In this document: piece after piece, positions 1 to 64,000 of the stretch
How the letters are laid out: each line of letters opens with the position of its first letter
How positions within the stretch are numbered: the stretch's first letter is position 1
From: an uncultured Schlesneria sp.
GTDB taxonomy: Bacteria > Planctomycetota > Planctomycetia > Planctomycetales > Planctomycetaceae
Length of the DNA stretch: 64,000 nt
Assembly: GCA_903871875.1 (NCBI GenBank)
Contig: CAIQIR010000058.1
Location: forward strand, 124,001-188,000
Direction: 5' to 3'
Position numbers and translations under genes: made by a program
The notes under the pieces: model-generated
Told to the model about the DNA's origin: nothing
The model's input: the letters and a program-made list of their open reading frames with translations, nothing else
Databases searched by the model: none

Positions 1-1
1 C

Positions 2-889
2 GCCATCCAGGGCCATTGTCGTGCTCAGGGAATTTGGAAAAAAATGGCAGAAACTTCCCTGCCCGCCCTCTTGGAATGGTTTGCGGTCTCGGACGGGCAA
101 AGGACTTATTTCGCCGGACAGTCACTGTTTGGTCAGATCCTGAGAGTTCACCGATTCGATGGCGATTCGATGCCGACCACCGGAGTCGTCATCAAGCCAC
201 CGGCCGCGCGATTTCAATCGATCATGGAGCAGTGGGCTCGACTGATGCAGTGGGTCTATTGGCCTAGTCTGTTAATTTTCGTACTCGGGATCAGTTGTTT
301 GATGAAAGCCTATCGCACGGCCGAGTATCAATTCGGCTTGACGACGGTCGAACTGGCTTCATTCACACGACGCGCCATCGCTCGCGTCCTCGATTATTTC
401 GTTTACGTTGCCGCCTTTTACCTGATCGCGTTGGCCTTCGGCATGTCGTCCCAAGAGCAAGTTCAGCAAGATATCGACCGGTTGTTCAGTTTCGGTCCAG
501 AGGGGCTATTGCTGCGATTTCTCTGGATGATGTTGAGTCTGGTCATTTGCTCGCTCATAATTGTGATTGTGAACAGCGTGTTGCAAGGCGGTTGGGGAGT
601 CACGTTGGGCAAATGGCTGTGCGGAATTCGCACGGTTCGTTCAACGTTGCGGCCTTGCGGTTTTGCTCGAGCTCTGGTCCGAGAACTACTGTTACTGGTG
701 GATACCTTGTTGGCGATTTCTTATTTGCCAGGGACATTGATGTTTGCCTTCACAAGTTGCCGCCAGCGTATCGGCGACCTGGTCGCTGATACGATCGTGA
801 TTCGCAAAGCGACAACCACCACCGATCCCGATGTGAACTCAAGTTTGGATTTGTTCCTGGAGAATAAGCACGAGGTTCGCCTTTCATGA
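2..889 (+). CDS. RDD-family integral membrane protein (5'-partial)
   Basis: The frame is open from the first bases of the window, so the true start probably lies upstream; the first ATG in frame is at 44. After a soluble stretch there is a membrane segment (about residues 77-97 counted from that ATG), then a C-terminal RDD domain of about 160 residues. The RDD domain starts with RRAIARVLDYFVY and continues through three more hydrophobic segments, with GVTLGKWLCGIR and CRQRIGDLVADTIVIRK near the end, which are the hallmarks of the family. RDD proteins are small membrane proteins, some implicated in ion or osmolyte transport; the substrate here cannot be read from sequence. The soluble N-terminal part looks like the end of a longer domain. 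The stop overlaps the next start as ATGA, indicating translational coupling. Confidence 0.8.
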   Translation, partial: AIQGHCRAQGIWKKMAETSLPALLEWFAVSDGQRTYFAGQSLFGQILRVHRFDGDSMPTTGVVIKPPAARFQSIMEQWARLMQWVYWPSLLIFVLGISCLMKAYRTAEYQFGLTTVELASFTRRAIARVLDYFVYVAAFYLIALAFGMSSQEQVQQDIDRLFSFGPEGLLLRFLWMMLSLVICSLIIVIVNSVLQGGWGVTLGKWLCGIRTVRSTLRPCGFARALVRELLLLVDTLLAISYLPGTLMFAFTSCRQRIGDLVADTIVIRKATTTTDPDVNSSLDLFLENKHEVRLS

Positions 890-2439
890 GTTGCTCCGGT
901 TTGAAATTCAGGCTGCTCTTGAAGGCACCTCTCTGTTTTGTCGTGTTGTTGACATTCCATTTCGGTCGAACCACGCGGGCGGCAGACAATGTCTGGACGG
1001 TCCAGAAGTTGATGGACAATAAACCGTGGGATCGGTTTGTCGGTTCTCCGTTATCGATCCGGATCGAAGGCCGCCTGGGGACATTCGGTGGTGGCCAGTT
1101 TCGTCTGGTGCGCTGCGATACGGTATTCACGATCGACAGCGAGAAACTGCGCACGGTTGCACCCAAAAGCACGGTGGAAATCAAAGGCCAGTTCAAAAAG
1201 AACGGCACAAAAATCGAGTTCGGCGTCGATGAATTGAAAGTCGTTCCCAGTTATGCCGATCAATTTGACATTCGATCGTCCAAACTCAAACTGCCATCGC
1301 CGACAGATTGGATCGAACTTGGTGACTGGGGGGCCGAGCGAGCTCGCTTCTATGACGATGCGGAGTTAATGAAAAAGGTCAAAGATGCCTACACCAACGC
1401 AGTCGAAGTGGAATATCGAACGTTGAAACCCCTCGATGCGGAAGGTCGATTTTCGTTGGCGAAGACGATGGACACATACGAATTGTCGAATCGTCGGCGA
1501 ATGGAGCTGGTCCACGAAGGATTTCGAATCCAATGGAAGGTCGCTCAAAAGCTCGATCCACCCGATATGACCGCCTGGCAACAAATCGCGAAAAACCTGG
1601 GTGAACAGCTGCCGGGTGCCAATGATCCGCTGAAGGAACTCGATGCAGATGTGAAGGACGCTTATGAACGAGACCCCGATTCGACCTATCGAAAGGCGAA
1701 CGATGATCTGCGGCGTCAGCTGCATCGATTGTTCCTGGTCACCATCATCCGCAAGGTACTGTTGCAGGCGGAATCTTCCGACGGGCGCAATGGTGATTCG
1801 ATTGCTGATCAGATCGATCAATTGATTCCCGAAGAGCACTCGCTAGCCGAGCGGCAACGTGTGGCGAAGCTGACGTACCGCGCCGCCAATATCGCTACGG
1901 CAACGCGGGCCGAAGCTGAAAATCTGGCGGCCGCGTTTCGAGAACGCCATCAAGACGACAGCGCGCACGAGGCGTTATCGCAATGGATCAAAGCTCACGA
2001 ACCTCGTTTGAAGGAAGATGGTGTTGTCGGATTGTTGCAATTGGCGGACGAGTATCTCGCCCTACTGAGCGACGAAAAGACCGCCGTTGGATATTTAATG
2101 GATGCTTACCGAATTGATCCGACTTTCGAGGGTGTTAAGACCCAGTTCGCATCGCTGGGCTATCAATGGAAGAACAGCCGGTGGACAAAAAGGGAACCCG
2201 GCCATCGTGAGGAACCGGCTTCGGAGTCGACAGCGCCCACGGAGATCACGATTGGGATGTCTGCGTCCGGTTTGCGAACTCTGCTGGGGCAACCACGATC
2301 GCTGGCACGTGCCGTAACATCTCGGGGGATCACCGAAGTCTGGAGTTTCGGACCGGCCGGAAGTACGGCCCTAGTGGTTCGTCTGGAGCAGAAAGGTCGT
2401 GACCTCGAACCGAACGTGACCGCATTTTCAGGTCAATAG
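886..2439 (+). CDS. Secreted protein of unknown function, helical, 517 aa
   Basis: It starts at the ATG that overlaps the stop of the RDD gene. Residues 1-33 form a signal peptide (basic start, LCFVVLLTFHFG core, cleavage near RAA-DN), so the product is exported. A beta-rich segment (about 40-130) is followed by a long alpha-helical region (about 150-430) that could hold degenerate TPR-like hairpins. The last 60 residues begin EITIGMSASGLRTLLGQP and include EVWSFG, which resembles the small BamE/SmpA-type fold; that resemblance is only an inference. I do not recognise the family. The overlap with the RDD protein gene suggests the two act together at the envelope. Confidence 0.75.
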   Translation: MSCSGLKFRLLLKAPLCFVVLLTFHFGRTTRAADNVWTVQKLMDNKPWDRFVGSPLSIRIEGRLGTFGGGQFRLVRCDTVFTIDSEKLRTVAPKSTVEIKGQFKKNGTKIEFGVDELKVVPSYADQFDIRSSKLKLPSPTDWIELGDWGAERARFYDDAELMKKVKDAYTNAVEVEYRTLKPLDAEGRFSLAKTMDTYELSNRRRMELVHEGFRIQWKVAQKLDPPDMTAWQQIAKNLGEQLPGANDPLKELDADVKDAYERDPDSTYRKANDDLRRQLHRLFLVTIIRKVLLQAESSDGRNGDSIADQIDQLIPEEHSLAERQRVAKLTYRAANIATATRAEAENLAAAFRERHQDDSAHEALSQWIKAHEPRLKEDGVVGLLQLADEYLALLSDEKTAVGYLMDAYRIDPTFEGVKTQFASLGYQWKNSRWTKREPGHREEPASESTAPTEITIGMSASGLRTLLGQPRSLARAVTSRGITEVWSFGPAGSTALVVRLEQKGRDLEPNVTAFSGQ

Positions 2440-2563
2440 GTGGTCTTCTTTCTTCGACGGATGCCTTGCTCTCGCGAAGCTTGTTGTGGAAGTCCACAGG
2501 TACTTTGGTGACAGGGCCTCGATCATCGGCGATGCGGTATTAACGTATGATGAACGGTTGTGC

Positions 2564-2592
2564 TTGATGGAGAAGTGGCAGGGCTGTAGAAT
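2564..2592 (+). promoter_or_regulatory. Candidate sigma-70-type promoter for the STAS/ATPase pair
   Basis: TTGATG (2564-2569) and TAGAAT (2587-2592, five of six matches to TATAAT) are separated by 17 bases. The predicted transcript start is near 2599, about 50 bases before the STAS gene. Found by eye only. Confidence 0.4.
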
Positions 2593-2651
2593 CCAACATC
2601 CAAATCTTTTGATGTCTTGACATTTCTCGCATTTAATTGGGCCAAATCTCC

Positions 2652-3008
2652 ATGAAATTCTCCGTTTCAGAAGACCAGGGCGCCATCGTCAAGGTCGCCA
2701 TCGCGGGTTGTCTGACCCAGCCAGACGTTGCTCCACCGCTTGACCCGTTCCGACAGATATTGGGTCCCGACGCTTATAAGCGAACGGTTCTTCTGGATAT
2801 GAGGGATTCGAACTACCTCGATTCGATGTGCATCGGCTGGTTGCTGAGTTCGCATAAGCGATTTCGCGAAAACGGCGGAAAGTTGGTGATTCATTCACTG
2901 CAACCGCTGGCCTCGAACGTGATTTCACTGCTTCATTTAAATTCGGTATTCCTGTTGGCCGCCGACGTCGATAAGGCAACTCAGCTGGCAAAAGGGGAGG
3001 TGGCCTAA
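2652..3008 (+). CDS. STAS-domain protein (anti-sigma-factor-antagonist-like)
   Basis: A single STAS domain fills this 118-residue protein. The pattern is typical: an N-terminal strand (AIVKVAIAG), the central TVLLDMRDSNYLDSMCIGWL segment where SpoIIAA-type proteins carry a D-S phosphorylation motif, and a C-terminal helix-strand (NSVFLLAADVDKATQLA). The YLDSMCIGW motif keeps the serine normally phosphorylated by a partner kinase. The ATG at 2652 is preferred over a TTG at 2637; neither has a clear ribosome-binding site. Its stop is directly followed by the ATPase start, so the two form one transcription unit. No anti-sigma kinase is encoded nearby. A role as a switch controlling the adjacent ATPase is an inference. 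Confidence 0.75.
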   Translation: MKFSVSEDQGAIVKVAIAGCLTQPDVAPPLDPFRQILGPDAYKRTVLLDMRDSNYLDSMCIGWLLSSHKRFRENGGKLVIHSLQPLASNVISLLHLNSVFLLAADVDKATQLAKGEVA

Positions 3009-4235
3009 ATGTCAACGGATGGACGTTTTGCAGGCAATTTTCTCGCTAATCTTTCTCCTGGCGAAATCCTCGCGGCAGTAATTCAAAAAGCGGCCGATCA
3101 GCATGTCAGCGACCTGTTTTTCCTTTCCGAAGAAGCTGGTATTCGCGTTGCGTTCCGGCGTCTGGGAAGCATTGAAACGGTTGCTGCCCTGTCCTACGAA
3201 ACAGGTCGAAGCGTCCTGACGCTGCTGAAAGCGGAAGCAGGCATTGATCTGGGAGACCGACGTCGCCCACATGAAGGTCGTCGAATTCAGACGATTGGCG
3301 ATCGTGTCATCGATCTGCGAATCAATATCATTCCGACACTGCATGGCGAAGATGTCACTGCCCGACTTCTCGATCGCAAGTTCGGCCTTCGAACTTTGGA
3401 ACAGATCGGTTTGACTCGGGTCGAGTTGAACAAGATGCACGCCCTGCTGAACAATCCCAGCGGACTGGTGCTGGTGACGGGGCCTACCGGGACGGGAAAG
3501 ACGACAACTCTTTACGCCTGTCTGCAGTACCTGAATGACAGCACGCGAAAAATCAATACGCTCGAAGACCCGATCGAGTACGCTGTGGCCGGTTTGCGGC
3601 AATCGCAAGCGAACGCCAAAGTGGGTCTCGATTTCCCCGAACTGCTGCGTAACATTCTGCGTCAGTCGCCCGATGTGATTATGGTCGGTGAAGTGCGAGA
3701 CGAAGAAACGGCCTCGACCGCTGTCCGCGCGGCGAACAGCGGTACCGTTGTGTTGTCCACGTTGCACTCCCCCGTCGCGGCCGCCGCCGTGCAAAGTATG
3801 GCCGCACTGGGCGTCAATCGTTATTTCCTGTCGAACTGTCTGTTGGGTGTTGTCGCTCAGCGTCTGGTGCGAACGCTTTGTCAGAAGTGCCGTGTCGCTT
3901 ACGACATTAGCGAATCTCCTGAGACCTTTGCCGACATCCAACCGTTCTTGGAGCCCGGATTTGGAACGTTCATTTTCGGGCCCGGAGCGTGCGATGCCTG
4001 CTTGCAACAAGGTTATTCGGGGCGAACGGCGATTGTCGAGTTAATGGTCTTCAATCGTGCGCTTCGGCAATTGGTCGCCAAGGGCTGCAGCGGTGAAGAA
4101 CTTCAAGCATTTGCCATTCAGAACGGCATGCTCGAATTTCGTCGTTCTGCCATGGTCAAAGTGGCGATGGGCGTCACCAGTACCGAAGAGGTCTTGCGAG
4201 AACTTCCCACCGAGCACTTGGGTTTGGACCTCTAA
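3009..4235 (+). CDS. GspE/PilB-family secretion ATPase, short form
   Basis: A 408-residue member of the type II secretion/type IV pilus ATPase superfamily, which drives assembly of pilus-like filaments with hexameric ATP hydrolysis. Seen in order: an N2-like domain, Walker A GPTGTGKTT (158-166), the Asp box (LEDPIEY, 186-192), Walker B with IMVGEVRDEET (224-234), the His box STLHS (250-254), and a tetracysteine zinc site (C291-x-x-C294 and C328-x-x-C331). Usual GspE/PilB proteins have over 500 residues; this one lacks the N-terminal N1 domain that binds GspL/PilC-type partners. A strong GGGGAGG precedes the ATG. It sits directly after the STAS gene and no pilin, platform or secretin gene is present, so its target machine is unknown. 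It ends tail to tail with recJ, stops overlapping. Confidence 0.88.
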   Translation: MSTDGRFAGNFLANLSPGEILAAVIQKAADQHVSDLFFLSEEAGIRVAFRRLGSIETVAALSYETGRSVLTLLKAEAGIDLGDRRRPHEGRRIQTIGDRVIDLRINIIPTLHGEDVTARLLDRKFGLRTLEQIGLTRVELNKMHALLNNPSGLVLVTGPTGTGKTTTLYACLQYLNDSTRKINTLEDPIEYAVAGLRQSQANAKVGLDFPELLRNILRQSPDVIMVGEVRDEETASTAVRAANSGTVVLSTLHSPVAAAAVQSMAALGVNRYFLSNCLLGVVAQRLVRTLCQKCRVAYDISESPETFADIQPFLEPGFGTFIFGPGACDACLQQGYSGRTAIVELMVFNRALRQLVAKGCSGEELQAFAIQNGMLEFRRSAMVKVAMGVTSTEEVLRELPTEHLGLDL

Positions 4236-5992
4236 ACGGCCACGCCCGCCGTGGCGTGTTCGGGTTGCCAGTCAATCAACTGAAATTCGACGCTTTCTCG
4301 GCCTTGGAAGCGGTTGATAGTTGGTTGAAAGCAGATCGAAATCGGGCCGTTGTGTTGGGCCATTTCATCGGCCCATTCGCCACGGCCGAACGCCACGCCC
4401 CTCATTCGAGATCCGTACTGACGTACGAAGATCGAAAGATGGCGTTCCCCTTCGCCCATTTTTTTGGGCGGTGAAGCCAGTTCTACGTTCGAGGCTACAA
4501 AGATCGGACGCGGATTGGCTGCTCCAAAGGGGCCCAATCGTTCGAGTTCCGTCACCGAACGGATCGTAATGTCGCTCAATTGGACTTCCGCGTCGGCGTT
4601 CAATTCGGATGCACCCGGCAGGACTGAGTGATTCTCGGTGACATGCTGGACGAAGGCGGTCCGGAAGGCGTCGATATCGGTTGGCCGGATCTTCAAGCCA
4701 GCCGCGGCGTGATGTCCGCCGAAGGTGGCAAGGAAATCGCGACAGGCCGTTAGGCCAGCGTGCAAGTTGAAACCGGCATACGAACGGCCGGAGCCTTGGG
4801 CAAGTCCATCGAGTCCCCCGAGGGCGATCATGATCGTCGGGCGTTGAAAATGCTCTGCGACCCGTGTGGCGACGATACCGATGACGCCGGGATGCCATTC
4901 GTGGTGTGACAGAACCAGCGCTCGGTGATCGCCCCAGTCGGCATTCTCGTCCACCAATTCTTTGGCTTGCTTGAGAATTTTTCGTTCGACCGATTGTCGG
5001 TCCTTGTTCAGTCCGTCGAGATAAGTGGCCAGTGCCACCGCGCGTTCCGGGTCGCTTGTTGTTAGCAGTTCCACCGCCAGCCGAGCCTGACCCAGTCGGC
5101 CCGCCGCGTTAATCCGAGGAGCCACAGCGAAGGCGATGTCTTCGGCTTGCAGAGTGCCCTTGTCCAGAACCTTGGCTACTCGCAACAGTTCTTTCAGGCC
5201 GGGGTTGGCTCGGTCGAGCAGACTCGCCAATCCGAAATGGACCAGGACCCGGTTTTCATCGACCAGGGGCACCACGTCGGCGATTGTGCCGATTGCAGCG
5301 AGACCGATGGCACTGAGCAGGAATTCGCGCATTCGGGGCGTGGCTTTCTTGCCGTCGCCCATTCTCGCACAAATGGCCCAGGCCAATTTGAAGGCGACTC
5401 CTACGCCGCATAATTCGCCGAACGGGTAGTTGCCTGGAAGGCGAGGATGAACCAGAACGGCCGCCTCGGGAAATGCGACCGCAAAATTGTGATGATCGGT
5501 GATGATCAGTTCCAGACCAAGTTCCTTCGCCAGGGACGCTTCCGCACAACTGGTGATACCGCAGTCGACGCTGACCAGCAGTCGCGACGGATCTTCCGCA
5601 TGCAGTTGGCGAATGGCGTCACAATTCAGTCCGTATCCTTCTTCCAGCCGACAAGGAATGTAGTAGTCGACTTGGGCGCCGGACAGCTGAAGGCAATGCC
5701 ACAATAGGCTGGTCGAAGTAACGCCGTCGACATCGTAGTCGCCGTAGATTGTGATCCGTCGTCCCGATTTGACGGCCGCCACGATGCGATCGGCGGCTTC
5801 GCTAACGCCAGGTAGTTTTTCGGGATCGTGCAGCGTCGTCAATTTTTTTGCGAGATAGTTTTCGGCTGAGGCGGGTTCTTGATGACCGCGAGCGACCAGT
5901 ACCTGAGCGACCAGCGCGGTGATCTTGAGTCGGGCACTCAGATCCTTCACATAAGCGCGGTCATGGGCCGCAATTCGCCAGATTCGATGCAT
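4232..5992 (-). CDS. recJ: Single-stranded-DNA-specific exonuclease RecJ
   Basis: RecJ is a 5'-3' exonuclease on single-stranded DNA acting in RecF-pathway recombination, mismatch repair and base excision repair. The 586-residue length is normal. The DHH phosphoesterase motifs are present: DYDVDG (85-90), SVDCGI (141-146) and TDHH (165-168), which bind the catalytic Mn ions. The C-terminal DHHA1 part contains GGHHAAAG (425-432), followed by an OB-fold-like end. The ATG has GGAG eight bases upstream. An 8-bp hairpin lies just before that site (see 6009-6028). It is monocistronic as far as can be seen and converges on the secretion-ATPase gene. Confidence 0.95.
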   Translation of the reverse strand: MHRIWRIAAHDRAYVKDLSARLKITALVAQVLVARGHQEPASAENYLAKKLTTLHDPEKLPGVSEAADRIVAAVKSGRRITIYGDYDVDGVTSTSLLWHCLQLSGAQVDYYIPCRLEEGYGLNCDAIRQLHAEDPSRLLVSVDCGITSCAEASLAKELGLELIITDHHNFAVAFPEAAVLVHPRLPGNYPFGELCGVGVAFKLAWAICARMGDGKKATPRMREFLLSAIGLAAIGTIADVVPLVDENRVLVHFGLASLLDRANPGLKELLRVAKVLDKGTLQAEDIAFAVAPRINAAGRLGQARLAVELLTTSDPERAVALATYLDGLNKDRQSVERKILKQAKELVDENADWGDHRALVLSHHEWHPGVIGIVATRVAEHFQRPTIMIALGGLDGLAQGSGRSYAGFNLHAGLTACRDFLATFGGHHAAAGLKIRPTDIDAFRTAFVQHVTENHSVLPGASELNADAEVQLSDITIRSVTELERLGPFGAANPRPIFVASNVELASPPKKMGEGERHLSIFVRQYGSRMRGVAFGRGEWADEMAQHNGPISICFQPTINRFQGRESVEFQLIDWQPEHATAGVAV

Positions 5993-6008
5993 TCCAAAAC
6001 TCCTTTTT

Positions 6009-6028
6009 CACTCGTCGTTTGACGAGTG
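6009..6028 (-). promoter_or_regulatory. Hairpin in the recJ 5' leader
   Basis: CACTCGTC (6009-6016) and GACGAGTG (6021-6028) are perfect inverted repeats around a four-base loop. In the recJ mRNA this stem ends seven bases before the GGAG ribosome-binding site and could affect translation or mRNA stability. It is followed by five A residues, not U, so it is not a terminator for recJ-strand transcription. Confidence 0.4.
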
Positions 6029-6262
6029 TCATCTGACAAGCTGCGAATCGTCGAATTATTTGCCCGTCTTCTTCTTCAGTATGCAATCAGCAGACAGTGG
6101 GGTGAGAGCCTGTGTCACTTGTCAGCTTGATCGATTTCCGTGCCCTAGCATCTTGAAAACCATTGATGCAAACCAGCGAGCTTTGGATGAGACAGGATTA
6201 CAGCACGGTCAGGAATCGAAGTCAAAGCGGCCCCAGCTTTTGAGATTGGTCCCCAAGTCTCG

Positions 6263-6305
6263 CAAATTCGTCTTGCTGTGGTTTGAGGTCCGAAATACAA
6301 GCCAC
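6263..6305 (+). repeat. Leader element, copy 1, upstream of the glycan cluster
   Basis: This 43-base stretch matches 8275-8317 at 35 of 43 positions without gaps. The shared cores are TTTGAGGT and AATACAAGCCAC. It lies 133 bases before the first GT39-like gene. Both copies sit in non-coding DNA directly ahead of glycan genes, suggesting a shared regulatory site or transcript element. Confidence 0.6.
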
Positions 6306-6438
6306 AGGCTTTGATGGCCGGGATAGGTCGTTTGACGGTATCCGGCGATTGGACAGGATCTTGTTTTGTCGAAGTTCCTCACCATCTTTGGGGTGCGTTC
6401 ATCAGACCGTGACCGGTTCCCCGAAGGGGCACTTTCTT

Positions 6439-8130
6439 ATGATGCCAAGACCGTTGTTCCTGAAATCACTGACGATTTACGCCGTCATTTCCAGCTTCGT
6501 TTCCATCTGTCAGGCGGACTATATCGGGGCTGATTTTGTGGCCTATGTGACGGTGGCGCGGCGGGCGATTTCGCAGCCTATGCAGGCGATTACGGGGTAC
6601 TGGTCCCCGCTGTTTTCCTGGTTAATGATTCCCCTCTTGAGCTGCGGGATTGATGATCTCATCGCGGGCCGACTGGTACTGCTGACCAGCGGAGCGATTT
6701 ATCTGTGGGCCGTTGATCGCTTTACCAGGCTCATCTGCCCGGGGAATTCTCCGGGTGATCGCCTGATTCAGATCGGCATGATGGCCTGTTCGGTGATTCA
6801 GGCTTCGATTTGGGCGACATATCTTCTCGATCCCGACTTACTCGCCAATGCCGCGATCTATCTCTATTTCGGGTTGATTTTCCAGTCGGAAGCCGAATCG
6901 AGCCCACCGAGACGAATCTTCATTGCCGGATTGTTCGCCGGGATCGCCTACCTGGCCAAAGCCTATATGCTGCCGTTCTGTCTGCTGCATTTCCTCTTGA
7001 CGCGACTGGTGCTGCGGTCTGTCACCCCGAGAACCTCTCGTCCGCCGATCCTTTCTCTGGCGTCGTTACGTATCGTCTGCCTGTTCGGAATGGGGTTCGG
7101 TTTGATGGCGGGGTCATGGTTGTTTTGCCTTTCGGCGAAATACGGACACCCCACATTTTCCACCGCTGGGGCCGCGAATCATGCCAACGTCAGTCGGGAG
7201 AATTTCTCGAAAGATCCGCTCTGGAATCCGGGTCTGACGCCCGATTTCATCTTTGAGCCCCACCTCGCGCCCGATTGGTCTCCGTTTCAGGATCCGGCCA
7301 GTTTTCTGTATCAAATCCAACTCATTTTGCACAACACGGGCAATTGCGTTGGGTTGATTCCGCTTTGGATCGCGGTGTTCTTTGTCAGCCTTTGGGTGAT
7401 CAGATCGCGGCGAATCGAATTGAGTTCGGGGGAAAAGACCTATTTCGTTTGGTCGACCATGACAGTTTTCGTCTATTGTGCGGGTTACACGGCGGTCAAC
7501 CTCGAAGCGCGCTACATTGTTCCTACCGTAGTGCCCATGCTCTGCCTGTCGTCACTCATCATGGGGCGGGCGTTCTTGGTTGTTGGAGCAGCCCGAGTGG
7601 ATAATTCGCCGTCGCAATTGTGCAGCACGGCAGATCCAGGCGACATTGCGATCATCCGTCCTACACAAACGAGCTTCTTGACCGGGGCGTGGGCTGCGAC
7701 CGCCGTCGTTTTGTTGGTGTCGTTAACCTCGGGAATCGATATTCATGGTCTGATCCGGAATGCCACTGCGCACCCTCAATCGATCAAAATGAAGAAATTT
7801 CGAATTATTGCCGAACAGTTGGCGGCCTCGAAAATCCCAGATCTGGCGAGCGCCGCGAATAATTGGCATTTGGGGCTGTACATCGCCTATGCGGCCAATC
7901 GATTACCAAACTACTGGGGAACGCCGCTGGCCCAAACCGAACAACAGATTTTCCAAGACTTGGACTCAAAGGATGTGAAAATCTATTTTCGATTTTTCAT
8001 CGATGCTGGCGAGTTCGCATCCGGTCAACCTGAAATTCCTCCGGAGGAAGGGCACCTGTGGACCCGCTTGTTGACGATCCGTCACCCCGAATTGAGTCCT
8101 TGGGCCGTGCAAGTTGACATACGTCACTGA
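6439..8130 (+). CDS. GT39-like polytopic membrane glycosyltransferase (putative)
   Basis: A 563-residue protein with about ten hydrophobic helices. The N-terminal region (YIGADFVAYVTVARR, then YWSPLFSWLMIP) matches the general plan of the dolichyl-phosphate-mannose/ArnT-type GT-C superfamily, in which an acidic residue in the first periplasmic loop is catalytic and lipid-linked sugars are used as donors. The ATG at 6439 is preceded by GAAGGGG at good spacing; an in-frame ATG at 6283 lies inside the leader repeat and is unlikely. It is the first gene of a glycan cluster and is similar in plan to the protein at 11826. The acceptor and donor cannot be predicted. It could instead be an uncharacterised membrane protein of the same fold. 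Confidence 0.7.
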   Translation: MMPRPLFLKSLTIYAVISSFVSICQADYIGADFVAYVTVARRAISQPMQAITGYWSPLFSWLMIPLLSCGIDDLIAGRLVLLTSGAIYLWAVDRFTRLICPGNSPGDRLIQIGMMACSVIQASIWATYLLDPDLLANAAIYLYFGLIFQSEAESSPPRRIFIAGLFAGIAYLAKAYMLPFCLLHFLLTRLVLRSVTPRTSRPPILSLASLRIVCLFGMGFGLMAGSWLFCLSAKYGHPTFSTAGAANHANVSRENFSKDPLWNPGLTPDFIFEPHLAPDWSPFQDPASFLYQIQLILHNTGNCVGLIPLWIAVFFVSLWVIRSRRIELSSGEKTYFVWSTMTVFVYCAGYTAVNLEARYIVPTVVPMLCLSSLIMGRAFLVVGAARVDNSPSQLCSTADPGDIAIIRPTQTSFLTGAWAATAVVLLVSLTSGIDIHGLIRNATAHPQSIKMKKFRIIAEQLAASKIPDLASAANNWHLGLYIAYAANRLPNYWGTPLAQTEQQIFQDLDSKDVKIYFRFFIDAGEFASGQPEIPPEEGHLWTRLLTIRHPELSPWAVQVDIRH

Positions 8131-8274
8131 TCAAAACTGCACGAAACTTGAACAGACTATCTGACGTCGTCGTCGTCGAATGTTGAGTGCCGAATCTTCG
8201 TTTGGCCGGACTCCACAGAGATTGAAATCCTGCCCAGGTCAATCGCTTTCTCGCGACAAACTTTTCTGTTTTTG

Positions 8275-8317
8275 CAGATTCATCTTGCCGCGATTTGAGG
8301 TGCAGAATACAAGCCAC
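8275..8317 (+). repeat. Leader element, copy 2, upstream of the methyltransferase gene
   Basis: Second copy of the element at 6263-6305, 81 % identical, ending 60 bases before the methyltransferase start. An in-frame ATG at 8180 would make the element coding, but the residues encoded before 8378 show no domain, and the copy at 6263 is also just before a gene start, so a non-coding role is more likely. Confidence 0.6.
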
Positions 8318-8377
8318 CAAATTGTGGAGATCTTCAACGTCATCCAGGGACAAAAGCTCCCACGAAAAAGGCCGAAA

Positions 8378-9433
8378 ATGACGGGAACTATGACTGCCGT
8401 CGGATGGGGAACCGCTCGAACTTTCGAGTCCGCGGCAGTCGTGCCCGAGGTGTCGCTCGAGACCGTCCCCTGCCCGAACTGCAATTCCCACGAATTCGAT
8501 CCGATTCTGGAAGGTCAAGATTCTCTGACAGGGATCGGTGGAACATTCCATCTGGTTCGTTGCGTCGAATGTCAGTTGATGCTCACGAATCCCCGCCCGA
8601 CACCGGAATCGCTGGGCTTGTTCTATCCAGAAGACTACCCGAACTATCAATCGGGTATTGGTTCGTCAGGTCAGCGCTGGCAGTGGCTAGAGCATCTCGT
8701 ATTGCGCAGCCGCTTTGGTTATCTGCCACAGCCGGTGGGTCTGTTTGGAAAAATGCTGGCGCAATTGGGCATGTGGAAATTTCACGCTCGTCACCAACGA
8801 CGCGAATGGATCCCTTTTCGCGCACCTGGCCGCCTGCTGGATGTCGGCTGCGGAGCTGGGGCGTTTTTGGAACGCATGCGAGCCTTTGGTTGGGCTGTCA
8901 CTGGCCTGGAATTCGCCGCCGACGTTGCTCGTCGTGTCGAGCAACGAACCGGCATCTCCGTTCACACGGGGACGTTGCCTCATCCGGACCTGGAACCCGA
9001 ATCGTTTGATGCGGTGACGATGTGGCAAGTCTTGGAACATGTCCAAAATCCCCGTCAAACGGTTGAAGCTGCGACAAAGCTGCTCAGGCCCGGCGGATTA
9101 CTTGTTATCGAAGTGCCAAATATCGAAAGTCGGTCGTTCGCCGAATTCGGTGAACATTGGCGTGGTCTGGAACTGCCACGACACTTCCAACATTTCAGCC
9201 CTAAAACACTGAGTGCCACCCTTCCCGAAGATCAGTTGCGGATCATCGAAATTCAGCAGATCGGGATGCGGACTTTGATCAAGCAATCTGCACAGCGAGC
9301 GGCTGACGCTGGACGCAGTCAGTACCGCGCGTGGTTGGCCCGTGGTAAGTCGTTCTGGGTCGAACAGGCGCTGCAATCGGAAATTGCCAATCAGGCCGAT
9401 GTGATCCGGATTTTCGCGGAGCGACGTTCATGA
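8378..9433 (+). CDS. SAM-dependent methyltransferase with N-terminal zinc ribbon
   Basis: 351 residues. The N-terminus carries two Cys pairs (CPNC 32-35 and CVEC 62-65) that form a zinc ribbon. Next comes a class I methyltransferase domain with motif I DVGCGAGAF (155-163) and WQVLEHVQNP (216-225). This layout is typical of methyltransferases in surface-polysaccharide clusters that modify sugars or nucleotide sugars. The start at 8378 has an AAAAAGG upstream and gives a protein beginning just before the zinc ribbon. The stop overlaps the next start (ATGA), so it is translationally coupled to the GT2 gene. The exact substrate is unknown. Confidence 0.85.
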   Translation: MTGTMTAVGWGTARTFESAAVVPEVSLETVPCPNCNSHEFDPILEGQDSLTGIGGTFHLVRCVECQLMLTNPRPTPESLGLFYPEDYPNYQSGIGSSGQRWQWLEHLVLRSRFGYLPQPVGLFGKMLAQLGMWKFHARHQRREWIPFRAPGRLLDVGCGAGAFLERMRAFGWAVTGLEFAADVARRVEQRTGISVHTGTLPHPDLEPESFDAVTMWQVLEHVQNPRQTVEAATKLLRPGGLLVIEVPNIESRSFAEFGEHWRGLELPRHFQHFSPKTLSATLPEDQLRIIEIQQIGMRTLIKQSAQRAADAGRSQYRAWLARGKSFWVEQALQSEIANQADVIRIFAERRS

Positions 9434-10521
9434 CGAATTCCACACCGCTTTCCGATCCTACGATTGTGCTGCGCCAGGCAGCGCAGCAACGAGGTGGGGT
9501 GGGGATCGTGATCGTTAATTGGAACAGTGGTCAATTCCTGCGGCAGTGTTTGGAATCGCTCGGGCACTGCGAGGGTCTAACGCGAGTCACACAGGTTATC
9601 GTCGTCGACAACGATTCGCACGATGATTCGTGTTGTCATTTGCCGTCGCTCGGTATTCCGTTTCAGTTGATCCAGAATCAAACTAATTTGGGGTTCGCCG
9701 CCGCTTGCAATCAGGGAGCCGCGGTTTGTCAGTCCGAGTACTTGCTCTTTCTGAATCCTGATTCGCGATTGCATGCCAACTCGCTACGTATCCCGCTCGA
9801 ATACCTTGATGATGCGCGAAATGCGGGTGTGGGCATTTGTGGGATTCAGTTGATCGATGACCGCGGTCGTGTCGGTCGGACATGTTCACGTCTTCCAACA
9901 TGCACCAGTCTGGTTGCGATGGCAATGCGAATGCATAGCCTGCTGCCGCGGGTGTTCCCTCCTCATTTTATGAAGGAGTGGGATCACGGCGAGACCCGCG
10001 AAGTCGAAGAAGTCATCGGGGCCTTTTTTTTTGTTCGTCGTGACTTGTTTTTGCGACTGGAAGGTTTCGACGAACGTTTCTTCGTTTACTACGAAGAAGT
10101 GGATTTTTGCCAACGAGCACGCCAGCTTGGATCTCGAACAATGTTTCTCGCGACGGCCCAGGCGGATCATGCCGGCGGCGGTTGTTCAAACCAGATTCGT
10201 GGTCGATCGCTTTTCTACTCGTTACGCAGCCGTGTGCTTTACGCTCGGAAACATTTCCTTCCCGGTCAGGCCTTGGCCGTCGGGATCGCGACCTTTTTAG
10301 GTGAACCGCTGATTCGCATCGTCACGATGATCGTCGGGTTGAGGATGAAGAATCTTCCACCCCTCTGTTATGGGTTTTCGCTGCTGTGGCGTGACCATTT
10401 CCTCGCGCCGATCTCGCCGGGAAATTCGATCGGTTCGACGCCAAAGAGCGGTTCGGACAACGAGGGAAATGCACAAGTCTTGACGTCTGAGCAGCATACA
10501 CGCACTCGGTCCGCCGCCTAG
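9430..10521 (+). CDS. Family 2 glycosyltransferase (rhamnosyltransferase-like)
   Basis: A 363-residue GT-A fold enzyme of the WbbL-like GT2 group, which transfers sugars from nucleotide donors to lipid-linked glycans at the cytoplasmic face. Seen: VIVNWNSG (28-34), VVDNDS (58-63), NLGFAAACNQG (86-96), FLNPDS (107-112, the region of the metal-binding DxD), and the acceptor-site segment FDERFFVYYEEVDFC. A hydrophobic stretch near the C-terminus (LAVGIATFLGEPLIRIVTMIVG) may attach to the membrane. It is coupled to the methyltransferase gene by a 4-bp overlap. A run of nine T at 10024-10032 lies inside the gene but does not break the frame. Confidence 0.88.
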   Translation: MTNSTPLSDPTIVLRQAAQQRGGVGIVIVNWNSGQFLRQCLESLGHCEGLTRVTQVIVVDNDSHDDSCCHLPSLGIPFQLIQNQTNLGFAAACNQGAAVCQSEYLLFLNPDSRLHANSLRIPLEYLDDARNAGVGICGIQLIDDRGRVGRTCSRLPTCTSLVAMAMRMHSLLPRVFPPHFMKEWDHGETREVEEVIGAFFFVRRDLFLRLEGFDERFFVYYEEVDFCQRARQLGSRTMFLATAQADHAGGGCSNQIRGRSLFYSLRSRVLYARKHFLPGQALAVGIATFLGEPLIRIVTMIVGLRMKNLPPLCYGFSLLWRDHFLAPISPGNSIGSTPKSGSDNEGNAQVLTSEQHTRTRSAA

Positions 10522-10537
10522 CCGCTTCAACAAGAGA

Positions 10538-10720
10538 TGACCGGTGTCAGAAAGTCCGGTCAAGCAAAAGAACAGAAGAAATGAACACGCCAATCATGCC
10601 AATGACGACAAAAGCCATCGAAACGAGGCCGGTCGGGCTTTCTGGATCGACGATTCTTTGTGTCGATTCGCGCAATGTGCAGGTTCTCTCTTTGCATTTC
10701 TCTCGATGAGATGCGAGAGA
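10538..10720 (+). promoter_or_regulatory. Leader with three inverted repeats before the GT4 gene
   Basis: The 218-base gap between the GT2 and GT4 genes holds three perfect inverted repeats: TGACCGG/CCGGTCA (10538-10544, 10556-10562), ATCGAC/GTCGAT (10646-10651, 10662-10667) and TCTCTCG/CGAGAGA (10699-10705, 10714-10720). None has a following T-run, so they are not clear terminators. The last ends 19 bases before the GTG start and borders the GGGGGG ribosome-binding site. A structured leader is possible. Confidence 0.35.
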
Positions 10721-10739
10721 CCTTGATGGGGGGTGTTCG

Positions 10740-11774
10740 GTGGCCGGATTGAAATTGTTGTTTTTGTCGACAAAGCCGAATCGACCGAGTCATCGGTTTC
10801 GCGTCGAGCAAATGCTTCCCGATCTTGAACGGCGAGGACACGACTGTTCCGTCGGTTTCTTCCCGAAAAGTCCGATGGCGCGTTTTTGGTTTTATCGGCA
10901 ATTGCCGCAGTTCGACGCCGTTTTCATCCAGCAGAAAACTCTCGATCCGATTGAATTGCGGATAGTGCGAAGTCTGTCCTCGCGTCTGATCTTCGACATG
11001 GATGACGCCATCATGTTTGATGGGCACGGACAGTTCTGCCGACGACGTTCGCGGCGGTTTGCGGCCATGATTCGCGCGGCGGATTTGGTCATCTGTGGCA
11101 ACCAGTTCTTGTCGGACCGCACCGTCGAATGCGCCGCGAACCTGTGTTTAAGCAGCCCGATCACGATTCTCCCGACAGCCATCGACACCTGTCGATTTCG
11201 TCCCGGTTTGTCGTCGAAGAAAAAGTCCGATGTGGTGACGATCGGCTGGACTGGTAGTCGCAGTACGAACCCCTATCTGAATTCGATCTTTCCAATTCTG
11301 GCCGCCGTCCGTGGCCCGGCCGAATTGAAGGTGATGTCAGACACCACGGAAGGTCTCGATTTTTCGCAACTTGGTCCCATGCCGTACCGCTTTGTGAAAT
11401 GGTCGGCCGAGTCAGAAGTAGCCGAGACAGCCGAGTTCGATATCGGCCTAATGCCGCTTCCTGACGACAACGGCACCCGCGGTAAATGCGGCTGCAAGGC
11501 GCTTCAATACATGGCCCTGGGGATTCCTGCGGTCTGCAGCCCGGTGGGAGTTAATTGCGATATCATTCAACACGGATGCAATGGCTTTCTTCCCGAAACG
11601 CCACAGGACTGGACGAATACGCTGGACAAACTGGTGGCGGATGCCCGCCTGAGACAACAGACGGGCATGGCAGGCCGCTCCACTGCCGATTCCGAGTATT
11701 CGTTGCGCGAGGTTGTTTCGCGGTTGGCAGAATTGCTTGAGCAGGTCGCTCAACCACGGAGATATTCGGCCTGA
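10740..11774 (+). CDS. GT4-type glycosyltransferase (GT-B fold)
   Basis: 344 residues. The N-terminal half opens with KLLFLSTKPNRPSHRFRVEQ, as in GT4 enzymes that bind acceptor here, and the C-terminal half shows VTIGWTGSRSTNPYL, then FDIGLMPLPDDNGTRGKCGCKALQYMALGIPAVCSPVG, the nucleotide-sugar site with its conserved glutamate replaced by the CGCKALQYMA form common in this subgroup. The start is GTG with a GGGGGG stretch about seven bases before it. It lies between GT2 and GT39-like genes in the glycan cluster. Donor and acceptor are unknown. Confidence 0.8.
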   Translation: MAGLKLLFLSTKPNRPSHRFRVEQMLPDLERRGHDCSVGFFPKSPMARFWFYRQLPQFDAVFIQQKTLDPIELRIVRSLSSRLIFDMDDAIMFDGHGQFCRRRSRRFAAMIRAADLVICGNQFLSDRTVECAANLCLSSPITILPTAIDTCRFRPGLSSKKKSDVVTIGWTGSRSTNPYLNSIFPILAAVRGPAELKVMSDTTEGLDFSQLGPMPYRFVKWSAESEVAETAEFDIGLMPLPDDNGTRGKCGCKALQYMALGIPAVCSPVGVNCDIIQHGCNGFLPETPQDWTNTLDKLVADARLRQQTGMAGRSTADSEYSLREVVSRLAELLEQVAQPRRYSA

Positions 11775-11825
11775 TAGCGACATGCCTCACTTTGGATTTG
11801 TTCCACTCACGGATGAAATGATTTG

Positions 11826-13322
11826 ATGGCCGATGAACTGAATTCGCTAACGTCCACCGGCGTTCTGACCCCGCAATCGACGCAGATTGCCGGGAACGTC
11901 GGGGAACGGCCTTGGTACGATCGTCCACTTCTGATGTTGTTGGTCTTGGCGGTTCCCATGCTGATCCAGATCACCCCCTGGTGGCAGCCTGCAGACGACG
12001 CGATTGGCTATCTTTCGCTCGCTCGAACGATCGCGGATGGTAGCCCGCTGCGGATGTTGGGATCCCCCGTGCTGCATTACGCGATTGGATATCCGCTGCT
12101 GATTGTGCCGACATTCTATTTCAGTCAATTGCCGCTGCTGCAGATCTTGGGGCTGAACTTTGCCTTTGCCATGTTGACGGCTTACGGGGTCTATTTGTGG
12201 GCGAGAAGGTATGTCGCGGGCACCGCCTTCTTTATCGCCGGATTGACTTTGTGGAATGCCAGCTATTGGGATCTCTATCGCCAGCCTCTTTCGGAAACCG
12301 CTTTTCTAGCGGCATTGATTTGGAGTGGATTGGCCTGCCGTCGGTTGCTGGAGGCCAAAGGCACTCGTCAGATCATTCTCCTCACGATTGTCGCCGCCTT
12401 ATCGCTGATCGTGGTCTCTACCATTCGGCAGGTTGGCATTTTTCTGGCCGCAGGATATGGAGTTGCCGCCATTGTCGCGGTGCTGCGTCGCGAATCATCC
12501 TGGACCAAAGCGATTTGGACCACCCTTGGGGTTGGAATGCCCGCGTCGGCTCTGCTCGTTGTTTTGCTGTTGATCTATCGCTCGATGGCCCAAGGTCATT
12601 CAGACGCCCATACGTATGTTGATTTGATCATCGACCCGAACATGACGTTCGCACAGCAATTAATTGAATCGGTCCGATTGCGGATGGCCGAGATCGGTCG
12701 TCAATTGCTGCCGGGCCTTTTTAAGGCCTACGGTCATCAAGGTGAGTGGTTAAATATTAATACCATTATCTATGCGGTCGTCACGGTCGCAATCATGTAC
12801 GCCTGGTGGAAGTTAGTCATTGCCGATAACGATGTAATGGTGTTGACTTTTCCGTTTTACGTTGCCGTCTATTTACTGTGGCCGTTCGACCAGGGAACAC
12901 GGTTCATGGCCCCGATGCTGCCCGTGCTCTGGCTGTGTGCTTGGAGGCTGGTTGCCAATCGGGCAACTACTCTCAATCGCTTATTTGCGGGATTGCTCGT
13001 GGCGCATCTGGCACAATGCTTGTTGTATTTTGGTGTTTACTTGGCGGCGGCACAAAAGAATACTGCCGATTTGAATGCCTTGATCGAACTTAAGCCGTCG
13101 TTCAACGACAATCGCTTCGTCGTTTGCGGGGTGGGAATTTCGCGGCAAACAGAAATGTTCGTCAACTTGCTTCTGGACCGACGAATTCCGATCGTGAAGG
13201 CCGGAGAGGTTCCGGAACAACAGGCGAAATGGGCCATTACAGAAGGTGCTGACGCAACGGTGCCGGGATTTGATGTCGAACATCACGTCGGAAGGATCAC
13301 TCTGTTTGTCAGACGCGATTGA
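11826..13322 (+). CDS. GT39-like polytopic membrane glycosyltransferase (putative), second copy
   Basis: A 498-residue membrane protein with about ten hydrophobic segments. The first loop has the acidic pattern WWQPADDAIGYLSLARTI and then VLHYAIGYPLLIVP, which places it in the GT-C/dolichyl-phosphate-mannose-transferase superfamily with the protein at 6439. The ATG at 11826 is preferred to the TTG directly before it. The short C-terminal tail is soluble. It probably transfers a lipid-linked sugar outside the cytoplasmic membrane, by family inference. Confidence 0.7.
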   Translation: MADELNSLTSTGVLTPQSTQIAGNVGERPWYDRPLLMLLVLAVPMLIQITPWWQPADDAIGYLSLARTIADGSPLRMLGSPVLHYAIGYPLLIVPTFYFSQLPLLQILGLNFAFAMLTAYGVYLWARRYVAGTAFFIAGLTLWNASYWDLYRQPLSETAFLAALIWSGLACRRLLEAKGTRQIILLTIVAALSLIVVSTIRQVGIFLAAGYGVAAIVAVLRRESSWTKAIWTTLGVGMPASALLVVLLLIYRSMAQGHSDAHTYVDLIIDPNMTFAQQLIESVRLRMAEIGRQLLPGLFKAYGHQGEWLNINTIIYAVVTVAIMYAWWKLVIADNDVMVLTFPFYVAVYLLWPFDQGTRFMAPMLPVLWLCAWRLVANRATTLNRLFAGLLVAHLAQCLLYFGVYLAAAQKNTADLNALIELKPSFNDNRFVVCGVGISRQTEMFVNLLLDRRIPIVKAGEVPEQQAKWAITEGADATVPGFDVEHHVGRITLFVRRD

Positions 13323-13378
13323 CTGGCCGTTCCCTCATTGGGGATGAGCATTCGGCCTGAAAATGGAATTCAACAACC

Positions 13379-14203
13379 ATGAAACCACTCGTCTCGATTA
13401 TCGTGCCTCACTATCAGACCGCTGCACTGGCCTCCCTGTGTCTGCGTAGTATTCGTCGTTTTACGTCTGGCGTCGCGTATGAAGTCATCGTGGTTGACAA
13501 TGCGTCGAAGGACGGAGCTTCTTTGGAATATCTCCGTCAAGTCGACTGGATCCGGCTGATCGAACGAACCGGAGAAATTCCGACCGGCAGCGAGGCGCAT
13601 CGCACGGCAGTCGAGATGGGATTCGAATCAGCCCGGGCGCCCTACATTTTGACGATTCACACTGACACCATTCCCGTACGGCACGATTGGTTACAGTTTC
13701 ATCTTGATCCGATGCTGTCGGACGAACGGTTGGCGGCGATCGGGACAGATAAACTCGTGCTGCGATCACCGATTCAGAATTGGCTTCGGTTGGTCGAAGA
13801 CACGGCGATGTGGTGGAAGCGATTCCGTTCCGTCCGTACAATTAATAAGAAGCCCTATATTCGCAGCCACTGCGCACTTTATCGTCGCAGTGTCCTGGAC
13901 AAACATCAGATTCGATATAACGACGATCCCTCGCTGACAGCCGGGCAAGGCGTTCACCGCGATCTGGAGCGTCTAGGTTACGAATGTCGGCTACTCGATC
14001 CACGTGACGTGATTCAACGAGTCGTCCATTTGAATCATGCGACGGAACTGCTGTTGCCCGAGCTACAGGCGCAGTGCAAAAAGATGCATTTGTGGCGAGG
14101 CCAGCATCGAATCGCTCAATTCTTCCAGCGACCTGAAACGAAAGAGATTTTAGCGGATTCGACGCTGGACCGTGAGATGTTGTCTGATCGTCGCGTGGCG
14201 TGA
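13379..14203 (+). CDS. Family 2 glycosyltransferase
   Basis: 274 residues, GT-A fold. Seen: LVSIIVPHYQT (4-14), VIVVDNASKDGAS (38-50), and THTDTIPVRHDW, where the usual DxD metal site is represented by HTDT. It is the last gene of the glycan cluster and ends two bases before the stop of a convergent gene, so transcription units meet here. The acceptor is unknown. The C-terminal third is rich in basic residues and His (LNHATELL...HLWRGQHR). Confidence 0.83.
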   Translation: MKPLVSIIVPHYQTAALASLCLRSIRRFTSGVAYEVIVVDNASKDGASLEYLRQVDWIRLIERTGEIPTGSEAHRTAVEMGFESARAPYILTIHTDTIPVRHDWLQFHLDPMLSDERLAAIGTDKLVLRSPIQNWLRLVEDTAMWWKRFRSVRTINKKPYIRSHCALYRRSVLDKHQIRYNDDPSLTAGQGVHRDLERLGYECRLLDPRDVIQRVVHLNHATELLLPELQAQCKKMHLWRGQHRIAQFFQRPETKEILADSTLDREMLSDRRVA

Positions 14204-14205
14204 TC

Positions 14206-14967
14206 CTATTTGCGATCAGGTGTCGTGTTTGTCTTTTTTGCTGAGGGCACTGTCTGTGGCGAGTTCTGCAACGTCGCGTCAGGCGCCGGTGGCTGTGTTG
14301 CTGGAGTGTTTACGGGTACAGCGCCCGTCGCCGATAAATTGGGGCTCGCGATCATTCCGGCGTCCTCCAGGAAATAGCCCAACGACATTTTTACGGCTGC
14401 CAATTCACGTTCGAGGCTACGTTTGCTGCCGTGTGAATTCGGGTGCAGTCGTTTCCGCTCCAGTTGTGAGGGAATAGCGTCAGTAACGACGACTTGTGGA
14501 CCACCCACTCGCACTCCGATGAACGGAATTTCGACGTCAACGCCCGGTCTTTCGACGACACGTTGGGTTGGTGCGGGATTCGACGCGACCAATGAGCGGT
14601 CTCCCGATCCCCATTTCGAAGCGGTCGAATCCACCTGCGCGAACAGCGCTTGGATCTCGGTCAGTTGCTGTTGAAGGGCCTCAGTTTCCATGGGGCCATT
14701 CCGCAGGGCTTCTCGCATTTGTCCCGCCTGTGACCAGATCTCCTTGGCCGCTCGATAGGTCTCGGCATAGTTTGGCTGTTGCTGGTGATATCGACTAAGT
14801 TCCCAACAGAGTGAATTCGAGGTTTGAACCAATTGAGCGGCTCGTTCGTCAATTTGGACCGGATCGTCGAGAACGTCGACGGCCAAGGCGGGGACAACCC
14901 AGATCAGTGCCGTGAAAAGGCCTACGACCGCTGTCGTTGCCATCGTGTCCTGTCGTTGTGATTGCAT
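14206..14967 (-). CDS. Secreted protein of unknown function, 253 aa
   Basis: The ATG at 14967 is chosen because AAGAAAAGGA precedes it and a signal peptide follows directly (ATTAVVGLFTALIWVVPALA, cleavage near ALA-VDV). An upstream in-frame ATG at 15129 would force translation through a terminator hairpin and bury the signal peptide, so it is rejected. The mature part has a helical segment (about 25-125) and a Pro/Thr/Ala-rich C-terminal tail. No family is recognised. Its leader contains the structure described at 14995-15046. Confidence 0.7.
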   Translation of the reverse strand: MQSQRQDTMATTAVVGLFTALIWVVPALAVDVLDDPVQIDERAAQLVQTSNSLCWELSRYHQQQPNYAETYRAAKEIWSQAGQMREALRNGPMETEALQQQLTEIQALFAQVDSTASKWGSGDRSLVASNPAPTQRVVERPGVDVEIPFIGVRVGGPQVVVTDAIPSQLERKRLHPNSHGSKRSLERELAAVKMSLGYFLEDAGMIASPNLSATGAVPVNTPATQPPAPDATLQNSPQTVPSAKKTNTTPDRK

Positions 14968-14994
14968 GTGACGGTTCCTTTTCTTCTTTGGGCC

Positions 14995-15046
14995 AAAAAA
15001 AAGCCGACGCGGCAAACGATCCACAGATCGTTCATCGCGTCGGCTT
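14995..15046 (-). terminator. Strong intrinsic terminator/attenuator-like hairpin in a leader
   Basis: On the minus strand an outer stem (AAGCCGACGCG, paired between 15001-15011 and 15036-15046) encloses an inner stem (AACGATC/GATCGTT, 15015-15021 and 15026-15032) with a four-base loop, and is followed by eight T (15002-14995). This is a textbook intrinsic terminator. It ends only 27 bases before the start codon of the secreted protein at 14967, too little room for a promoter, so it may control that gene by attenuation. It may instead end the dehydrogenase transcript from upstream. Confidence 0.75.
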
Positions 15047-15147
15047 ACCGAATACCGTGCCCGCCAGCGGTTGCCAGCCTGCACCGTATCTTGTCTTCCA
15101 ACAATGTCGAACAGACCGCGAAATAGCAAAATTCCGCAGTCACTACG

Positions 15148-15175
15148 AGTTTAGCTCTCCCAAGGAAGAAGACAA
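15148..15175 (-). promoter_or_regulatory. Candidate promoter for the secreted protein with attenuator leader
   Basis: On the minus strand TTGTCT (15175-15170) and TAAACT (15153-15148) are 16 bases apart. A start near 15141 would give a leader of about 170 bases containing the terminator-like hairpin. Found by eye; two mismatches in each box. Confidence 0.3.
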
Positions 15176-15266
15176 GAAATTTCTGTGGAATAAAACCACA
15201 TCTCGTCGCTGCTACCGGAAATGCCGGCCATTGACGATCACCCGACGCGACCGTCTGACCGCCTGA

Positions 15267-16262
15267 TCACCATTTCCAATTGGCGCGTAGTGAATCGTTG
15301 ACCACAGCTCCGACTGGCCATTCCCCTTGATACAGTTTCACAATGCATTCGGCGGCTTCGATTGCCATGTTGTCTTGTGAAAGCTTGTCGCCACCGCCCA
15401 GGTGCGGACTGACAATGACGTTCTTTAAGGCAAATAACGGGTTGTCTGGTGTGGCCGGTTCGGTCTCGAAAACGTCGAGACCCGCTCCACCCAATTGATC
15501 TTGTTGCAGCGCGACGAGCAGGTCGGCCTCCACGACCAGACGGCCGCGTGCCGTGTTGATCAACACACTACCCTTTTTCATTTTGGAAAAAACGTCACGA
15601 TTGAACATCCGGTCCGTTTCGGCATTGTGCGGGCAATGCAGACTCAGGTAGTCGCTACGAGCCAGCAGTGTGTTGAAGTCGACCAGTTCGATTCCATGTT
15701 GTTTGGCGAAAGCCAGATCGGGATAGGAATCAGTGGCGATGACGTTCATCCCCATGGCCCGCCCGCGAATCGCTGTACTGCGCCCGGTACGGCCTAGCCC
15801 CAGCAGCCCCAGCGTCGTGCCACGAATCGGCGCAGTCAGCCCGATCGACCACTGACCTGCGCGGGTGCGGGCGTCATTGACGACCACTCCCTTGGCGAAT
15901 GCGAAGATCAAAGCGAATGCCTGTTCGGCGACACCCTCGTGGTTGGCCGTCGGAGTAATCGTGACGGCGACATTTCGGCTCGTCGCGGCAGGAACGTCGA
16001 CTCGGTCGTACCCGACGCCCGCGCGAGCGATCACTCGCAAATTCGGCAGGCTGGCCAGTATTTCTGGATTGAAGTACTCACCCCCGGCGATCACGGCCGA
16101 AGCCGAGCTGAGCACCCGGATCGTTTCGGCGGCACCACACAGCCCACGAGTAAAAGTTCGATCTTCTGGATAGGCGATTGTCAGTCCGGCTTTTTCAAGC
16201 GATGTCACCCAGGGGCCGCGGACGTTGATCAACGATTCGGGGGTGATGAATACGACGGGCAT
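15267..16262 (-). CDS. D-2-hydroxyacid dehydrogenase (phosphoglycerate-dehydrogenase-like)
   Basis: 331 residues. NAD-dependent oxidoreductase of the D-isomer-specific family. The nucleotide site is GLLGLGRTGRS (152-162); catalytic Arg239 (INTARGRL), Glu268 (FETEP) and His287 (SPHLGG) are all present. It lacks the C-terminal ACT regulatory domain of many SerA proteins, so it may act on another 2-hydroxy acid (for example a sugar acid or hydroxypyruvate); substrate not predictable. The ATG at 16262 is used because GAACGGA precedes it and the fold begins at once; the longer frame from 16364 has no support. The gene stands alone on the minus strand. Confidence 0.9.
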   Translation of the reverse strand: MPVVFITPESLINVRGPWVTSLEKAGLTIAYPEDRTFTRGLCGAAETIRVLSSASAVIAGGEYFNPEILASLPNLRVIARAGVGYDRVDVPAATSRNVAVTITPTANHEGVAEQAFALIFAFAKGVVVNDARTRAGQWSIGLTAPIRGTTLGLLGLGRTGRSTAIRGRAMGMNVIATDSYPDLAFAKQHGIELVDFNTLLARSDYLSLHCPHNAETDRMFNRDVFSKMKKGSVLINTARGRLVVEADLLVALQQDQLGGAGLDVFETEPATPDNPLFALKNVIVSPHLGGGDKLSQDNMAIEAAECIVKLYQGEWPVGAVVNDSLRANWKW

Positions 16263-16552
16263 CGTGTTCCGTTCTCTGAATGCAATGGGTTTATTGAGCG
16301 TGAGCGGCCATGGGGCAAGCCGAAAGATTAACGAAGAATGTCTGGATCGGCGAGACAGACGCAAAAAACCGAGAGGTTATCGCGGGGTGTTGACGAAGAG
16401 CCCGCAGATGACATCGGCCTAACAGGGCGCCCACGAAATGAGGCACTGTTTACTGACGGTCACGTGTCGTCAACTCCACCGATTTCTTTGGAAAGTCGCG
16501 GTAGGGTGCGCGTGAACGAGAGAGTTCCAAATGTGCGGCGTTTTCTTTTCAG

Positions 16553-18151
16553 CTACTTCTGCAGTGTTTCACGATAAGGTCGATGTGCTCGATAGAGTTC
16601 GATCCGGTGAGCCTCTTCCGTTTTTTCATGGGCAGGCGCCAGTTCGAGGGCCTTTTCTTCCCATTTGACGGCATTCGAGAAATCGCCCACTTCGGCATAA
16701 GCCGCGGCGAGGGTGCCAAGGTCGTGGTATGACTTCCACGTCGTCAGTTCACACGCCGTTGTGGCATGCTTGATCGCGTCCTTACCGTTGCGAAAGCGAT
16801 GGACGGGACAGGTGGCCTTCAGCCAGGCGATGTTGTTGTGAGCCATCTCATCTTTGGGATTGATTTTGGTGGCTTCGTAGTAGTCATGCAGCGCATTCTC
16901 GAAATCACCTTTCGACTGCCAGGCGTAGCCGCGCGCGATGTAAGAATGTTCGAGTCGGGGATCGAGCCGGATAGCATCCGACTGATCTTTGATGGCTTCG
17001 TCAAATCGGCCTTTTGAAGTCCAGGTGATCCCGCGATTGTAGTGATAGAACGCATTTTTGGGATCCAGGCGGATCGCCTCGTTATAGTCCTTCATGGCGT
17101 CGTCAAAGTCGCCTTTGGAATTCCAGATATTGCCACGTTTGACGAACGCATCGGCATCCTGGGGATCAAGCAGAATCGTTTCGGTGTAGTCCTTTAAGGC
17201 CTGATCCTGATCCCCTTTGTGAGTCCAAGCCGTGCCGCGGGCTGTGTAGGCATGGGCAAACTTGGGATCGAGTCGAATTGCTTCGGTAAAGTCCTTGATG
17301 GCTCGGTCAAAGTCATTTTTGTGTCCCCAGGCATTGCCGCGATTGTAATAAACGATCGCGACGTTCGGGTTGATCCGAATCGCGATGTTGTAATCGGCGA
17401 TGGCATGGTCGTAATCACCTTTTTCCAGTCGAGCGCTACCACGTCGGATATGGGAATCGGCATTCAACGGTTCGATCGCGATGGCATCCGAATGGTCTTT
17501 GATGGCGGCGTCGAGTTCCCCTTTGGCCTGCCAGGCAACCGCACGACCCGAGTAGGCGTGGGCGTTTCTCGGCTCCAGCTTGATCGCTTCGGTATAGTCC
17601 TTGATGGCGTGGTCGAAATCACGTTTTTGATGCCAGGCGGCCGCACGAGCGAGATAGGTGTAGGCGACTTTCGGATTGTGCTTGATCGCTTCCGTCTGGT
17701 CGCCGATCGCTTCGTCAAATTTGCCTTTGGCAAACCAGACATTCGCTCGCCAGACGTGACCCGTCGGATCGTTCGGTTTGAGCCTGATCGCCTCGGTAAA
17801 GTCCTTCAGGGCTTGGTCCAAATCACCCAGTTCCTGACAAATGATGCCGTGTGAAATCCATAGCGATTCCTTCGTCGGGGTCTGGCGAATTAAGTCGGAA
17901 TAGTATTTTGACGCCTCTTCCGCCGTCATCACATCACTTTTGCGAACGTCAATTCCTCCCAGTGTCAGTTGGTCTTCATTCACCAGGGTTACCGTTGCGG
18001 GAAAGGGAATGTTGCTGACGTCCAGGACCTTTCCGCTGAACTTTGCTTCGGCATCCAGTTTGACAAAGACGCGCTTGCCGACCCATTGGTCCTCTGCGCG
18101 GCAAACGAGTGGGCAAACAATTGCCAGCAAGAGAGCCATCGAGCAACGCAT
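16553..18151 (-). CDS. Secreted TPR-repeat protein (12 TPRs)
   Basis: 532 residues. The start at 18151 has GGAGG nine bases before it and opens a signal peptide (MRCSMALLLAIVCPLVCRA-ED). A short beta-rich domain (about 20-80, beginning WVGKRVFVKL) is followed by ten head-to-tail 34-residue tetratricopeptide repeats with the pattern AYxxRGxAWxxKGDFDxAIKDYTEAIRLDP, then two more degenerate TPRs. TPR arrays bind peptides or scaffold complexes; the partner is unknown and the protein probably acts outside the cytoplasm. The 102-bp DNA repeat comes from the protein repeat. No enzyme domain is present. Confidence 0.88.
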   Translation of the reverse strand: MRCSMALLLAIVCPLVCRAEDQWVGKRVFVKLDAEAKFSGKVLDVSNIPFPATVTLVNEDQLTLGGIDVRKSDVMTAEEASKYYSDLIRQTPTKESLWISHGIICQELGDLDQALKDFTEAIRLKPNDPTGHVWRANVWFAKGKFDEAIGDQTEAIKHNPKVAYTYLARAAAWHQKRDFDHAIKDYTEAIKLEPRNAHAYSGRAVAWQAKGELDAAIKDHSDAIAIEPLNADSHIRRGSARLEKGDYDHAIADYNIAIRINPNVAIVYYNRGNAWGHKNDFDRAIKDFTEAIRLDPKFAHAYTARGTAWTHKGDQDQALKDYTETILLDPQDADAFVKRGNIWNSKGDFDDAMKDYNEAIRLDPKNAFYHYNRGITWTSKGRFDEAIKDQSDAIRLDPRLEHSYIARGYAWQSKGDFENALHDYYEATKINPKDEMAHNNIAWLKATCPVHRFRNGKDAIKHATTACELTTWKSYHDLGTLAAAYAEVGDFSNAVKWEEKALELAPAHEKTEEAHRIELYRAHRPYRETLQK

Positions 18152-18294
18152 TGGGAATGCCTCCTTAGCCAAGATTTCAATCACGACACAACTCCTTCAA
18201 CTCGACTTCCTTTTCGTCGTCTGAAGTTCGTCGGAACGATCGTCATTAGCGATCGGAGACGATGGAACGCTTCGGACAAGGCCGCGTGTGAAAT

Positions 18295-19128
18295 TCACGC
18301 CACACGTCGTCGCAACTGTCCCACGGAAGGGAGTCTAGCTGGGCGGGACGAATCCACAACAGTAGTTTGTGACTTGAACGTGCGATCATAAAGTCCCTGT
18401 CGAAGCCGCTGGCGAATCGACCAGATTTCTTGAAACATGGCCACCACATCCAGGAACGGCCGTACACGACTATCTGCGTCATGGTTCCACGCAATGGGAA
18501 CCGACGCCACCGAATATCGCCGTCGTCGAGCAATTGCCAGAATCTCCACATCAAAACCCCAGCCGGGGATCGTCTGTGCGGCGAAAACGTCATAGGCGAC
18601 ATTTCGTCGAAACGCTTTGAATCCGCATTGCGTATCCGGCAGTCCTGTCAGCCCCAGCGATCGCAGCAGTTGATTGAATACGCGGCTCATCAATCTTCGA
18701 TGAATCGGTTCACCCAATCGACTCGATCCGGGGCATTCGCGACATCCAATCGCGATGTCGGTTTGTTCGGGCAGCTTCGTCAGGAACTTGTCCAATTCCT
18801 CGATGGGCATCGAGAGATCGGCATCACACAAGAATAGGATTTCGCCGGTTCCATGCAACATTCCGGTTCGGACTGCTGCCCCCTTACCCCGGCGCGGCTC
18901 GTAGACCACGGTAATCGGAAATCCTTCGTGTTGTCGGGTAAATTCCTGCACGGTGGCGGCGGTGCCGTCTGTGCTGCCGTTGTCGACCACAATCACTTCG
19001 GCGTCATAATCCTGTCGCGAAAGAAAGTGGGCAATTTTCTCAAGCGTCGATGGCAGGCGACGGGCTTCATTTCGAGCGGGAATAATGATCGAGAGACGCG
19101 GCGACTGACAGCAGATGTTTGGTGGCAT
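18295..19128 (-). CDS. Family 2 glycosyltransferase, dolichyl-phosphate-glucose-synthase-like
   Basis: 277 residues from the ATG at 19128. SIIIPARNEARRLPSTL at the N-terminus, VIVVDNGSTDGTA, LCDADLSMPIEE (with the metal-binding DAD), a glycine/arginine loop EPRRGKGAAVRTGML, and TQCGFKAFRR are shared with Alg5/DPM1-like enzymes, which load a sugar onto a polyprenyl-phosphate carrier at the inner membrane face. Such carriers are the donors used by GT39-like proteins, two of which are encoded at 6439 and 11826. A longer frame from 19233 exists and the start is not certain. No C-terminal membrane segments are seen. Confidence 0.85.
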   Translation of the reverse strand: MPPNICCQSPRLSIIIPARNEARRLPSTLEKIAHFLSRQDYDAEVIVVDNGSTDGTAATVQEFTRQHEGFPITVVYEPRRGKGAAVRTGMLHGTGEILFLCDADLSMPIEELDKFLTKLPEQTDIAIGCRECPGSSRLGEPIHRRLMSRVFNQLLRSLGLTGLPDTQCGFKAFRRNVAYDVFAAQTIPGWGFDVEILAIARRRRYSVASVPIAWNHDADSRVRPFLDVVAMFQEIWSIRQRLRQGLYDRTFKSQTTVVDSSRPARLPSVGQLRRRVA

Positions 19129-19319
19129 CGCAAAGGTCCGCAACGGAGATTTGAGGGGAAGGTTTTCGTCTTCGGAAAACCACGGAGACGGCCTCGCAAT
19201 CGTAAATGCGTTTGCGAAAATCGAAAACAGCAACTTCGCTGTTTTAAGCCTTAAATCGGCTGGATTTCAGGTTAATTCAGACAAAAATACCTGTTCAAAT
19301 CACTGACATGAAGGCCGTT

Positions 19320-19344
19320 CAAAAGATGACGAAAAGGTCATCTG
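19320..19344 (-). terminator. Intrinsic terminator downstream of the LptF/G gene
   Basis: On the minus strand AGATGAC (19343-19337), six-base loop, GTCATCT (19330-19324) is followed by TTT. It begins 20 bases after the stop at 19364. The stem is AT-rich and the T-run short, so the strength is uncertain. Confidence 0.5.
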
Positions 19345-19363
19345 ATCCGAGGGGGAGGTGTCA

Positions 19364-20491
19364 TCAAGTCCGGATGATGCCCGACAGCCAGGCGGACAGC
19401 GATCCACTGATCACAACAGGACCCCAGGCGGCGAATTCTGGGGGGACCATTTCAATGGCTCCCAAGGATTGAAAGCCTTGAGTGATTCCGAACATGACCG
19501 CCAGGACGAAACAGCAGAGCGATGAATCGGTGACGAGTCCGGTACTTTCGCGTCGGACCATCAAGGGAATCGTTAACAGCACGGCAATCACGTTCATCAG
19601 CGGCTGTATAAATCGCGAATGGAGGTACAGCACCAGGCGATTCTTGGAAACTGGTCCGAATGCGGGGCAACGGATTCGTGCCAGTAACTCCCAGGTGGAC
19701 AACGAGGTGAAACTCGAACTGCGTTTCAACAACTGATCACAGGTAATCGCCGAAATGACGAAGACATCATGCCCGTTCTTCTGAACCTTGATCAATTCGC
19801 GGCCTTTTTCCGTCAGGCTATGCGACACGTCGGCCAAGGAAGGCGTGGTCAGATTCCGTAGCATCCATCCGGATGGCTGGTCGTGTTTGGCTGACAAGAA
19901 CTGGGCAGATTCCGCTTCGAGAATTGTAATATCCTGGACCAGCGAAGGAGCGGGCAGCACGAAAATCGGCTTTTCGATTATGCGTTCGGGCACATTCACG
20001 CGATCTCCGTCGATGGAGATCCGCGTGGAATGATCGGTTAGTGATTCCACCGATGTCTGGGCCGGATTGTTACGGTGTCGCAACTCGTGTTCAAGAAACG
20101 CGACGCGCGGCACGAGAAATTCCTGGTTGAGCATCAGGATGCCATTCACGGCGATCGAGGCCAGGATCAATGGCCTGAGAATGCGATACATGGGAATTCC
20201 GGCTGCGAGCAGCGGATGCAATTCGCCGCTTCGCTGCAATAAAATCAGCACGGTCATCACCGAAATCGCGATCAACGCCGGTCCCGCCCGATCGAGAAAC
20301 AAGATGGAGCGATAACCATTCAATGTCGCAATCAGGCTGAACAGGCTGAGCAGTCCTTTATTGCCATTCAGTTCGAACATCTCGTCGAGGTTTTCGAAGA
20401 GATCGATGACAGCCACAAGTCCAAATGTCGAGACGACGCACACCGTGAAAGTGTGAAAGAAACTTCGCAGCAAATAGCGGTCATATGTCAT
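19364..20491 (-). CDS. LptF/LptG-family permease
   Basis: A 375-residue YjgP/YjgQ protein, the transmembrane part of the LptB2FG exporter that extracts lipopolysaccharide or related lipids from the inner membrane. The N-terminal signature TYDRYLLRSFFHTFTVCVVSTFGLVAVIDLFENLDE is followed by two more membrane helices, a periplasmic beta-jellyroll (about 120-270) and three C-terminal helices. The start codon precedes the first helix directly. Only one of the F/G pair is encoded here, and no lptB or lptC is in the window. Whether it is LptF or LptG cannot be decided. It is close to glycan genes, which fits an outer-membrane role. Confidence 0.85.
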   Translation of the reverse strand: MTYDRYLLRSFFHTFTVCVVSTFGLVAVIDLFENLDEMFELNGNKGLLSLFSLIATLNGYRSILFLDRAGPALIAISVMTVLILLQRSGELHPLLAAGIPMYRILRPLILASIAVNGILMLNQEFLVPRVAFLEHELRHRNNPAQTSVESLTDHSTRISIDGDRVNVPERIIEKPIFVLPAPSLVQDITILEAESAQFLSAKHDQPSGWMLRNLTTPSLADVSHSLTEKGRELIKVQKNGHDVFVISAITCDQLLKRSSSFTSLSTWELLARIRCPAFGPVSKNRLVLYLHSRFIQPLMNVIAVLLTIPLMVRRESTGLVTDSSLCCFVLAVMFGITQGFQSLGAIEMVPPEFAAWGPVVISGSLSAWLSGIIRT

Positions 20492-20744
20492 TCGATTTCA
20501 AACCAAGGCCTGGACGGAACCGGCCTGTGTGAAACGATCCTGCTGCGTGCGCAGCGAGATTACATGTGAACGGCCAAGTTGGGTCAAGAGGTTTGTCGCG
20601 TGAATCAGCGGACGAAGCGGTCTGTTTTCGTTAGAATTCGGCCGAAAATGCCGGTGTCTCTTTCCGGACCCAGGAATCCACCGCCGATGTTGCCACGAAT
20701 TTTCGAATTCGAACGAACGCGCGGTCAAGCTTTTGAAAGTCGCC

Positions 20745-21224
20745 ATGAAACCGATCGAAGTGGGCGACAACGCTCCTGAATTTTCCGCCGTCGCCTCAAA
20801 CGGCCAACGAATATCGTTGGCAGATTTTAAAGGTCATCAGCCTGTCGTCCTTTTCTTCTACCCGAGAGACAATTCGCTGATCTGCACTCAGGAGGCTTGT
20901 TCATTCCGTGACGAGTATGAAGACTTCGTTCATTTAGGGGCCGTCGTGATCGGAGTGAGCGGTGATTCAGATGAGAGTCACCGCTCGTTTGCCGCGGCAC
21001 AGCGCCTTCCGTATTTGCTCATCGCGGACAACGACGGATCGCTACGGCGTTTGTTTGGCGTGCCGAATTCGCTGTTGCTGGTTCCCGGCCGCGTCACCTA
21101 TGTCATCGACCGGGAAGGGATCGTGCGGCACATGTTCAATTCTCAATTGTTCGGTGCCCGACACGTCGAAGAAGCGCTGCAGGCCCTTCGCAAATTACCG
21201 AGTCCGGAACCGCGGACTTTCTAA
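20745..21224 (+). CDS. Peroxiredoxin, Bcp/PrxQ-like
   Basis: 159 residues. A thiol peroxidase of the AhpC/TSA superfamily reducing hydroperoxides. It has YPRDNSLICTQEACSFRD, where Cys47 is peroxidatic and Cys52, five residues on, is the resolving cysteine, as in PrxQ/Bcp. The usual TPGC run before the first cysteine is replaced by SLIC: Ser takes the Thr place but Pro-Gly is lost. The catalytic Arg is probably in VPGRVTYVID. The ATG at 20745 is preferred to a TTG at 20733. The divergent partner is the LptF/G gene; the 253-base gap between them should hold both promoters. Confidence 0.88.
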   Translation: MKPIEVGDNAPEFSAVASNGQRISLADFKGHQPVVLFFYPRDNSLICTQEACSFRDEYEDFVHLGAVVIGVSGDSDESHRSFAAAQRLPYLLIADNDGSLRRLFGVPNSLLLVPGRVTYVIDREGIVRHMFNSQLFGARHVEEALQALRKLPSPEPRTF

Positions 21225-21361
21225 TCAGAAATCACCCGCGTATCGTATTCAGTGGTATTCGTTCGGGCTGTCGGCGGGCGGCAGCCGATCGGTCTTAATT
21301 CGGTGGCTCGGAAATCGACTTGCCGATGGCCATCTGCCCGTTCCTGCTGTTCGAGGATCTG

Positions 21362-22738
21362 ATGATGCTGTCGAGACATTTCTTCGGGCTGTTATGCCTG
21401 ATGGCGGTGGGATTCCTGCAACTGGTCGGCTCGGCCGAAGCGGCCTTGCGTGCTGGGGCTTCGCGAATAAACATTGTGCCCCCCTTCCCTACTCTGATGG
21501 GCGGATTTTATGACCGCATGCAGAATTTCCAGGGGGTGCATGACGAGGTCTACGCGCGAGCACTTGCATTAGATAACGGAACAAAGAAACTGGTCTTCAT
21601 CAGTGCAGACCTTCGATCCGTTGATGCCGATCTGGTGCGATTGACACGCGAGATGATCGTGCAATCGACGGGCATACCCTCCACCGACATTTTGGTCTGC
21701 AGTACGCACAACCATTCGGGACCATCGTACCATCAGCGAACGCACTTGGGGAAAGACGATGTCGAACCTTCGTTGAAAAAGTTTCTGGCTCAGCAATTCT
21801 CTGCGGCAGCGATCGAAGCTGTGCGGGCGATGGTTGCGGCAAAAGTTGGTTTCGGGGCAGGAAACCTGACCGGGATGACCCGGAATCGGCAACAGAAAAA
21901 CGACTTGATCGACCCCCAGGTTGGTGTCTTGCGAGTCGAAGAGCTCGAGGGACGAAAAACAATTGCGACCCTGTTCAATTTCACTGGACATCCGGTGACG
22001 ATCGGCTCGGCGAATCTGCTGTTGTCGGGCGAATATCCGGGGGCCGCAGCGCGAGCCGTGGAAAATCTGCTCGGCGGCATCGCGATTTTCACTCAGGGCG
22101 CCTGTGGCGACATCACTATTAACCGCGATGGAGAACCGTTTCTTGAGATCGAACGGTTGGGGCGGACGCTGGCCGGCGAAGTGATCAAAACAAGTGGCCT
22201 CATCAAGCTCGAAGACAATCTCGTGCTGAAATCGGCCTCAATCACCTTGACGCTCCCGGCGCGTCAGCTGCCAACTGTTGATGAGGCGAAAAATGACGTG
22301 GCAAAAGGAAAAGCGGCGCTCGAATTGGCTCGACAACACCATGCTTCACCAGGGGCGATTGCGTTGTTGGAAGACAAAACCCGGGTTCATGCCACGGCGC
22401 TAATGATGGCGCAGGTGATCGCGGAAGATCCTTCTCGTAAAGAGACTGAGCTAATGGCCGAGGTACAGGTACTTCAGGTGGGAAATGTGCTTTTCGGAAC
22501 GATTCCTGGCGAGATCTTTGTCGAATACGGGCTGGAACTGCGTTCACGCGTCAAACAGGAAACTGGGAACGCATTCTGCCTGGTGGGTTATGCCAACGGG
22601 TATGACGGCTACATTATTACGCCACGTGCGGCGGAAACCGGCGGCTACGAAGCCTCGGTAGCCCGGCTGAATGCCGCAGCGGGTCGCGAAATGACTGAAG
22701 CTGCCATGGCCTTGGTTCAAACACTGAGTCAGCAATAA
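21362..22738 (+). CDS. Secreted neutral/alkaline ceramidase-like hydrolase
   Basis: 458 residues from the ATG at 21362, which has GAGGA seven bases upstream. A signal peptide (RHFFGLLCLMAVGFLQLVGSAEA) is followed by the N-terminal domain of neutral ceramidases: RAGASRINIVPP, HDEVYARALALDNG, and the zinc-binding CSTHNHSGP motif; a further GHPVTIG and QGACGDI give other active-site residues. Neutral ceramidases split the amide bond of ceramide, but many bacterial homologues have unknown substrates. The C-terminal immunoglobulin-like domain of classical ceramidases is missing. It lies 88 bases before the PSCyt1 gene. Confidence 0.85.
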   Translation: MMLSRHFFGLLCLMAVGFLQLVGSAEAALRAGASRINIVPPFPTLMGGFYDRMQNFQGVHDEVYARALALDNGTKKLVFISADLRSVDADLVRLTREMIVQSTGIPSTDILVCSTHNHSGPSYHQRTHLGKDDVEPSLKKFLAQQFSAAAIEAVRAMVAAKVGFGAGNLTGMTRNRQQKNDLIDPQVGVLRVEELEGRKTIATLFNFTGHPVTIGSANLLLSGEYPGAAARAVENLLGGIAIFTQGACGDITINRDGEPFLEIERLGRTLAGEVIKTSGLIKLEDNLVLKSASITLTLPARQLPTVDEAKNDVAKGKAALELARQHHASPGAIALLEDKTRVHATALMMAQVIAEDPSRKETELMAEVQVLQVGNVLFGTIPGEIFVEYGLELRSRVKQETGNAFCLVGYANGYDGYIITPRAAETGGYEASVARLNAAAGREMTEAAMALVQTLSQQ

Positions 22739-22826
22739 ATATCGCCGTCTTCGGTGTAAACCAATTGGATTTTGCGGGTGAAGGTCCCCGTGGCTTTTTC
22801 CACTGCGTAGCGGGTATCGTGTGGGC

Positions 22827-25748
22827 ATGCGAATACGAATCTTTTATTTGGCCTTGATTCTGTGCGGCGTCTTATCTGCGATCACTGCCCAGGCCGCAGA
22901 GCCCCAATTTTCTCGCGAACAGGTCGAGTTTTTCGAAAAACAGATTCGGCCAGTCTTGGCCGCTCAGTGCTGGAATTGCCACGCCGATTCGAAGCAGGAA
23001 TCGGGCTTACGGTTGGATTCGCGAGCCGCCATTCTAAAAGGTGGAGATCGCGGTGAGACCGTGAAATTGGGTGATGGCGCGGCGAGTCTATTGGTGCACG
23101 CCGTCCGCCGTGACGACGAGATCAAAATGCCGCCAAATGGCCGGCTGTCATCCGCACAGACCGCCGCGTTTTCCCAATGGATCGATCTGGGATTGCCGTG
23201 GCCGAATGAACGCGAAGGCTCGGCCAGATCGCAGGCGTGGCGATTCCATTGGGCCTTCCAACCGGTTCAGCGATCGCCCGTTCCTGTGATTGCCGACGAT
23301 GCCTGGTCGGTCTCGCCTGTCGACCGGTTTGTGTTGGAAAAATTGCGAGCGGAGCAGGCCCGGCCGTCCCCGCAGGCCGATCGCAGAACGTTGATTCGCC
23401 GAGCGACTGTCGATTTGATCGGGTTGCCGCCAACTTCTCAAGAGGTGGAAGAATTTCTGACCGAAACGGCGCCTGATGCGTTTGAACGATTGATGGATCG
23501 ATTGCTGGCCTCGCCCCGTTACGGAGAGCGGTGGGCGCGACATTGGCTCGATCTAGCCCGTTATGCGGACAACAAGGGCTATGTCTTCTTCGAAGAATCG
23601 TCCTATCCCTGGGCCTATACCTATCGCGACTACGTGATTCGATCATTCAACGAGGATCGGCCTTACGACCAATTTGTGATGGAGCAATTGGCTGCCGATC
23701 AGTTGGACCGACAGGGTCAGGATACTTCTCTGGCTGCAATGGGGTACCTGACCGTCGGCAGTCATTTCATGGGAAACGTACATGACATCGTCGATGACCG
23801 GATCGACGTTGTCACTCGCGGACTGATGGGGTTGACGGTGACTTGTGCCCGTTGCCATGACCATAAATATGATCCGATTCCGACGGCCGACTACTACTCG
23901 CTTTACGGCGTGTTTCGCAGCACCATCGAACCGCTTGTTCCGCCGCTTGTTCCGCCGCTGATTTCGTCACCTGCCGAGACACCCGAATACCGCCGGTTCA
24001 CGATTGAACTCTCATTGCGACAGCAGAAGCTGGATGATTTCATCCAGGAGAAGTATTCGGCGCTGGTCGAAGGAGCGAGAACTCGTGTGGCAGAGTATCT
24101 GCTCGCTGCGCGGACGGCCTCCCATCAACCCACGATGGACGACTTTATGTTGATTGCTGACCCGGGCGATTTGAATCCGGCGATGACCGGCCGCTGGCAG
24201 ACGTATCTGGAAAAACTGGCACTTGTCCCGGAGAAAGCAGATGCCACATCGGAAACCTCGGCATCGGGCTCCACGCCACAGAGGAATTTGCATCCTGTCT
24301 GGGGGCCTTGGCTGACGCTTTCCGATGTGCCCGAGGATCGATTTGCCGTCGAGACGGCTCGTGTTTGTTCTCGGCACAATTTAGACCGCTCAACGAATGT
24401 GAATCCTCTGCTTGCCAAGGCGCTGCTCGTCGATTCGCCTCCGGCCACGATCAACGATCTGGCCCAGCGATACGGTGAATTGATGAAATCTGTCCATCTG
24501 GAATGGCAGGCACTGATGCGCGACGCGGTCGTGCGAAAGCGGCCGCTGCCGACATCGTTCGCGGATCCCGATCAAGAAGCCCTTCGCCAGGAGCTGTACG
24601 GCGATCTGGCGCCGGCCAACGTTCCGCCCGTGTTTGGCTGGGGATTTTTGTCATTGTTGCCGGACCGCGTTTCCCAGGGACAATACCAACAGGTCTTGAA
24701 AGACGTGGAACAGTGGATCATTAACGGACCGGGGGCTCCACCGCGGGCCATGGTGCTGCTGGATGGCGAACTTTACGAGCCACGGATCTTTCAACGAGGC
24801 AATCCGAATCGCCCCGGTGCGTCGGTTCCGCGTCACTTCCTATCGGCATTGTCCGATGGTCAACCCTTCTCGAACGGCAGCGGCCGGCTGGATCTGGCAC
24901 GGGCAATCGCCGATCCCAGTAACCCGCTGACGCCACGAGTCCTCGTCAACCGGCTGTGGCAAGAACATTTTGGCGCGGGGCTGGTTCGCACGCCGAGTGA
25001 TTTCGGGTTGCGCAGTGATCCTCCCACTCATCCTGAACTTTTGGATTGGCTGGCCAGTGAATTTGTCGGAAATCCGAAGGAAGGCGGACAACGTCGTTCA
25101 TTCCGGGGCGATGGATCTCTTGAGAAACAACGCGGCACGGATTCGCAGCGTTTTTCCATGAAACGAATGCACCGTTTGCTGATGAGCAGCCGCGTCTATC
25201 AGCAAACCAGCGATGATCCAGCCGACCTGGCCGATCCGGACAATCGTTTGTGGAACCGCATGAATCGGCGGCGACTGGACTTCGAAGCTACTCGGGATGC
25301 GCTGGTGTTTGTCACGGGGCAACTTCAAGATCGAATCGGCGGTCCTTCGCAGAATCTGTTGGAGGGATTCCAGCCGCGGCGGACGCTGTACCTGTTTTTG
25401 AATCGATTAGACTTGCCGGGTTTGCTGAGTGTTTTCGATTTTCCCAGTCCGGCTGCGTCGAGTGGTCAGCGCGAAACCACCACGATCTCGCCGCAAGCAC
25501 TGTTTCTGATGAACGGCACGATGATGGCCACCGTTGCCGATGCGATTCAGTTGCGTGCCGACATCATTCAGATCACCAACGTCTCTGATCGAGTTCGTCG
25601 GATTTATCTGCTGCTGTTTCAACGATTGCCGAATCCCGGCGAATCGAAACTGGCAGCCGAATTCCTGGGTGAACAGCCGTCTCCGGCCGTCTGGTCGCAA
25701 TTCACCCACGCCCTCTTGGTGACGAACGAATTTGTCTTTGTTGATTGA
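22827..25748 (+). CDS. Secreted PSCyt1-PSD1 protein with haem-binding motifs (DUF1549/DUF1553)
   Basis: 973 residues. Signal peptide 1-24 (ending AQAAEPQ). PSCyt1, the planctomycete cytochrome c-like domain, follows with CWNCH at 48-52 and an axial-Met-like KMPPNGRLS. Next is DUF1549 (PSD-like) with YADNKGY and TCARCHDHKYDPI, a second CxxCH, and a C-terminal DUF1553 with PRVLVNRLWQEHFGAGLV and MHRLLMSSRVYQQTS. The family is greatly expanded in Planctomycetes, often beside sulfatases or DUF1501 proteins; function is not established. No DUF1501 partner is present here. A small direct repeat (CTTGTTCCGCCG twice near 23934) encodes VPPLVPPL. Confidence 0.93.
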   Translation: MRIRIFYLALILCGVLSAITAQAAEPQFSREQVEFFEKQIRPVLAAQCWNCHADSKQESGLRLDSRAAILKGGDRGETVKLGDGAASLLVHAVRRDDEIKMPPNGRLSSAQTAAFSQWIDLGLPWPNEREGSARSQAWRFHWAFQPVQRSPVPVIADDAWSVSPVDRFVLEKLRAEQARPSPQADRRTLIRRATVDLIGLPPTSQEVEEFLTETAPDAFERLMDRLLASPRYGERWARHWLDLARYADNKGYVFFEESSYPWAYTYRDYVIRSFNEDRPYDQFVMEQLAADQLDRQGQDTSLAAMGYLTVGSHFMGNVHDIVDDRIDVVTRGLMGLTVTCARCHDHKYDPIPTADYYSLYGVFRSTIEPLVPPLVPPLISSPAETPEYRRFTIELSLRQQKLDDFIQEKYSALVEGARTRVAEYLLAARTASHQPTMDDFMLIADPGDLNPAMTGRWQTYLEKLALVPEKADATSETSASGSTPQRNLHPVWGPWLTLSDVPEDRFAVETARVCSRHNLDRSTNVNPLLAKALLVDSPPATINDLAQRYGELMKSVHLEWQALMRDAVVRKRPLPTSFADPDQEALRQELYGDLAPANVPPVFGWGFLSLLPDRVSQGQYQQVLKDVEQWIINGPGAPPRAMVLLDGELYEPRIFQRGNPNRPGASVPRHFLSALSDGQPFSNGSGRLDLARAIADPSNPLTPRVLVNRLWQEHFGAGLVRTPSDFGLRSDPPTHPELLDWLASEFVGNPKEGGQRRSFRGDGSLEKQRGTDSQRFSMKRMHRLLMSSRVYQQTSDDPADLADPDNRLWNRMNRRRLDFEATRDALVFVTGQLQDRIGGPSQNLLEGFQPRRTLYLFLNRLDLPGLLSVFDFPSPAASSGQRETTTISPQALFLMNGTMMATVADAIQLRADIIQITNVSDRVRRIYLLLFQRLPNPGESKLAAEFLGEQPSPAVWSQFTHALLVTNEFVFVD

Positions 25749-25969
25749 ATAGCGACACCGTCCAGAATTCTTGTCCGACCGGAATCGACCTGAAAACCAC
25801 GCCGGCGGGGATTTCCATGGGTCTCACTGGCAGCGGCATACTCACCTGTGGTCGTCTCTTGCAATTCTGACCGGACACGAAAACTGAATCGGGGGGTCGC
25901 GTCCGGTTCCATCAACCGCTAGCATGCGATTGATACATTTTTCCTCACCGTTAAGGAGACCGCGTCGTC

Positions 25970-27025
25970 ATGAGCGACTCCGTGTCACAGGCCGAGATTG
26001 AAGCGTCCATTGCCAAGCTAGGTCAGGCCTATCATTCGATTCGAACCCAGATGTCCAAAGTCATCGTTGGTCAAGACGATGTCATTGAACAACTGTTAAT
26101 CGCACTCTTCAGTCGCGGACATTGTCTGCTCGAGGGAGTTCCGGGTCTGGCGAAGACGCTGATGATCAGCACGCTGGCTCGTTGCCTATCGATGAGTTTT
26201 GCCCGCATCCAGTTCACACCCGATTTGATGCCGGCTGACATTACCGGGACGGACGTGTTGCAGGAGAACCGCGAAACCGGGAAACGTGAATTCCGGTTTA
26301 TTACCGGCCCGTTGTTCCACAATGTCGTGCTGGCCGATGAAATTAACCGGACACCGCCCAAGACTCAGGCCGCGCTGCTCGAAGCGATGCAGGAACGACA
26401 GGTCACTGTTGGCCAAGTCCGCCATGTTTTGGCCGACCCATTTTTCGTCTTGGCCACGCAGAACCCGATTGAACAGGAAGGAACTTATTCGCTGCCCGAA
26501 GCGCAGCAGGATCGGTTCATGTTCAAGGTCTTTGTGAAGTACCCGTCGTTCGAAGAAGAACGGCAGATCGCGAAGCGAACGACGTCAGTTCAGGTTGACG
26601 ACATTCAGATGGTTCTCGATGCCGAGGAAATCCTCGCCTTGCAGCGGTTGGTTCGCCAGGTTCCGGCCAGCGACCACGTGATTGACTATGCCCTGGCTCT
26701 GGTGCGTCAGACGCGCGTGGGTGAGGCGGGTGTGCCGAAGTTTGTCGGCGATCAATTAAGCTGGGGTGCCGGGCCACGTGCCGTGCAGTTTCTGCTATTG
26801 GGAGGCAAAGCCCGGGCCTTGCTGAATGGGCGGACGTATGTCTCGACGGAAGATATCCAGGCGCTCGCCGCTCCCGTGCTGCGGCACCGCATCGTGGTCA
26901 ATTTCTCCGCCGAGAGCGAAGGGATCACTTCGGACCATGTTGTCGAGCAGTTGATTAAGTCGACTCCCTCGAAGGAAGGCGAACTGACACGTGACCCAAA
27001 CCTCGCGAAGATTTTTGCCGCCTGA
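25970..27025 (+). CDS. MoxR-family AAA+ ATPase
   Basis: 351 residues with AAGGAGA just upstream. The AAA+ core has the MoxR Walker A ([14 protein letters not shown]), Walker B VLADEINR, sensor 1 [22 protein letters not shown] and the lid domain. MoxR ATPases act as chaperones with VWA proteins, for example in methanol dehydrogenase activation and the Bacteroides Bat operon. It leads a six-gene unit with DUF58 and VWA proteins, overlapping the DUF58 gene by 35 bases. Confidence 0.95.
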
Positions 27026-27902
27026 AGCCGTCGCTCGCATCGCGCGGCTCGAGATTGTGGCGCGCAATGTCGTCGAAGGTTTTCTGTCGGGACTGCACCG
27101 AAGCCCTTACTTGGGTCAATCGATCGAGTTCGCGCAGCATCGCGAATATACGCCGGGCGACGATATCCGGCGTATCGATTGGAAAGTCTGGTCCAAAACA
27201 GACCGGTATTACATCAAGCAATACGAAGAAGAGACCAATTTGCGGACGACGCTTTTGGTAGACTTGTCGGAATCGATGCTGTTCGGTTCTGGCAGCCTGA
27301 CCAAATATGAATATGCCTGTCAGATCGCGGCCGCGCTCTCCTATCTGCTGCTGCGACAACAGGACTCAGTAGGCGTCACCACGTTTGACGACGAAATCCG
27401 TTCACACGTTCCTCCCAGCAGTAAGCAGAATCACTTGCATGCGATTTTGACCACGCTGGACCACGATCAACCGGCAAAGAAGACCAATCTGCAAAAGCTT
27501 TTGGCCCAGGTAGTTGACGAGCAGACGCGTCGCGGTTTGATCGTTGTGATTTCCGACCTGCTCGTCGATCGCGAGGGGCTGTTCAAAGGGCTGAAATTGC
27601 TCAGAACTCGTGGTCATGATGTGATGGTCATGCACGTGATGGACGATCAGGAACTGGATTTTAATTACACCGGAACGACTAAGTTCGAAGGTCTGGAAGA
27701 GGTGGGAGACCTGATCTGTGATCCTCGTTCGCTACGGGAAGGGTACATCAAAGCCGTGACGGCGTTTGTCGAAGATTTGCATCGGCACTGCGCCCGGCAG
27801 ATGATTGACTTTCAAACCATCCGAACCAGCCAGCATCTGGACGCGGCCCTCGCCTACTACGTGACGCACCGCGTTGGGATGCGTCAATCGGTGAGGACTT
27901 GA
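26991..27902 (+). CDS. DUF58-domain protein
   Basis: 303 residues, GTG start inside the end of the MoxR gene. The family signature [35 protein letters not shown] is intact, followed by VDLSESM-like MIDAS residues ([14 protein letters not shown]), so the protein contains a VWA-like metal-binding fold. DUF58 proteins always travel with MoxR and are thought to be client or adaptor proteins. It is soluble; membrane segments are not seen. Confidence 0.93.
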
Positions 27903-27909
27903 AAGAAAC

Positions 27910-30186
27910 ATGACAGCCTGGCTCGCCAATCACTTTTTCAATCCAGCCTTCGTCGTGGGAGGGGTGTGCCTTGTCGCATCGCCGATCCTGATTCATTTGA
28001 TTAATCGAATGAGGTACCGACGGGTTCGGTTTGCCGCGATGGAGTTTCTATTTCAAAGTCAGCAACGAAACCAGCGCCGGCTGTTGATCGAACAACTGCT
28101 GCTGCTATTGCTGCGAATCTTGATTGTGTTGGGGCTGGTGCTGTTGATCTCGCGGTTGATTCTCGACCCGGCGCAGATGTCGATCTTCCGCGGCGCCCAA
28201 TCGCATCATGTCGTTTTGATCGACGACAGCCTGTCGATGCGCGATCGCTGGGCCGAAACAAGTGGTTTTGCGGAAGCCGTCAAGGTGGTCAATCAACTTG
28301 TCGCGGGTGGTGCACAACAACCGAACACGCAAAAATTGACGCTGATTCGCTTGTCACAACCTGATCAGCCGTTCTTCACCGAACGTAATGTCAACGAAGA
28401 CTTCGTCACCGAACTGACCTCGAAACTCGATCCGCAGTCGTTTAAGTGTACTCATCAGGCTATCGATCTTGTTGTGGGGCTGCAGGCGGCTAAAAAGCTG
28501 TTCGCCGACGAACGGGCCGCGATCCAGCATCTGCATGTCATCTCGGATTTTCGCGATCACGACTGGCGCGATCAAAAGGCGATCACAACGGTCGTAGAAG
28601 AACTGAGTACCACCGGTGTATCGGTGAATTTTGTGCGTGCCGTCCCCGAAGCCCATCCCAATCTGGGTGTCACCGATTTGACCGGCGACACGCAAGTGGC
28701 TGCGGTCGACGTGCCGCTGCGGATGCGGGTTGCGGTCAAGAACTTTGGTGTCCAGGTTGCCAATGACGTACGGCTGTCGATTTTCGATAACAATGAAAAG
28801 CTTCCCGCCAGCGTCGTGTTCGAAAAAATCGATCCACAAACGGAAGTCACCCACGATTTCGAAGTGCGGCTGTCGACTCCAACCACCCACAAACTACGAG
28901 TCAGTCTCGATCCCGATTCCCTGCCGGAAGACAACACTCGATCATTGGCGATCGACGTTCCCAGCATGGTGCCAGTGATGATTGTCGACGGCGATCCAGC
29001 GGGCGAAGACGGCTCCTATATCGCAGACGCAATTGCCGCCGACCCCAAAGCAACAGGTTACGGAACAACGGTTGAAAACGTTGAATCGATTCGACGTCGC
29101 CCGCTCGACAAGTTCTCATGCATCTATCTCGTGAACGTTCCTGAACTGCCGGCCGATTCGATCGACGCGCTCGAACGGTTCGTTTCGGCAGGCGGCGGCT
29201 TGGCTTGGTTTGTGGGAGACGCCGTTCGTCCCGCTCACTACAACGATGCATTATTCCGTAACGGAACGGGACTGTTCCCGGTACCGCTGGACACCGCCCC
29301 GAAAGAATTGATCGTCGATCCGACCAGTCCCGGCTCCGACTTGATCACCACCAATCATCCGTTGTTTCGGATCTTTGCCGGCGAAGACAACGCGCTGATC
29401 AAACTCGTCCGCATCTTCCAGTTCTTTCCCACTGCCAAGGACTGGATTCGAGACGATCAACAGCGGAAGGATGGGGTCCGTACTATTGCCTCGCTCCGCA
29501 GCCGTGATCCATTGTTCCTCGAGCATCGTTTTGGCAAGGGACGTGTCATCACTTGCCTGACGACGGCCTCGCCCGAATGGAACAATTGGGCGACGGACAA
29601 CAGTTTTGTTGTGGTCCAACTGGAACTGGTGAAGTATCTGGCTCGCACTGACCATAATCCGGAACGCCGGCTGGTGGGGGAACCGATTGTGCTTTCCCTC
29701 GACCCCGCCGAATACACCGATACGATTGAGATTCTTTCGCCCGGCAACGAAGGCGACAGCACCACGCGGATTCAGGCTTCGCCCGAACAACCCTCCGACG
29801 GAACGACTGACGCAGAATCGAAGAAGTCAGTTCGGTTGACGGCCGTGTATCATGATACTGATGAACCGGGTGTTTATACCGTTCGATTGCTCAGGCAAAG
29901 TCAGGTCAGTGAAGACCAATTGATCGCGTATAATACGGCACCGGCCGAAGGAGATCTGACGCTGGTAACCACCGCTGATCTGCGAAAGCGTCTGAGTAAT
30001 GTCGCGGGCGTGACCATTCAAGAATTCGGGCAGTTGGACTGGGTCGAAGGACGCGAGGCCGGGTCCGAAATTCGCCAATGGTTGATCTGGGCTTTGTTCA
30101 CCTTGATGATCGCCGAGCAAGCTCTGGCGTTTCGGCTCAGTTACCATCCGCCAAAACTTGCGGGGAAACTTCCGAAAGTGAAATGA
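27910..30186 (+). CDS. BatA-like membrane VWA protein with large domain region
   Basis: 758 residues. N-terminal BatA domain (PILIHLINRMRYRRVRFAAMEFL) with membrane segments at about 10-30 and 60-82, then a VWA domain whose MIDAS is D105-x-S107-x-S109 (VLIDDSLSM). A CARDB-like beta region and a glutamine-amidotransferase-like fold (about 350-480, GGLAWFVGDAV) follow, and a membrane anchor near the C-terminus. Such proteins form the membrane part of MoxR/VWA systems. The partners are the MoxR and DUF58 proteins upstream and the second VWA protein downstream. Confidence 0.85.
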   Translation: MTAWLANHFFNPAFVVGGVCLVASPILIHLINRMRYRRVRFAAMEFLFQSQQRNQRRLLIEQLLLLLLRILIVLGLVLLISRLILDPAQMSIFRGAQSHHVVLIDDSLSMRDRWAETSGFAEAVKVVNQLVAGGAQQPNTQKLTLIRLSQPDQPFFTERNVNEDFVTELTSKLDPQSFKCTHQAIDLVVGLQAAKKLFADERAAIQHLHVISDFRDHDWRDQKAITTVVEELSTTGVSVNFVRAVPEAHPNLGVTDLTGDTQVAAVDVPLRMRVAVKNFGVQVANDVRLSIFDNNEKLPASVVFEKIDPQTEVTHDFEVRLSTPTTHKLRVSLDPDSLPEDNTRSLAIDVPSMVPVMIVDGDPAGEDGSYIADAIAADPKATGYGTTVENVESIRRRPLDKFSCIYLVNVPELPADSIDALERFVSAGGGLAWFVGDAVRPAHYNDALFRNGTGLFPVPLDTAPKELIVDPTSPGSDLITTNHPLFRIFAGEDNALIKLVRIFQFFPTAKDWIRDDQQRKDGVRTIASLRSRDPLFLEHRFGKGRVITCLTTASPEWNNWATDNSFVVVQLELVKYLARTDHNPERRLVGEPIVLSLDPAEYTDTIEILSPGNEGDSTTRIQASPEQPSDGTTDAESKKSVRLTAVYHDTDEPGVYTVRLLRQSQVSEDQLIAYNTAPAEGDLTLVTTADLRKRLSNVAGVTIQEFGQLDWVEGREAGSEIRQWLIWALFTLMIAEQALAFRLSYHPPKLAGKLPKVK

Positions 30187-30245
30187 CGCAAGGAGTGCCA
30201 CCGGTCATTTCTCCGGCCTGTTTTTGATTCGACAACTTTGACTTG

Positions 30246-32753
30246 ATGACACGCGTACGAGACGGCTTGATGTTTGACTTGTCTTTCGATTCGATGCTTT
30301 CGCTGTTCGCCGCGACCGATGCGGCTACGCTGACGGTGCGCGAGTTTGATTGGCCGGTCACCCCGTTCGGCTGGACGCTGCTGCTGGGCGGTGGGGCGGC
30401 GACGTTGTTGTGGACCATCTGGCTGTATCAGAGAGATACGGCCGATTTGTCCTGGTTCTGGAGAATCTGGCTGACATCGTTGCGAGTCGTGACGTTAGCG
30501 GCGCTCTTGATCATCGCGTTGAATCCTTCAGACCGGACGCAAAAACAGTCTTATCGTCCCTCACGAGTCGCTTTGTTGGTCGACACGTCTCTGTCGATGC
30601 GCCACCCTGCCGCGTCTTCGCCAGACGCTGGCCCGCTAGCGACGGCAGCCGGGCCGTCGCGAACAGATGCCATCAAAACGTTGCTGGCCGATTCGAAGGT
30701 GATCGAAACGCTGCGAAAGCAACACGAAGTCAGCCTGTTCACCTTTGATTCCACACTCGGCGGCCCCGTTCGAGTGTTTCCTCGCGTGTCGGAAGCGAGC
30801 CCTTCTGGGACGGCTGCTGCCAGTCCCGCTCGTTCCGCTCCATCGCCGGAATTGCCGTTGGATTGGGACGAGACGTTGCGACCACGAGGGCTCGAGACGC
30901 GGCTTGGCGAAAGTTTGGCCGAACTGATTCGGCAATCGGCCGGGCGAACGCTTTCGGGCGTTGTCGTGTTGACCGACGGTGTTTCGAACGCGGGGATCGA
31001 TCCCACAACGGCTCACGACCGAGCTTTGACTACGAAGACGCGATTGATCGCCGTAGGAACTGGTACGACAGAACAGCCGGTCAATCTCGCGGTGTCCGAG
31101 ATTGCTTCGCCCACCGATGTGCAGCTGGGTGATCCCTTCGAAATCACCGCGTTCATACAGGGAAATGGGCTGACGGGCCGTGAAGTCGACGTCGAACTGT
31201 TGGTGAAGTCAGAAAGTGACGTAGAACCGGTCAGCGTCGCCCGGACGACCGCGGTGTTGCTGGAAGATGGACGCCCGGTCGAAGTCAAATTTCCCCGTAA
31301 TCCCACCGAAGCCGGCCGAGTCACCTATATCGTTAGGGCTTCGACCCAGAATCGGATTGCGGAGTTTAACGCTCAGGATAACGAACTGTCGTTCCGCGTG
31401 AATGTGTTCGATCGGCCCACACGAGTTCTGGTCGTCGCGGGGGGGCCTATGCGAGATTATCAGTTCGTTCGCAATTTGCTGTTTCGACACAAATCATTTG
31501 ATGTCGACGTCCTGTTGCAAAGTGGGGCTCGGGGCACCAGTCAGGAATCGAACAACCTGTTGTCCTCGTTTCCCGAAGGTCGCGAGCAACTTTACGAATA
31601 TGACGTGGTGATGGCCTTCGACCCGGATTGGAAGAATGTTCCCGCCGAGACGTTCAAGTTGCTTTACGACTGGGTGAGCCTCGAAGGGGGGGGGTTGGTT
31701 CTGGTCGCGGGCGATGTTAACACCCCGGCACTCGCGGGACTGAGCGATCCGAATGGCGCTGGAGCTGCCGATGATCGATTCAAACCGCTGCTTGACCTTT
31801 ATCCCGTCATTCTCAGTTCGTATTTCACTGCCGCGCGATTCGATCAGGAATCGATGCAGCCCTGGCCGATTCAATTCACCAAAGAAGGTCAGGGTCTGGG
31901 CTTCCTGCAATTGACCGACGATCCGATTTCGTCGGCCGCCCGCTGGAAAGAATTTCCCGGAGTCTTCCGCTGCTATCCGACCAGCGGGCACAAGGCCGGG
32001 GCGAAAGTTTATGCGACATTTTCCGATCCGCGAGCCGCTGCTGAACCGCCGATTTTGATGGCCGGTCAACCGCTGAACAAAGGCTTTGTCTTCTACCTGG
32101 GCAGTGCTGAAATGTGGCGACTGCGAGCCGTCAGTGAAGACGACTACGACCGTTTCTGGATCAAGACGATCCGCGAAGTGGGCCAAGGCCGCTCCAAACG
32201 AGGAACCAAGCGAGGCCTGCTGATGCCCGACAGCCATAAGCTGCTGATCGGTCAGACGTCACGAGTCCGCGCCCGCGTGCTGGATGCCAAGTACGAACCA
32301 CTCGATGCTCCCTCGGTAACTTTGGAAGTCTACGATCCCACCGGCAAGCCGTTGACCCCGCCGCGAGTTCTGCGACGCGACCCTTCCAGTCCCGGAATCT
32401 TCGTTGGCGATTTCCGAGTCAGTCTGCCTGGTACCTACAAATTGGAACTGACGTTGCCCGATTCGCGAGAACAAGTGACCGACGAAATCGTCGTCGCTCT
32501 GCCCAAATTGGAAGACGAGAATATCCGTCAAAATGTCCGGCTGCTGACCGATCTGGTGCGAGACACCGGCGGCAAATATCTGACAATGCCCGAAGCCGCA
32601 GCAGAACTTCCGGGCTTGCTGCCCGATCGGGGTGAACAGTTTTACATCCCGGAACGTCTGAGAACGCTGTGGGATCGGGAATGGGTCATGTACTTCTTGG
32701 TGGCCATACTGTCTGCCGAATGGCTGACGAGGAAGTTGTTGAAATTAGCGTGA
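30246..32753 (+). CDS. Second membrane VWA/glutamine-amidotransferase-like protein
   Basis: 835 residues. Two N-terminal membrane segments (about 43-62 and 75-92), a VWA domain with MIDAS D113-x-S115-x-S117 (LLVDTSLSM), a beta domain, a class I glutamine-amidotransferase-like domain (VLVVAGGPMRDYQFVRN...LVAGDVN) that lacks an obvious catalytic Cys-His-Glu set, and a C-terminal membrane helix. The layout resembles the upstream BatA-like protein, suggesting duplication and divergence. The ATG is preferred to the preceding TTG. The catalytic role of the amidotransferase-like fold is doubtful. Confidence 0.83.
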   Translation: MTRVRDGLMFDLSFDSMLSLFAATDAATLTVREFDWPVTPFGWTLLLGGGAATLLWTIWLYQRDTADLSWFWRIWLTSLRVVTLAALLIIALNPSDRTQKQSYRPSRVALLVDTSLSMRHPAASSPDAGPLATAAGPSRTDAIKTLLADSKVIETLRKQHEVSLFTFDSTLGGPVRVFPRVSEASPSGTAAASPARSAPSPELPLDWDETLRPRGLETRLGESLAELIRQSAGRTLSGVVVLTDGVSNAGIDPTTAHDRALTTKTRLIAVGTGTTEQPVNLAVSEIASPTDVQLGDPFEITAFIQGNGLTGREVDVELLVKSESDVEPVSVARTTAVLLEDGRPVEVKFPRNPTEAGRVTYIVRASTQNRIAEFNAQDNELSFRVNVFDRPTRVLVVAGGPMRDYQFVRNLLFRHKSFDVDVLLQSGARGTSQESNNLLSSFPEGREQLYEYDVVMAFDPDWKNVPAETFKLLYDWVSLEGGGLVLVAGDVNTPALAGLSDPNGAGAADDRFKPLLDLYPVILSSYFTAARFDQESMQPWPIQFTKEGQGLGFLQLTDDPISSAARWKEFPGVFRCYPTSGHKAGAKVYATFSDPRAAAEPPILMAGQPLNKGFVFYLGSAEMWRLRAVSEDDYDRFWIKTIREVGQGRSKRGTKRGLLMPDSHKLLIGQTSRVRARVLDAKYEPLDAPSVTLEVYDPTGKPLTPPRVLRRDPSSPGIFVGDFRVSLPGTYKLELTLPDSREQVTDEIVVALPKLEDENIRQNVRLLTDLVRDTGGKYLTMPEAAAELPGLLPDRGEQFYIPERLRTLWDREWVMYFLVAILSAEWLTRKLLKLA

Positions 32754-32962
32754 TTTTGTCGCAAACATCCGCGAGTGAAAAAAGTAGAATGGCTCCCAAG
32801 ATCCCTCCGCGGATGTGCCGAGCGGACATCCGTCGACTGGCCCGCATCGAGCTTTCTTCCGGTCGACCGAGTAGGATCTTCACCAAGTCGTCACTGCTTC
32901 GTGTAATATCTTCATTGTCATAATTGATCAGTCATTGCGAAGGAAAAATCGACCGTCATCTG

Positions 32963-35497
32963 ATGAGCCACGAAACAATGACTAATACCAGCCGCCTGCC
33001 CGCCGAGGCCCGTTCGATACTCGACGAACTCCGATCGCGAATCCGCTCCTACGTCTTTTGGGAGGGATTGGCTCTGGTGGTCGTTGTGCTTGGCGCCCTC
33101 TTTTGGGTCAGCTTCACCATCGACTGGGCTTATTTCCGAGTCAGCCATCTCGAGTTGCCACGTTGGTTTCGGGCCGCAGTCCTGATTGTCGGGATCGGCT
33201 TCGTGGTGTCCGGGGCCTTTTCCTGGATCATTCTGCGAATGTTTCGCGGGTTCCGCGCGAAGTCGCTCGCACTGGTTTTGGAACGACGATTTCCGGAATT
33301 AGATGATCGTTTGATTACTGCTGTCGAAGCAGCTGCGGGGATGGTCGAAGTCGATTCTCCCGTGTCGGCGGCCATGCTTCAGCGGACGTTGATCGATGTG
33401 ACCCGCACGATCAAACAGTTGGATCTGGGGTCTGTCTTCGACAGTCAGCCGTTACGTCGGGCGTCAATCGTCGCCGTGGGGCTGGTCGCATCGATCCTCG
33501 GCCTGATGGTGGTCGATTCGTCGGCGATGGAACGGTGGGTCGCTGGCTACATTGGCCTGCGTGACGGCTATTGGCCTCGTGAAACGGCCTTAATCGTGAA
33601 GGTCGTTGTTCAACCCGGTGATCAATTGCACGATTTTACGAACGGTCATTATCGACACCCCAAAGGGGGCGATCTGGCGCTGGTGATCGAGGTTCCCAAG
33701 GGCAAGACACCGCCCCAACGGATTCGGCTGGACAGTCGCATGGGCCGCGGTTTGGCGCAAGTCTATCTGACACCGTCGGCCGATCACATTTTCCGGCACA
33801 CATTCGTCGGCCTGATCGAAGATACGAAATTGTGGGTTTCGGGCGGCGATTACAGTCATGCACGACCGTACGTCGTCGAGGTTGTTCCACCGCCGGAAGT
33901 GAAACAAATCGTCCTGAACAGTCTTTATCCGGAATACACCGGGTTAAATCGTCGTACGGCCGATGGAGTTGAGCGGACGCCGAACGAATTGAAAGGCGCC
34001 CAGATCTCGCTGCCGATGCAAACCGATTTTGTGATGGAAATCACGGCCAACAAATCTCTGCGCCATGCGAGATTGGAAGGTGACGCCGGGACTGATCGCT
34101 GGGAAATTGAACTGACGGCTGATGCGTCGGGATCCTCCTCGGCAAAAATGATGCTCAAATCTCAAGAGGGAAAGCCTCAGCTGCAGATCCCGCTGCCGGC
34201 ACCGACGTTGTCGGGGTTCAGTCGTCAGTCGGCCGACGGCAGGACCACGTTCTCGCTGCCGTTTATTCTCGTCGCGGACGGGGCGACAAAGCTGCCCGCG
34301 GTCTTACGAGCGGCGGAAGAGACTGGCCAGCCGCTCGCCCTGCCACTTCCGTTGCCCCCCGATAGCTTGCTGCGGATCTCACTTGAAGACATCGACAACA
34401 TTGCCAGCCCCGTCCCGGTCCGATTCACGATCAACGCGATCGTTGATCAACCTCCGCTGGTCGAAACGAAGCTGAAGGGAATCGGTACGTCCATCACCCG
34501 CAAAGCGCGGGTGCCAATCATGGGGACGATCGTGGATGACTACGGTGTTGCGTCGGCGGGCTTTGAATACCGTATCGACGACGCGACGGAATGGCAGCCA
34601 CGCGCATTCGCCGTCTCCCCGCAGGGCGACCCGCGCGAGTTCACCTTGCAGCGCAGCGAGAGCGAAGCGTTCGAGCGATTCGATGTCCAACCGCTCGATC
34701 TCTCGATCAAACAGCGATTGATCGTGACGGTCAATGCCGTCGATGCCTGCACCGTTGCGAATGTGCCGTCTCCTGCCGCCCAATCCAATGAGGCTCAACC
34801 ACCAGCGGGAACTGCGCATCGGGCTCAAGGGCTGAAATATATCTTCACGATCATTCCGGAAGAAGAGTTGCTTTCGATGCTTTATGGCCGGGAACTGGGC
34901 CTGAGAAAGCGAATGGAACAGATCGTGGTCGAAACGAAGATGTCGCTGAAAGAATTGCAGAACCAGCACGAAAAGCTGGCCGAATGGGTGACGTTAAAAT
35001 CCACGAATGTGTCACCCGAGGACGAACGGATCAAGGCGATTCTGCTGGGCATGAATACGACCGCCGACCGGTCGTTGCACGGGGCCCGCAAGAACGCCAG
35101 CGAAACCGGTGGTGTCGAAGCGGCCTTCGCCGAAATTCGCGAAGAACTGATCAACAACGCTGCCGACACGCCCGCGCTGCTGGAACGCATCGACGACAAG
35201 ATCCTGGCCCCGATGAATAAAATCAACACGAAGAACTTTCCCAGCGTCGATGGAGCGTTGGGGTTGTTCAAACTGGCGCTCGACAAGGGCACCGATCCCA
35301 CGACGCCGTTGGAAACCTCCATCGACGAAACGACAACGTTGATCCAGCAGCTGGAACAAGTGCTCGGTGAAATGGCCGAACTGGCCCGATTTGACGCGGT
35401 CCTGGAAGACCTGAAGAAGACGATCAAAGCGGAAATGGATCTGTTGGAAGAGACGAAACGCAAACGCAAAGAAAAGGCCATCAAGGCGCTCGAATAG
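32963..35497 (+). CDS. Large membrane protein of MoxR/VWA cluster (DUF4175-like)
   Basis: About 844 residues from the ATG at 32963; an ATG at 32978 and an upstream TTG at 32924 are alternatives. Two N-terminal membrane helices (LALVVVVLGALFWVSFTI and AAVLIVGIGFVVSGAFSWI) and a third near residue 155, then a long beta-rich extracytoplasmic region (about 190-600) and a highly charged helical C-terminal third predicted to be a coiled coil. The plan resembles DUF4175-type proteins found beside MoxR systems; I infer this from layout, not from a unique motif. It is the fifth gene of the unit. The strongly charged C-terminal end (EETKRKRKEKAIKALE) may bind the next gene's product. Confidence 0.7.
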   Translation: MSHETMTNTSRLPAEARSILDELRSRIRSYVFWEGLALVVVVLGALFWVSFTIDWAYFRVSHLELPRWFRAAVLIVGIGFVVSGAFSWIILRMFRGFRAKSLALVLERRFPELDDRLITAVEAAAGMVEVDSPVSAAMLQRTLIDVTRTIKQLDLGSVFDSQPLRRASIVAVGLVASILGLMVVDSSAMERWVAGYIGLRDGYWPRETALIVKVVVQPGDQLHDFTNGHYRHPKGGDLALVIEVPKGKTPPQRIRLDSRMGRGLAQVYLTPSADHIFRHTFVGLIEDTKLWVSGGDYSHARPYVVEVVPPPEVKQIVLNSLYPEYTGLNRRTADGVERTPNELKGAQISLPMQTDFVMEITANKSLRHARLEGDAGTDRWEIELTADASGSSSAKMMLKSQEGKPQLQIPLPAPTLSGFSRQSADGRTTFSLPFILVADGATKLPAVLRAAEETGQPLALPLPLPPDSLLRISLEDIDNIASPVPVRFTINAIVDQPPLVETKLKGIGTSITRKARVPIMGTIVDDYGVASAGFEYRIDDATEWQPRAFAVSPQGDPREFTLQRSESEAFERFDVQPLDLSIKQRLIVTVNAVDACTVANVPSPAAQSNEAQPPAGTAHRAQGLKYIFTIIPEEELLSMLYGRELGLRKRMEQIVVETKMSLKELQNQHEKLAEWVTLKSTNVSPEDERIKAILLGMNTTADRSLHGARKNASETGGVEAAFAEIREELINNAADTPALLERIDDKILAPMNKINTKNFPSVDGALGLFKLALDKGTDPTTPLETSIDETTTLIQQLEQVLGEMAELARFDAVLEDLKKTIKAEMDLLEETKRKRKEKAIKALE

Positions 35498-35673
35498 GAT
35501 CGATGGACGAACCGGCGACCGGATGCGTACGTCGAAATCACCGAAAAATGATCGATTCCGTGGCCACCGGTTTTTCCGCAACCCAACTGAACTGCGCAGA
35601 AACGCCAATAGCTCTGGGTTTCTCTCTGCAGTAGAATCAGGGTCACTTTCGGTGTCATCAAGGGGACCATGCG

Positions 35674-37635
35674 ATGCTGTGCAAAGGATTAGGGCACTTC
35701 CGGACGGTGATCTGTGGATGGGGATGTCTGCTCGCCCTGATGACACAGTCGCTGGCCGCGGACGAGACCCCCAATCCCGTGGCGGATCCCTCTGACGGGG
35801 TACCTGCTCCTAATCTCGCGGCAACGCAAGAAGCGATCGAAATGCGATATCGCCGCTTCGAAGGCACGCTGCAGCAGCTGAGCGAATATCTGCGAAAGAC
35901 GGATCCTGCTCGTGCTGAACTGTTGGTGCGAGCCATCGGTAAAAGCAAAGAAGGTCGCATCTCTGACGATTTGGAGCATCTCACCGACTTGCTGAAGAAA
36001 GATCAGCTGGGTGATGCGGTCGAACGACAGGAAATGGTCGTCGCGGAATTGCAGTCGCTGCTGGAATTGCTGATGAGCGAAGCGCGTAAGGATGACCTGG
36101 AACTGGAAAAGAAACGGATTCAGGATCTGATCAAGGATGTCAGCAAGTTGATCGGCAAAGAGACCGATGCGCGAGCCGAGACCGAACGAGGTGGCAACAA
36201 CACAGACCTGCAAAAGCGCCAGAAGCAGGTGTCCGAATCGACACAAGATGTCGTGAAGAAGATCGAAGCCCACGACGCGGCGAAGAAATCGGCCAAGAAC
36301 GAATCAAAATCGGATTCGCCGGGTTCCAAAGAAAACCCAAGCGATCAGCCAGCACCCACGGAAGAACAACAGCCTGGTGACAAACCCAATCCCGATTCAA
36401 AAGAGGGCGACAATCCTCCGGTCGAGGGCAAAGAGGGTTCTCCGGATCAATCGGCAGACAAATCCAAGTCAAAATCTGGCGACAAGCAGCAAGCGAAAGA
36501 CAAGCCGGCCGGAGACGAAAAGAGTCCAAAGCCAGATTCCAAGAACGGCGACAAGGGCGATCAGAAAAAATCGGACGATCCGTCGTCGAAACCTGAGGAT
36601 GCCGATCAGCCTGCCGAAAACCAGCAGGGTGATTCGCAGCCAGGGAAACCCAAATCGAGCAAGCCGCAGCCGTCAAAGCCTTCCAAGGGGAAATCCCAGA
36701 AAGGGAAGCCCCAAGAAGGTCAGGAACAAGATCAGCCGCCGCCCGAAGGACAGGATCAATCGGAACAGCAGGACCAATCTTCAGAGGACGAGGATGATTC
36801 GCAAAAGCCGCGCGATAAGACCGCGGGCCGCGATGAGCTACAGCGAGCCAAACAAGAGATGGATCGCGCCATCGAGGAACTGAAGAAAAACAATAAGAAA
36901 GGTGCGTCTGACAAACAGGACAAAGCGATCGCCGAATTGATGAAGGCGAAAGAAAAGCTCGAAGAAATCCTTCGTCAGGTGCGAGAAGAAGAACGCGAGT
37001 TGGTGCTGGCCCAGATGGAAGCCCGATTCCGCGAGATGCTGCTCAAACAAGAGGCCGTTTATAACGCCACCCTGGCCGTGCATGCCGTTCCGGTCGACAA
37101 TCGAACTGACCGGCATCGCAATCGGGCTGTCGAACTGGCGCATAACGAAGACGAGATCTCGTTGCTGGCGGCCAAAGCGCTCACGCTGTTGAAAGAGGAA
37201 GGATCGTCGATCGCTTTCCCGGAAGCTGTCGAACAGATTCACGACGACATGTTGACGATTGCCCGTCGTTTGGAACGAGTCGACGTTGGTGAAATTACTC
37301 AAAACATCGAACAGGACACGATTGAGAGCTTGAAAGAGATCATCGAAGCGATGCAAAAAGAGCTCGAAAAGCTGAAGGATAAAAAACAGCAGCAAGACCA
37401 GAAACAACAGCAACAGCAGCAACAACAACAGGGGCTGGTCAATAAATTGGCTGAAATGAAGATGCTCCGCTCGCTGCAATACCGGGTCAATCGCCGGACG
37501 AAGCAGCTGGGCCGATTGGTCGATGGGGAACAGGCCGTTGATGCCGACGTCATCAATCAGCTCAAGCAGCTCTCTGATCGTCAGGCGAAGGTCCAAAAAG
37601 CGACTTACGACCTGTCCACTGGTAAGAATCAATAG
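35674..37635 (+). CDS. Secreted, highly charged coiled-coil protein with low-complexity linker
   Basis: 653 residues. Signal peptide ([18 protein letters not shown]). Residues about 45-190 form coiled coil ([20 protein letters not shown] and neighbours). Residues about 200-380 are a low-complexity region rich in Lys, Ser, Pro, Asp, Gln and Glu, probably disordered. A second coiled-coil region (about 385-630) contains a run of nine Gln. It ends the MoxR cluster. The 5' gap of 176 bases carries no clear promoter. Proteins of this kind accompany DUF4175-like membrane proteins; a structural or tethering role in the periplasm is inferred. Confidence 0.78.
37405..37431 (+). repeat. Nine-codon CAG/CAA glutamine run
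   Basis: A mixed CAA/CAG tract encoding nine glutamines inside the coiled-coil protein. Mixing of the two codons makes it less prone to slippage than a pure repeat. Confidence 0.8.
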
Positions 37636-37883
37636 TACGTCGCAGGTCCGCTGAGCACACCGCCAGATAAGTTGGGCAGGTAAGGGGGGTTCAACGCCGC
37701 TTGCCCCGCCAATTATTTGGCCGATTGGTCATCGGAGGGGGTGTTTTTCGCTTCATCACCCGCTTACTGTTTCCCCTCTCTTTGTCGCGCCCCCGCGCGT
37801 CGTCTGCGAAAAAATTGACGCATCATCTGGTGAAATCGAGGCTTCTCATTCATGGGAATGGTCTCGAAAGAGAAGCGGCTCGC

Positions 37884-37912
37884 TTGAATCGCCCATATCC
37901 TTCTGGCATAGT
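37884..37912 (+). promoter_or_regulatory. Candidate promoter for nuoH-N
   Basis: TTGAAT (37884-37889), 17 bases, CATAGT (37907-37912). The predicted transcript start is near 37919, the first base of the hairpin. By eye only; four of six matches in each box. Confidence 0.3.
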
Positions 37913-37919
37913 TGCCCGG

Positions 37920-37945
37920 CCTTCGGATGCCCCTCTTGCCGAAGG
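37920..37945 (+). promoter_or_regulatory. nuoH: Leader hairpin that may cover the nuoH ribosome-binding site
   Basis: CCTTCGG (37920-37926) pairs perfectly with CCGAAGG (37939-37945) around a 12-base loop. GAAGG in the right arm is the only Shine-Dalgarno-like stretch before nuoH, twelve bases from its ATG, so pairing would hide it. Confidence 0.35.
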
Positions 37946-37957
37946 TCACATATTCGT

Positions 37958-39238
37958 ATGGACATTCCCATGAACGGCTCGTTCGCCGCGATCACTTTGC
38001 AAGAGTTCTTGGCCGGATTGGTCAACAGCGTGGTCTCTGTCGACGCCCAGACGTTGATGGTGATTGCCTTCTTGCTGGCGGCGTTTGTTCATGCGGGCCT
38101 GTTGCTCGGTCTGTTTGCCGGCCTACCTGTGTTCTACATCTGGTTGGAACGAAAGGTTGCGGGCCGCATTCAAGATCGCCTGGGGCCGACCCGTGTCGGT
38201 GGCAGTTTTGGTTGGCTGCAAACGATTGCCGACGGTATTAAGCTGATTCAAAAGGAAGATTTGATTCCTGCGGAAGCGGACAGTCTGATCTTTCGCATGT
38301 CTCCGTACCTCGCCACCATTGCGTCGTTTGCCGCCTTCATGGTGTTGCCGATCGCCGACGGATGGGTGGCCGTTTCGGCCGAATGCGGTGCGTTCTTGAT
38401 TCTCGCGTTGATGTCGCTGGAAGTGCTGGGAATTATTCTGGCAGGCTACTCCAGCGGTTCAAAATGGGCCTTGTTCGGCGCGATGCGAGAAGCGGCTCAG
38501 ATGGTCAGCTATGAAATCCCGATGGCGATTTGCGCGTTGATTCCGCTGCTGATCGCCGGTTCGTTGAACTTTCAGGTGATTGGCCGGATGCAATCGGGTG
38601 GGATCTGGAACTGGTTTATCTTCCATGATCCATTCGTGTTCCTGGCGTTCTTCTGTTACTTCACCGTTGCGACGGCCAGTGTGAAGCGAGCTCCGTTTGA
38701 CTTGGCGGAAGCCGAAAGTGAGCTGGTGGCCGGGTTTCATACCGAGTACAGCGGTTTCCGCTGGTCGATCTTTTTCTTGGCTGAATATTCCAGCATGTTT
38801 GCTGTCAGTGCCGTGGCGGCCCTGCTGTTTCTGGGTGGTTGGCATGATGGTTTGATGATTGACGGTATGGTTGATCGATTGCGTGGCATGGGGGTGGGGT
38901 TCCTCTGGATTGATGGTTTTTCCGTCGGGACATATCTCGCCAATCTGTTTGGGGCCGCGGTCCTGATCACCAAGGCCTGTGTGCTGGTCTTCGTTCAGAT
39001 CTGGGTTCGCTGGACGTTGCCTCGCCTGCGAATCGATCAAGTGATGACCACCTGCTTGAAGTACCTGGTTCCGATCAGCTGTTTCCTGTTTCTGATGGCG
39101 GTGTTGTGGCCGTTGCTGCTGGCCTCGACGATGAAGCGAACCGTTCCTTTTGGTCAGGCCTTGGGTGAAAAGACGGTCCAGCGAGTCGTTGTTCCCTCGG
39201 TGTCGGTTGCCTCTCAGGTCAAGGAGGTGACGCGATGA
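37958..39238 (+). CDS. nuoH: NADH-quinone oxidoreductase subunit H
   Basis: 426 residues, a little longer than typical. Complex I subunit at the junction of the membrane and peripheral arms, forming part of the quinone site. Seen: WLERKVAGRIQDRLGPTRVGG, the conserved NuoH signature, then KLIQKEDLIPAEAD and FDLAEAESELVAGFHTEYSG, and eight membrane helices. It begins a six-gene membrane-arm operon and overlaps nuoJ by four bases (ATGA). nuoI, which usually follows nuoH, is absent at this point. Confidence 0.95.
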   Translation: MDIPMNGSFAAITLQEFLAGLVNSVVSVDAQTLMVIAFLLAAFVHAGLLLGLFAGLPVFYIWLERKVAGRIQDRLGPTRVGGSFGWLQTIADGIKLIQKEDLIPAEADSLIFRMSPYLATIASFAAFMVLPIADGWVAVSAECGAFLILALMSLEVLGIILAGYSSGSKWALFGAMREAAQMVSYEIPMAICALIPLLIAGSLNFQVIGRMQSGGIWNWFIFHDPFVFLAFFCYFTVATASVKRAPFDLAEAESELVAGFHTEYSGFRWSIFFLAEYSSMFAVSAVAALLFLGGWHDGLMIDGMVDRLRGMGVGFLWIDGFSVGTYLANLFGAAVLITKACVLVFVQIWVRWTLPRLRIDQVMTTCLKYLVPISCFLFLMAVLWPLLLASTMKRTVPFGQALGEKTVQRVVVPSVSVASQVKEVTR

Positions 39239-39921
39239 TCGAACAGCTGTTGTTCTGGGTGTTTGCTGTGCTGGCTTGCGGCGGTGCGATTGCCGTGGTG
39301 GCGACGCAAAACGTCGTTCGCATGGCGTTCTGGCTGGTCGTTTCGCTGGGGTCTGTTGCCGCTCTGTTCTTTCTGTTGCAGGCAGATTTTCTGGGTGCCG
39401 CCCAGTTGTTGATCTACGTCGGTGGTACCGTCGTCTTGCTGGTGTTCGGTGTGATGTTGACTGCCAGTGGTCCTTACACGCAGATTCGGACAAGTCCAGC
39501 GGAGGTTATCGTCGGGGCCGCTGTCGGTATGCTGTTGCTGTTTGTTCTGGTGTCGTCGATCGGCAAAGTGGATTGGGACGAGATTGCAGATCGACTGCCG
39601 GCCACGCCTGCGGCGCCGGTGAACGTAGATGCGGCCCAATGGCAGAAAGCCGGTGATCAGCCCGCCGGTTCCAGTGCATCTCAGGTAGCGCTTGGGGTTC
39701 AGGAGCAGCAAGGGCGAACCGTTCGTCAGTTGGGTTTAAGTTTCCTGGGATTGCGGCCCGATCGAAACCTTGTTGAAGGGGGGGCGCATGGGCTGGCACC
39801 GGGTTATTTGTTGCCGTTTGAAATCATCTCGATTCATTTGTTGGTGGTGCTGATTGGTGCGGCCTATTTGGCGCGAGCCAAGCGACGGGTCGTGTCGGAA
39901 GAATCGCCAGAGTTAAGTTGA
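39235..39921 (+). CDS. nuoJ: NADH-quinone oxidoreductase subunit J
   Basis: 228 residues. Start overlaps the nuoH stop. N-terminal helices (LLFWVFAVLACGGAIAVVATQNVVRMAFWL) and FLGAAQLLIYVGGTVVLLVFGVML match NuoJ; helix 3 carries the conserved Tyr/Gly at the pi-bulge region. A poorly conserved loop of about 80 residues (about 110-190) lies between helix 4 and helix 5 and makes it longer than usual. A membrane proton-translocation subunit. Confidence 0.92.
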   Translation: MIEQLLFWVFAVLACGGAIAVVATQNVVRMAFWLVVSLGSVAALFFLLQADFLGAAQLLIYVGGTVVLLVFGVMLTASGPYTQIRTSPAEVIVGAAVGMLLLFVLVSSIGKVDWDEIADRLPATPAAPVNVDAAQWQKAGDQPAGSSASQVALGVQEQQGRTVRQLGLSFLGLRPDRNLVEGGAHGLAPGYLLPFEIISIHLLVVLIGAAYLARAKRRVVSEESPELS

Positions 39922-39972
39922 TCGGGGTTCCGTATTCAGAAGACAGCTGGCGTTCGAGAAAGAGTTTCGATC

Positions 39973-40284
39973 ATGGGTGAAGTCGGTCTGAATGCATACT
40001 TGATGGTCGGGGCCGTACTGTTTGTGTGTGGCGTCGTGTGTATGGCGACCAAGCGAAACGGGATTGGAATCTTGATGGGCGTCGAGCTGGTGTTGAATGG
40101 GGCGAACGTCAACTTCGTCGCGTTCTCTCGCTACACGCCACTGGGTCTCGACGGTCAAACCACAGCCTTATTCGTGGTTGTCCTGGCAGCGGCGGAAGCG
40201 GCCGTGGCCTTGGCGATCGCGTTGAACTTCTACAACAATCATTTGACCATAGACGTTGACAGTGGGAACGAGTTGCACGGCTGA
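39973..40284 (+). CDS. nuoK: NADH-quinone oxidoreductase subunit K
   Basis: 103 residues, normal length. Three helices with the two conserved membrane glutamates in LMGVELVLNGANVNFV and AAAEAAVALAIAL that take part in proton transfer. It lies 51 bases after nuoJ. It overlaps only a non-functional 5' extension of nuoL. Confidence 0.95.
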   Translation: MGEVGLNAYLMVGAVLFVCGVVCMATKRNGIGILMGVELVLNGANVNFVAFSRYTPLGLDGQTTALFVVVLAAAEAAVALAIALNFYNNHLTIDVDSGNELHG

Positions 40285-40351
40285 TCGGCCTTTCTGCCAG
40301 TCATCGTTTCTCAATCCAAGTACTCTGAATAAACCTCTCAGTGACGGAATT

Positions 40352-42742
40352 ATGCCCCAAACCGGCGATTACTTGATGTTCCTGCTGACGACAGCCTGGT
40401 TGCTGCCGCTGGTGGGCTTCGTCATCGAAATGTACTGGTTGTGCTGGTCCCATCGGCTCAGCAAAGGTGCAGCGTACTTTGCGGTCGGATTCATCGGAGC
40501 CGGATTTGTTTGCAGCCTGTTGGCGCTGTTGATCTGGGGTGGTGCCACCGGCTGGTCAGCCCTATCAGGGCATCACGGTGCCGACGCAGGCCATCATGCT
40601 GCCGCTCATAATGACGGTGACCACGCGGAACATCATGCCGATGATCATGCCGTCGCAGGGCACGCGACGGAACATGCGACACCGGTGAAAAAGTATTATG
40701 CCGGCACGTACTACGAACTGGCTCGATTTGGCAGTTTGCGACTATCGTTGGATTGGTACATCGATAGTTTGACGCTGGTGATGTTTACGATGGTGACTTT
40801 TATTGCCACCTGTATTCACCTGTTTGCCATCGGTTACATGCACGATGAATTGACCGAAGAATACGAAGACCACGAAGTTCACATGCACGGTGGCGGCCAC
40901 TTCAGCCGTCCTGGTCGGTTTTACCTCTTCTTCGCCTACCTGTCGCTGTTTTGCTTTTCGATGCTGGGACTGGTGCTGGCCGGAAACATCTTCCAGGTGT
41001 TTATCTTCTGGGAATTGGTCGGTATCTGCAGTTATCTGTTGATTGGTTTCTACATTGAAAGAAACTCAGCCAGCACTGCGGCCAACAAAGCGTTCATTAT
41101 GAACCGCGTCGGGGACTTCGGGTTCCTGATCGGTCTGATGATTATCTGGACCTCGTTTGGCACATTCCAATTTGCCGATACCGATTCGCACGACAGTCCC
41201 GAAGCCGGTCTGTTCACGATGATTCGGGGTCACGACGGCCGATTGGACGTTTCGGAAGATGGCAAGCAAGTTTATCTTCGCGATGCGTCGGGGCATCGAG
41301 CCGAACAAAACGGGCAGCCTCGAACGATCACCTACCTGCTGCTGGTCGCGGCCGGATTGGGTGTGTTTGCCGGCAGCATTGGCAAGAGTGCTCAATTCCC
41401 CCTGCAGACGTGGTTGCCCGATGCGATGGAGGGTCCGACGCCCGTGTCCGCACTGGTGCACTCGGCCACCATGGTTGCCGCCGGCGTCTACTTGGCGGGT
41501 CGATTCTATCCGATGTTCACCCCCGAAGTGCTGTTGGGCATTGCCTACATTGGTTGCATTACGCTGTTCGTGGCGGCGACGATCGCTCTGGTGGTCACTG
41601 ACATCAAACGCGTGCTGGCCTATTCGACGATCAGCCAGTTGGGCTACATGATGCTGGCGATTGGCGTGGGCGGTTGGGGCGCCGGTTTGTTCCATCTGGT
41701 GACGCACGCCTTCTTCAAGTCGTTGATGTTCTTGTGTTCGGGTAGCGTGATTGCCGGTTGTCATCACGTGCAAGACATGAGTCGCATGGGCGGCTTGCGA
41801 CACAAGATGAAGATCACTGCTTACACGATGCTGATCGGTGTCATGGCCATCGCCGGGCTGGCGATTCCCGGAACATCAATCGGTTTCTCGGGCTTCTATT
41901 CGAAAGATGCCATCGTGGCATCGGCCCTGGCCTATTACGAACTGAACAACGCACATTTCCTGTTGTTCATCACGCCGCTGGTCACCGCCGGAATTACGTC
42001 GTTCTACATGTTCCGACTCTGGTTCTTGACCTTCGCTGGTCAGCCGCGCGATCAACATGTTTACGATCACTGTCATGAGAATCCCAAAATCATGACCATC
42101 CCGCTGATCGCGCTCGCGATTTTCGCCGCGGGCTGTGCCTGGGGCGGTGAAGGCGGACCACTGTTCCGGTTGATCGCCGACAGCGAACTGGTGCCCGCCG
42201 TCGAGCGAGTCGTCTCAGTGGGTGCGTCCAAAGTCACTCTGCCCAGTCATCAGGGGCATGACAGCGACGTGCATCACGTGCATGCTACGGCGGGGATGCT
42301 GGCCTTGATTTCCGCCTTCATCGGTATGGGGCTGGCCTATTTGATGTATGTGCAGAAGAGCATTCGGCCCAGCGACATCCGACGACAGTTTTCGTCTGTC
42401 TACGACTTCCTGCTGGACAAATGGCGGTTTGATGATTTGTACGAAGTGATGTTTGTTCAGCCGGTGCATATCGTGGCGGCGTGGTGCGTCAGCTTTGATC
42501 GCAAGGTGCTGGACGCCATTCTTCACGGTTCGGCGAAGATCACTGTGTTGGTTTCGGGCTGGGATCGGAAATTCGACGAGACGATGGTGGACGGCCTGGT
42601 GAATCTGGTGGGGACGGTCACGTTCTCAATCGGTTCGTCGTTGAAGGTCATTCAGACCGGTCGGCTTCGGCAATATATCATGTGGATTGGTGTCGCGGTG
42701 GTGGTGTTGTTTGGGGCACTGATCACAGCGATTCCGAAATAG
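40352..42742 (+). CDS. nuoL: NADH-quinone oxidoreductase subunit L with His-rich loops
   Basis: 796 residues from the ATG at 40352 (an ATG at 40376 is an alternative), far longer than the usual 610-650. Antiporter-like proton pump of complex I. Helix motifs GKSAQFPLQTWLPDAMEGPTPVSALVHSATMVAAG and the broken-helix LYF/KVLAYSTISQLGYMM are intact. Three His-rich segments are added: residues 74-108 (eleven His), 174-183 (HEVHMHGGGH) and 633-644 (HQGHDSDVHHVH). The C-terminal lateral helix region is present. The ORF is open upstream to 40256 but that part overlaps nuoK and has no signal. Confidence 0.93.
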   Translation: MPQTGDYLMFLLTTAWLLPLVGFVIEMYWLCWSHRLSKGAAYFAVGFIGAGFVCSLLALLIWGGATGWSALSGHHGADAGHHAAAHNDGDHAEHHADDHAVAGHATEHATPVKKYYAGTYYELARFGSLRLSLDWYIDSLTLVMFTMVTFIATCIHLFAIGYMHDELTEEYEDHEVHMHGGGHFSRPGRFYLFFAYLSLFCFSMLGLVLAGNIFQVFIFWELVGICSYLLIGFYIERNSASTAANKAFIMNRVGDFGFLIGLMIIWTSFGTFQFADTDSHDSPEAGLFTMIRGHDGRLDVSEDGKQVYLRDASGHRAEQNGQPRTITYLLLVAAGLGVFAGSIGKSAQFPLQTWLPDAMEGPTPVSALVHSATMVAAGVYLAGRFYPMFTPEVLLGIAYIGCITLFVAATIALVVTDIKRVLAYSTISQLGYMMLAIGVGGWGAGLFHLVTHAFFKSLMFLCSGSVIAGCHHVQDMSRMGGLRHKMKITAYTMLIGVMAIAGLAIPGTSIGFSGFYSKDAIVASALAYYELNNAHFLLFITPLVTAGITSFYMFRLWFLTFAGQPRDQHVYDHCHENPKIMTIPLIALAIFAAGCAWGGEGGPLFRLIADSELVPAVERVVSVGASKVTLPSHQGHDSDVHHVHATAGMLALISAFIGMGLAYLMYVQKSIRPSDIRRQFSSVYDFLLDKWRFDDLYEVMFVQPVHIVAAWCVSFDRKVLDAILHGSAKITVLVSGWDRKFDETMVDGLVNLVGTVTFSIGSSLKVIQTGRLRQYIMWIGVAVVVLFGALITAIPK

Positions 42743-42801
42743 AACTGAATTCTGTCGACCACACGAGTGGTTGTTGTACGCTTGAGGAAATTGGGTTCAT
42801 C

Positions 42802-44385
42802 ATGAGTCCGGAAACACTCCTGACCTGCATCGTCTTCTTACCCGCTGTCTGGGCCATTCCGCTGTTGGTCTTCGATAAAGAGGCCAAAGAAGCGATGCGC
42901 TATTGGGGCGTCTTGGGGACGGCATTGACCTTCCTGTTGACCCTGCAACTGTGGTTGCAGTTCGACACGAAGACGTCAGAGATTCAATTCGGATTCGCCC
43001 ATGACTGGATTGCCTCGTGGAATATCTATTTCCGACTGGGTGTCGATGGGATCAGCCTGCCGTTGATTGTTTTGACCGGCTTTGTCTGTCTGCTGTCGAT
43101 GCTGGCGTCATGGAGCATCGATAAGAACGTCAAAGGTTACCTGATGCTGTTTCTGATTCTTGAAACAGGCATGATGGGGGTCTTTCTGTCGCTGGATTTC
43201 TTCCTGTTCTATGTGTTCTGGGAAGTCATGTTGTTGCCGATGTATTTCCTGATCGGCATCTGGGGTGGTCCGCGACGTGAATACGCGGCCATCAAGTTCT
43301 TCCTCTACACGCTGGCCGGTTCAGTCTTGATGCTGATCGCCATGTTGATGTTCTACTTCAACAGCGGTCGCAGCTTTGACCTGATCGAATTGGCGAAGAT
43401 CGCCACCGGGACCGGCAAGGTCGCAACATTCGATCAGACGATGCAGGTTGCGGCCTTCATCATGCTGTTTATCGGATTTGCGATTAAGCTGCCTTCGTTC
43501 CCCTTCCATACCTGGTTGCCTGACGCTCACGTCGAAGCTCCCACGCCGATCTCGATGATCCTGGCTGGCGTGCTGTTGAAAATGGGCGGATACGGAATCA
43601 TCCGCATCGCGTTCCCGCTCTGTCCGTACGGGGCTCAATACGCCGCCTACTTCCTGGTGGGGCTGGGCGTCTTCAGCATCATTTACGGTGCGTTTGCCGC
43701 CATGGCCCAGACCGACTTCAAACGTCTGGTGGCCTACAGCTCGGTCAGTCACATGGGATACGTGCTGGTGGGGATCGCCGTCTGGAAGATTGTGGACGGC
43801 AAGACGATCAATCGCGATTACTGGACCATGGGGCTGAATGCGGCCATGTTCCAAATGCTGGCTCACGGGATTTCCTCCACTGGCATGTTCTTTATGGTGG
43901 GCGTGCTGTACGACCGCGTTCACCATCGCGACATCAACAAATTCGGTGGAATCGCCCAGGTGATGCCACATTATGCCGGTCTGGCAGCCGTGATCTTCTT
44001 CGCCGGACTGGGACTGCCGGGACTGTGCGGATTCGTTGGTGAAGTGCTGTCGGTGTTGGCCTGTTGGAACTTCAGTCCGTTGCTGGCGATTATCTCCGCC
44101 AGTGGTGTGATTTTGACGGCTGGTTACATCCTCTGGACGTTGCAACGGGTTTACCTCGGTCCCGAATACAAGGGGCCGCATCCCGAAGCGTTGGTGGAAG
44201 CAAACAGTCGCGAACTAGCCATTGGCTACACGCTGGTAGTGACCGCGATTCTGTTCGGTGTGTTGCCCAATCTGTTGTTCAGTCCGATGCAAGGTTCCAT
44301 CGAAGCGTTGACGCAAAGTTTGGCCACCGCCTACGAAACGTTGTATTCGGCGGCTCCAGCCGTTCAAGCGGCTCAGCTGCCCTGA
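42802..44385 (+). CDS. nuoM: NADH-quinone oxidoreductase subunit M
   Basis: 527 residues. The ATG at 42802 has TGAGGAAA before it; a longer frame would run into nuoL. Antiporter-like complex I subunit with GVDGISLPLIVLTGF, FVFWEVMLLPMYFLIGIWGGPRREYAAIKFFLYT, FPFHTWLPDAHVEAPTPISMILAGVLLKMGGYG and AYSSVSHMGYVLVG, all diagnostic of NuoM. It follows nuoL by 59 bases and precedes nuoN by 63. Confidence 0.96.
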   Translation: MSPETLLTCIVFLPAVWAIPLLVFDKEAKEAMRYWGVLGTALTFLLTLQLWLQFDTKTSEIQFGFAHDWIASWNIYFRLGVDGISLPLIVLTGFVCLLSMLASWSIDKNVKGYLMLFLILETGMMGVFLSLDFFLFYVFWEVMLLPMYFLIGIWGGPRREYAAIKFFLYTLAGSVLMLIAMLMFYFNSGRSFDLIELAKIATGTGKVATFDQTMQVAAFIMLFIGFAIKLPSFPFHTWLPDAHVEAPTPISMILAGVLLKMGGYGIIRIAFPLCPYGAQYAAYFLVGLGVFSIIYGAFAAMAQTDFKRLVAYSSVSHMGYVLVGIAVWKIVDGKTINRDYWTMGLNAAMFQMLAHGISSTGMFFMVGVLYDRVHHRDINKFGGIAQVMPHYAGLAAVIFFAGLGLPGLCGFVGEVLSVLACWNFSPLLAIISASGVILTAGYILWTLQRVYLGPEYKGPHPEALVEANSRELAIGYTLVVTAILFGVLPNLLFSPMQGSIEALTQSLATAYETLYSAAPAVQAAQLP

Positions 44386-44448
44386 TCGTCGGTACGTTGT
44401 TGATTCGTCATTTTCGCAAATCGCTTTCCTGATCGATCGCCAATCCTC

Positions 44449-46062
44449 ATGGATTTTCAAGCTCTCCTACAGCAGTTTCTGAGCAAAGGGGTGGCCCACC
44501 AGGCCTCGACCTTTGATTCTCTGTGGATCTTCCTGCCGGAACTCGTGTTGTCGTCGTCGATTATTCTGATGCTGCTCGCGCGGCTGACGAACGTCGACCG
44601 AACGATTCCGACGCACTGGATCGCCCTGTTGGGCGGCATGTCGTCGTTCATGATTGTCTTGTACCAGTTCTGGCAGATCAGTCTGCCTGACGCGATTCCC
44701 GTGCAGATTTTCACGGGACTGGCGATGCATGACCCCTTCTCGATTTTCTTCCGCGGGTTTCTGACGTTCTTTCTCGTGTTTGTCATCGTGCTCACCGTGT
44801 TGACGGGCATTCCCGATGACGAAGATGCGCCGGATTTCTATTCGCTGCTGTCCGGAGCGGTCATTGGCATGATGTTGATGTCCAGTGCCAACCACTTGCT
44901 GATGTTGTTTCTGGGCATCGAAATGGCCAGCGTTCCCAGTTACGCACTGACCGGTTTTCTCAAGGGGCGCCGTCAAAGCAGCGAAGCGGCCTTGAAGTTT
45001 GTCGTCTACGGTGCCGGTGCGGCGGGGGTCATGCTGTTCGGTATCAGTTTGCTCGCCGGCCTGCTTGGTACGGCCGAATTTCCGCAATTGGCTTCGCGGT
45101 TTCAAGCGGTGTTCGCTGGTCGCGAAGTCATGCAAGACCCGGCGGCGCGTTGCGTGCTGCTGGCCTTGTTGATGATTGCCGTCGGATTCGCCTTCAAACT
45201 ATCAGCCGTCCCGTTCCACTTCTGGTGTCCGGACGCCTTTCAGGGGGCTTCGGCCGAAGTTGGCGGCTTCTTGTCGATCGGTTCGAAAGCGGCGGCGTTC
45301 GCCCTGCTCGTGCGATTCACCCTCAGTCTGACCGGCGACAGTACCGGGGCCTCGCAAGGTTTAGCACTGACCTGTGGACTGGGACTTGGTTTCCTGGCCA
45401 CGCTGACGGCGACGTTCGGCAACTTGGCGGCTTATTCCCAGCGAAATATGAAACGCATGCTGGCCTATTCGACGATCGCTCATGCCGGTTACATGCTGAT
45501 GGCGGTCTCGGCACTGCTCGTTTTGCAAAGCGGTAATGCCGGGCCAGACGCCGCGTATCGAGCGATTCAAGGTCTGCTGTATTACCTGTGCGTCTATCTG
45601 TTCATGAATCTGGGCGCGTTTGCCATCGTGGCCTTCATTCGCAATCAGACGTTCTCGGAAGAGATCGAAGATTACAAAGGCTTGAGCCATCAAGCCCCGG
45701 TGTTGGCTATCGGTATGGCAATTTGCCTGTTTAGCCTGGTGGGAATTCCTCCGCTGGGTGGGTTCTACGGCAAAGCGTTCATCTTCGCCGCCTTGTTCGA
45801 TGCCACGCGAGTGCACTGGTTCATGTGGGTTGTTCTGGTGGCAGGTGGCGTGAATACGGTGATCAGCCTGTTTTACTATCTGCGTGTTGCCAAATACATG
45901 TGCATGTACGAACGACCGGCCGATGCGCCCGCGGTGGCGATGCCGTCCAATTCGTCACCAGGAATGTATGTGATGTTGTTGTCGGGGATGGTTGTCTTTC
46001 TGGGCATCATCATCAATCCGCTGGCCAATGTCGCCTTGCGGGCCGCTCACGCGTTCCTGTAG
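44449..46062 (+). CDS. nuoN: NADH-quinone oxidoreductase subunit N
   Basis: 537 residues. Antiporter-like complex I subunit. Seen: FLGIEMASVPSYALTGFLKGRRQSSEAALKFVVYGAGAAG, FKLSAVPFHFWCPDAFQGASAEVGGFLSIGSKAAAF and KRMLAYSTIAHAGYMLMAV. Fourteen membrane helices expected. It closes the H-J-K-L-M-N operon. The start follows a weak ribosome-binding region. Confidence 0.95.
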   Translation: MDFQALLQQFLSKGVAHQASTFDSLWIFLPELVLSSSIILMLLARLTNVDRTIPTHWIALLGGMSSFMIVLYQFWQISLPDAIPVQIFTGLAMHDPFSIFFRGFLTFFLVFVIVLTVLTGIPDDEDAPDFYSLLSGAVIGMMLMSSANHLLMLFLGIEMASVPSYALTGFLKGRRQSSEAALKFVVYGAGAAGVMLFGISLLAGLLGTAEFPQLASRFQAVFAGREVMQDPAARCVLLALLMIAVGFAFKLSAVPFHFWCPDAFQGASAEVGGFLSIGSKAAAFALLVRFTLSLTGDSTGASQGLALTCGLGLGFLATLTATFGNLAAYSQRNMKRMLAYSTIAHAGYMLMAVSALLVLQSGNAGPDAAYRAIQGLLYYLCVYLFMNLGAFAIVAFIRNQTFSEEIEDYKGLSHQAPVLAIGMAICLFSLVGIPPLGGFYGKAFIFAALFDATRVHWFMWVVLVAGGVNTVISLFYYLRVAKYMCMYERPADAPAVAMPSNSSPGMYVMLLSGMVVFLGIIINPLANVALRAAHAFL

Positions 46063-46111
46063 TGGTTTCGATTTTTCATTTGAATTGGTCCAGATCGCGG
46101 CGGCATTATTC

Positions 46112-46546
46112 ATGGTACAAGTTCAACACAATGCGAAGCTCAATCAGTTGTTGATTGATATTGGGCGCAGCCTGCTGCAATACGTCGGCCACTGTTCGTC
46201 ATGGTCCAGTCGTTCCGACGCGGCCCTGGCGGCCGAATTTCCCTCGCTCGTTGCCACCCAGCAGGAGCACGTGGGGCAATTGTCCGAGCTATTGACCGAG
46301 CGTCGCTGGTCGATCGATTTTGGCGGTTTCCCCGCCACTTACACCGATCTGCATTTTCTGTCGTTGAAGTATCTGGTGAAGATTATCCTCACCAATCAGA
46401 AAGCCGTGCTGGCCGAGTTGGAAGAGGCGTCGCACACGTGCGTGGACGATCCCGAAGCGGCTGCATTGATTGCCGAGATTCTGACTTCGGAACGGCAGAT
46501 TACCGACCGCCTGCAATCACTGGCGAAACCCGCCGTGGCAGTTTAG
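46112..46546 (+). CDS. Helical protein of unknown function, ferritin-like bundle suspected
   Basis: 144 residues from the ATG at 46112; the frame upstream lies in the nuoN end. Sequence is nearly all alpha-helical with a central ERRWSIDFGGFPATYTDLHFLSLKYLV segment that breaks two helix pairs, a pattern consistent with a four-helix bundle. No metal-binding EExxH pair is seen, so it is probably not a working ferritin. It follows nuoN by 50 bases and may be cotranscribed. I do not recognise a family. Confidence 0.65.
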   Translation: MVQVQHNAKLNQLLIDIGRSLLQYVGHCSSWSSRSDAALAAEFPSLVATQQEHVGQLSELLTERRWSIDFGGFPATYTDLHFLSLKYLVKIILTNQKAVLAELEEASHTCVDDPEAAALIAEILTSERQITDRLQSLAKPAVAV

Positions 46547-46685
46547 GATGCGCGCGGCCCGGTTGTGGCCGCCCGTCTGGTCCCGCGAAAGCCCGACTCC
46601 GGCGAACCGGCCGGTCTTACTCTCGGGGATTCTTCGCTCGTCAGTTCCCGGGTCGCCAAACAACACCCGGTAAAGGACGAAGTCC

Positions 46686-47468
46686 GTGGAATGGATCGAT
46701 ACGCATTGTCATCTGGACGAAGACGCTTTCAATCAGGATTGCGCCGACGTCGTGCAGCGCGCGATCGATTCTGGCATCGTTGCCATGATTGCGATTGGCA
46801 TCACGCTCGACAGTTGCCGTCGAGTGATCGAGTTGGCCGATCGCTATCCCCAGGTCTACGCGACGGTTGGTCTGCATCCCAATTACGTGTCCGCTGCGGG
46901 GGCCGGGGACTGGGATGAAATCGTCGAACTGTCCAAATCGCCCAAAGTGGTCGGCCTGGGTGAAACGGGACTCGACAAGTATTGGGACCACTCGCCATTG
47001 GAGTTGCAGGCCGAGTATTTCGATCGTCACATCGAATTGTCGAGTCAACTGGGTCTGCCGTTTGTTGTGCATTCCCGCAATTCGGATGCGGAAGTTGTCG
47101 AGCAGCTGCGGCGACAGGCCGCTCGATCACCGCTGAATGGCGTCATCCACGCTTTTTGCGGCACGGCCGAAACGGCCACCGCCTGCCTGGAGCTAGGGAT
47201 GCATTTGTCGTTTGGCGGGATGGTGACCTTCAAGAAGAACGAAGCGCAACGAAAGGTCGCGGCTACCGTACCGCCCGACCGCCTGTTGATTGAAACCGAC
47301 GCCCCCTATCTCGCCCCGACGCCCTTCCGGGGAAAGCGGAATGAACCGACCCATGTTCGCCTGACAGCGTCTTGTCTGGCCGAAATTCGCGGCGTCACCA
47401 AGGAAGAAATCGCCGCGGTGACAACCGCCAATGCCAGGCGGCTGTTTCGATTGCCCGTGAGCAACTAG
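46686..47468 (+). CDS. tatD: TatD-family metal-dependent deoxyribonuclease
   Basis: 260 residues, normal. WIDTHCHLD at residues 3-11 supplies two His ligands, followed by ATVGLHPNYV, GLGETGLDKYWDHS and LLIETDAPYLAPTPFRGKRNEP, the conserved TatD motifs including the metal-bridging Glu and Asp. TatD proteins are Mg-dependent 3'-5' exonucleases with roles in DNA repair and oxidative stress. The start is GTG; GGACGAAG precedes it. The start of the next gene is four bases after its stop. Confidence 0.92.
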   Translation: MEWIDTHCHLDEDAFNQDCADVVQRAIDSGIVAMIAIGITLDSCRRVIELADRYPQVYATVGLHPNYVSAAGAGDWDEIVELSKSPKVVGLGETGLDKYWDHSPLELQAEYFDRHIELSSQLGLPFVVHSRNSDAEVVEQLRRQAARSPLNGVIHAFCGTAETATACLELGMHLSFGGMVTFKKNEAQRKVAATVPPDRLLIETDAPYLAPTPFRGKRNEPTHVRLTASCLAEIRGVTKEEIAAVTTANARRLFRLPVSN

Positions 47469-47472
47469 GTCT

Positions 47473-47949
47473 ATGGAACTTACCGCGTATCACGAAGCCG
47501 GTCACGCCTTCATGGCCACCTATTTCGGAGCCAAGGTTCAGTGTGTGACCATTGAACCGGACGACGATGACGGTCCAGAGCGGTTTGGCGATACGCAGGT
47601 GATCTGGCGCCGATCGCGTCTGTCCGACCGCGAATTTTCTGAACGGGCGATTCAGGTTTCCCTGGCCGGTCCAGTGGCCGAAATGCTGTATTCGGGCGAC
47701 GCCTATCATCCCGGGCTGGTTGCGGAATGGGCCAACGACTGGCAAGCGGCGTGGGAACTGGCGGCGCCGCTATTTGTCGATCCTCGCAAACGACTGGAAC
47801 ATTTAGAGACCGTCACCAGGCAGCTATACCGTCTGATGGATGCCGAGCCGAACTGGTCGGCCATCGCGGCCTTGGCGGACGGCCTGCTTGCCCACGAAAC
47901 CCTGGAAGCGGAAGAGGTCAAGGAAATCGTGAACGAGTGGCTCGGTTAA
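47473..47949 (+). CDS. Stand-alone M41-like zinc peptidase
   Basis: 158 residues. YHEAGHAF at 6-13 is the zinc-binding motif of FtsH-type M41 peptidases; GPVAEMLYSGD (66-76) matches the FtsH GGRVAEELIFG region and AEWANDW (84-90) holds an Asp in the place of the third zinc ligand. The AAA+ and membrane parts of FtsH are absent. It lies four bases after tatD. Whether it is an active protease, and what it cuts, cannot be seen. Alternatively it may be a binding-only relative. Confidence 0.75.
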   Translation: MELTAYHEAGHAFMATYFGAKVQCVTIEPDDDDGPERFGDTQVIWRRSRLSDREFSERAIQVSLAGPVAEMLYSGDAYHPGLVAEWANDWQAAWELAAPLFVDPRKRLEHLETVTRQLYRLMDAEPNWSAIAALADGLLAHETLEAEEVKEIVNEWLG

Positions 47950-48078
47950 TGATCCGACGATGTCCGACGGGCATCCTCGCCCTGGCCCTTGGAACGATAC
48001 GCATCGCCAAATCGGCCGCTGCGGATTGACTCGCCCGTTTCTACGGAATCGATTGAGAACACGACCAAAGACCAATTG

Positions 48079-49353
48079 TTATTGGTCTTTTTCCTCGGCG
48101 GCAGCTGCCCATTTCAATCCGCTACCGAGGATCACGATGCGCGTTTTGGACTTGGGTTTTCCATCCTGGATGGCGATCTGAATCGATTCGTCGCCGTTCT
48201 TGAAATTCATCAAACCCGACTCGACGGCTTCGATCAGCACCGTTTCCTCTTGATTTTCCTTCCAGCCCAGTTTGGTCAAGCTCTTGCTGTAGAACTCGAT
48301 CACGTCTTTTGCAGACAGCTTGCTACGGCAGACGACCATCTTGGTGTCGGGATTTCGTTCGATGTCCGTGGCCTTCTCGGGCACGGGGAACTTGGCGGCC
48401 AGAATTCCCGATCCGGCAGCGGCCTCTTCTTTCGGCGTGCCGTCCGCGGCAGGCTTCTTCTCGTCCCATGAGAGGCCTTTTGTCATCATTGTGACAGTGC
48501 TTCCCGTGCCGTCCGGTTTCACGAAAATCGTCAGTTCTGACTGGCCTTTTGTCCGCGCCAAAATCGTGGACGATTTGCCGGTCAGATCGTTGTCATCGCT
48601 GGACCAACCTTGGGCGGCGAATTGCTGAATCAAAAATGCGGTGACGGTCTTGATGTCTGATGGGCTCTTGTACTTGATCTGTTCGACGAGTTTCACGCGG
48701 TCGATGTTGGTGGCGTCTTTGGTAATCGGCAGATCGTAGGCATTGGGCAGGCCGGAATCGTCCCCGCCCGCGTCAGTCTTCGAGGATTTCGAGTTCCCTT
48801 TTGACTTGGATTTTTCTTTCATTTTCGGCGGATCATCGGCCACGATGACGGCCGGGATCAGTTCCAGGTCGAATTTGACATCGAATGAGGTTTCGTTTGT
48901 CTTACCTTCCTCACCGACGCGAGAACAGTTCCCGGTGACTCGTCCGTCTTTCACAACGACTTGCCCTTTCAGTCCACCGCCCGAGGCGCTGAAAGAGTGT
49001 CCGTCTGCATAGGAATTGCAATAGCTGACCTCGCCGGACTTCTTGTTGAATGACAGCTTCACCTGCGGTTGAAACGTGGTGAATTTGTCGTCGGTCCCTT
49101 TGCCCTCTTTCAGTGCCGCTTTCAGTTTGTCCACGGCGATCGGTTCATTGCTCGTCAGCACGCTAATCAGGTAGTCATCGAAGACCTTCGATTCATACGC
49201 CACAGCATGGATCAGTTTGTACGTCTTGCCGCCGATGGAGAGCGTTCCCTGGCTTCCGGGTACGGAGGCCGTTTTGGCAGGAACCTCTTGAGCGATCGCG
49301 CCCGTTCCCAAAACCAGTACAACGGCGAGACAACCCACGGCCTGTCGCAGCAT
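48079..49353 (-). CDS. Secreted protein of unknown function, 424 aa
   Basis: The ATG at 49353 has ACAGGA before it and opens a signal peptide (RQAVGCLAVVLVLGTGAIAQE). The mature protein has an N-terminal beta domain (30-160), a Lys/Ser-rich linker (about 175-200), and two repeats that share PITKDATNIDRV and PVPEKATDIERN at similar distances from their KTVTAFLIQQFAAQGW and KDVIEFYSKSLTKLGW, so the C-terminal half is an internal duplication of about 100 residues. The family is not recognised. It converges with the M41-like gene. Confidence 0.75.
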   Translation of the reverse strand: MLRQAVGCLAVVLVLGTGAIAQEVPAKTASVPGSQGTLSIGGKTYKLIHAVAYESKVFDDYLISVLTSNEPIAVDKLKAALKEGKGTDDKFTTFQPQVKLSFNKKSGEVSYCNSYADGHSFSASGGGLKGQVVVKDGRVTGNCSRVGEEGKTNETSFDVKFDLELIPAVIVADDPPKMKEKSKSKGNSKSSKTDAGGDDSGLPNAYDLPITKDATNIDRVKLVEQIKYKSPSDIKTVTAFLIQQFAAQGWSSDDNDLTGKSSTILARTKGQSELTIFVKPDGTGSTVTMMTKGLSWDEKKPAADGTPKEEAAAGSGILAAKFPVPEKATDIERNPDTKMVVCRSKLSAKDVIEFYSKSLTKLGWKENQEETVLIEAVESGLMNFKNGDESIQIAIQDGKPKSKTRIVILGSGLKWAAAAEEKDQ

Positions 49354-49515
49354 GTTTGATCCTGTTCGTGAAAAACCGATCGATCGAACCATTCGGATCT
49401 CGAATGGCCTCGATCAGGCGGCACTAAAAATCGACCTGCTCAAGACTCGATGGAAGCTTGCGAGGGGACTCGCTCAAAAGGGGCGTCTGCCGCTCGGAGC
49501 CTCGAACGACCGCAT

Positions 49516-49551
49516 GAGGTCGAAGCGTAACGGCAGTCGGCTTTCGACCTC
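49516..49551. repeat. Inverted repeat downstream of acnA
   Basis: GAGGTCGAA (49516-49524) and TTCGACCTC (49543-49551) are perfect 9-bp arms around an 18-base loop. It lies 30 bases after the acnA stop (minus strand). No T-run follows on either strand, so it may be a weak 3' stabilising hairpin rather than an intrinsic terminator. Confidence 0.4.
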
Positions 49552-49580
49552 TTGCAGTCCTCTTCCGCAGAGCGGGATTG

Positions 49581-52247
49581 TTAACCTTTGACCAGATCTC
49601 TCAACACTTTGTGCAAAATACCGCCGTGACGATAGTATTCGACTTCGACCGGGGTATCGATGCGGCAGGTGGCAACGAAATGGATGGCGGTACCGTCGGG
49701 CTTGGTGGCCATGACTTCGACCGCTTGCAAGGGCTTGAGGTTGTCATCCAGTTGGATTTCAAACGTCTCGGTACCGTCGAGATCCAGGAACTCGCGGTTC
49801 TCGCCCGCACGGAACTGCAGCGGCAACACACCCATTCCCACAAGGTTCGAACGGTGAATGCGTTCGAAGCTGGTGGCGATCACGGCCCGGATGCCAAGCA
49901 GATAGGTTCCCTTGGCGGCCCAGTCACGTGACGATCCGGTTCCGTATTCGGCTCCGGCCAGGACGACCAGCGGCGTGCCATCGGTCTTGTACTTCATGGC
50001 GGCGTCATAGACAGACATCTGTTCGCCGGTTGGGAAGTATTTTGAGACGCCGCCTTCGGTGCCGGGGCACAGCAGGTTTCGCAGTCGAATGTTCGCGAAC
50101 GTTCCCCGAGTCATCACGCGATCGTTACCGCGCCGGGCGCCATAGCTGTTGAAGTCCAGCGGAGCCACGCCATTGGCTTCCAGGAAGATTCCGGCGGGTG
50201 AACTCGCCTTGATCGATCCGGCCGGACTGATGTGGTCCGTCGTCACCGAATCACCGACAGACAGCAGGCAAACCGCACCGCTGATCCCGTGGATCGGCTT
50301 GGGCTGAGCCGGCATGTCGATGAAGAATGGCGGTTCCTGCACGTAGGTGCTCTTTTCATCCCACTTGTACAGAGGACCGGTAGCGCCCGTGATCTTTTGC
50401 CATTCGATCGGTCCCAAGGCGGCATGACCATATTCGGTCGTGAACATTTCGGGAGTGATCGACGAGGCGATCGTCGATTCGATTTCCTTGGAGGTCGGCC
50501 AGATGTCCTTCAGGTAGACGTCCTTCCCCGCTTTGTCTTTGCCCAGCGGTTCGGTCGTCAAATCAATTTCCGTCGTTCCGGCCAACGCGTAAGCCACCAC
50601 CAGCGGGGGGCTGGCCAGATAGTTGGCTTTCACTTGAGGATTGATTCGGCCTTCAAAATTACGATTTCCCGAAAGCACGGCCGAGACGACCAGATCGCCT
50701 TCGGTCACGGCCTGCGAGACTGCATCGGGCAGCGGTCCACTATTGCCAATGCAGGTCGTACAGCCGTAGCCGACCGTGTTAAAACCCAGCTGATTCAAGG
50801 AGACATCGAGTCCCGATTTGGCCAGATATTCCGTCACGACGCGACTGCCGGGCGCCAGGCTGGTTTTCACCCAGGGCTTGCTGGTCAGTCCCTTCGCGAC
50901 GGCATTGCGAGCGAGCAGTCCCGCACCCAGCATGACCGAGGGATTGCTGGTGTTGGTACAACTGGTGATGGCGGCGATGACGACGGCTCCGTCGCCGATC
51001 TTGGCGCTGGTCCCCTTGACCGCCACGGGAGTGGCTGGCGTCGGATGCCCAAAACTGGTGCTGCGTTCTTTCACCCAGGCCGACTTCATATCGCTGAGCA
51101 ACACGCGATCCTGTGGACGCTTGGGACCGGCCATTGAGGCTACGACGGTCGACAGATCGAGTTCCAGTTTCGACGTGAAGCGCGGTTCAGGAGAGCTGGC
51201 CGTCCGGAACATGCCTTGCGCTTTGTAGTACGCTTCGACCAGTTCCACTTCGGCGGCAGTTCGCCCGGTGCGGCGCATGAACCGCAGTGTTTCTTCGTCC
51301 ACGGGGAAGAATCCCATGGTCGCTCCGTATTCGGGAGCCATGTTCGCGAGCGTGGCTCGGTCGGGCAGCGTCATCGCGTCCAGGCCCGGTCCGTAGAATT
51401 CGACGAACTTATTGACCACGCCGTGCTTTCGCAGCATCTGGGTCACCACCAGCACGAGGTCCGTTGCCGTGCTGCCTTCAGGCAGCTTGCCGCTCACTTT
51501 GAACCCGACAACTTCGGGCATCAGCATGTAGATTGGCTGACCGAGCATCACCGCTTCGGCTTCGATTCCACCCACCCCCCAACCCACGACGCCCAATCCG
51601 TTGATCATCGTCGTATGGCTGTCGGTGCCGACCAGACTGTCTGGATAAGCCACGCCATTCTTTGTCAGCACTACCTTGGCCAGATATTCGAGATTGACTT
51701 GATGAACAATCCCCGTGGCCGGCGGCACAACGCGGAAATTGCTGAGACCTTGCTGAGCCCAGCGCAGCAACTGGTAACGTTCCAGATTTCGTTCGAATTC
51801 CAGATCAACGTTCTTCTGCAGCGAATCGCTCGAGCCGAAGAAATCGACCTGCACCGAGTGATCGATGACCAGATCGCACTGCACCAGGGGATTAATCTTT
51901 TTGGGATCGCCGCCCATTCGAATCATCGCATCGCGCAATGCGGCCATATCGACGACTGCCGGCACGCCAGTGAAATCCTGCAACACGACGCGACCCACCA
52001 TGAAGGGGATCTCGACCTGTTGTGGCTTGGCGGCATTCCAGTTCGCGACCTGAGCGACATGCTCTTCATTCACCAGAAAGCCGTCGACGTTCCGTAGGCA
52101 GGCTTCGAGCAAAACACGCATCGAAAACGGCAACGTGTCGATCTGACCAAATCCCTTAGCCGCGAGTTTCGGCAGCGAAAAATATTTGAATTCGCCACCG
52201 CTCGTTTTGAGTACCGATTCAGCATCAAAGGGATTAGTCGCCGCCAT
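49581..52247 (-). CDS. acnA: Aconitate hydratase A
   Basis: 888 residues. Fe-S enzyme interconverting citrate and isocitrate in the TCA cycle. The [4Fe-4S] cysteines are in [11 protein letters not shown] and [14 protein letters not shown]; the substrate-binding [26 protein letters not shown] and the swivel domain [16 protein letters not shown] are present. The ATG at 52247 is chosen because AAGGAAA lies six bases before it. It appears to be a single-gene unit. AcnA-type proteins can act as iron-regulatory RNA-binding proteins when the cluster is lost. Confidence 0.97.
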
Positions 52248-52459
52248 CTCGATTTCCTTGCCCGTTAAAACCACTCAATTTACGTTCGCCAAGCCGCTTC
52301 GATCTCGACGATACCGCCCCGCCCCTAGCGAGGCCCGAAGAATTCCCCGTCAATTCTGGGATTCTGGACCCGCCTGATGGTATCAGGCTTCAAAAACATT
52401 GAGAAGCTATGTCAGTAGAGGATCACCGAAAGGTCACGCACGGTCGGGGCAACCGTTCG

Positions 52460-52687
52460 TCATCCGTCCTGGCTGCCCTCCAGATATTGGAAACGAGGGG
52501 TGGTGATACCCCCAATCGTCACTGTTTCCAGGAACATTTGCTGCGGACGCACCCAAAGCTCATGATCCCCGTATTCCTGGCGGTAAACCACCAGTTCTTC
52601 CTGGGTTTCGCTATGCCGGGCGACCCCGATGACGGTGTACTCATTTCCCTTATAATGTCGATATCTTCCGGGCCGAACGGCGGTCAT
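52460..52687 (-). CDS. DUF1653-domain protein
   Basis: 75 residues. The whole protein matches the DUF1653 pattern GRYRHYKGNEYTVIGVARHSET...LVVYRQEYG...LWVRPQQMF. The family is a small beta-barrel of unknown function, often encoded alone or fused to other domains. It lies 33 bases after the secreted protein at 52721-53086 and may be cotranscribed with it. Confidence 0.88.
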   Translation of the reverse strand: MTAVRPGRYRHYKGNEYTVIGVARHSETQEELVVYRQEYGDHELWVRPQQMFLETVTIGGITTPRFQYLEGSQDG

Positions 52688-52720
52688 TTCGCGAGATCCT
52701 CTGTGAAGGGAAATTCCCTG

Positions 52721-53086
52721 TTACTTGACTTCAAACTCGATCTTCGTGACCTTCGCCTTGGCGTTCGGCTGAGGTGGAGTCACGGTCATGGTCACGATCA
52801 CTTTCCCGGTATCCGTCGGTTTCAGCTCGAATTCCTTGACGGTATTGCCGATCAGCGGCAAACCGTTCGTCAGTTCCCGGACTCGGCTGGTCGATTCGAC
52901 TTTGGCCGGTCCTTCGATCTGGATTTCGATTTTAGAACCGGAGATGCCCTTGCCAGTCAGCCGGACGAAATCCGTTTTCTCGACTTCGAACGATTTGTCG
53001 CCCAGCGGTACGATGACCGACCGTTCGTCGGCAAGAGTGACATGAGACAGGGCAACCAGGGCCAGGATGAATAGTAAATTCTTCAA
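52721..53086 (-). CDS. Small secreted protein of unknown function, 121 aa
   Basis: A clear signal peptide (MKNLLFILALVALSHVTLA-DE) precedes about 100 residues of beta-rich sequence with GISGSKIEIQIEGPAK and GKVIVTMTVTPPQP, as in an immunoglobulin-like or protease-inhibitor-like sandwich (chagasin-like fold is possible but unproven). No family is recognised with confidence. It is divergent from the P-type ATPase gene. Confidence 0.7.
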   Translation of the reverse strand: MKNLLFILALVALSHVTLADERSVIVPLGDKSFEVEKTDFVRLTGKGISGSKIEIQIEGPAKVESTSRVRELTNGLPLIGNTVKEFELKPTDTGKVIVTMTVTPPQPNAKAKVTKIEFEVK

Positions 53087-53286
53087 GATTTACGAACCTT
53101 TCTGGTTTGTCGAAAATTCGCTGCAGCAGACCGTCATCAATGAGGTTACGCTCGATCGGTGACAAGATTCCGAAACGGCGCACACGGCTCAATGATGGGC
53201 GGCGAGATTAGAAGCCAATTGCGTGCCGGCGGGTAGTCCTGCCAAACTTTCTTCCTTCCACGAATTCCTGACGAAATCGATTGTTC

Positions 53287-55503
53287 ATGCCTGCGGAACC
53301 CCTGCAATTCAAAATTGATGGCATGGACTGTGCCGAGGAAGTGGCGGTCCTGAAACGAGAACTCGCACCCCTGGTGGGCGGCGAAGATCGGTTGTCGTTC
53401 GACCTGCTGCAGGAAAAATTGACGATTGCCCAAGATGCGGCCGATGTCACTGCCGACGCCGTGCTGCGCGCGGTGGCTCGCACGGGCATGAAAGCCACAC
53501 AGTGGCGACGAGAATCTCCGGCAGCGATCAAGCAATCGTTTCTACACCGTCACGGCCGAGCGTTGCTGACTGCCGTCAGTGGCTTGCTCACGATCGCCGG
53601 ATTCATCACCCATGCGCGAATCGCCGGCAGCCTTCAGGATGCAATCGGCTCGGAAGGCATGGGGTTGGCCCGACAAGTTCCGGTGTTGGCACAGACTCTG
53701 TACGGATTGGGCGTGCTGGCCGGAGTCTGGTGGGTGTTGCCGCGCGCCTGGTTGGCGATGCGGCGGATGCGGCCCGACATGAATTTGTTGATGGTGTTTG
53801 CCGTCGTCGGGGCGGCCTGGCTCGGGGACTGGTTTGAGGCCTCGTCGGTGGCCTGCCTCTTTTCGATTTCGTTGTTACTCGAGAAATGGAGTGTGGGTCA
53901 CGCGCGTCGTGCGGTCGAGGCGTTGCTCGATTTGACTCCGCCGACAGCTCGCCTGCGATATCCTGATGGCCGTCAGAGCGAAGTCTCGCCCAATCAAGTT
54001 CCCGTGGGTGCGATTCTGTTGGTGAAGCCGGGCGAACGGATTCCGCTGGACGGACAAATCGTCAGCGGTCATAGCCAGGTCAATCAGGCCCCGATTACTG
54101 GTGAAAGCCTGCCCGTTCCCAAGTCACCCGGTGACTCGGTCTTTGCCGGTACGATCAATGGCGAAGGCGCTTTGGACATTGAAACGACGCGACTGTCCGA
54201 TGCCACGACCCTCGCCTATCTCGTTCGCATGGTCAGCGACGCACAGGCCCGACGGTCGCGGTCTGAACAATGGGTGGAAAAGTTTGCCCAAATCTATACG
54301 CCCATTATCCTCGGCCTGTCCCTGGCCATTTTTCTGATTCCGCCATTGTTATTGGGTGGCAACTGGTACGAATGGCTCTATCGATCGCTGGTCTTGCTGG
54401 TCATCGCCTGTCCCTGCGCACTGGTGATCTCGACACCGGTGAGTGTCGTCGCCGCCATTGCGGCTGCGGCTCGGCAAGGTGTCCTGATCAAAGGCGGGGT
54501 GATCGTCGAAATTCCCGCTCGCTTGCGAGCATTGGCATTCGACAAGACGGGAACATTGACCGAAGGTCGTCCCACCGTGGTGGGACTCTTTCCCTGGAAT
54601 GGCCATACGGATGAAGAACTGCTGGAACGAATTGCCGGACTGGAAGCGCACAGTGAGCACCCTTTGGGACGCGCGATTCTGGCGTACGCTCAGCAGCGAA
54701 ACGTGTCCATTCGCCCGGCGGAGGATTATCAGATCGTTCCTGGAAAGGGAGCGACGGCCCGGTTCGACGGCAAGCGGTATTGGCTGGGTTCACGCCGATT
54801 TGTTGAGGAGCGCGGTCAAGCCACTGAAACGGTTCTCGCCCAATTGGACGAACTGACCCAAGAGGGCGCGACGGCCGTGATCGTCGGCAATGAAGATCAT
54901 GTTTGCGGGGCGATCACTCTTGCTGATCGTGTGCGACCTGATGCTCGGAATGCCGTTCGGTCATTACGGGAAATGGGGGTCGAGACGATCGCCATGTTGA
55001 CCGGCGACAACGAATCGACGGCGAAAGCCATCGCTCGCACCGTCGGAATCGACAACGTTCAAGCCAATTTGTTGCCCGCCGATAAGGTGCAGGTCGTCGA
55101 ACAGTTGGTTTCACAGTACGGCTGCGTGGCAATGGTGGGTGACGGAGTCAACGATGCTCCAGCGATGGCCAGAGCGTCACTCGGAATTGCGATGGGGGCG
55201 GCGGGCAGTGATGTGGCGTTGGAGACGGCCGATATCGCCCTGATGTCCGATGATTTGTCGCGGATTCCGTGGCTGGTCTCTCATTCGCGACGGACCTTAG
55301 ACATTATCCGCGTGAACATCGCGTTCGCGCTTGCGATCAAGGCAATCTTCGTCATTTTAACTCTGGTCGGTTTCGCCTCGCTGTGGGCTGCAATTGCGGC
55401 CGACATGGGCGCGTCGTTCCTGGTCATTTTCAATGGCTTAAGATTGCTGCGGTTTGTGGACAGCCCGGCGAAAAAACCGTCGAACTTTCCGTCCCCAGGA
55501 TGA
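53287..55503 (+). CDS. Zn/Cd/Pb-translocating P-type ATPase (P1B-2)
   Basis: 738 residues. N-terminal heavy-metal-associated domain FKIDGMDCAEEVAVLKREL with one Cys instead of CxxC. Membrane part with CPC at 375-377; phosphorylation site DKTGTLTEG with Asp419; TGES actuator motif; hinge GDGVNDAPAMARASLGIAMG. In the last helices, NIAFALAIKAIF and AIAADMGASFLV carry the Asn-Lys and Asp-Met-Gly residues typical of P1B-2 pumps, which export Zn, Cd or Pb. The ATG at 53287 is preferred over the TTG at 53281. No MerR- or ArsR-type regulator is seen next to it. Confidence 0.93.
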   Translation: MPAEPLQFKIDGMDCAEEVAVLKRELAPLVGGEDRLSFDLLQEKLTIAQDAADVTADAVLRAVARTGMKATQWRRESPAAIKQSFLHRHGRALLTAVSGLLTIAGFITHARIAGSLQDAIGSEGMGLARQVPVLAQTLYGLGVLAGVWWVLPRAWLAMRRMRPDMNLLMVFAVVGAAWLGDWFEASSVACLFSISLLLEKWSVGHARRAVEALLDLTPPTARLRYPDGRQSEVSPNQVPVGAILLVKPGERIPLDGQIVSGHSQVNQAPITGESLPVPKSPGDSVFAGTINGEGALDIETTRLSDATTLAYLVRMVSDAQARRSRSEQWVEKFAQIYTPIILGLSLAIFLIPPLLLGGNWYEWLYRSLVLLVIACPCALVISTPVSVVAAIAAAARQGVLIKGGVIVEIPARLRALAFDKTGTLTEGRPTVVGLFPWNGHTDEELLERIAGLEAHSEHPLGRAILAYAQQRNVSIRPAEDYQIVPGKGATARFDGKRYWLGSRRFVEERGQATETVLAQLDELTQEGATAVIVGNEDHVCGAITLADRVRPDARNAVRSLREMGVETIAMLTGDNESTAKAIARTVGIDNVQANLLPADKVQVVEQLVSQYGCVAMVGDGVNDAPAMARASLGIAMGAAGSDVALETADIALMSDDLSRIPWLVSHSRRTLDIIRVNIAFALAIKAIFVILTLVGFASLWAAIAADMGASFLVIFNGLRLLRFVDSPAKKPSNFPSPG

Positions 55504-55518
55504 ACGGGTCTCGCATTG

Positions 55519-56385
55519 CTATTTGGCCGCGTCAGTCTTGGCTGAATACCGCTTCAAGAACTTCTCAAGATTAATTGATTCGGGATGACAAACCGCCTCG
55601 ACTTCGCCGGTGGGGGCGACGACCACGATCAGTGGTAACACGCCCGACGACAGTGATTCGATCGTCTTGGGATCGATCCAGGTCTGCCGCACCTGTTCGA
55701 GTCGATGTTGCTGAAGAGTTGTTTCCGCCTGTTCAATGGTCGCGTCACAGTTGACGGCAATCAGTTCGAGTTCGGTAGGAAACGCTTTGCGGTTATCCAG
55801 GCCGTGAATCATCTGTTGCAGGTGCGGCAGTTGATCGAGATTGTTCACGGACCAAAAAACGAGGACGACGGCGCGACCAGCAAATTGGTCCACGGTCAGC
55901 GGTTTTCGATCGTCGAGCGATGTGAACGGAAGCACCAGGTTCTGTCCCATCAGCCCTGCTCCGAACAAGATTTGTCGTTTCAGAGCGATAACCTTTTCCT
56001 TCACGAAGGAAGGATCTTTTGGAACGATCCGCAAACGCACTTCGGAATCGACCGGTCCTCGAATCAACTGGATGACGTTTTCAAAATTAAGATCATTGAG
56101 ATCGATATCGTAGGGAAAGGAATCCGCATCCCCCACCGCCATGACGACATCTCCCACTTGAATCTCGCATGAAAGTGCCGCCGGGGAATTCGGAATGAGC
56201 TTCATGATTTGGTAACCGGCCTCCGTTTTCCTCGAGGCCAGAGCGAGACCCACGCCACTGAACATCGGTGGCGCCGCTGGCGGATTATCGAGGCCCGGCG
56301 GGGGATCGGCCGCCTGAACAACTTGCAAAGCCCCCGCAATCAACAGGGCAAGTCCATAAGCGCTGCGCCAAACCACTGATGGCAT
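55519..56385 (-). CDS. Secreted PDZ + thioredoxin-fold protein without redox cysteines
   Basis: 288 residues from the ATG at 56385, which follows GGAAGGGA. Signal peptide (LALLIAGALQVVQAAD), then a PDZ-like domain (about 40-135; GVGLALASRKTEAGYQIMKLIPNSPA and IQVGDVVMAVGD). A TlpA/AhpC-like thioredoxin fold follows (about 150-280; AVVLVFWSVNNLDQLPHLQQ), but the CxxC is replaced by SVNN, so disulfide exchange by that site is unlikely. It converges on the P-type ATPase gene, 15 bases apart. Role unknown; a binding protein is an inference. Confidence 0.78.
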   Translation of the reverse strand: MPSVVWRSAYGLALLIAGALQVVQAADPPPGLDNPPAAPPMFSGVGLALASRKTEAGYQIMKLIPNSPAALSCEIQVGDVVMAVGDADSFPYDIDLNDLNFENVIQLIRGPVDSEVRLRIVPKDPSFVKEKVIALKRQILFGAGLMGQNLVLPFTSLDDRKPLTVDQFAGRAVVLVFWSVNNLDQLPHLQQMIHGLDNRKAFPTELELIAVNCDATIEQAETTLQQHRLEQVRQTWIDPKTIESLSSGVLPLIVVVAPTGEVEAVCHPESINLEKFLKRYSAKTDAAK

Positions 56386-56636
56386 GGTTGTCCCTTCCTG
56401 GAAATTGACTCGTCGAGAAAAGCGATCCACCGGCCATGATTCCGTCAAAGTCGATTCGCTTTCCAACGAGAAGATATCGTACCCGGCTGGAGAATTCTCC
56501 ATCGTCAACCACCCTGCTTGGAATTGATTCTTTGTCTGCCATCGGCGTCTTGCATAATCGGCGGCCGACCGTTGAGATGGTTGGGTTTGAACAGGCCGAA
56601 TTCTTTCGCAGGCTTTCATCAGCAAGGAACAACTTC

Positions 56637-57548
56637 ATGCGAACCCTCTCGGCAATTCTTCTCGTCTGGTTGTTGTGTGGCGTGTTTAATCCCCTGAACG
56701 GTGACGATGCTGTGCCTCCGACGTTCGAGAATGTGAAATACGGTCCGCATGAGCGACACATGCTGGACCTGTGGCAGGCCAAATCGGACCGGCCGACTCC
56801 GCTGTTGGTTTCGATCCATGGGGGCGGATTTATGGTAGGAAACAAGACCGTGCCGCCACAACTTCTCAAAGATTGCCTGGAGGCGGGGATCTCGGTGGCG
56901 GCCATCAACTACCGATTTTCCTCACACGCCATCGCCCCGGCGGCGTTCCATGATGGTGCGCGGGCCGTCCAATTCCTGCGATCGCAGGCCAACGAATGGA
57001 ATCTCGATCCGCGGCGGTTTGCCGCTTCGGGCGAGTCGGCGGGCGCCGGTATCTCGCTGTGGTTGGCCTTCCACAAGGATCTGGCCGATCCGAAAAGTGA
57101 AGACCCGGTGCTGCGACAATCGACTCGACTGACCTGTGCCGTGGTCTTTGAAGGACAATCGTCGTACGACCCGCGGTTCGTTCGGAATCTGTTCCCCGAC
57201 AAAGATGTGCACAAGGTGATTCCGTTACAGAGACTGTTCGATGTCGATATGGAAAAACTCGATCAGCTTCCGCCGGAGAAGTATCAGTTGTTTGAAGAAG
57301 TGTCACCGATCAATCATGTGACCAGCGACGCTCCGCCGGTACTGCTTTGGTACAGCAGCTCGATTGATACCCCGGTCACAACCCAGCGCATCGGAATTCA
57401 CCATCCGCTACTGGGGAAGAAGCTCAAAGAAAAAATGGACGCTCTGAACGTCCCTTGCGAGGTGGTGGCGGGGGGAAAAAAACTTGACGGATCACCGCCG
57501 ACGCCAACAATCGAATTCCTGAAAGACCAGTTTGGTCTGAAGAAATGA
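56637..57548 (+). CDS. Secreted alpha/beta-hydrolase (esterase/lipase-like)
   Basis: 303 residues from the ATG at 56637, with AAGGAAC upstream and a signal peptide (LSAILLVWLLCGVFNPLNG). Oxyanion motif SIHGGGF, nucleophile elbow GESAGAG and a supporting Asp/His candidates near the C-terminus place it in the acetyl-esterase/BD-FAE-like group. The expected final His may be in GIHHP. Substrate cannot be told; carbohydrate or lipid esters are likely for the group. The frame runs back to 56436 without support. Confidence 0.8.
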   Translation: MRTLSAILLVWLLCGVFNPLNGDDAVPPTFENVKYGPHERHMLDLWQAKSDRPTPLLVSIHGGGFMVGNKTVPPQLLKDCLEAGISVAAINYRFSSHAIAPAAFHDGARAVQFLRSQANEWNLDPRRFAASGESAGAGISLWLAFHKDLADPKSEDPVLRQSTRLTCAVVFEGQSSYDPRFVRNLFPDKDVHKVIPLQRLFDVDMEKLDQLPPEKYQLFEEVSPINHVTSDAPPVLLWYSSSIDTPVTTQRIGIHHPLLGKKLKEKMDALNVPCEVVAGGKKLDGSPPTPTIEFLKDQFGLKK

Positions 57549-57648
57549 TTCCAGTTGCAGCCTGTGATCATGGATGAATGGTCACGAGATAAAAAACTTT
57601 GCCAAGACCTGAAAAATAATTCGCATCCCTTTCACTGGAGGTATTTTC

Positions 57649-58131
57649 ATGAATCCGACCAAGAACGATCTTTCCGTCGACAAACGAAAGTCCGTGGCTG
57701 TCCTGTTGAACGATCGGCTGGCGGATTTGATCGACCTGCAGCTGCAGACAAAACAAGCCCATTGGAACGTCAAAGGCCCCAGTTTTATTGCTCTGCATGA
57801 ACTGTTCGACAGCGTGGCCGAGGAAGTCGAAGACTTTGTCGATACGGTCGCCGAACGAATTGTCGCACTGGGTGGAACGGCCGAAGGAACTCTGACGGCG
57901 GTCAGCAAGCGGACCAAGCTGGCCGCATATCCCTTGAACATTACCAGCGGCCGGGATCACGTAGACGCCTTGTCGACGGCTCTGGCAACTGCCGGAAAGG
58001 CCGTGCGAGCGGCCATCGATCAATCTAACGAACTGGGGGATGCGGACACGGCTGATCTGTTTACCGGGATTTCACGCGACATCGACAAAAAGCTGTGGTT
58101 TGTCGAATCCCATCTGCAAGGCGAGCACTGA
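57649..58131 (+). CDS. dps: DNA-protecting ferritin-like protein Dps
   Basis: 160 residues with TGGAGG upstream. Dodecameric ferritin-like protein that oxidises iron with H2O2 and protects DNA. The intersubunit ferroxidase ligands match the family spacing: His38, His50, Asp54, Asp65 and Glu69 (QAHWNVKGPSFIALHELFDSVAEEVEDFVDTVAER). It is followed by a terminator (58175-58220). Usual regulators (PerR, OxyR, stationary-phase sigma) cannot be seen. Confidence 0.95.
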   Translation: MNPTKNDLSVDKRKSVAVLLNDRLADLIDLQLQTKQAHWNVKGPSFIALHELFDSVAEEVEDFVDTVAERIVALGGTAEGTLTAVSKRTKLAAYPLNITSGRDHVDALSTALATAGKAVRAAIDQSNELGDADTADLFTGISRDIDKKLWFVESHLQGEH

Positions 58132-58174
58132 TCGATCGTTTGATTGGTCTGCTGGCGTGACGGTATCGATCTTT

Positions 58175-58220
58175 CGGCTTGACCCGCTGGTCCGCTAGTA
58201 GCGCTAAGCCGTTTTCTTAT
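58175..58220 (+). terminator. dps: Intrinsic terminator of dps
   Basis: CGGCTT (58175-58180) pairs with AAGCCG (58206-58211), with an inner CGCT/AGCG hairpin, followed by TTTTCTTATT. It starts 44 bases after the dps stop; its T-tract overlaps the stop codon of the convergent CPXCG gene. Confidence 0.5.
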
Positions 58221-58399
58221 TCATCTGTGGCCCAAGCCCGGACGTCGCCGTCTTCGTCGACCTCGACGTGGATGACGTTCGGGTGGCAGCAGACGGGGCA
58301 GTCCTCAACATATTCTTGTTCTGATCCGGCAGAGACGTCGATGGGAAAAACAATTTCCTCGCCGCAGGAAGAACAAACATAATTGGCTTCGTCATTCAT
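58217..58399 (-). CDS. CPXCG-motif cysteine-rich zinc-binding protein
   Basis: 60 residues. CxxC pairs at C9/C12 (CSSCG) and C34/C37 (CPVCCH) form a zinc ribbon of the CPXCG family. Proteins of this size are of unknown function and are widespread in Planctomycetes and Proteobacteria. The acidic rest of the protein (EVDEDGD) contrasts with the metal site. It lies 62 bases after the VOC gene on the same strand. Confidence 0.85.
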   Translation of the reverse strand: MNDEANYVCSSCGEEIVFPIDVSAGSEQEYVEDCPVCCHPNVIHVEVDEDGDVRAWATDE

Positions 58400-58461
58400 G
58401 TTGATCTAGGACTCCTGCTGGACGATCGAATGGACAGGATGCGTGAAGGGCCGCTCGAGTC

Positions 58462-58854
58462 TCACCGCGTGGCGATGTCATAGACCGCCACCTCGATGAG
58501 GTTGCCATCGGGGTCGCGAAAATAAACGGACCGGATCGGGCCCCGCGCTCCGGTTCTTTCCACGGGGCCTTCCACCAGCGGGATTTTCTGGGACTCAATA
58601 TGGGCGACGATGTCGTTCATCGCCAGGTCGGTGATGAAACAAAGATCGGCTGATCCCGGCGTGGGATGTTCGGCCTTGGGGCTGAATTCGTGACCCGATT
58701 GGTGCAGGTTGATCTTCTGCGAACCGAACGTCAGCGCCTTACGGCCCGCGCCAAAGGTGATGGCTTTGAACCCCAGAAGGCGTTCGTAGAACTCGCACGT
58801 CGCTTCGAGATCGCGCACCGTCAGGACCAGATGGTCGAGACCAATGACCTGCAT
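58462..58854 (-). CDS. VOC-family protein (glyoxalase/fosfomycin-resistance fold)
   Basis: 130 residues. Two beta-alpha-beta-beta-beta modules: GLDHLVLTVRDLEATCEFYERLLGF and, after the central part, LCFITDLAMNDI, SVYFRDPDGNLIEVAVYD. The metal ligands of the superfamily appear as His8, His54 and Glu123 by position. The group includes virulence-protein-like and lactoylglutathione-lyase-like members; the substrate here is not known. It lies between the CPXCG gene and the cupin gene on the same strand. Confidence 0.88.
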   Translation of the reverse strand: MQVIGLDHLVLTVRDLEATCEFYERLLGFKAITFGAGRKALTFGSQKINLHQSGHEFSPKAEHPTPGSADLCFITDLAMNDIVAHIESQKIPLVEGPVERTGARGPIRSVYFRDPDGNLIEVAVYDIATR

Positions 58855-58939
58855 CTTTTATTTCCCCGACACTTTCGATTGTTGCGTAGAAGTCCCTGGG
58901 AAGAATCCGCCCACGCGGTCTGTTCCCGATCAGGCTTGT

Positions 58940-59341
58940 TCACCAGGCCGGAGGGTCGCTCGCCGGAAACGATTCTTCCGAGGCCTCTTGCACGACATCC
59001 AGTCGCTGCTGTTTGCCGCGAGGCAACAGGCGAGTCACGAGCAGCGACGAATTCTCAATACCGACCAATGAATGAGGTTCACCGGTCGACAGGTACAGCA
59101 ATTGTCCGGCGGCCAGTTCTTGAGTCTGGTTCCGGGCTGTAAATGCCACCCGTCCTTCCAGGCACTGCACGGTGATTTCCCCTGGAGAGATATGCGTGGG
59201 AATTTCTTTTCCGGCCGCGAGTACCAGCCGGATTAATTCCAGCTCCGTCGTCTTCACGACCGTCGTCGTTTTGGAACTGGAAAGGTGAGATCCCAATGGT
59301 AATTCAATTACCTGACCGGGTTTGGCATGTTGGATCGGCAT
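58940..59341 (-). CDS. Cupin-domain protein with SFPASDPPAW tail
   Basis: 133 residues. The ATG at 59341 has AGGAGGA at ideal distance. A single cupin barrel (VVKTTELELIRLVLAAGKEIPTHISPGEITVQCLEGRVAF ... LSTGEPHSLVG) uses His and Glu side chains for metal binding. The C-terminus EASEESFPASDPPAW matches a short tail found on unrelated small bacterial proteins. Function unknown; a metal-bound cupin or chaperone-like role is conjecture. Confidence 0.83.
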   Translation of the reverse strand: MPIQHAKPGQVIELPLGSHLSSSKTTTVVKTTELELIRLVLAAGKEIPTHISPGEITVQCLEGRVAFTARNQTQELAAGQLLYLSTGEPHSLVGIENSSLLVTRLLPRGKQQRLDVVQEASEESFPASDPPAW

Positions 59342-59893
59342 TCCGTCTTCCTCCTGATAAAGCGCAGGAACCTGGGACTCTGGTGTTGGAAGCAACAGGT
59401 AGCGGCTCCCTCAAAACATCGTATCGTCGTCCGCGTCGAACTGGCTACGATTTTCTGACCGCCACAGTCAACGCAGCCTCACACCAATTAAATTGCTGCA
59501 AAGCGAGTTCCATGCTGAGTGAAAATGAAGATTGAGGACCGGGGAACATGATACTGGCGCTGCTGCTCAGCTGTTCAAGTCCGTATCCGGCCTTTGATTG
59601 AGGCGAGTGGTGGAACTCACCTCGGAAAACGAGTGATCGATTGCGCTGTCGGGTTCTGATGTAATTTTCTTGCCAAAACCTGTGATACGATCCAGAAGCG
59701 ACCTGCATTTCATGGTCAGGACCGCTGACCGATGAAGTGGGTCACCGAAGTGATCACTTGTCACGACGTGACGCGACTCGAAAACCATACTTGAAGCGGG
59801 TAGCCTCAAGGCCGGAAATCTTCGCTTGGGCGTGATTGCGATGGGCAATCCCTGTCCTGTCATTCGAGAACACCTTAACGCCGGACGATCACC
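59342..59893. other. 552-base intergenic region between divergent cupin genes
   Basis: No believable gene. Near 59748-59772 it holds a perfect 12-bp palindrome (AAGTGATCACTT, 59748-59759) directly followed by GTCAC/GTGAC (59760-59764, 59768-59772), a possible operator pair about 125 bases before the plus-strand cupin. Open frames on both strands here have no features of proteins. Confidence 0.5.
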
Positions 59894-60373
59894 ATGACTC
59901 GTGAGCCAGTAGTGCGACCGGTCACCGAAGGCCGTACTTTCGCCGTCGTGGGTGATGTGTATCGCTTTCTGGCCACGGGCGACGAGACCGATGGCAAGTA
60001 CGCTCTGTGGGAAGCCATCGTGCCTCCGGGCGGCGGACCACCTCCGCATGTTCATAGCCGCGAGCAAGAGGTTTTTTATATTCTCGAAGGGGAAATCACT
60101 TTTCAAATCGGTGATCGAAAACTCGTGGCTGGCCCGGGTATGTTTGCGAACATGCCGATCGGTACGCCCCATTCGTTCAAAAACGAAAGTGGTCGTCCTG
60201 CCAAAATGTTGATCTCCGTGGCTCCCGCCGGCGCGGAACAAATGTTCTTCGAGTGCGGAGTTCCTGTCGCTCAAGGGACTATCACCGCGGCCCCTCCCTC
60301 GCACGCCGAAATTGAAAAGCTGCTGCAGATCGCCCCGCGCTACGGGATCAAGATCATGTTGCCGCCGCATTGA
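59894..60373 (+). CDS. Cupin-domain protein (quercetinase/PMI-like)
   Basis: 159 residues. One cupin barrel with GGGPPPHVHSREQEVFYILEGEITFQIGDR (His-x-His and Glu metal ligands) and GTPHSFKNESGRPAKML. Such proteins bind metal and range from dioxygenases to isomerases and binding proteins; the function here is not known. Its end overlaps the ribokinase gene by 20 bases, tail to tail. The start has no clear Shine-Dalgarno sequence. Confidence 0.87.
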   Translation: MTREPVVRPVTEGRTFAVVGDVYRFLATGDETDGKYALWEAIVPPGGGPPPHVHSREQEVFYILEGEITFQIGDRKLVAGPGMFANMPIGTPHSFKNESGRPAKMLISVAPAGAEQMFFECGVPVAQGTITAAPPSHAEIEKLLQIAPRYGIKIMLPPH

Positions 60374-61334
60374 GGGGATTGTCCGCCACTGTCCTCCGCA
60401 GGGCATTCACCTCGTCGCGCGTGGGCATCGCGGGCTGGGCACCAAACCGCGTACAGGCGAGCGAACCGGCCACGCACCCCATTTGTGCAGCATCTGCCAG
60501 CGACTGCCCCTCACAGCGAGCCACGGTCATCGCGGCCGTAAAGGCATCGCCCGCTGCGGTCGTGTCGACGACAGCAACCTGACAGGCCGCCACTCGTTGG
60601 ACGGCCCCATCGCGACTACAAACCAGTGCACCCAGCGAGCCCATCTTCAGCACGACATCCCGGGCTCCCTGTCGCTGGAGATCGCGGGCCGCCGCTTCGG
60701 CAGTGACCCAATCATGGACGACGATGCCCGTCAGCGCCTCGGCTTCGGTTTGATTCGGGCTGAGGATATCGACGGCCACGAGTTCCTCCGGCAATCGTCC
60801 CGCAGGCGCGGGGGCCGGATCGAGAACCGTCAGGACTCCATGACGCTGTGCGATTCGAATCGCGGCCGCCACAGTGGGGATCGGCGTTTCGAGTTGCACA
60901 ATGAGTGCATTCGCCGCCTGAATGAGTGTCTGACACGATTCGACATCTTGTACAGACAATTGTCCGTTGGCCGCCGGGATGACGGTGATGGCGTTGGCTC
61001 CTGCGGTCTCGACGCCGATCAGGGCCACTCCGCTGGAACAGTTCGGTGTCGTGAACAGGTGATTTGTCTCAACGCCGTCCGCGACGAGATTCTGTCGGAG
61101 CGTCACTCCGAAGCTGTCATCACCCAGTCGCCCCACCAGGGCCACTCGTGCTCCGAGGCGAGCAGCAGCGACCGCTTGATTGGCGCCCTTTCCACCGGGA
61201 ATTGTTTGAAACGATTCCCCACTGACGGTCTCACCCGGCCGAGGCAAGCGAGCCATGCGTGCGACAAGGTCCATGTTGATGGAACCGACGACGACGATCA
61301 ACGGCGGTGTGGCGATCGTCTGTTTGGCTGCCAT
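60354..61334 (-). CDS. rbsK: Ribokinase
   Basis: 326 residues. PfkB-family sugar kinase making ribose 5-phosphate from ribose and ATP. GSINMDLVARM at the N-terminus, the substrate-binding GGKGANQA, and DTTAAGDAF (catalytic Asp; the usual GAGD is AAGD) identify the RbsK group. The monovalent-cation motif before the C-terminus is near CTRFGAQPAMPTRDEV. The ATG at 61334 is the most plausible; the frame upstream has no signal. It is not in a ribose operon: no rbsD or transporter is next to it, so another pentose or nucleoside sugar could be the substrate. Confidence 0.87.
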   Translation of the reverse strand: MAAKQTIATPPLIVVVGSINMDLVARMARLPRPGETVSGESFQTIPGGKGANQAVAAARLGARVALVGRLGDDSFGVTLRQNLVADGVETNHLFTTPNCSSGVALIGVETAGANAITVIPAANGQLSVQDVESCQTLIQAANALIVQLETPIPTVAAAIRIAQRHGVLTVLDPAPAPAGRLPEELVAVDILSPNQTEAEALTGIVVHDWVTAEAAARDLQRQGARDVVLKMGSLGALVCSRDGAVQRVAACQVAVVDTTAAGDAFTAAMTVARCEGQSLADAAQMGCVAGSLACTRFGAQPAMPTRDEVNALRRTVADNPLNAAAT

Positions 61335-61651
61335 GATGAATGATCTTCTTGTGGTTCGATGGCCTGAGGGGGACTTGGTGACCAGGAGCCCTCGATTTCG
61401 CGGACACGACATCGTCCTTTTCGATTGGAACTGTCCATCTGACTGGTCCGTAGAAGGTCTACTCCGCGGGGAGTGAATTTAAACGTCTGCGGGCAGGCGA
61501 AGGCAAGAGAATCAGGTCTTCTTTTCGACTTGGTCCGTTTCGGTCTGATCTTCCCGAGCGTGGAAAACTCAGTTGCAGCACTGGGTTCGCTGACCTACTC
61601 TAAAACGGTTCCGCCGTTCGCGCCGCCTCTTGTCTCGATTGAGTACCCAAT
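61335..61651. other. 317-base intergenic region between rbsK and mazG-like genes
   Basis: It should hold two divergent promoters. On the plus strand TTGCAG, 17 bases, TACTCT lies about 55 bases before the pyrophosphohydrolase start (weak). No repeats or open frames with protein character are seen. Confidence 0.45.
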
Positions 61652-61969
61652 ATGACCGACCCTGCCCCGCTGTCGCTACGTGACCTGCAAGCGTTGATCC
61701 AGAAGATGTATGGCGCCAAGGATGTGGCGCGCGGCGTTGATGGAACATTCATGTGGTTGATGGAAGAAGTCGGCGAATTGGCGGCCGCCTTGCGTGAAGG
61801 GACACCCGAGGAACTGGCTCTGGAATTCGCCGATGTCCTGGCCTGGCTGGCGACAATTGCCAATGTCGCGGGAGTCGATCTCGACGCGGCCGTGCGTAAG
61901 AAATATGGTTCGGGGTGTCCCGGCTGCGGGCAATTTCTTTGCCAATGTGACATCAGCGAGAAGCCGTAG
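61652..61969 (+). CDS. MazG-like nucleotide pyrophosphohydrolase with C-terminal Cys motif
   Basis: 105 residues. The MazG core (FMWLMEEVGELAAALREGTPEELALEFADVLAWLATIANVAGVDLDAAVRKK) has the EExxE and ExxD metal-binding residues of the all-alpha NTP pyrophosphohydrolases, which remove damaged or excess NTPs. After the core it has GCPGCGQFLCQCD, four Cys likely to bind zinc, an extension not present in E. coli MazG. It is short, so it is a single-domain MazG-like protein. Confidence 0.86.
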   Translation: MTDPAPLSLRDLQALIQKMYGAKDVARGVDGTFMWLMEEVGELAAALREGTPEELALEFADVLAWLATIANVAGVDLDAAVRKKYGSGCPGCGQFLCQCDISEKP

Positions 61970-62042
61970 TCACGGCGGTTCGTCCGGCGAATTCGCCGAT
62001 CGATTCACCCCCATGTCGAGTTCTAATTGTCGAGAAAAGATC

Positions 62043-62837
62043 ATGCTGCGAACCATTGAAGTGCAGGCCGTCCGGTACCAGGTTGTGGATGAAGGTGTTG
62101 GTCCGGCCCTGCTGTTGGTACACGGCTTCCCGCTCAATCATACGATGTGGGACGCACAGATCGCCGAATTTGCTTCGACCCATCGCGTGATCGCTCCTGA
62201 CTTACGTGGGTTCGGCGGCACGGACGGTGCGCTGTACTCCGTTTCGATGGAGCAGTTAGCCGATGATTGCGTCGCACTTTTGGAAGCCTTGCAGGTGGAT
62301 CGCCCCATTACTTTTTGCGGTCTTTCGATGGGCGGTTATGTCGGCTGGCAAATGGCCCTGCGCTATCCCGAGTGGGTGGGCCGGCTGATTCTCTGTGATA
62401 CGCGCGCGGCGGCGGACACGCCCGAAGCGGTGGCCAATCGTTTGAAGATGGCCGACATCGTGATCAAAGAGGGATCCGAACCGGTTGCGTGGGCCATGAT
62501 GCCGAAGCTGTTCGCGCCTGGTACGGCGGAACGGCAACCGGCCATCGTGCAGCGTGTGCGGCAGATGGTCATGGATTCTTCGCCGATGGCCATCGCGGCC
62601 GCTCATCGCGGTATGGCCGTTCGTCCGGATGTGACGTCACTATTGCCGAGTCTGCATGTCCCCTCACTGGTCATCGTCGGTGATCACGATGCCATTTCAC
62701 CGCCAGCAGAAATGAAAGCGATTGCCGACGCGCTGCCCAACGCGAAGTTCGTTTTGGTTCCCGACGCCGGTCACATGGCTCCGATGGAAAATCCTCTGGC
62801 GGTCAACGCGGCGATCCGTGAATTCCTCGCTTCGTAA
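62043..62837 (+). CDS. Alpha/beta-hydrolase (3-oxoadipate-enol-lactonase-like)
   Basis: 264 residues from the ATG at 62043. Seen: LLLVHGFPLNHTMW oxyanion loop, nucleophile CGLSMGGY, an acid DHDAISPP and the catalytic His in PDAGHMAPMENP. The group covers enol-lactone hydrolases and other carboxylic-ester hydrolases; the substrate is not known. It begins 73 bases after the pyrophosphohydrolase and may share its transcript. The upstream frame is out of register with any protein. Confidence 0.87.
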   Translation: MLRTIEVQAVRYQVVDEGVGPALLLVHGFPLNHTMWDAQIAEFASTHRVIAPDLRGFGGTDGALYSVSMEQLADDCVALLEALQVDRPITFCGLSMGGYVGWQMALRYPEWVGRLILCDTRAAADTPEAVANRLKMADIVIKEGSEPVAWAMMPKLFAPGTAERQPAIVQRVRQMVMDSSPMAIAAAHRGMAVRPDVTSLLPSLHVPSLVIVGDHDAISPPAEMKAIADALPNAKFVLVPDAGHMAPMENPLAVNAAIREFLAS

Positions 62838-62901
62838 CCGATGAAACGTCTCTGCGGCTGACTACGGAATGGTCAGGCCCGTCTTTTGAAAGGATTCAGA
62901 C

Positions 62902-64000
62902 ATGCTGCGGACAAGACGGATCTTTACCTGTTTGTGTCTGGCGACATTGACTCTGTTCGGCAATGTCGGAATGGCTGCGGCCAAAGAAGCGGATTGGACG
63001 TTCCTGCTGTATCTGGCCTCGGACAACAATCTCGAGGCGGCCCAGTTGCTCGATTTGCAAGAGATGATTGAAGCGGGCGGTTCTGATCGGGTGCGGATCG
63101 TGGCTCTTGTCGATCGTTCGGAAAAGGACGATCAGGCATTAGGGTACTCGGCGGCAGGTGTGGGGCAGCTGGCAAATTGGACCACGGGCAAGCTGGTAGA
63201 AATCCAGCAGGGCCGGCTGGCCCAACTGGCCGATTGGGGCGAAGTCAACATGGGTGATCCCGCCACGTTGAAGCGGTTTCTTGATACGGGCATGAAGCAT
63301 GCGCCGGCCGGAAAGTATGCGCTCGTCTTCGGCGATCATGGTGCCGGCTGGCCCGGTGTCTGTGGTGACGAATCCCATCACAACGACAGGCTGACCATGA
63401 CCGAAATCTACGAGACGCTGAAGTCACTTCCGCGAGCCGCGTCGCGATTCGAGTTGATCGGGTTCGACGCCTGCCTGATGGGAAATCTCGAGTGCGCGTT
63501 CAGCATCGCGCCCTTCGCCAAGATCATGGTGGCGTCAGAAGAATTGGAACCGGGCTATGGCTGGCACTACACGCCACTGTTCCAACGGGTGGTCGCTGAA
63601 CCGAGTCTGTCGGGGGCCGAAGTCGGCAAGATCATCGTCGAGACGTTTGATGATTTTTACCGCAAGTCCAGCAGCAACAGCATCCGCAACGCCGGCATCG
63701 GAACGACGCTCTCGGCCGTCGATCTCACCAAACTGGATGCGGTACTGAAGGCCTTGCAGACGCTGTCGAAAGCCTGTCAGGCCGACCTGACGGAAAACGG
63801 TCGGTCCACCTGGCTGTCGCTGGCCGATGCGCGAGCTCACTCCGAAGAGTTCGGCCTGAAGGACGCGCAAGGCAATGGCATGGGGCTGATCGATCTGGGG
63901 CATCTCGTCAAACGGATCAGAACGCAATTCACCGAAGGTCCAATCGACGTGGCTGCCCGAGCACTAGAGAAGTCATTGAAGGCGATGGTCGTGGCCAATC
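62902..64000 (+). CDS. Secreted clostripain-family (C11) cysteine protease, 3'-partial
   Basis: The frame runs open from the ATG at 62902 to the end of the window (366 codons seen). AAAGGA is eight bases upstream. Signal peptide (FTCLCLATLTLFGNVGMAAA), then the caspase-like fold: DWTFLLYLASDNNLE, ALVFGDHGAGWPG with the catalytic His, and ELIGFDACLMGNLECA with the catalytic Cys. Clostripain-type peptidases cleave after Arg or Lys and are secreted. The remainder continues beyond the window. It follows the alpha/beta-hydrolase by 64 bases. Confidence 0.88.
   Translation, partial: MLRTRRIFTCLCLATLTLFGNVGMAAAKEADWTFLLYLASDNNLEAAQLLDLQEMIEAGGSDRVRIVALVDRSEKDDQALGYSAAGVGQLANWTTGKLVEIQQGRLAQLADWGEVNMGDPATLKRFLDTGMKHAPAGKYALVFGDHGAGWPGVCGDESHHNDRLTMTEIYETLKSLPRAASRFELIGFDACLMGNLECAFSIAPFAKIMVASEELEPGYGWHYTPLFQRVVAEPSLSGAEVGKIIVETFDDFYRKSSSNSIRNAGIGTTLSAVDLTKLDAVLKALQTLSKACQADLTENGRSTWLSLADARAHSEEFGLKDAQGNGMGLIDLGHLVKRIRTQFTEGPIDVAARALEKSLKAMVVAN

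Follow-up and report, generated by a model that had tools for sequence, protein, structure and literature searches.

A candidate class of leader RNAs that may control transcription of downstream genes in Planctomycetota

The hairpin locus and its neighbouring genes

The window analysed here is a stretch of 64,000 nucleotides from the genome of an uncultured Schlesneria sp. of the Planctomycetota. On its minus strand, a D-2-hydroxyacid dehydrogenase gene is followed by a gene for a protein with a signal-peptide-like start, referred to below as the secreted gene, and the features preceding the latter are collected in Table 1. The original prediction described a minus-strand hairpin at 15046-14995 with a bipartite stem and eight T, located 27 bases before a start codon, and proposed that it might be a transcription attenuator. 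This hairpin was indeed present in the sequence, with outer arms at 15046-15036 (AAGCCGACGCG) and 15011-15001 (CGCGTCGGCTT), an inner arm pair and a tetraloop; two of the eight T pair with AA. The spacing was confirmed as well, being 27 bases from the end of the T run at 14995 to the ATG at 14967. Folding of 14990-15060 gave -35.5 kcal/mol (z -5.1) and that of the whole leader (14968-15190) gave a z of -5.7, neither of which was equalled in 200 shuffles. A simple terminator scan reported only a 5-pair portion of the hairpin (15025-15008) and found 11 terminator-like sites around the region compared with 11.9 in shuffles, so the case for the hairpin rests on the folds and on the comparison with relatives. 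Its outer palindrome has one exact occurrence in the 7.6-Mb genome. The whole hairpin forms just the 3' part of a structured RNA of ~110 nt, which extends from 15102 to 14993 on the minus strand. The reading frame of the secreted gene (14206-15129, minus strand) is open throughout the terminator, as far as a TTG at 15129, probably by chance.

Table 1 Features of the putative leader and of its downstream gene
Feature	Position	Strand	Basis
Promoter candidate, TTGnnn...TAnnAT-type, TCTTGTCTTCTTCCTTGGGAGAGCTAAACT	15148..15177	-	EM motif common to 113/126 upstream regions
5' hairpin P0, GACTGCGGAAT-TTTGCT-ATTTCGCGGTC	15114..15141	-	Leader fold; transcript start would lie near 15141
Conserved 5' box TTGGAAGACA (family form UCGGANGACU)	15092..15101	-	96-copy alignment; conservation and alternative pairing
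P1/P2 domain, imperfect hairpin with conserved internal loops	15047..15091	-	Two-sided changes in 11/11 inner-helix pairs, 96 copies
Intrinsic-terminator hairpin and T run; outer 5' arm AAGCCGAC	14995..15046	-	Fold; arm near-invariant across the family
Downstream gene, 253-aa protein, signal-peptide-like start	14206..14967	-	No match in Pfam or NCBIfam

A single copy of the element resembles an ordinary terminator of the preceding gene, which is a practical trap. At this locus, the hairpin could accordingly end the dehydrogenase transcript, with the secreted gene on a promoter of its own, and the dehydrogenase stop codon, on the same strand, does precede the hairpin by 220 nt. Against this, a search of 59 genomes, one of them the own genome, for homologues of the secreted gene yielded the own gene and a further nine strong matches in eight other genomes. 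The leader was located directly 5' of the homologue in five loci (L005, L006, L007, L008, and L010), in all of which the dehydrogenase was absent from ~1.5 kb upstream. The hairpin is therefore not simply the dehydrogenase terminator, which the original prediction had named as a case that would overturn it. Furthermore, three close relatives of the dehydrogenase (L018-L020) are followed by different DNA, and the T run is only 27 nt from the ATG, leaving an ordinary dehydrogenase terminator very improbable. Of the ten homologues, counting the own gene, four (L009, L011, L012, and L016) lacked the leader, and it was present before two more homologues (L179 and L180), whose homology was judged by the protein start.

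Distribution, orientation and promoter motif of the copies

A first covariance model was built from six leaders, and matches were taken at E<=0.01. As a result, matches came from 50 of the 150 genomes sampled in the bacterial family, representing 25 of 58 genera, with multiple copies in many genomes. The rebuilt model identified six strong copies in the own genome and matches in 10 of the 15 genomes of the genus, the other five being without a match. Genome G006 had the largest copy number, with 31 matches corresponding to 28 places; the family and genus match counts contain opposite-strand half-matches of the palindrome. At a strict, insensitive setting, 16 of 392 genomes were matched across the phylum. 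Matches were also found in 10 of 41 genomes of another planctomycete family in 9 of 39 genomes of a distant planctomycete order, and in 9 of 17 genomes of one family of that order. Presence is a lower bound because 25 candidates were scored per genome in the family survey and 9 in the phylum survey, and some weak matches of the phylum survey, such as that of G506 at 34.7 bits, may be chance. A control set of 34 named genomes comprised five planctomycetes and 29 others, and matching rows were converted to places by dropping opposite-strand half-matches. Two of the five planctomycetes were matched, namely a MAG named Planctomicrobium piriforme (12 places from 20 rows) and one Planctomycetota MAG (10 places from 15 rows), and three were without a match. 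Among the 29 non-planctomycetes, two had a single weak match (35.2 bits in one and 28.4 bits in the other), and both were attributed to chance. Searches of plasmid and viral collections, one of them with the protein as query, gave no match, using tools with little power for a covarying RNA. The element thus occurs in many, not all, of the planctomycetes examined, and the original observation was right but understated, as the hairpin belongs to one copy of a larger RNA family.

The orientation of the element was assessed in 128 copies at about 59 bits and above, with genes called by a codon model, after five repeat rows (L005, L083, L086, L088, and L145) and weaker rows, mostly opposite-strand half-matches, had been dropped. 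The downstream gene was on the same strand in 122 copies, on the opposite strand in five, and absent in one, and the resulting 122/127 may be low, since three of the opposite cases (L110, L117, and L120) have an uncalled same-strand frame of 147 aa at 72-73 nt. The upstream gene was on the same strand in 63 copies and on the opposite strand in 62, with none in three. A further 40 copies from outside the model were examined, leaving out both L148 copies, L138 (already present as L169), L239 at a contig end, and half-matches. Their downstream genes were same-strand in 36 cases, opposite in none and uncalled in four, and their upstream genes were same-strand in 21, opposite in 15 and absent in four. 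By origin, the ratios of same to opposite strand were 21:0 downstream (two uncalled of 23) and 11:9 upstream for another family, and 15:0 downstream (two uncalled of 17) and 10:6 upstream for the distant order. The gap from the element to the start codon had a median of 121 nt and was shorter than 60 nt in 30 of 122 copies, where there is hardly any room for a second promoter. A mobile REP- or MITE-like palindrome spread between genes would likewise be multi-copy, palindromic and mostly intergenic. However, the element is fixed in orientation to the downstream gene (122/127 and 36/36 copies face a same-strand gene) with the promoter on one side, its aligned copies differ widely in sequence and carry compensating changes, and the outer palindrome of the own copy is single in the genome. 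The mobile repeat was accordingly rejected, its probability being close to negligible.

An unguided EM motif search 5' of the element revealed one promoter-like motif in 113 of 126 upstream regions. It consists of a TTGC-type box, a 16-nt spacer and TAnnAT, and the middle half of the sites begin 74-90 nt before the element. For a hold-out, the motif was trained on half of the copies and the threshold was set at the 95% level of 389 control gene upstream regions; 33 of the 63 held-back copies passed and 30 fell below, compared with 4 of 63 passing among shuffled ones. The own site, at -75, ranked in the top 2.8% of the 389 controls, but the own copy was in the training half. The promoter originally proposed at 15148-15175, which would give a leader of ~170 bases, coincides with this family-wide motif, but was missing from a sigma-70 consensus scan. 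On sequence grounds, the layout of a putative promoter, a structured leader, a hairpin with a U run and a same-strand gene is present. The attenuator-like arrangement put forward in the original prediction was thereby borne out at this level, through the leader kept before the secreted gene, the same-strand downstream genes and the predicted promoter 5' of the element.

Some same-strand copies stand in tandem, 10-16 nt apart (L111 9193-9426, L115 4259-4486, and L118 7327-7559), and three same-strand copies were found within 500 nt on contig C165 of genome G585 (5816-6313). By analogy with tandem riboswitches, tandem copies could give a steeper response. Divergent pairs of elements ~210 nt apart were also observed (L117, 8434 on the minus and 8754 on the plus strand; also L110, L120, and L123), one side of which faces a 147-aa cysteine-rich protein that we take to be reminiscent of small copper-binding proteins.

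Conserved structure and alternative pairing

The distinct sequences among the collected copies were assembled into an alignment of 96 rows (A3). The consensus structure consists of the 5' box UCGGANGACU, the imperfect P1/P2 hairpin with its conserved internal loops, AGU, and a long terminator AAGCCGACG...CGUCGGCUU-U(n) that AGU directly adjoins, and the terminator hairpin is present in all aligned copies. Two-sided compensatory changes occurred in 29 of the 34 base pairs. Cells with such changes numbered 420 versus 112 (sd 9) in shuffles, and 92.9% of 3242 cells were paired versus 30-45% in slid controls; the copies share kinship, so the shuffle and binomial values overstate the certainty. The outer terminator arm was 95% identical across copies and the inner arm 68%. 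Greater conservation of the outer arm is odd for a plain terminator and is read as a dual constraint. The GGA of the 5' box was conserved at 97-99% per position and kept in nearly all distant copies inspected, and the box containing it was unpaired in the consensus fold of the terminated form. The 45 nt preceding the element had a mean fold z of -1.17, with 24% of copies below -2, compared with -0.26 and 5% for a control stretch; an extra hairpin often lies between the promoter and the element, and the two directly adjoin each other in some copies. A sub-type without P0, in which the promoter motif is directly at the element (L117 698-811, L120 13181-13294, L123 1123-1236, and L110 4623-4734), has a different terminator arm, AAGCCGACCAACGG, and precedes small DUF5670-like genes or 1061-aa response-regulator genes.

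The original prediction had suggested comparing the leader in relatives for conserved alternative pairing. In the own copy, TTGG at 15101-15098 can pair with CCGA at 15043-15040, and this complementarity is kept in the main group, where the box UCGG and the terminator-arm CCGA are complementary in 96.1% of cells of the 96 copies and are almost invariant, with one two-sided change. When the transcript was truncated ahead of the 3' arm, its predicted fold contained the box/arm helix in 94 of 96 copies. Shuffled boxes paired at the same arm site in 321 of 480 folds, and composition thus accounts for part of the pairing. In the most distant copies, only GG/CC was constant, flanked by ACU/AGU and purine-rich positions, while the other two positions mixed matches and mismatches; the true unit may be an extended helix with a three-by-three purine loop. 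Formation of the box/arm helix would leave the terminator base beside the T run open, and UCGG/CCGA can therefore be regarded as an antiterminator layout, which is suggested by conserved complementarity and which covariation does not prove.

We infer that transcription would start ~40-50 nt before the element, which would then be transcribed first. By default, the long hairpin would form and RNA polymerase would stop at the T run. If the 5' box were held paired with AGUAAGCCGA, which comprises the 3' side of the P1/P2 domain and the base of the terminator's 5' arm, the terminator base could not close and transcription would enter the gene. The gene would be switched on by a ligand or protein stabilising the P1/P2 domain, a signal whose existence and nature we likewise infer. 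The terminated state was favoured over the opened state by an average of 14.5 kcal/mol. Default off is therefore to be expected, a ligand or protein would have to act during transcription, and switching would need timing or a strong partner. The comparison shows the conserved structure, the promoter motif, the orientation and position, and the gene set described below, and from these we consider it likely that the element represents a class of planctomycete leader RNAs, each controlling transcription of the gene that follows it. The element probably decides whether each downstream gene is read.

The preference for the terminated form by 14.5 kcal/mol would also suit a set of sibling small RNAs, in which each copy is a stand-alone sRNA gene of ~150 nt that has a promoter and a terminator to itself and acts in trans, and the downstream gene is a read-through bystander. 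The promoter motif in most copies, the terminator hairpin in all aligned ones, the several copies per genome with tandem copies 10-16 nt apart, and the GGA-containing box left unpaired in the terminated-form consensus fold are consistent with such genes. Stand-alone genes, however, need not face a gene, whereas the downstream gene was on the same strand in 122/127 and 36/36 cases with the upstream gene about even, and the gap to it was below 60 nt in 30 of 122. Independent sRNA genes are hence an improbable explanation.

Trp-type leader-peptide attenuators are similar to the element in having a leader and a terminator, and would be so in competing pairing; the element differs in having no conserved start codon. 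A leader peptide had been suspected from close relatives, which show a short frame MT..SKPT, and was rejected: the own copy starts with AAG, the frame breaks in L005, and its position varies. At the would-be ATG the middle base varies between copies, and neither the start codon nor the frame is conserved.

Downstream genes and comparison with known RNA families

A set of 104 downstream proteins was compiled from 112 same-strand genes within 600 nt, with the first 60 residues distinct, a length of at least 40 residues, and sequences cut at 400 residues. Among the best 25 of 95 families, these proteins included MpsC (10), response regulator (7), BON, DUF3309 and CsbD (5 each), P-type ATPase (4), ice-binding-like and DUF5670 (3 each), and KaiC, CheB, CheR, SpoIIAA-like and CsrA (2 each). 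In another planctomycete family, Hsp70 and a sigma-70 factor were found behind the element. Different genes followed it in the distant order, encoding carbonic anhydrase, SulP, PurE, OAD_gamma, Fe-S and cytochrome proteins, and an aminotransferase. Within the own genome, the element precedes genes for KaiC (named from its sequence), an ArsA ATPase and a DUF1571 protein, a chalcone-synthase-like gene, a gene for a 75-aa protein without a match, and the secreted gene. The downstream genes are often stress-type, a label that we assume from the usual annotation of families such as MpsC, BON, CsbD, DUF3309, KaiC, response regulators and Hsp70. MpsC was also encoded upstream in 18 of 78 cases (78 of 84 upstream neighbours formed this set), mostly divergently, as at L184 3179-3556. 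The downstream genes are diverse, and since their set in part reflects a neighbourhood in common, it does not identify the signal.

The best reading of the element is a new candidate class of transcription-attenuating leader, off by default and switched on by a ligand or protein. One tentative possibility is an orphan riboswitch class, old within Planctomycetota, in which a single ligand, serving as a global stress or energy signal, would act via transcription antitermination on a stress-type regulon of small stress proteins, histidine kinases, a sigma factor, Hsp70 and ion pumps. An RNA sensor with up to 28 copies per genome would then do the job that a general-stress sigma factor does elsewhere. 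To our knowledge, such a candidate riboswitch would be unusual in its copies per genome and in preceding a stress-type gene set rather than one pathway. A limited literature search on general stress control in planctomycetes found no planctomycete study among the titles listed. The leader before many stress-type genes offers a handle on this subject, as whatever relieves the terminator would reveal the signal of the regulon. A bicarbonate or CO2 signal, hinted at by carbonic anhydrase, SulP, PurE and OAD_gamma in distant copies and by MpsC in the main group, was rejected because it misfits most genes.

The switch could also be operated by a protein, if a CsrA-like or other RNA-binding protein held or blocked the GGA of the 5' box and so set the choice between terminator and antiterminator. 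CsrA binds GGA, normally using paired GGA sites. The near-invariant GGA, kept even in distant copies, together with the CsrA-family genes among those downstream (2/104), which would fit self-control, makes a CsrA-like protein a serious rival. Nevertheless, just one GGA is constant across the copies, and this reading offers no account of the P1/P2 domain and its internal loops; we judge control by such a protein somewhat unlikely.

The absence of a known aptamer, asserted in the original prediction, agreed with the search of Rfam, in which no family fits the leader. Rfam 15 gave no family match in the window at the gathering score, and at relaxed thresholds 25 loci gave only sub-threshold matches to unrelated families, including miRNA and snoRNA families, speF, and STnc500; the STnc500 match scored 20.1 bits, compared with a gathering score of 44, and lay on the opposite strand to the L007 element. 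No recognised description of the element was found in the literature searched. The pfl motif is the ZTP riboswitch. In the part of the 2010 survey that treats it (PMC2864571), pfl is a terminator-type riboswitch whose terminator overlaps its 3' region. The candidate leader resembles it in that a structured domain comes first, the terminator overlaps the 3' region of that domain, and stabilisation of the domain is expected to raise gene expression. It differs from terminator-type riboswitches in having no Rfam match at relaxed thresholds in the copies scanned and up to 28 copies in one genome. The same survey lists Rhodopirellula-1 as cis-regulatory ('y'), from Planctomycetes and Proteobacteria, with no Rfam number and '?' for RNA evidence; the likeness is one of table entry, and as the consensus is outside the main text, the element may have been detected earlier. 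The YjbJ motif WRC-39-1, as described in the pertinent part of PMC11109978, was reported from Streptococcus only, with 40 representatives and one gene type. By that description it is similar in having two hairpins, the second terminator-like and followed after ~30 nt by the SD and AUG of its gene, which was compared to the CsbD stress family.

Regulatory genes were also observed behind the element, encoding CsrA-family proteins and a sigma-70-type factor (L118 7043-7270, L114 3794-4120, and L231 444-1478), the CsrA-family proteins having been placed at their loci from their sequences. This arrangement suggests layered control.
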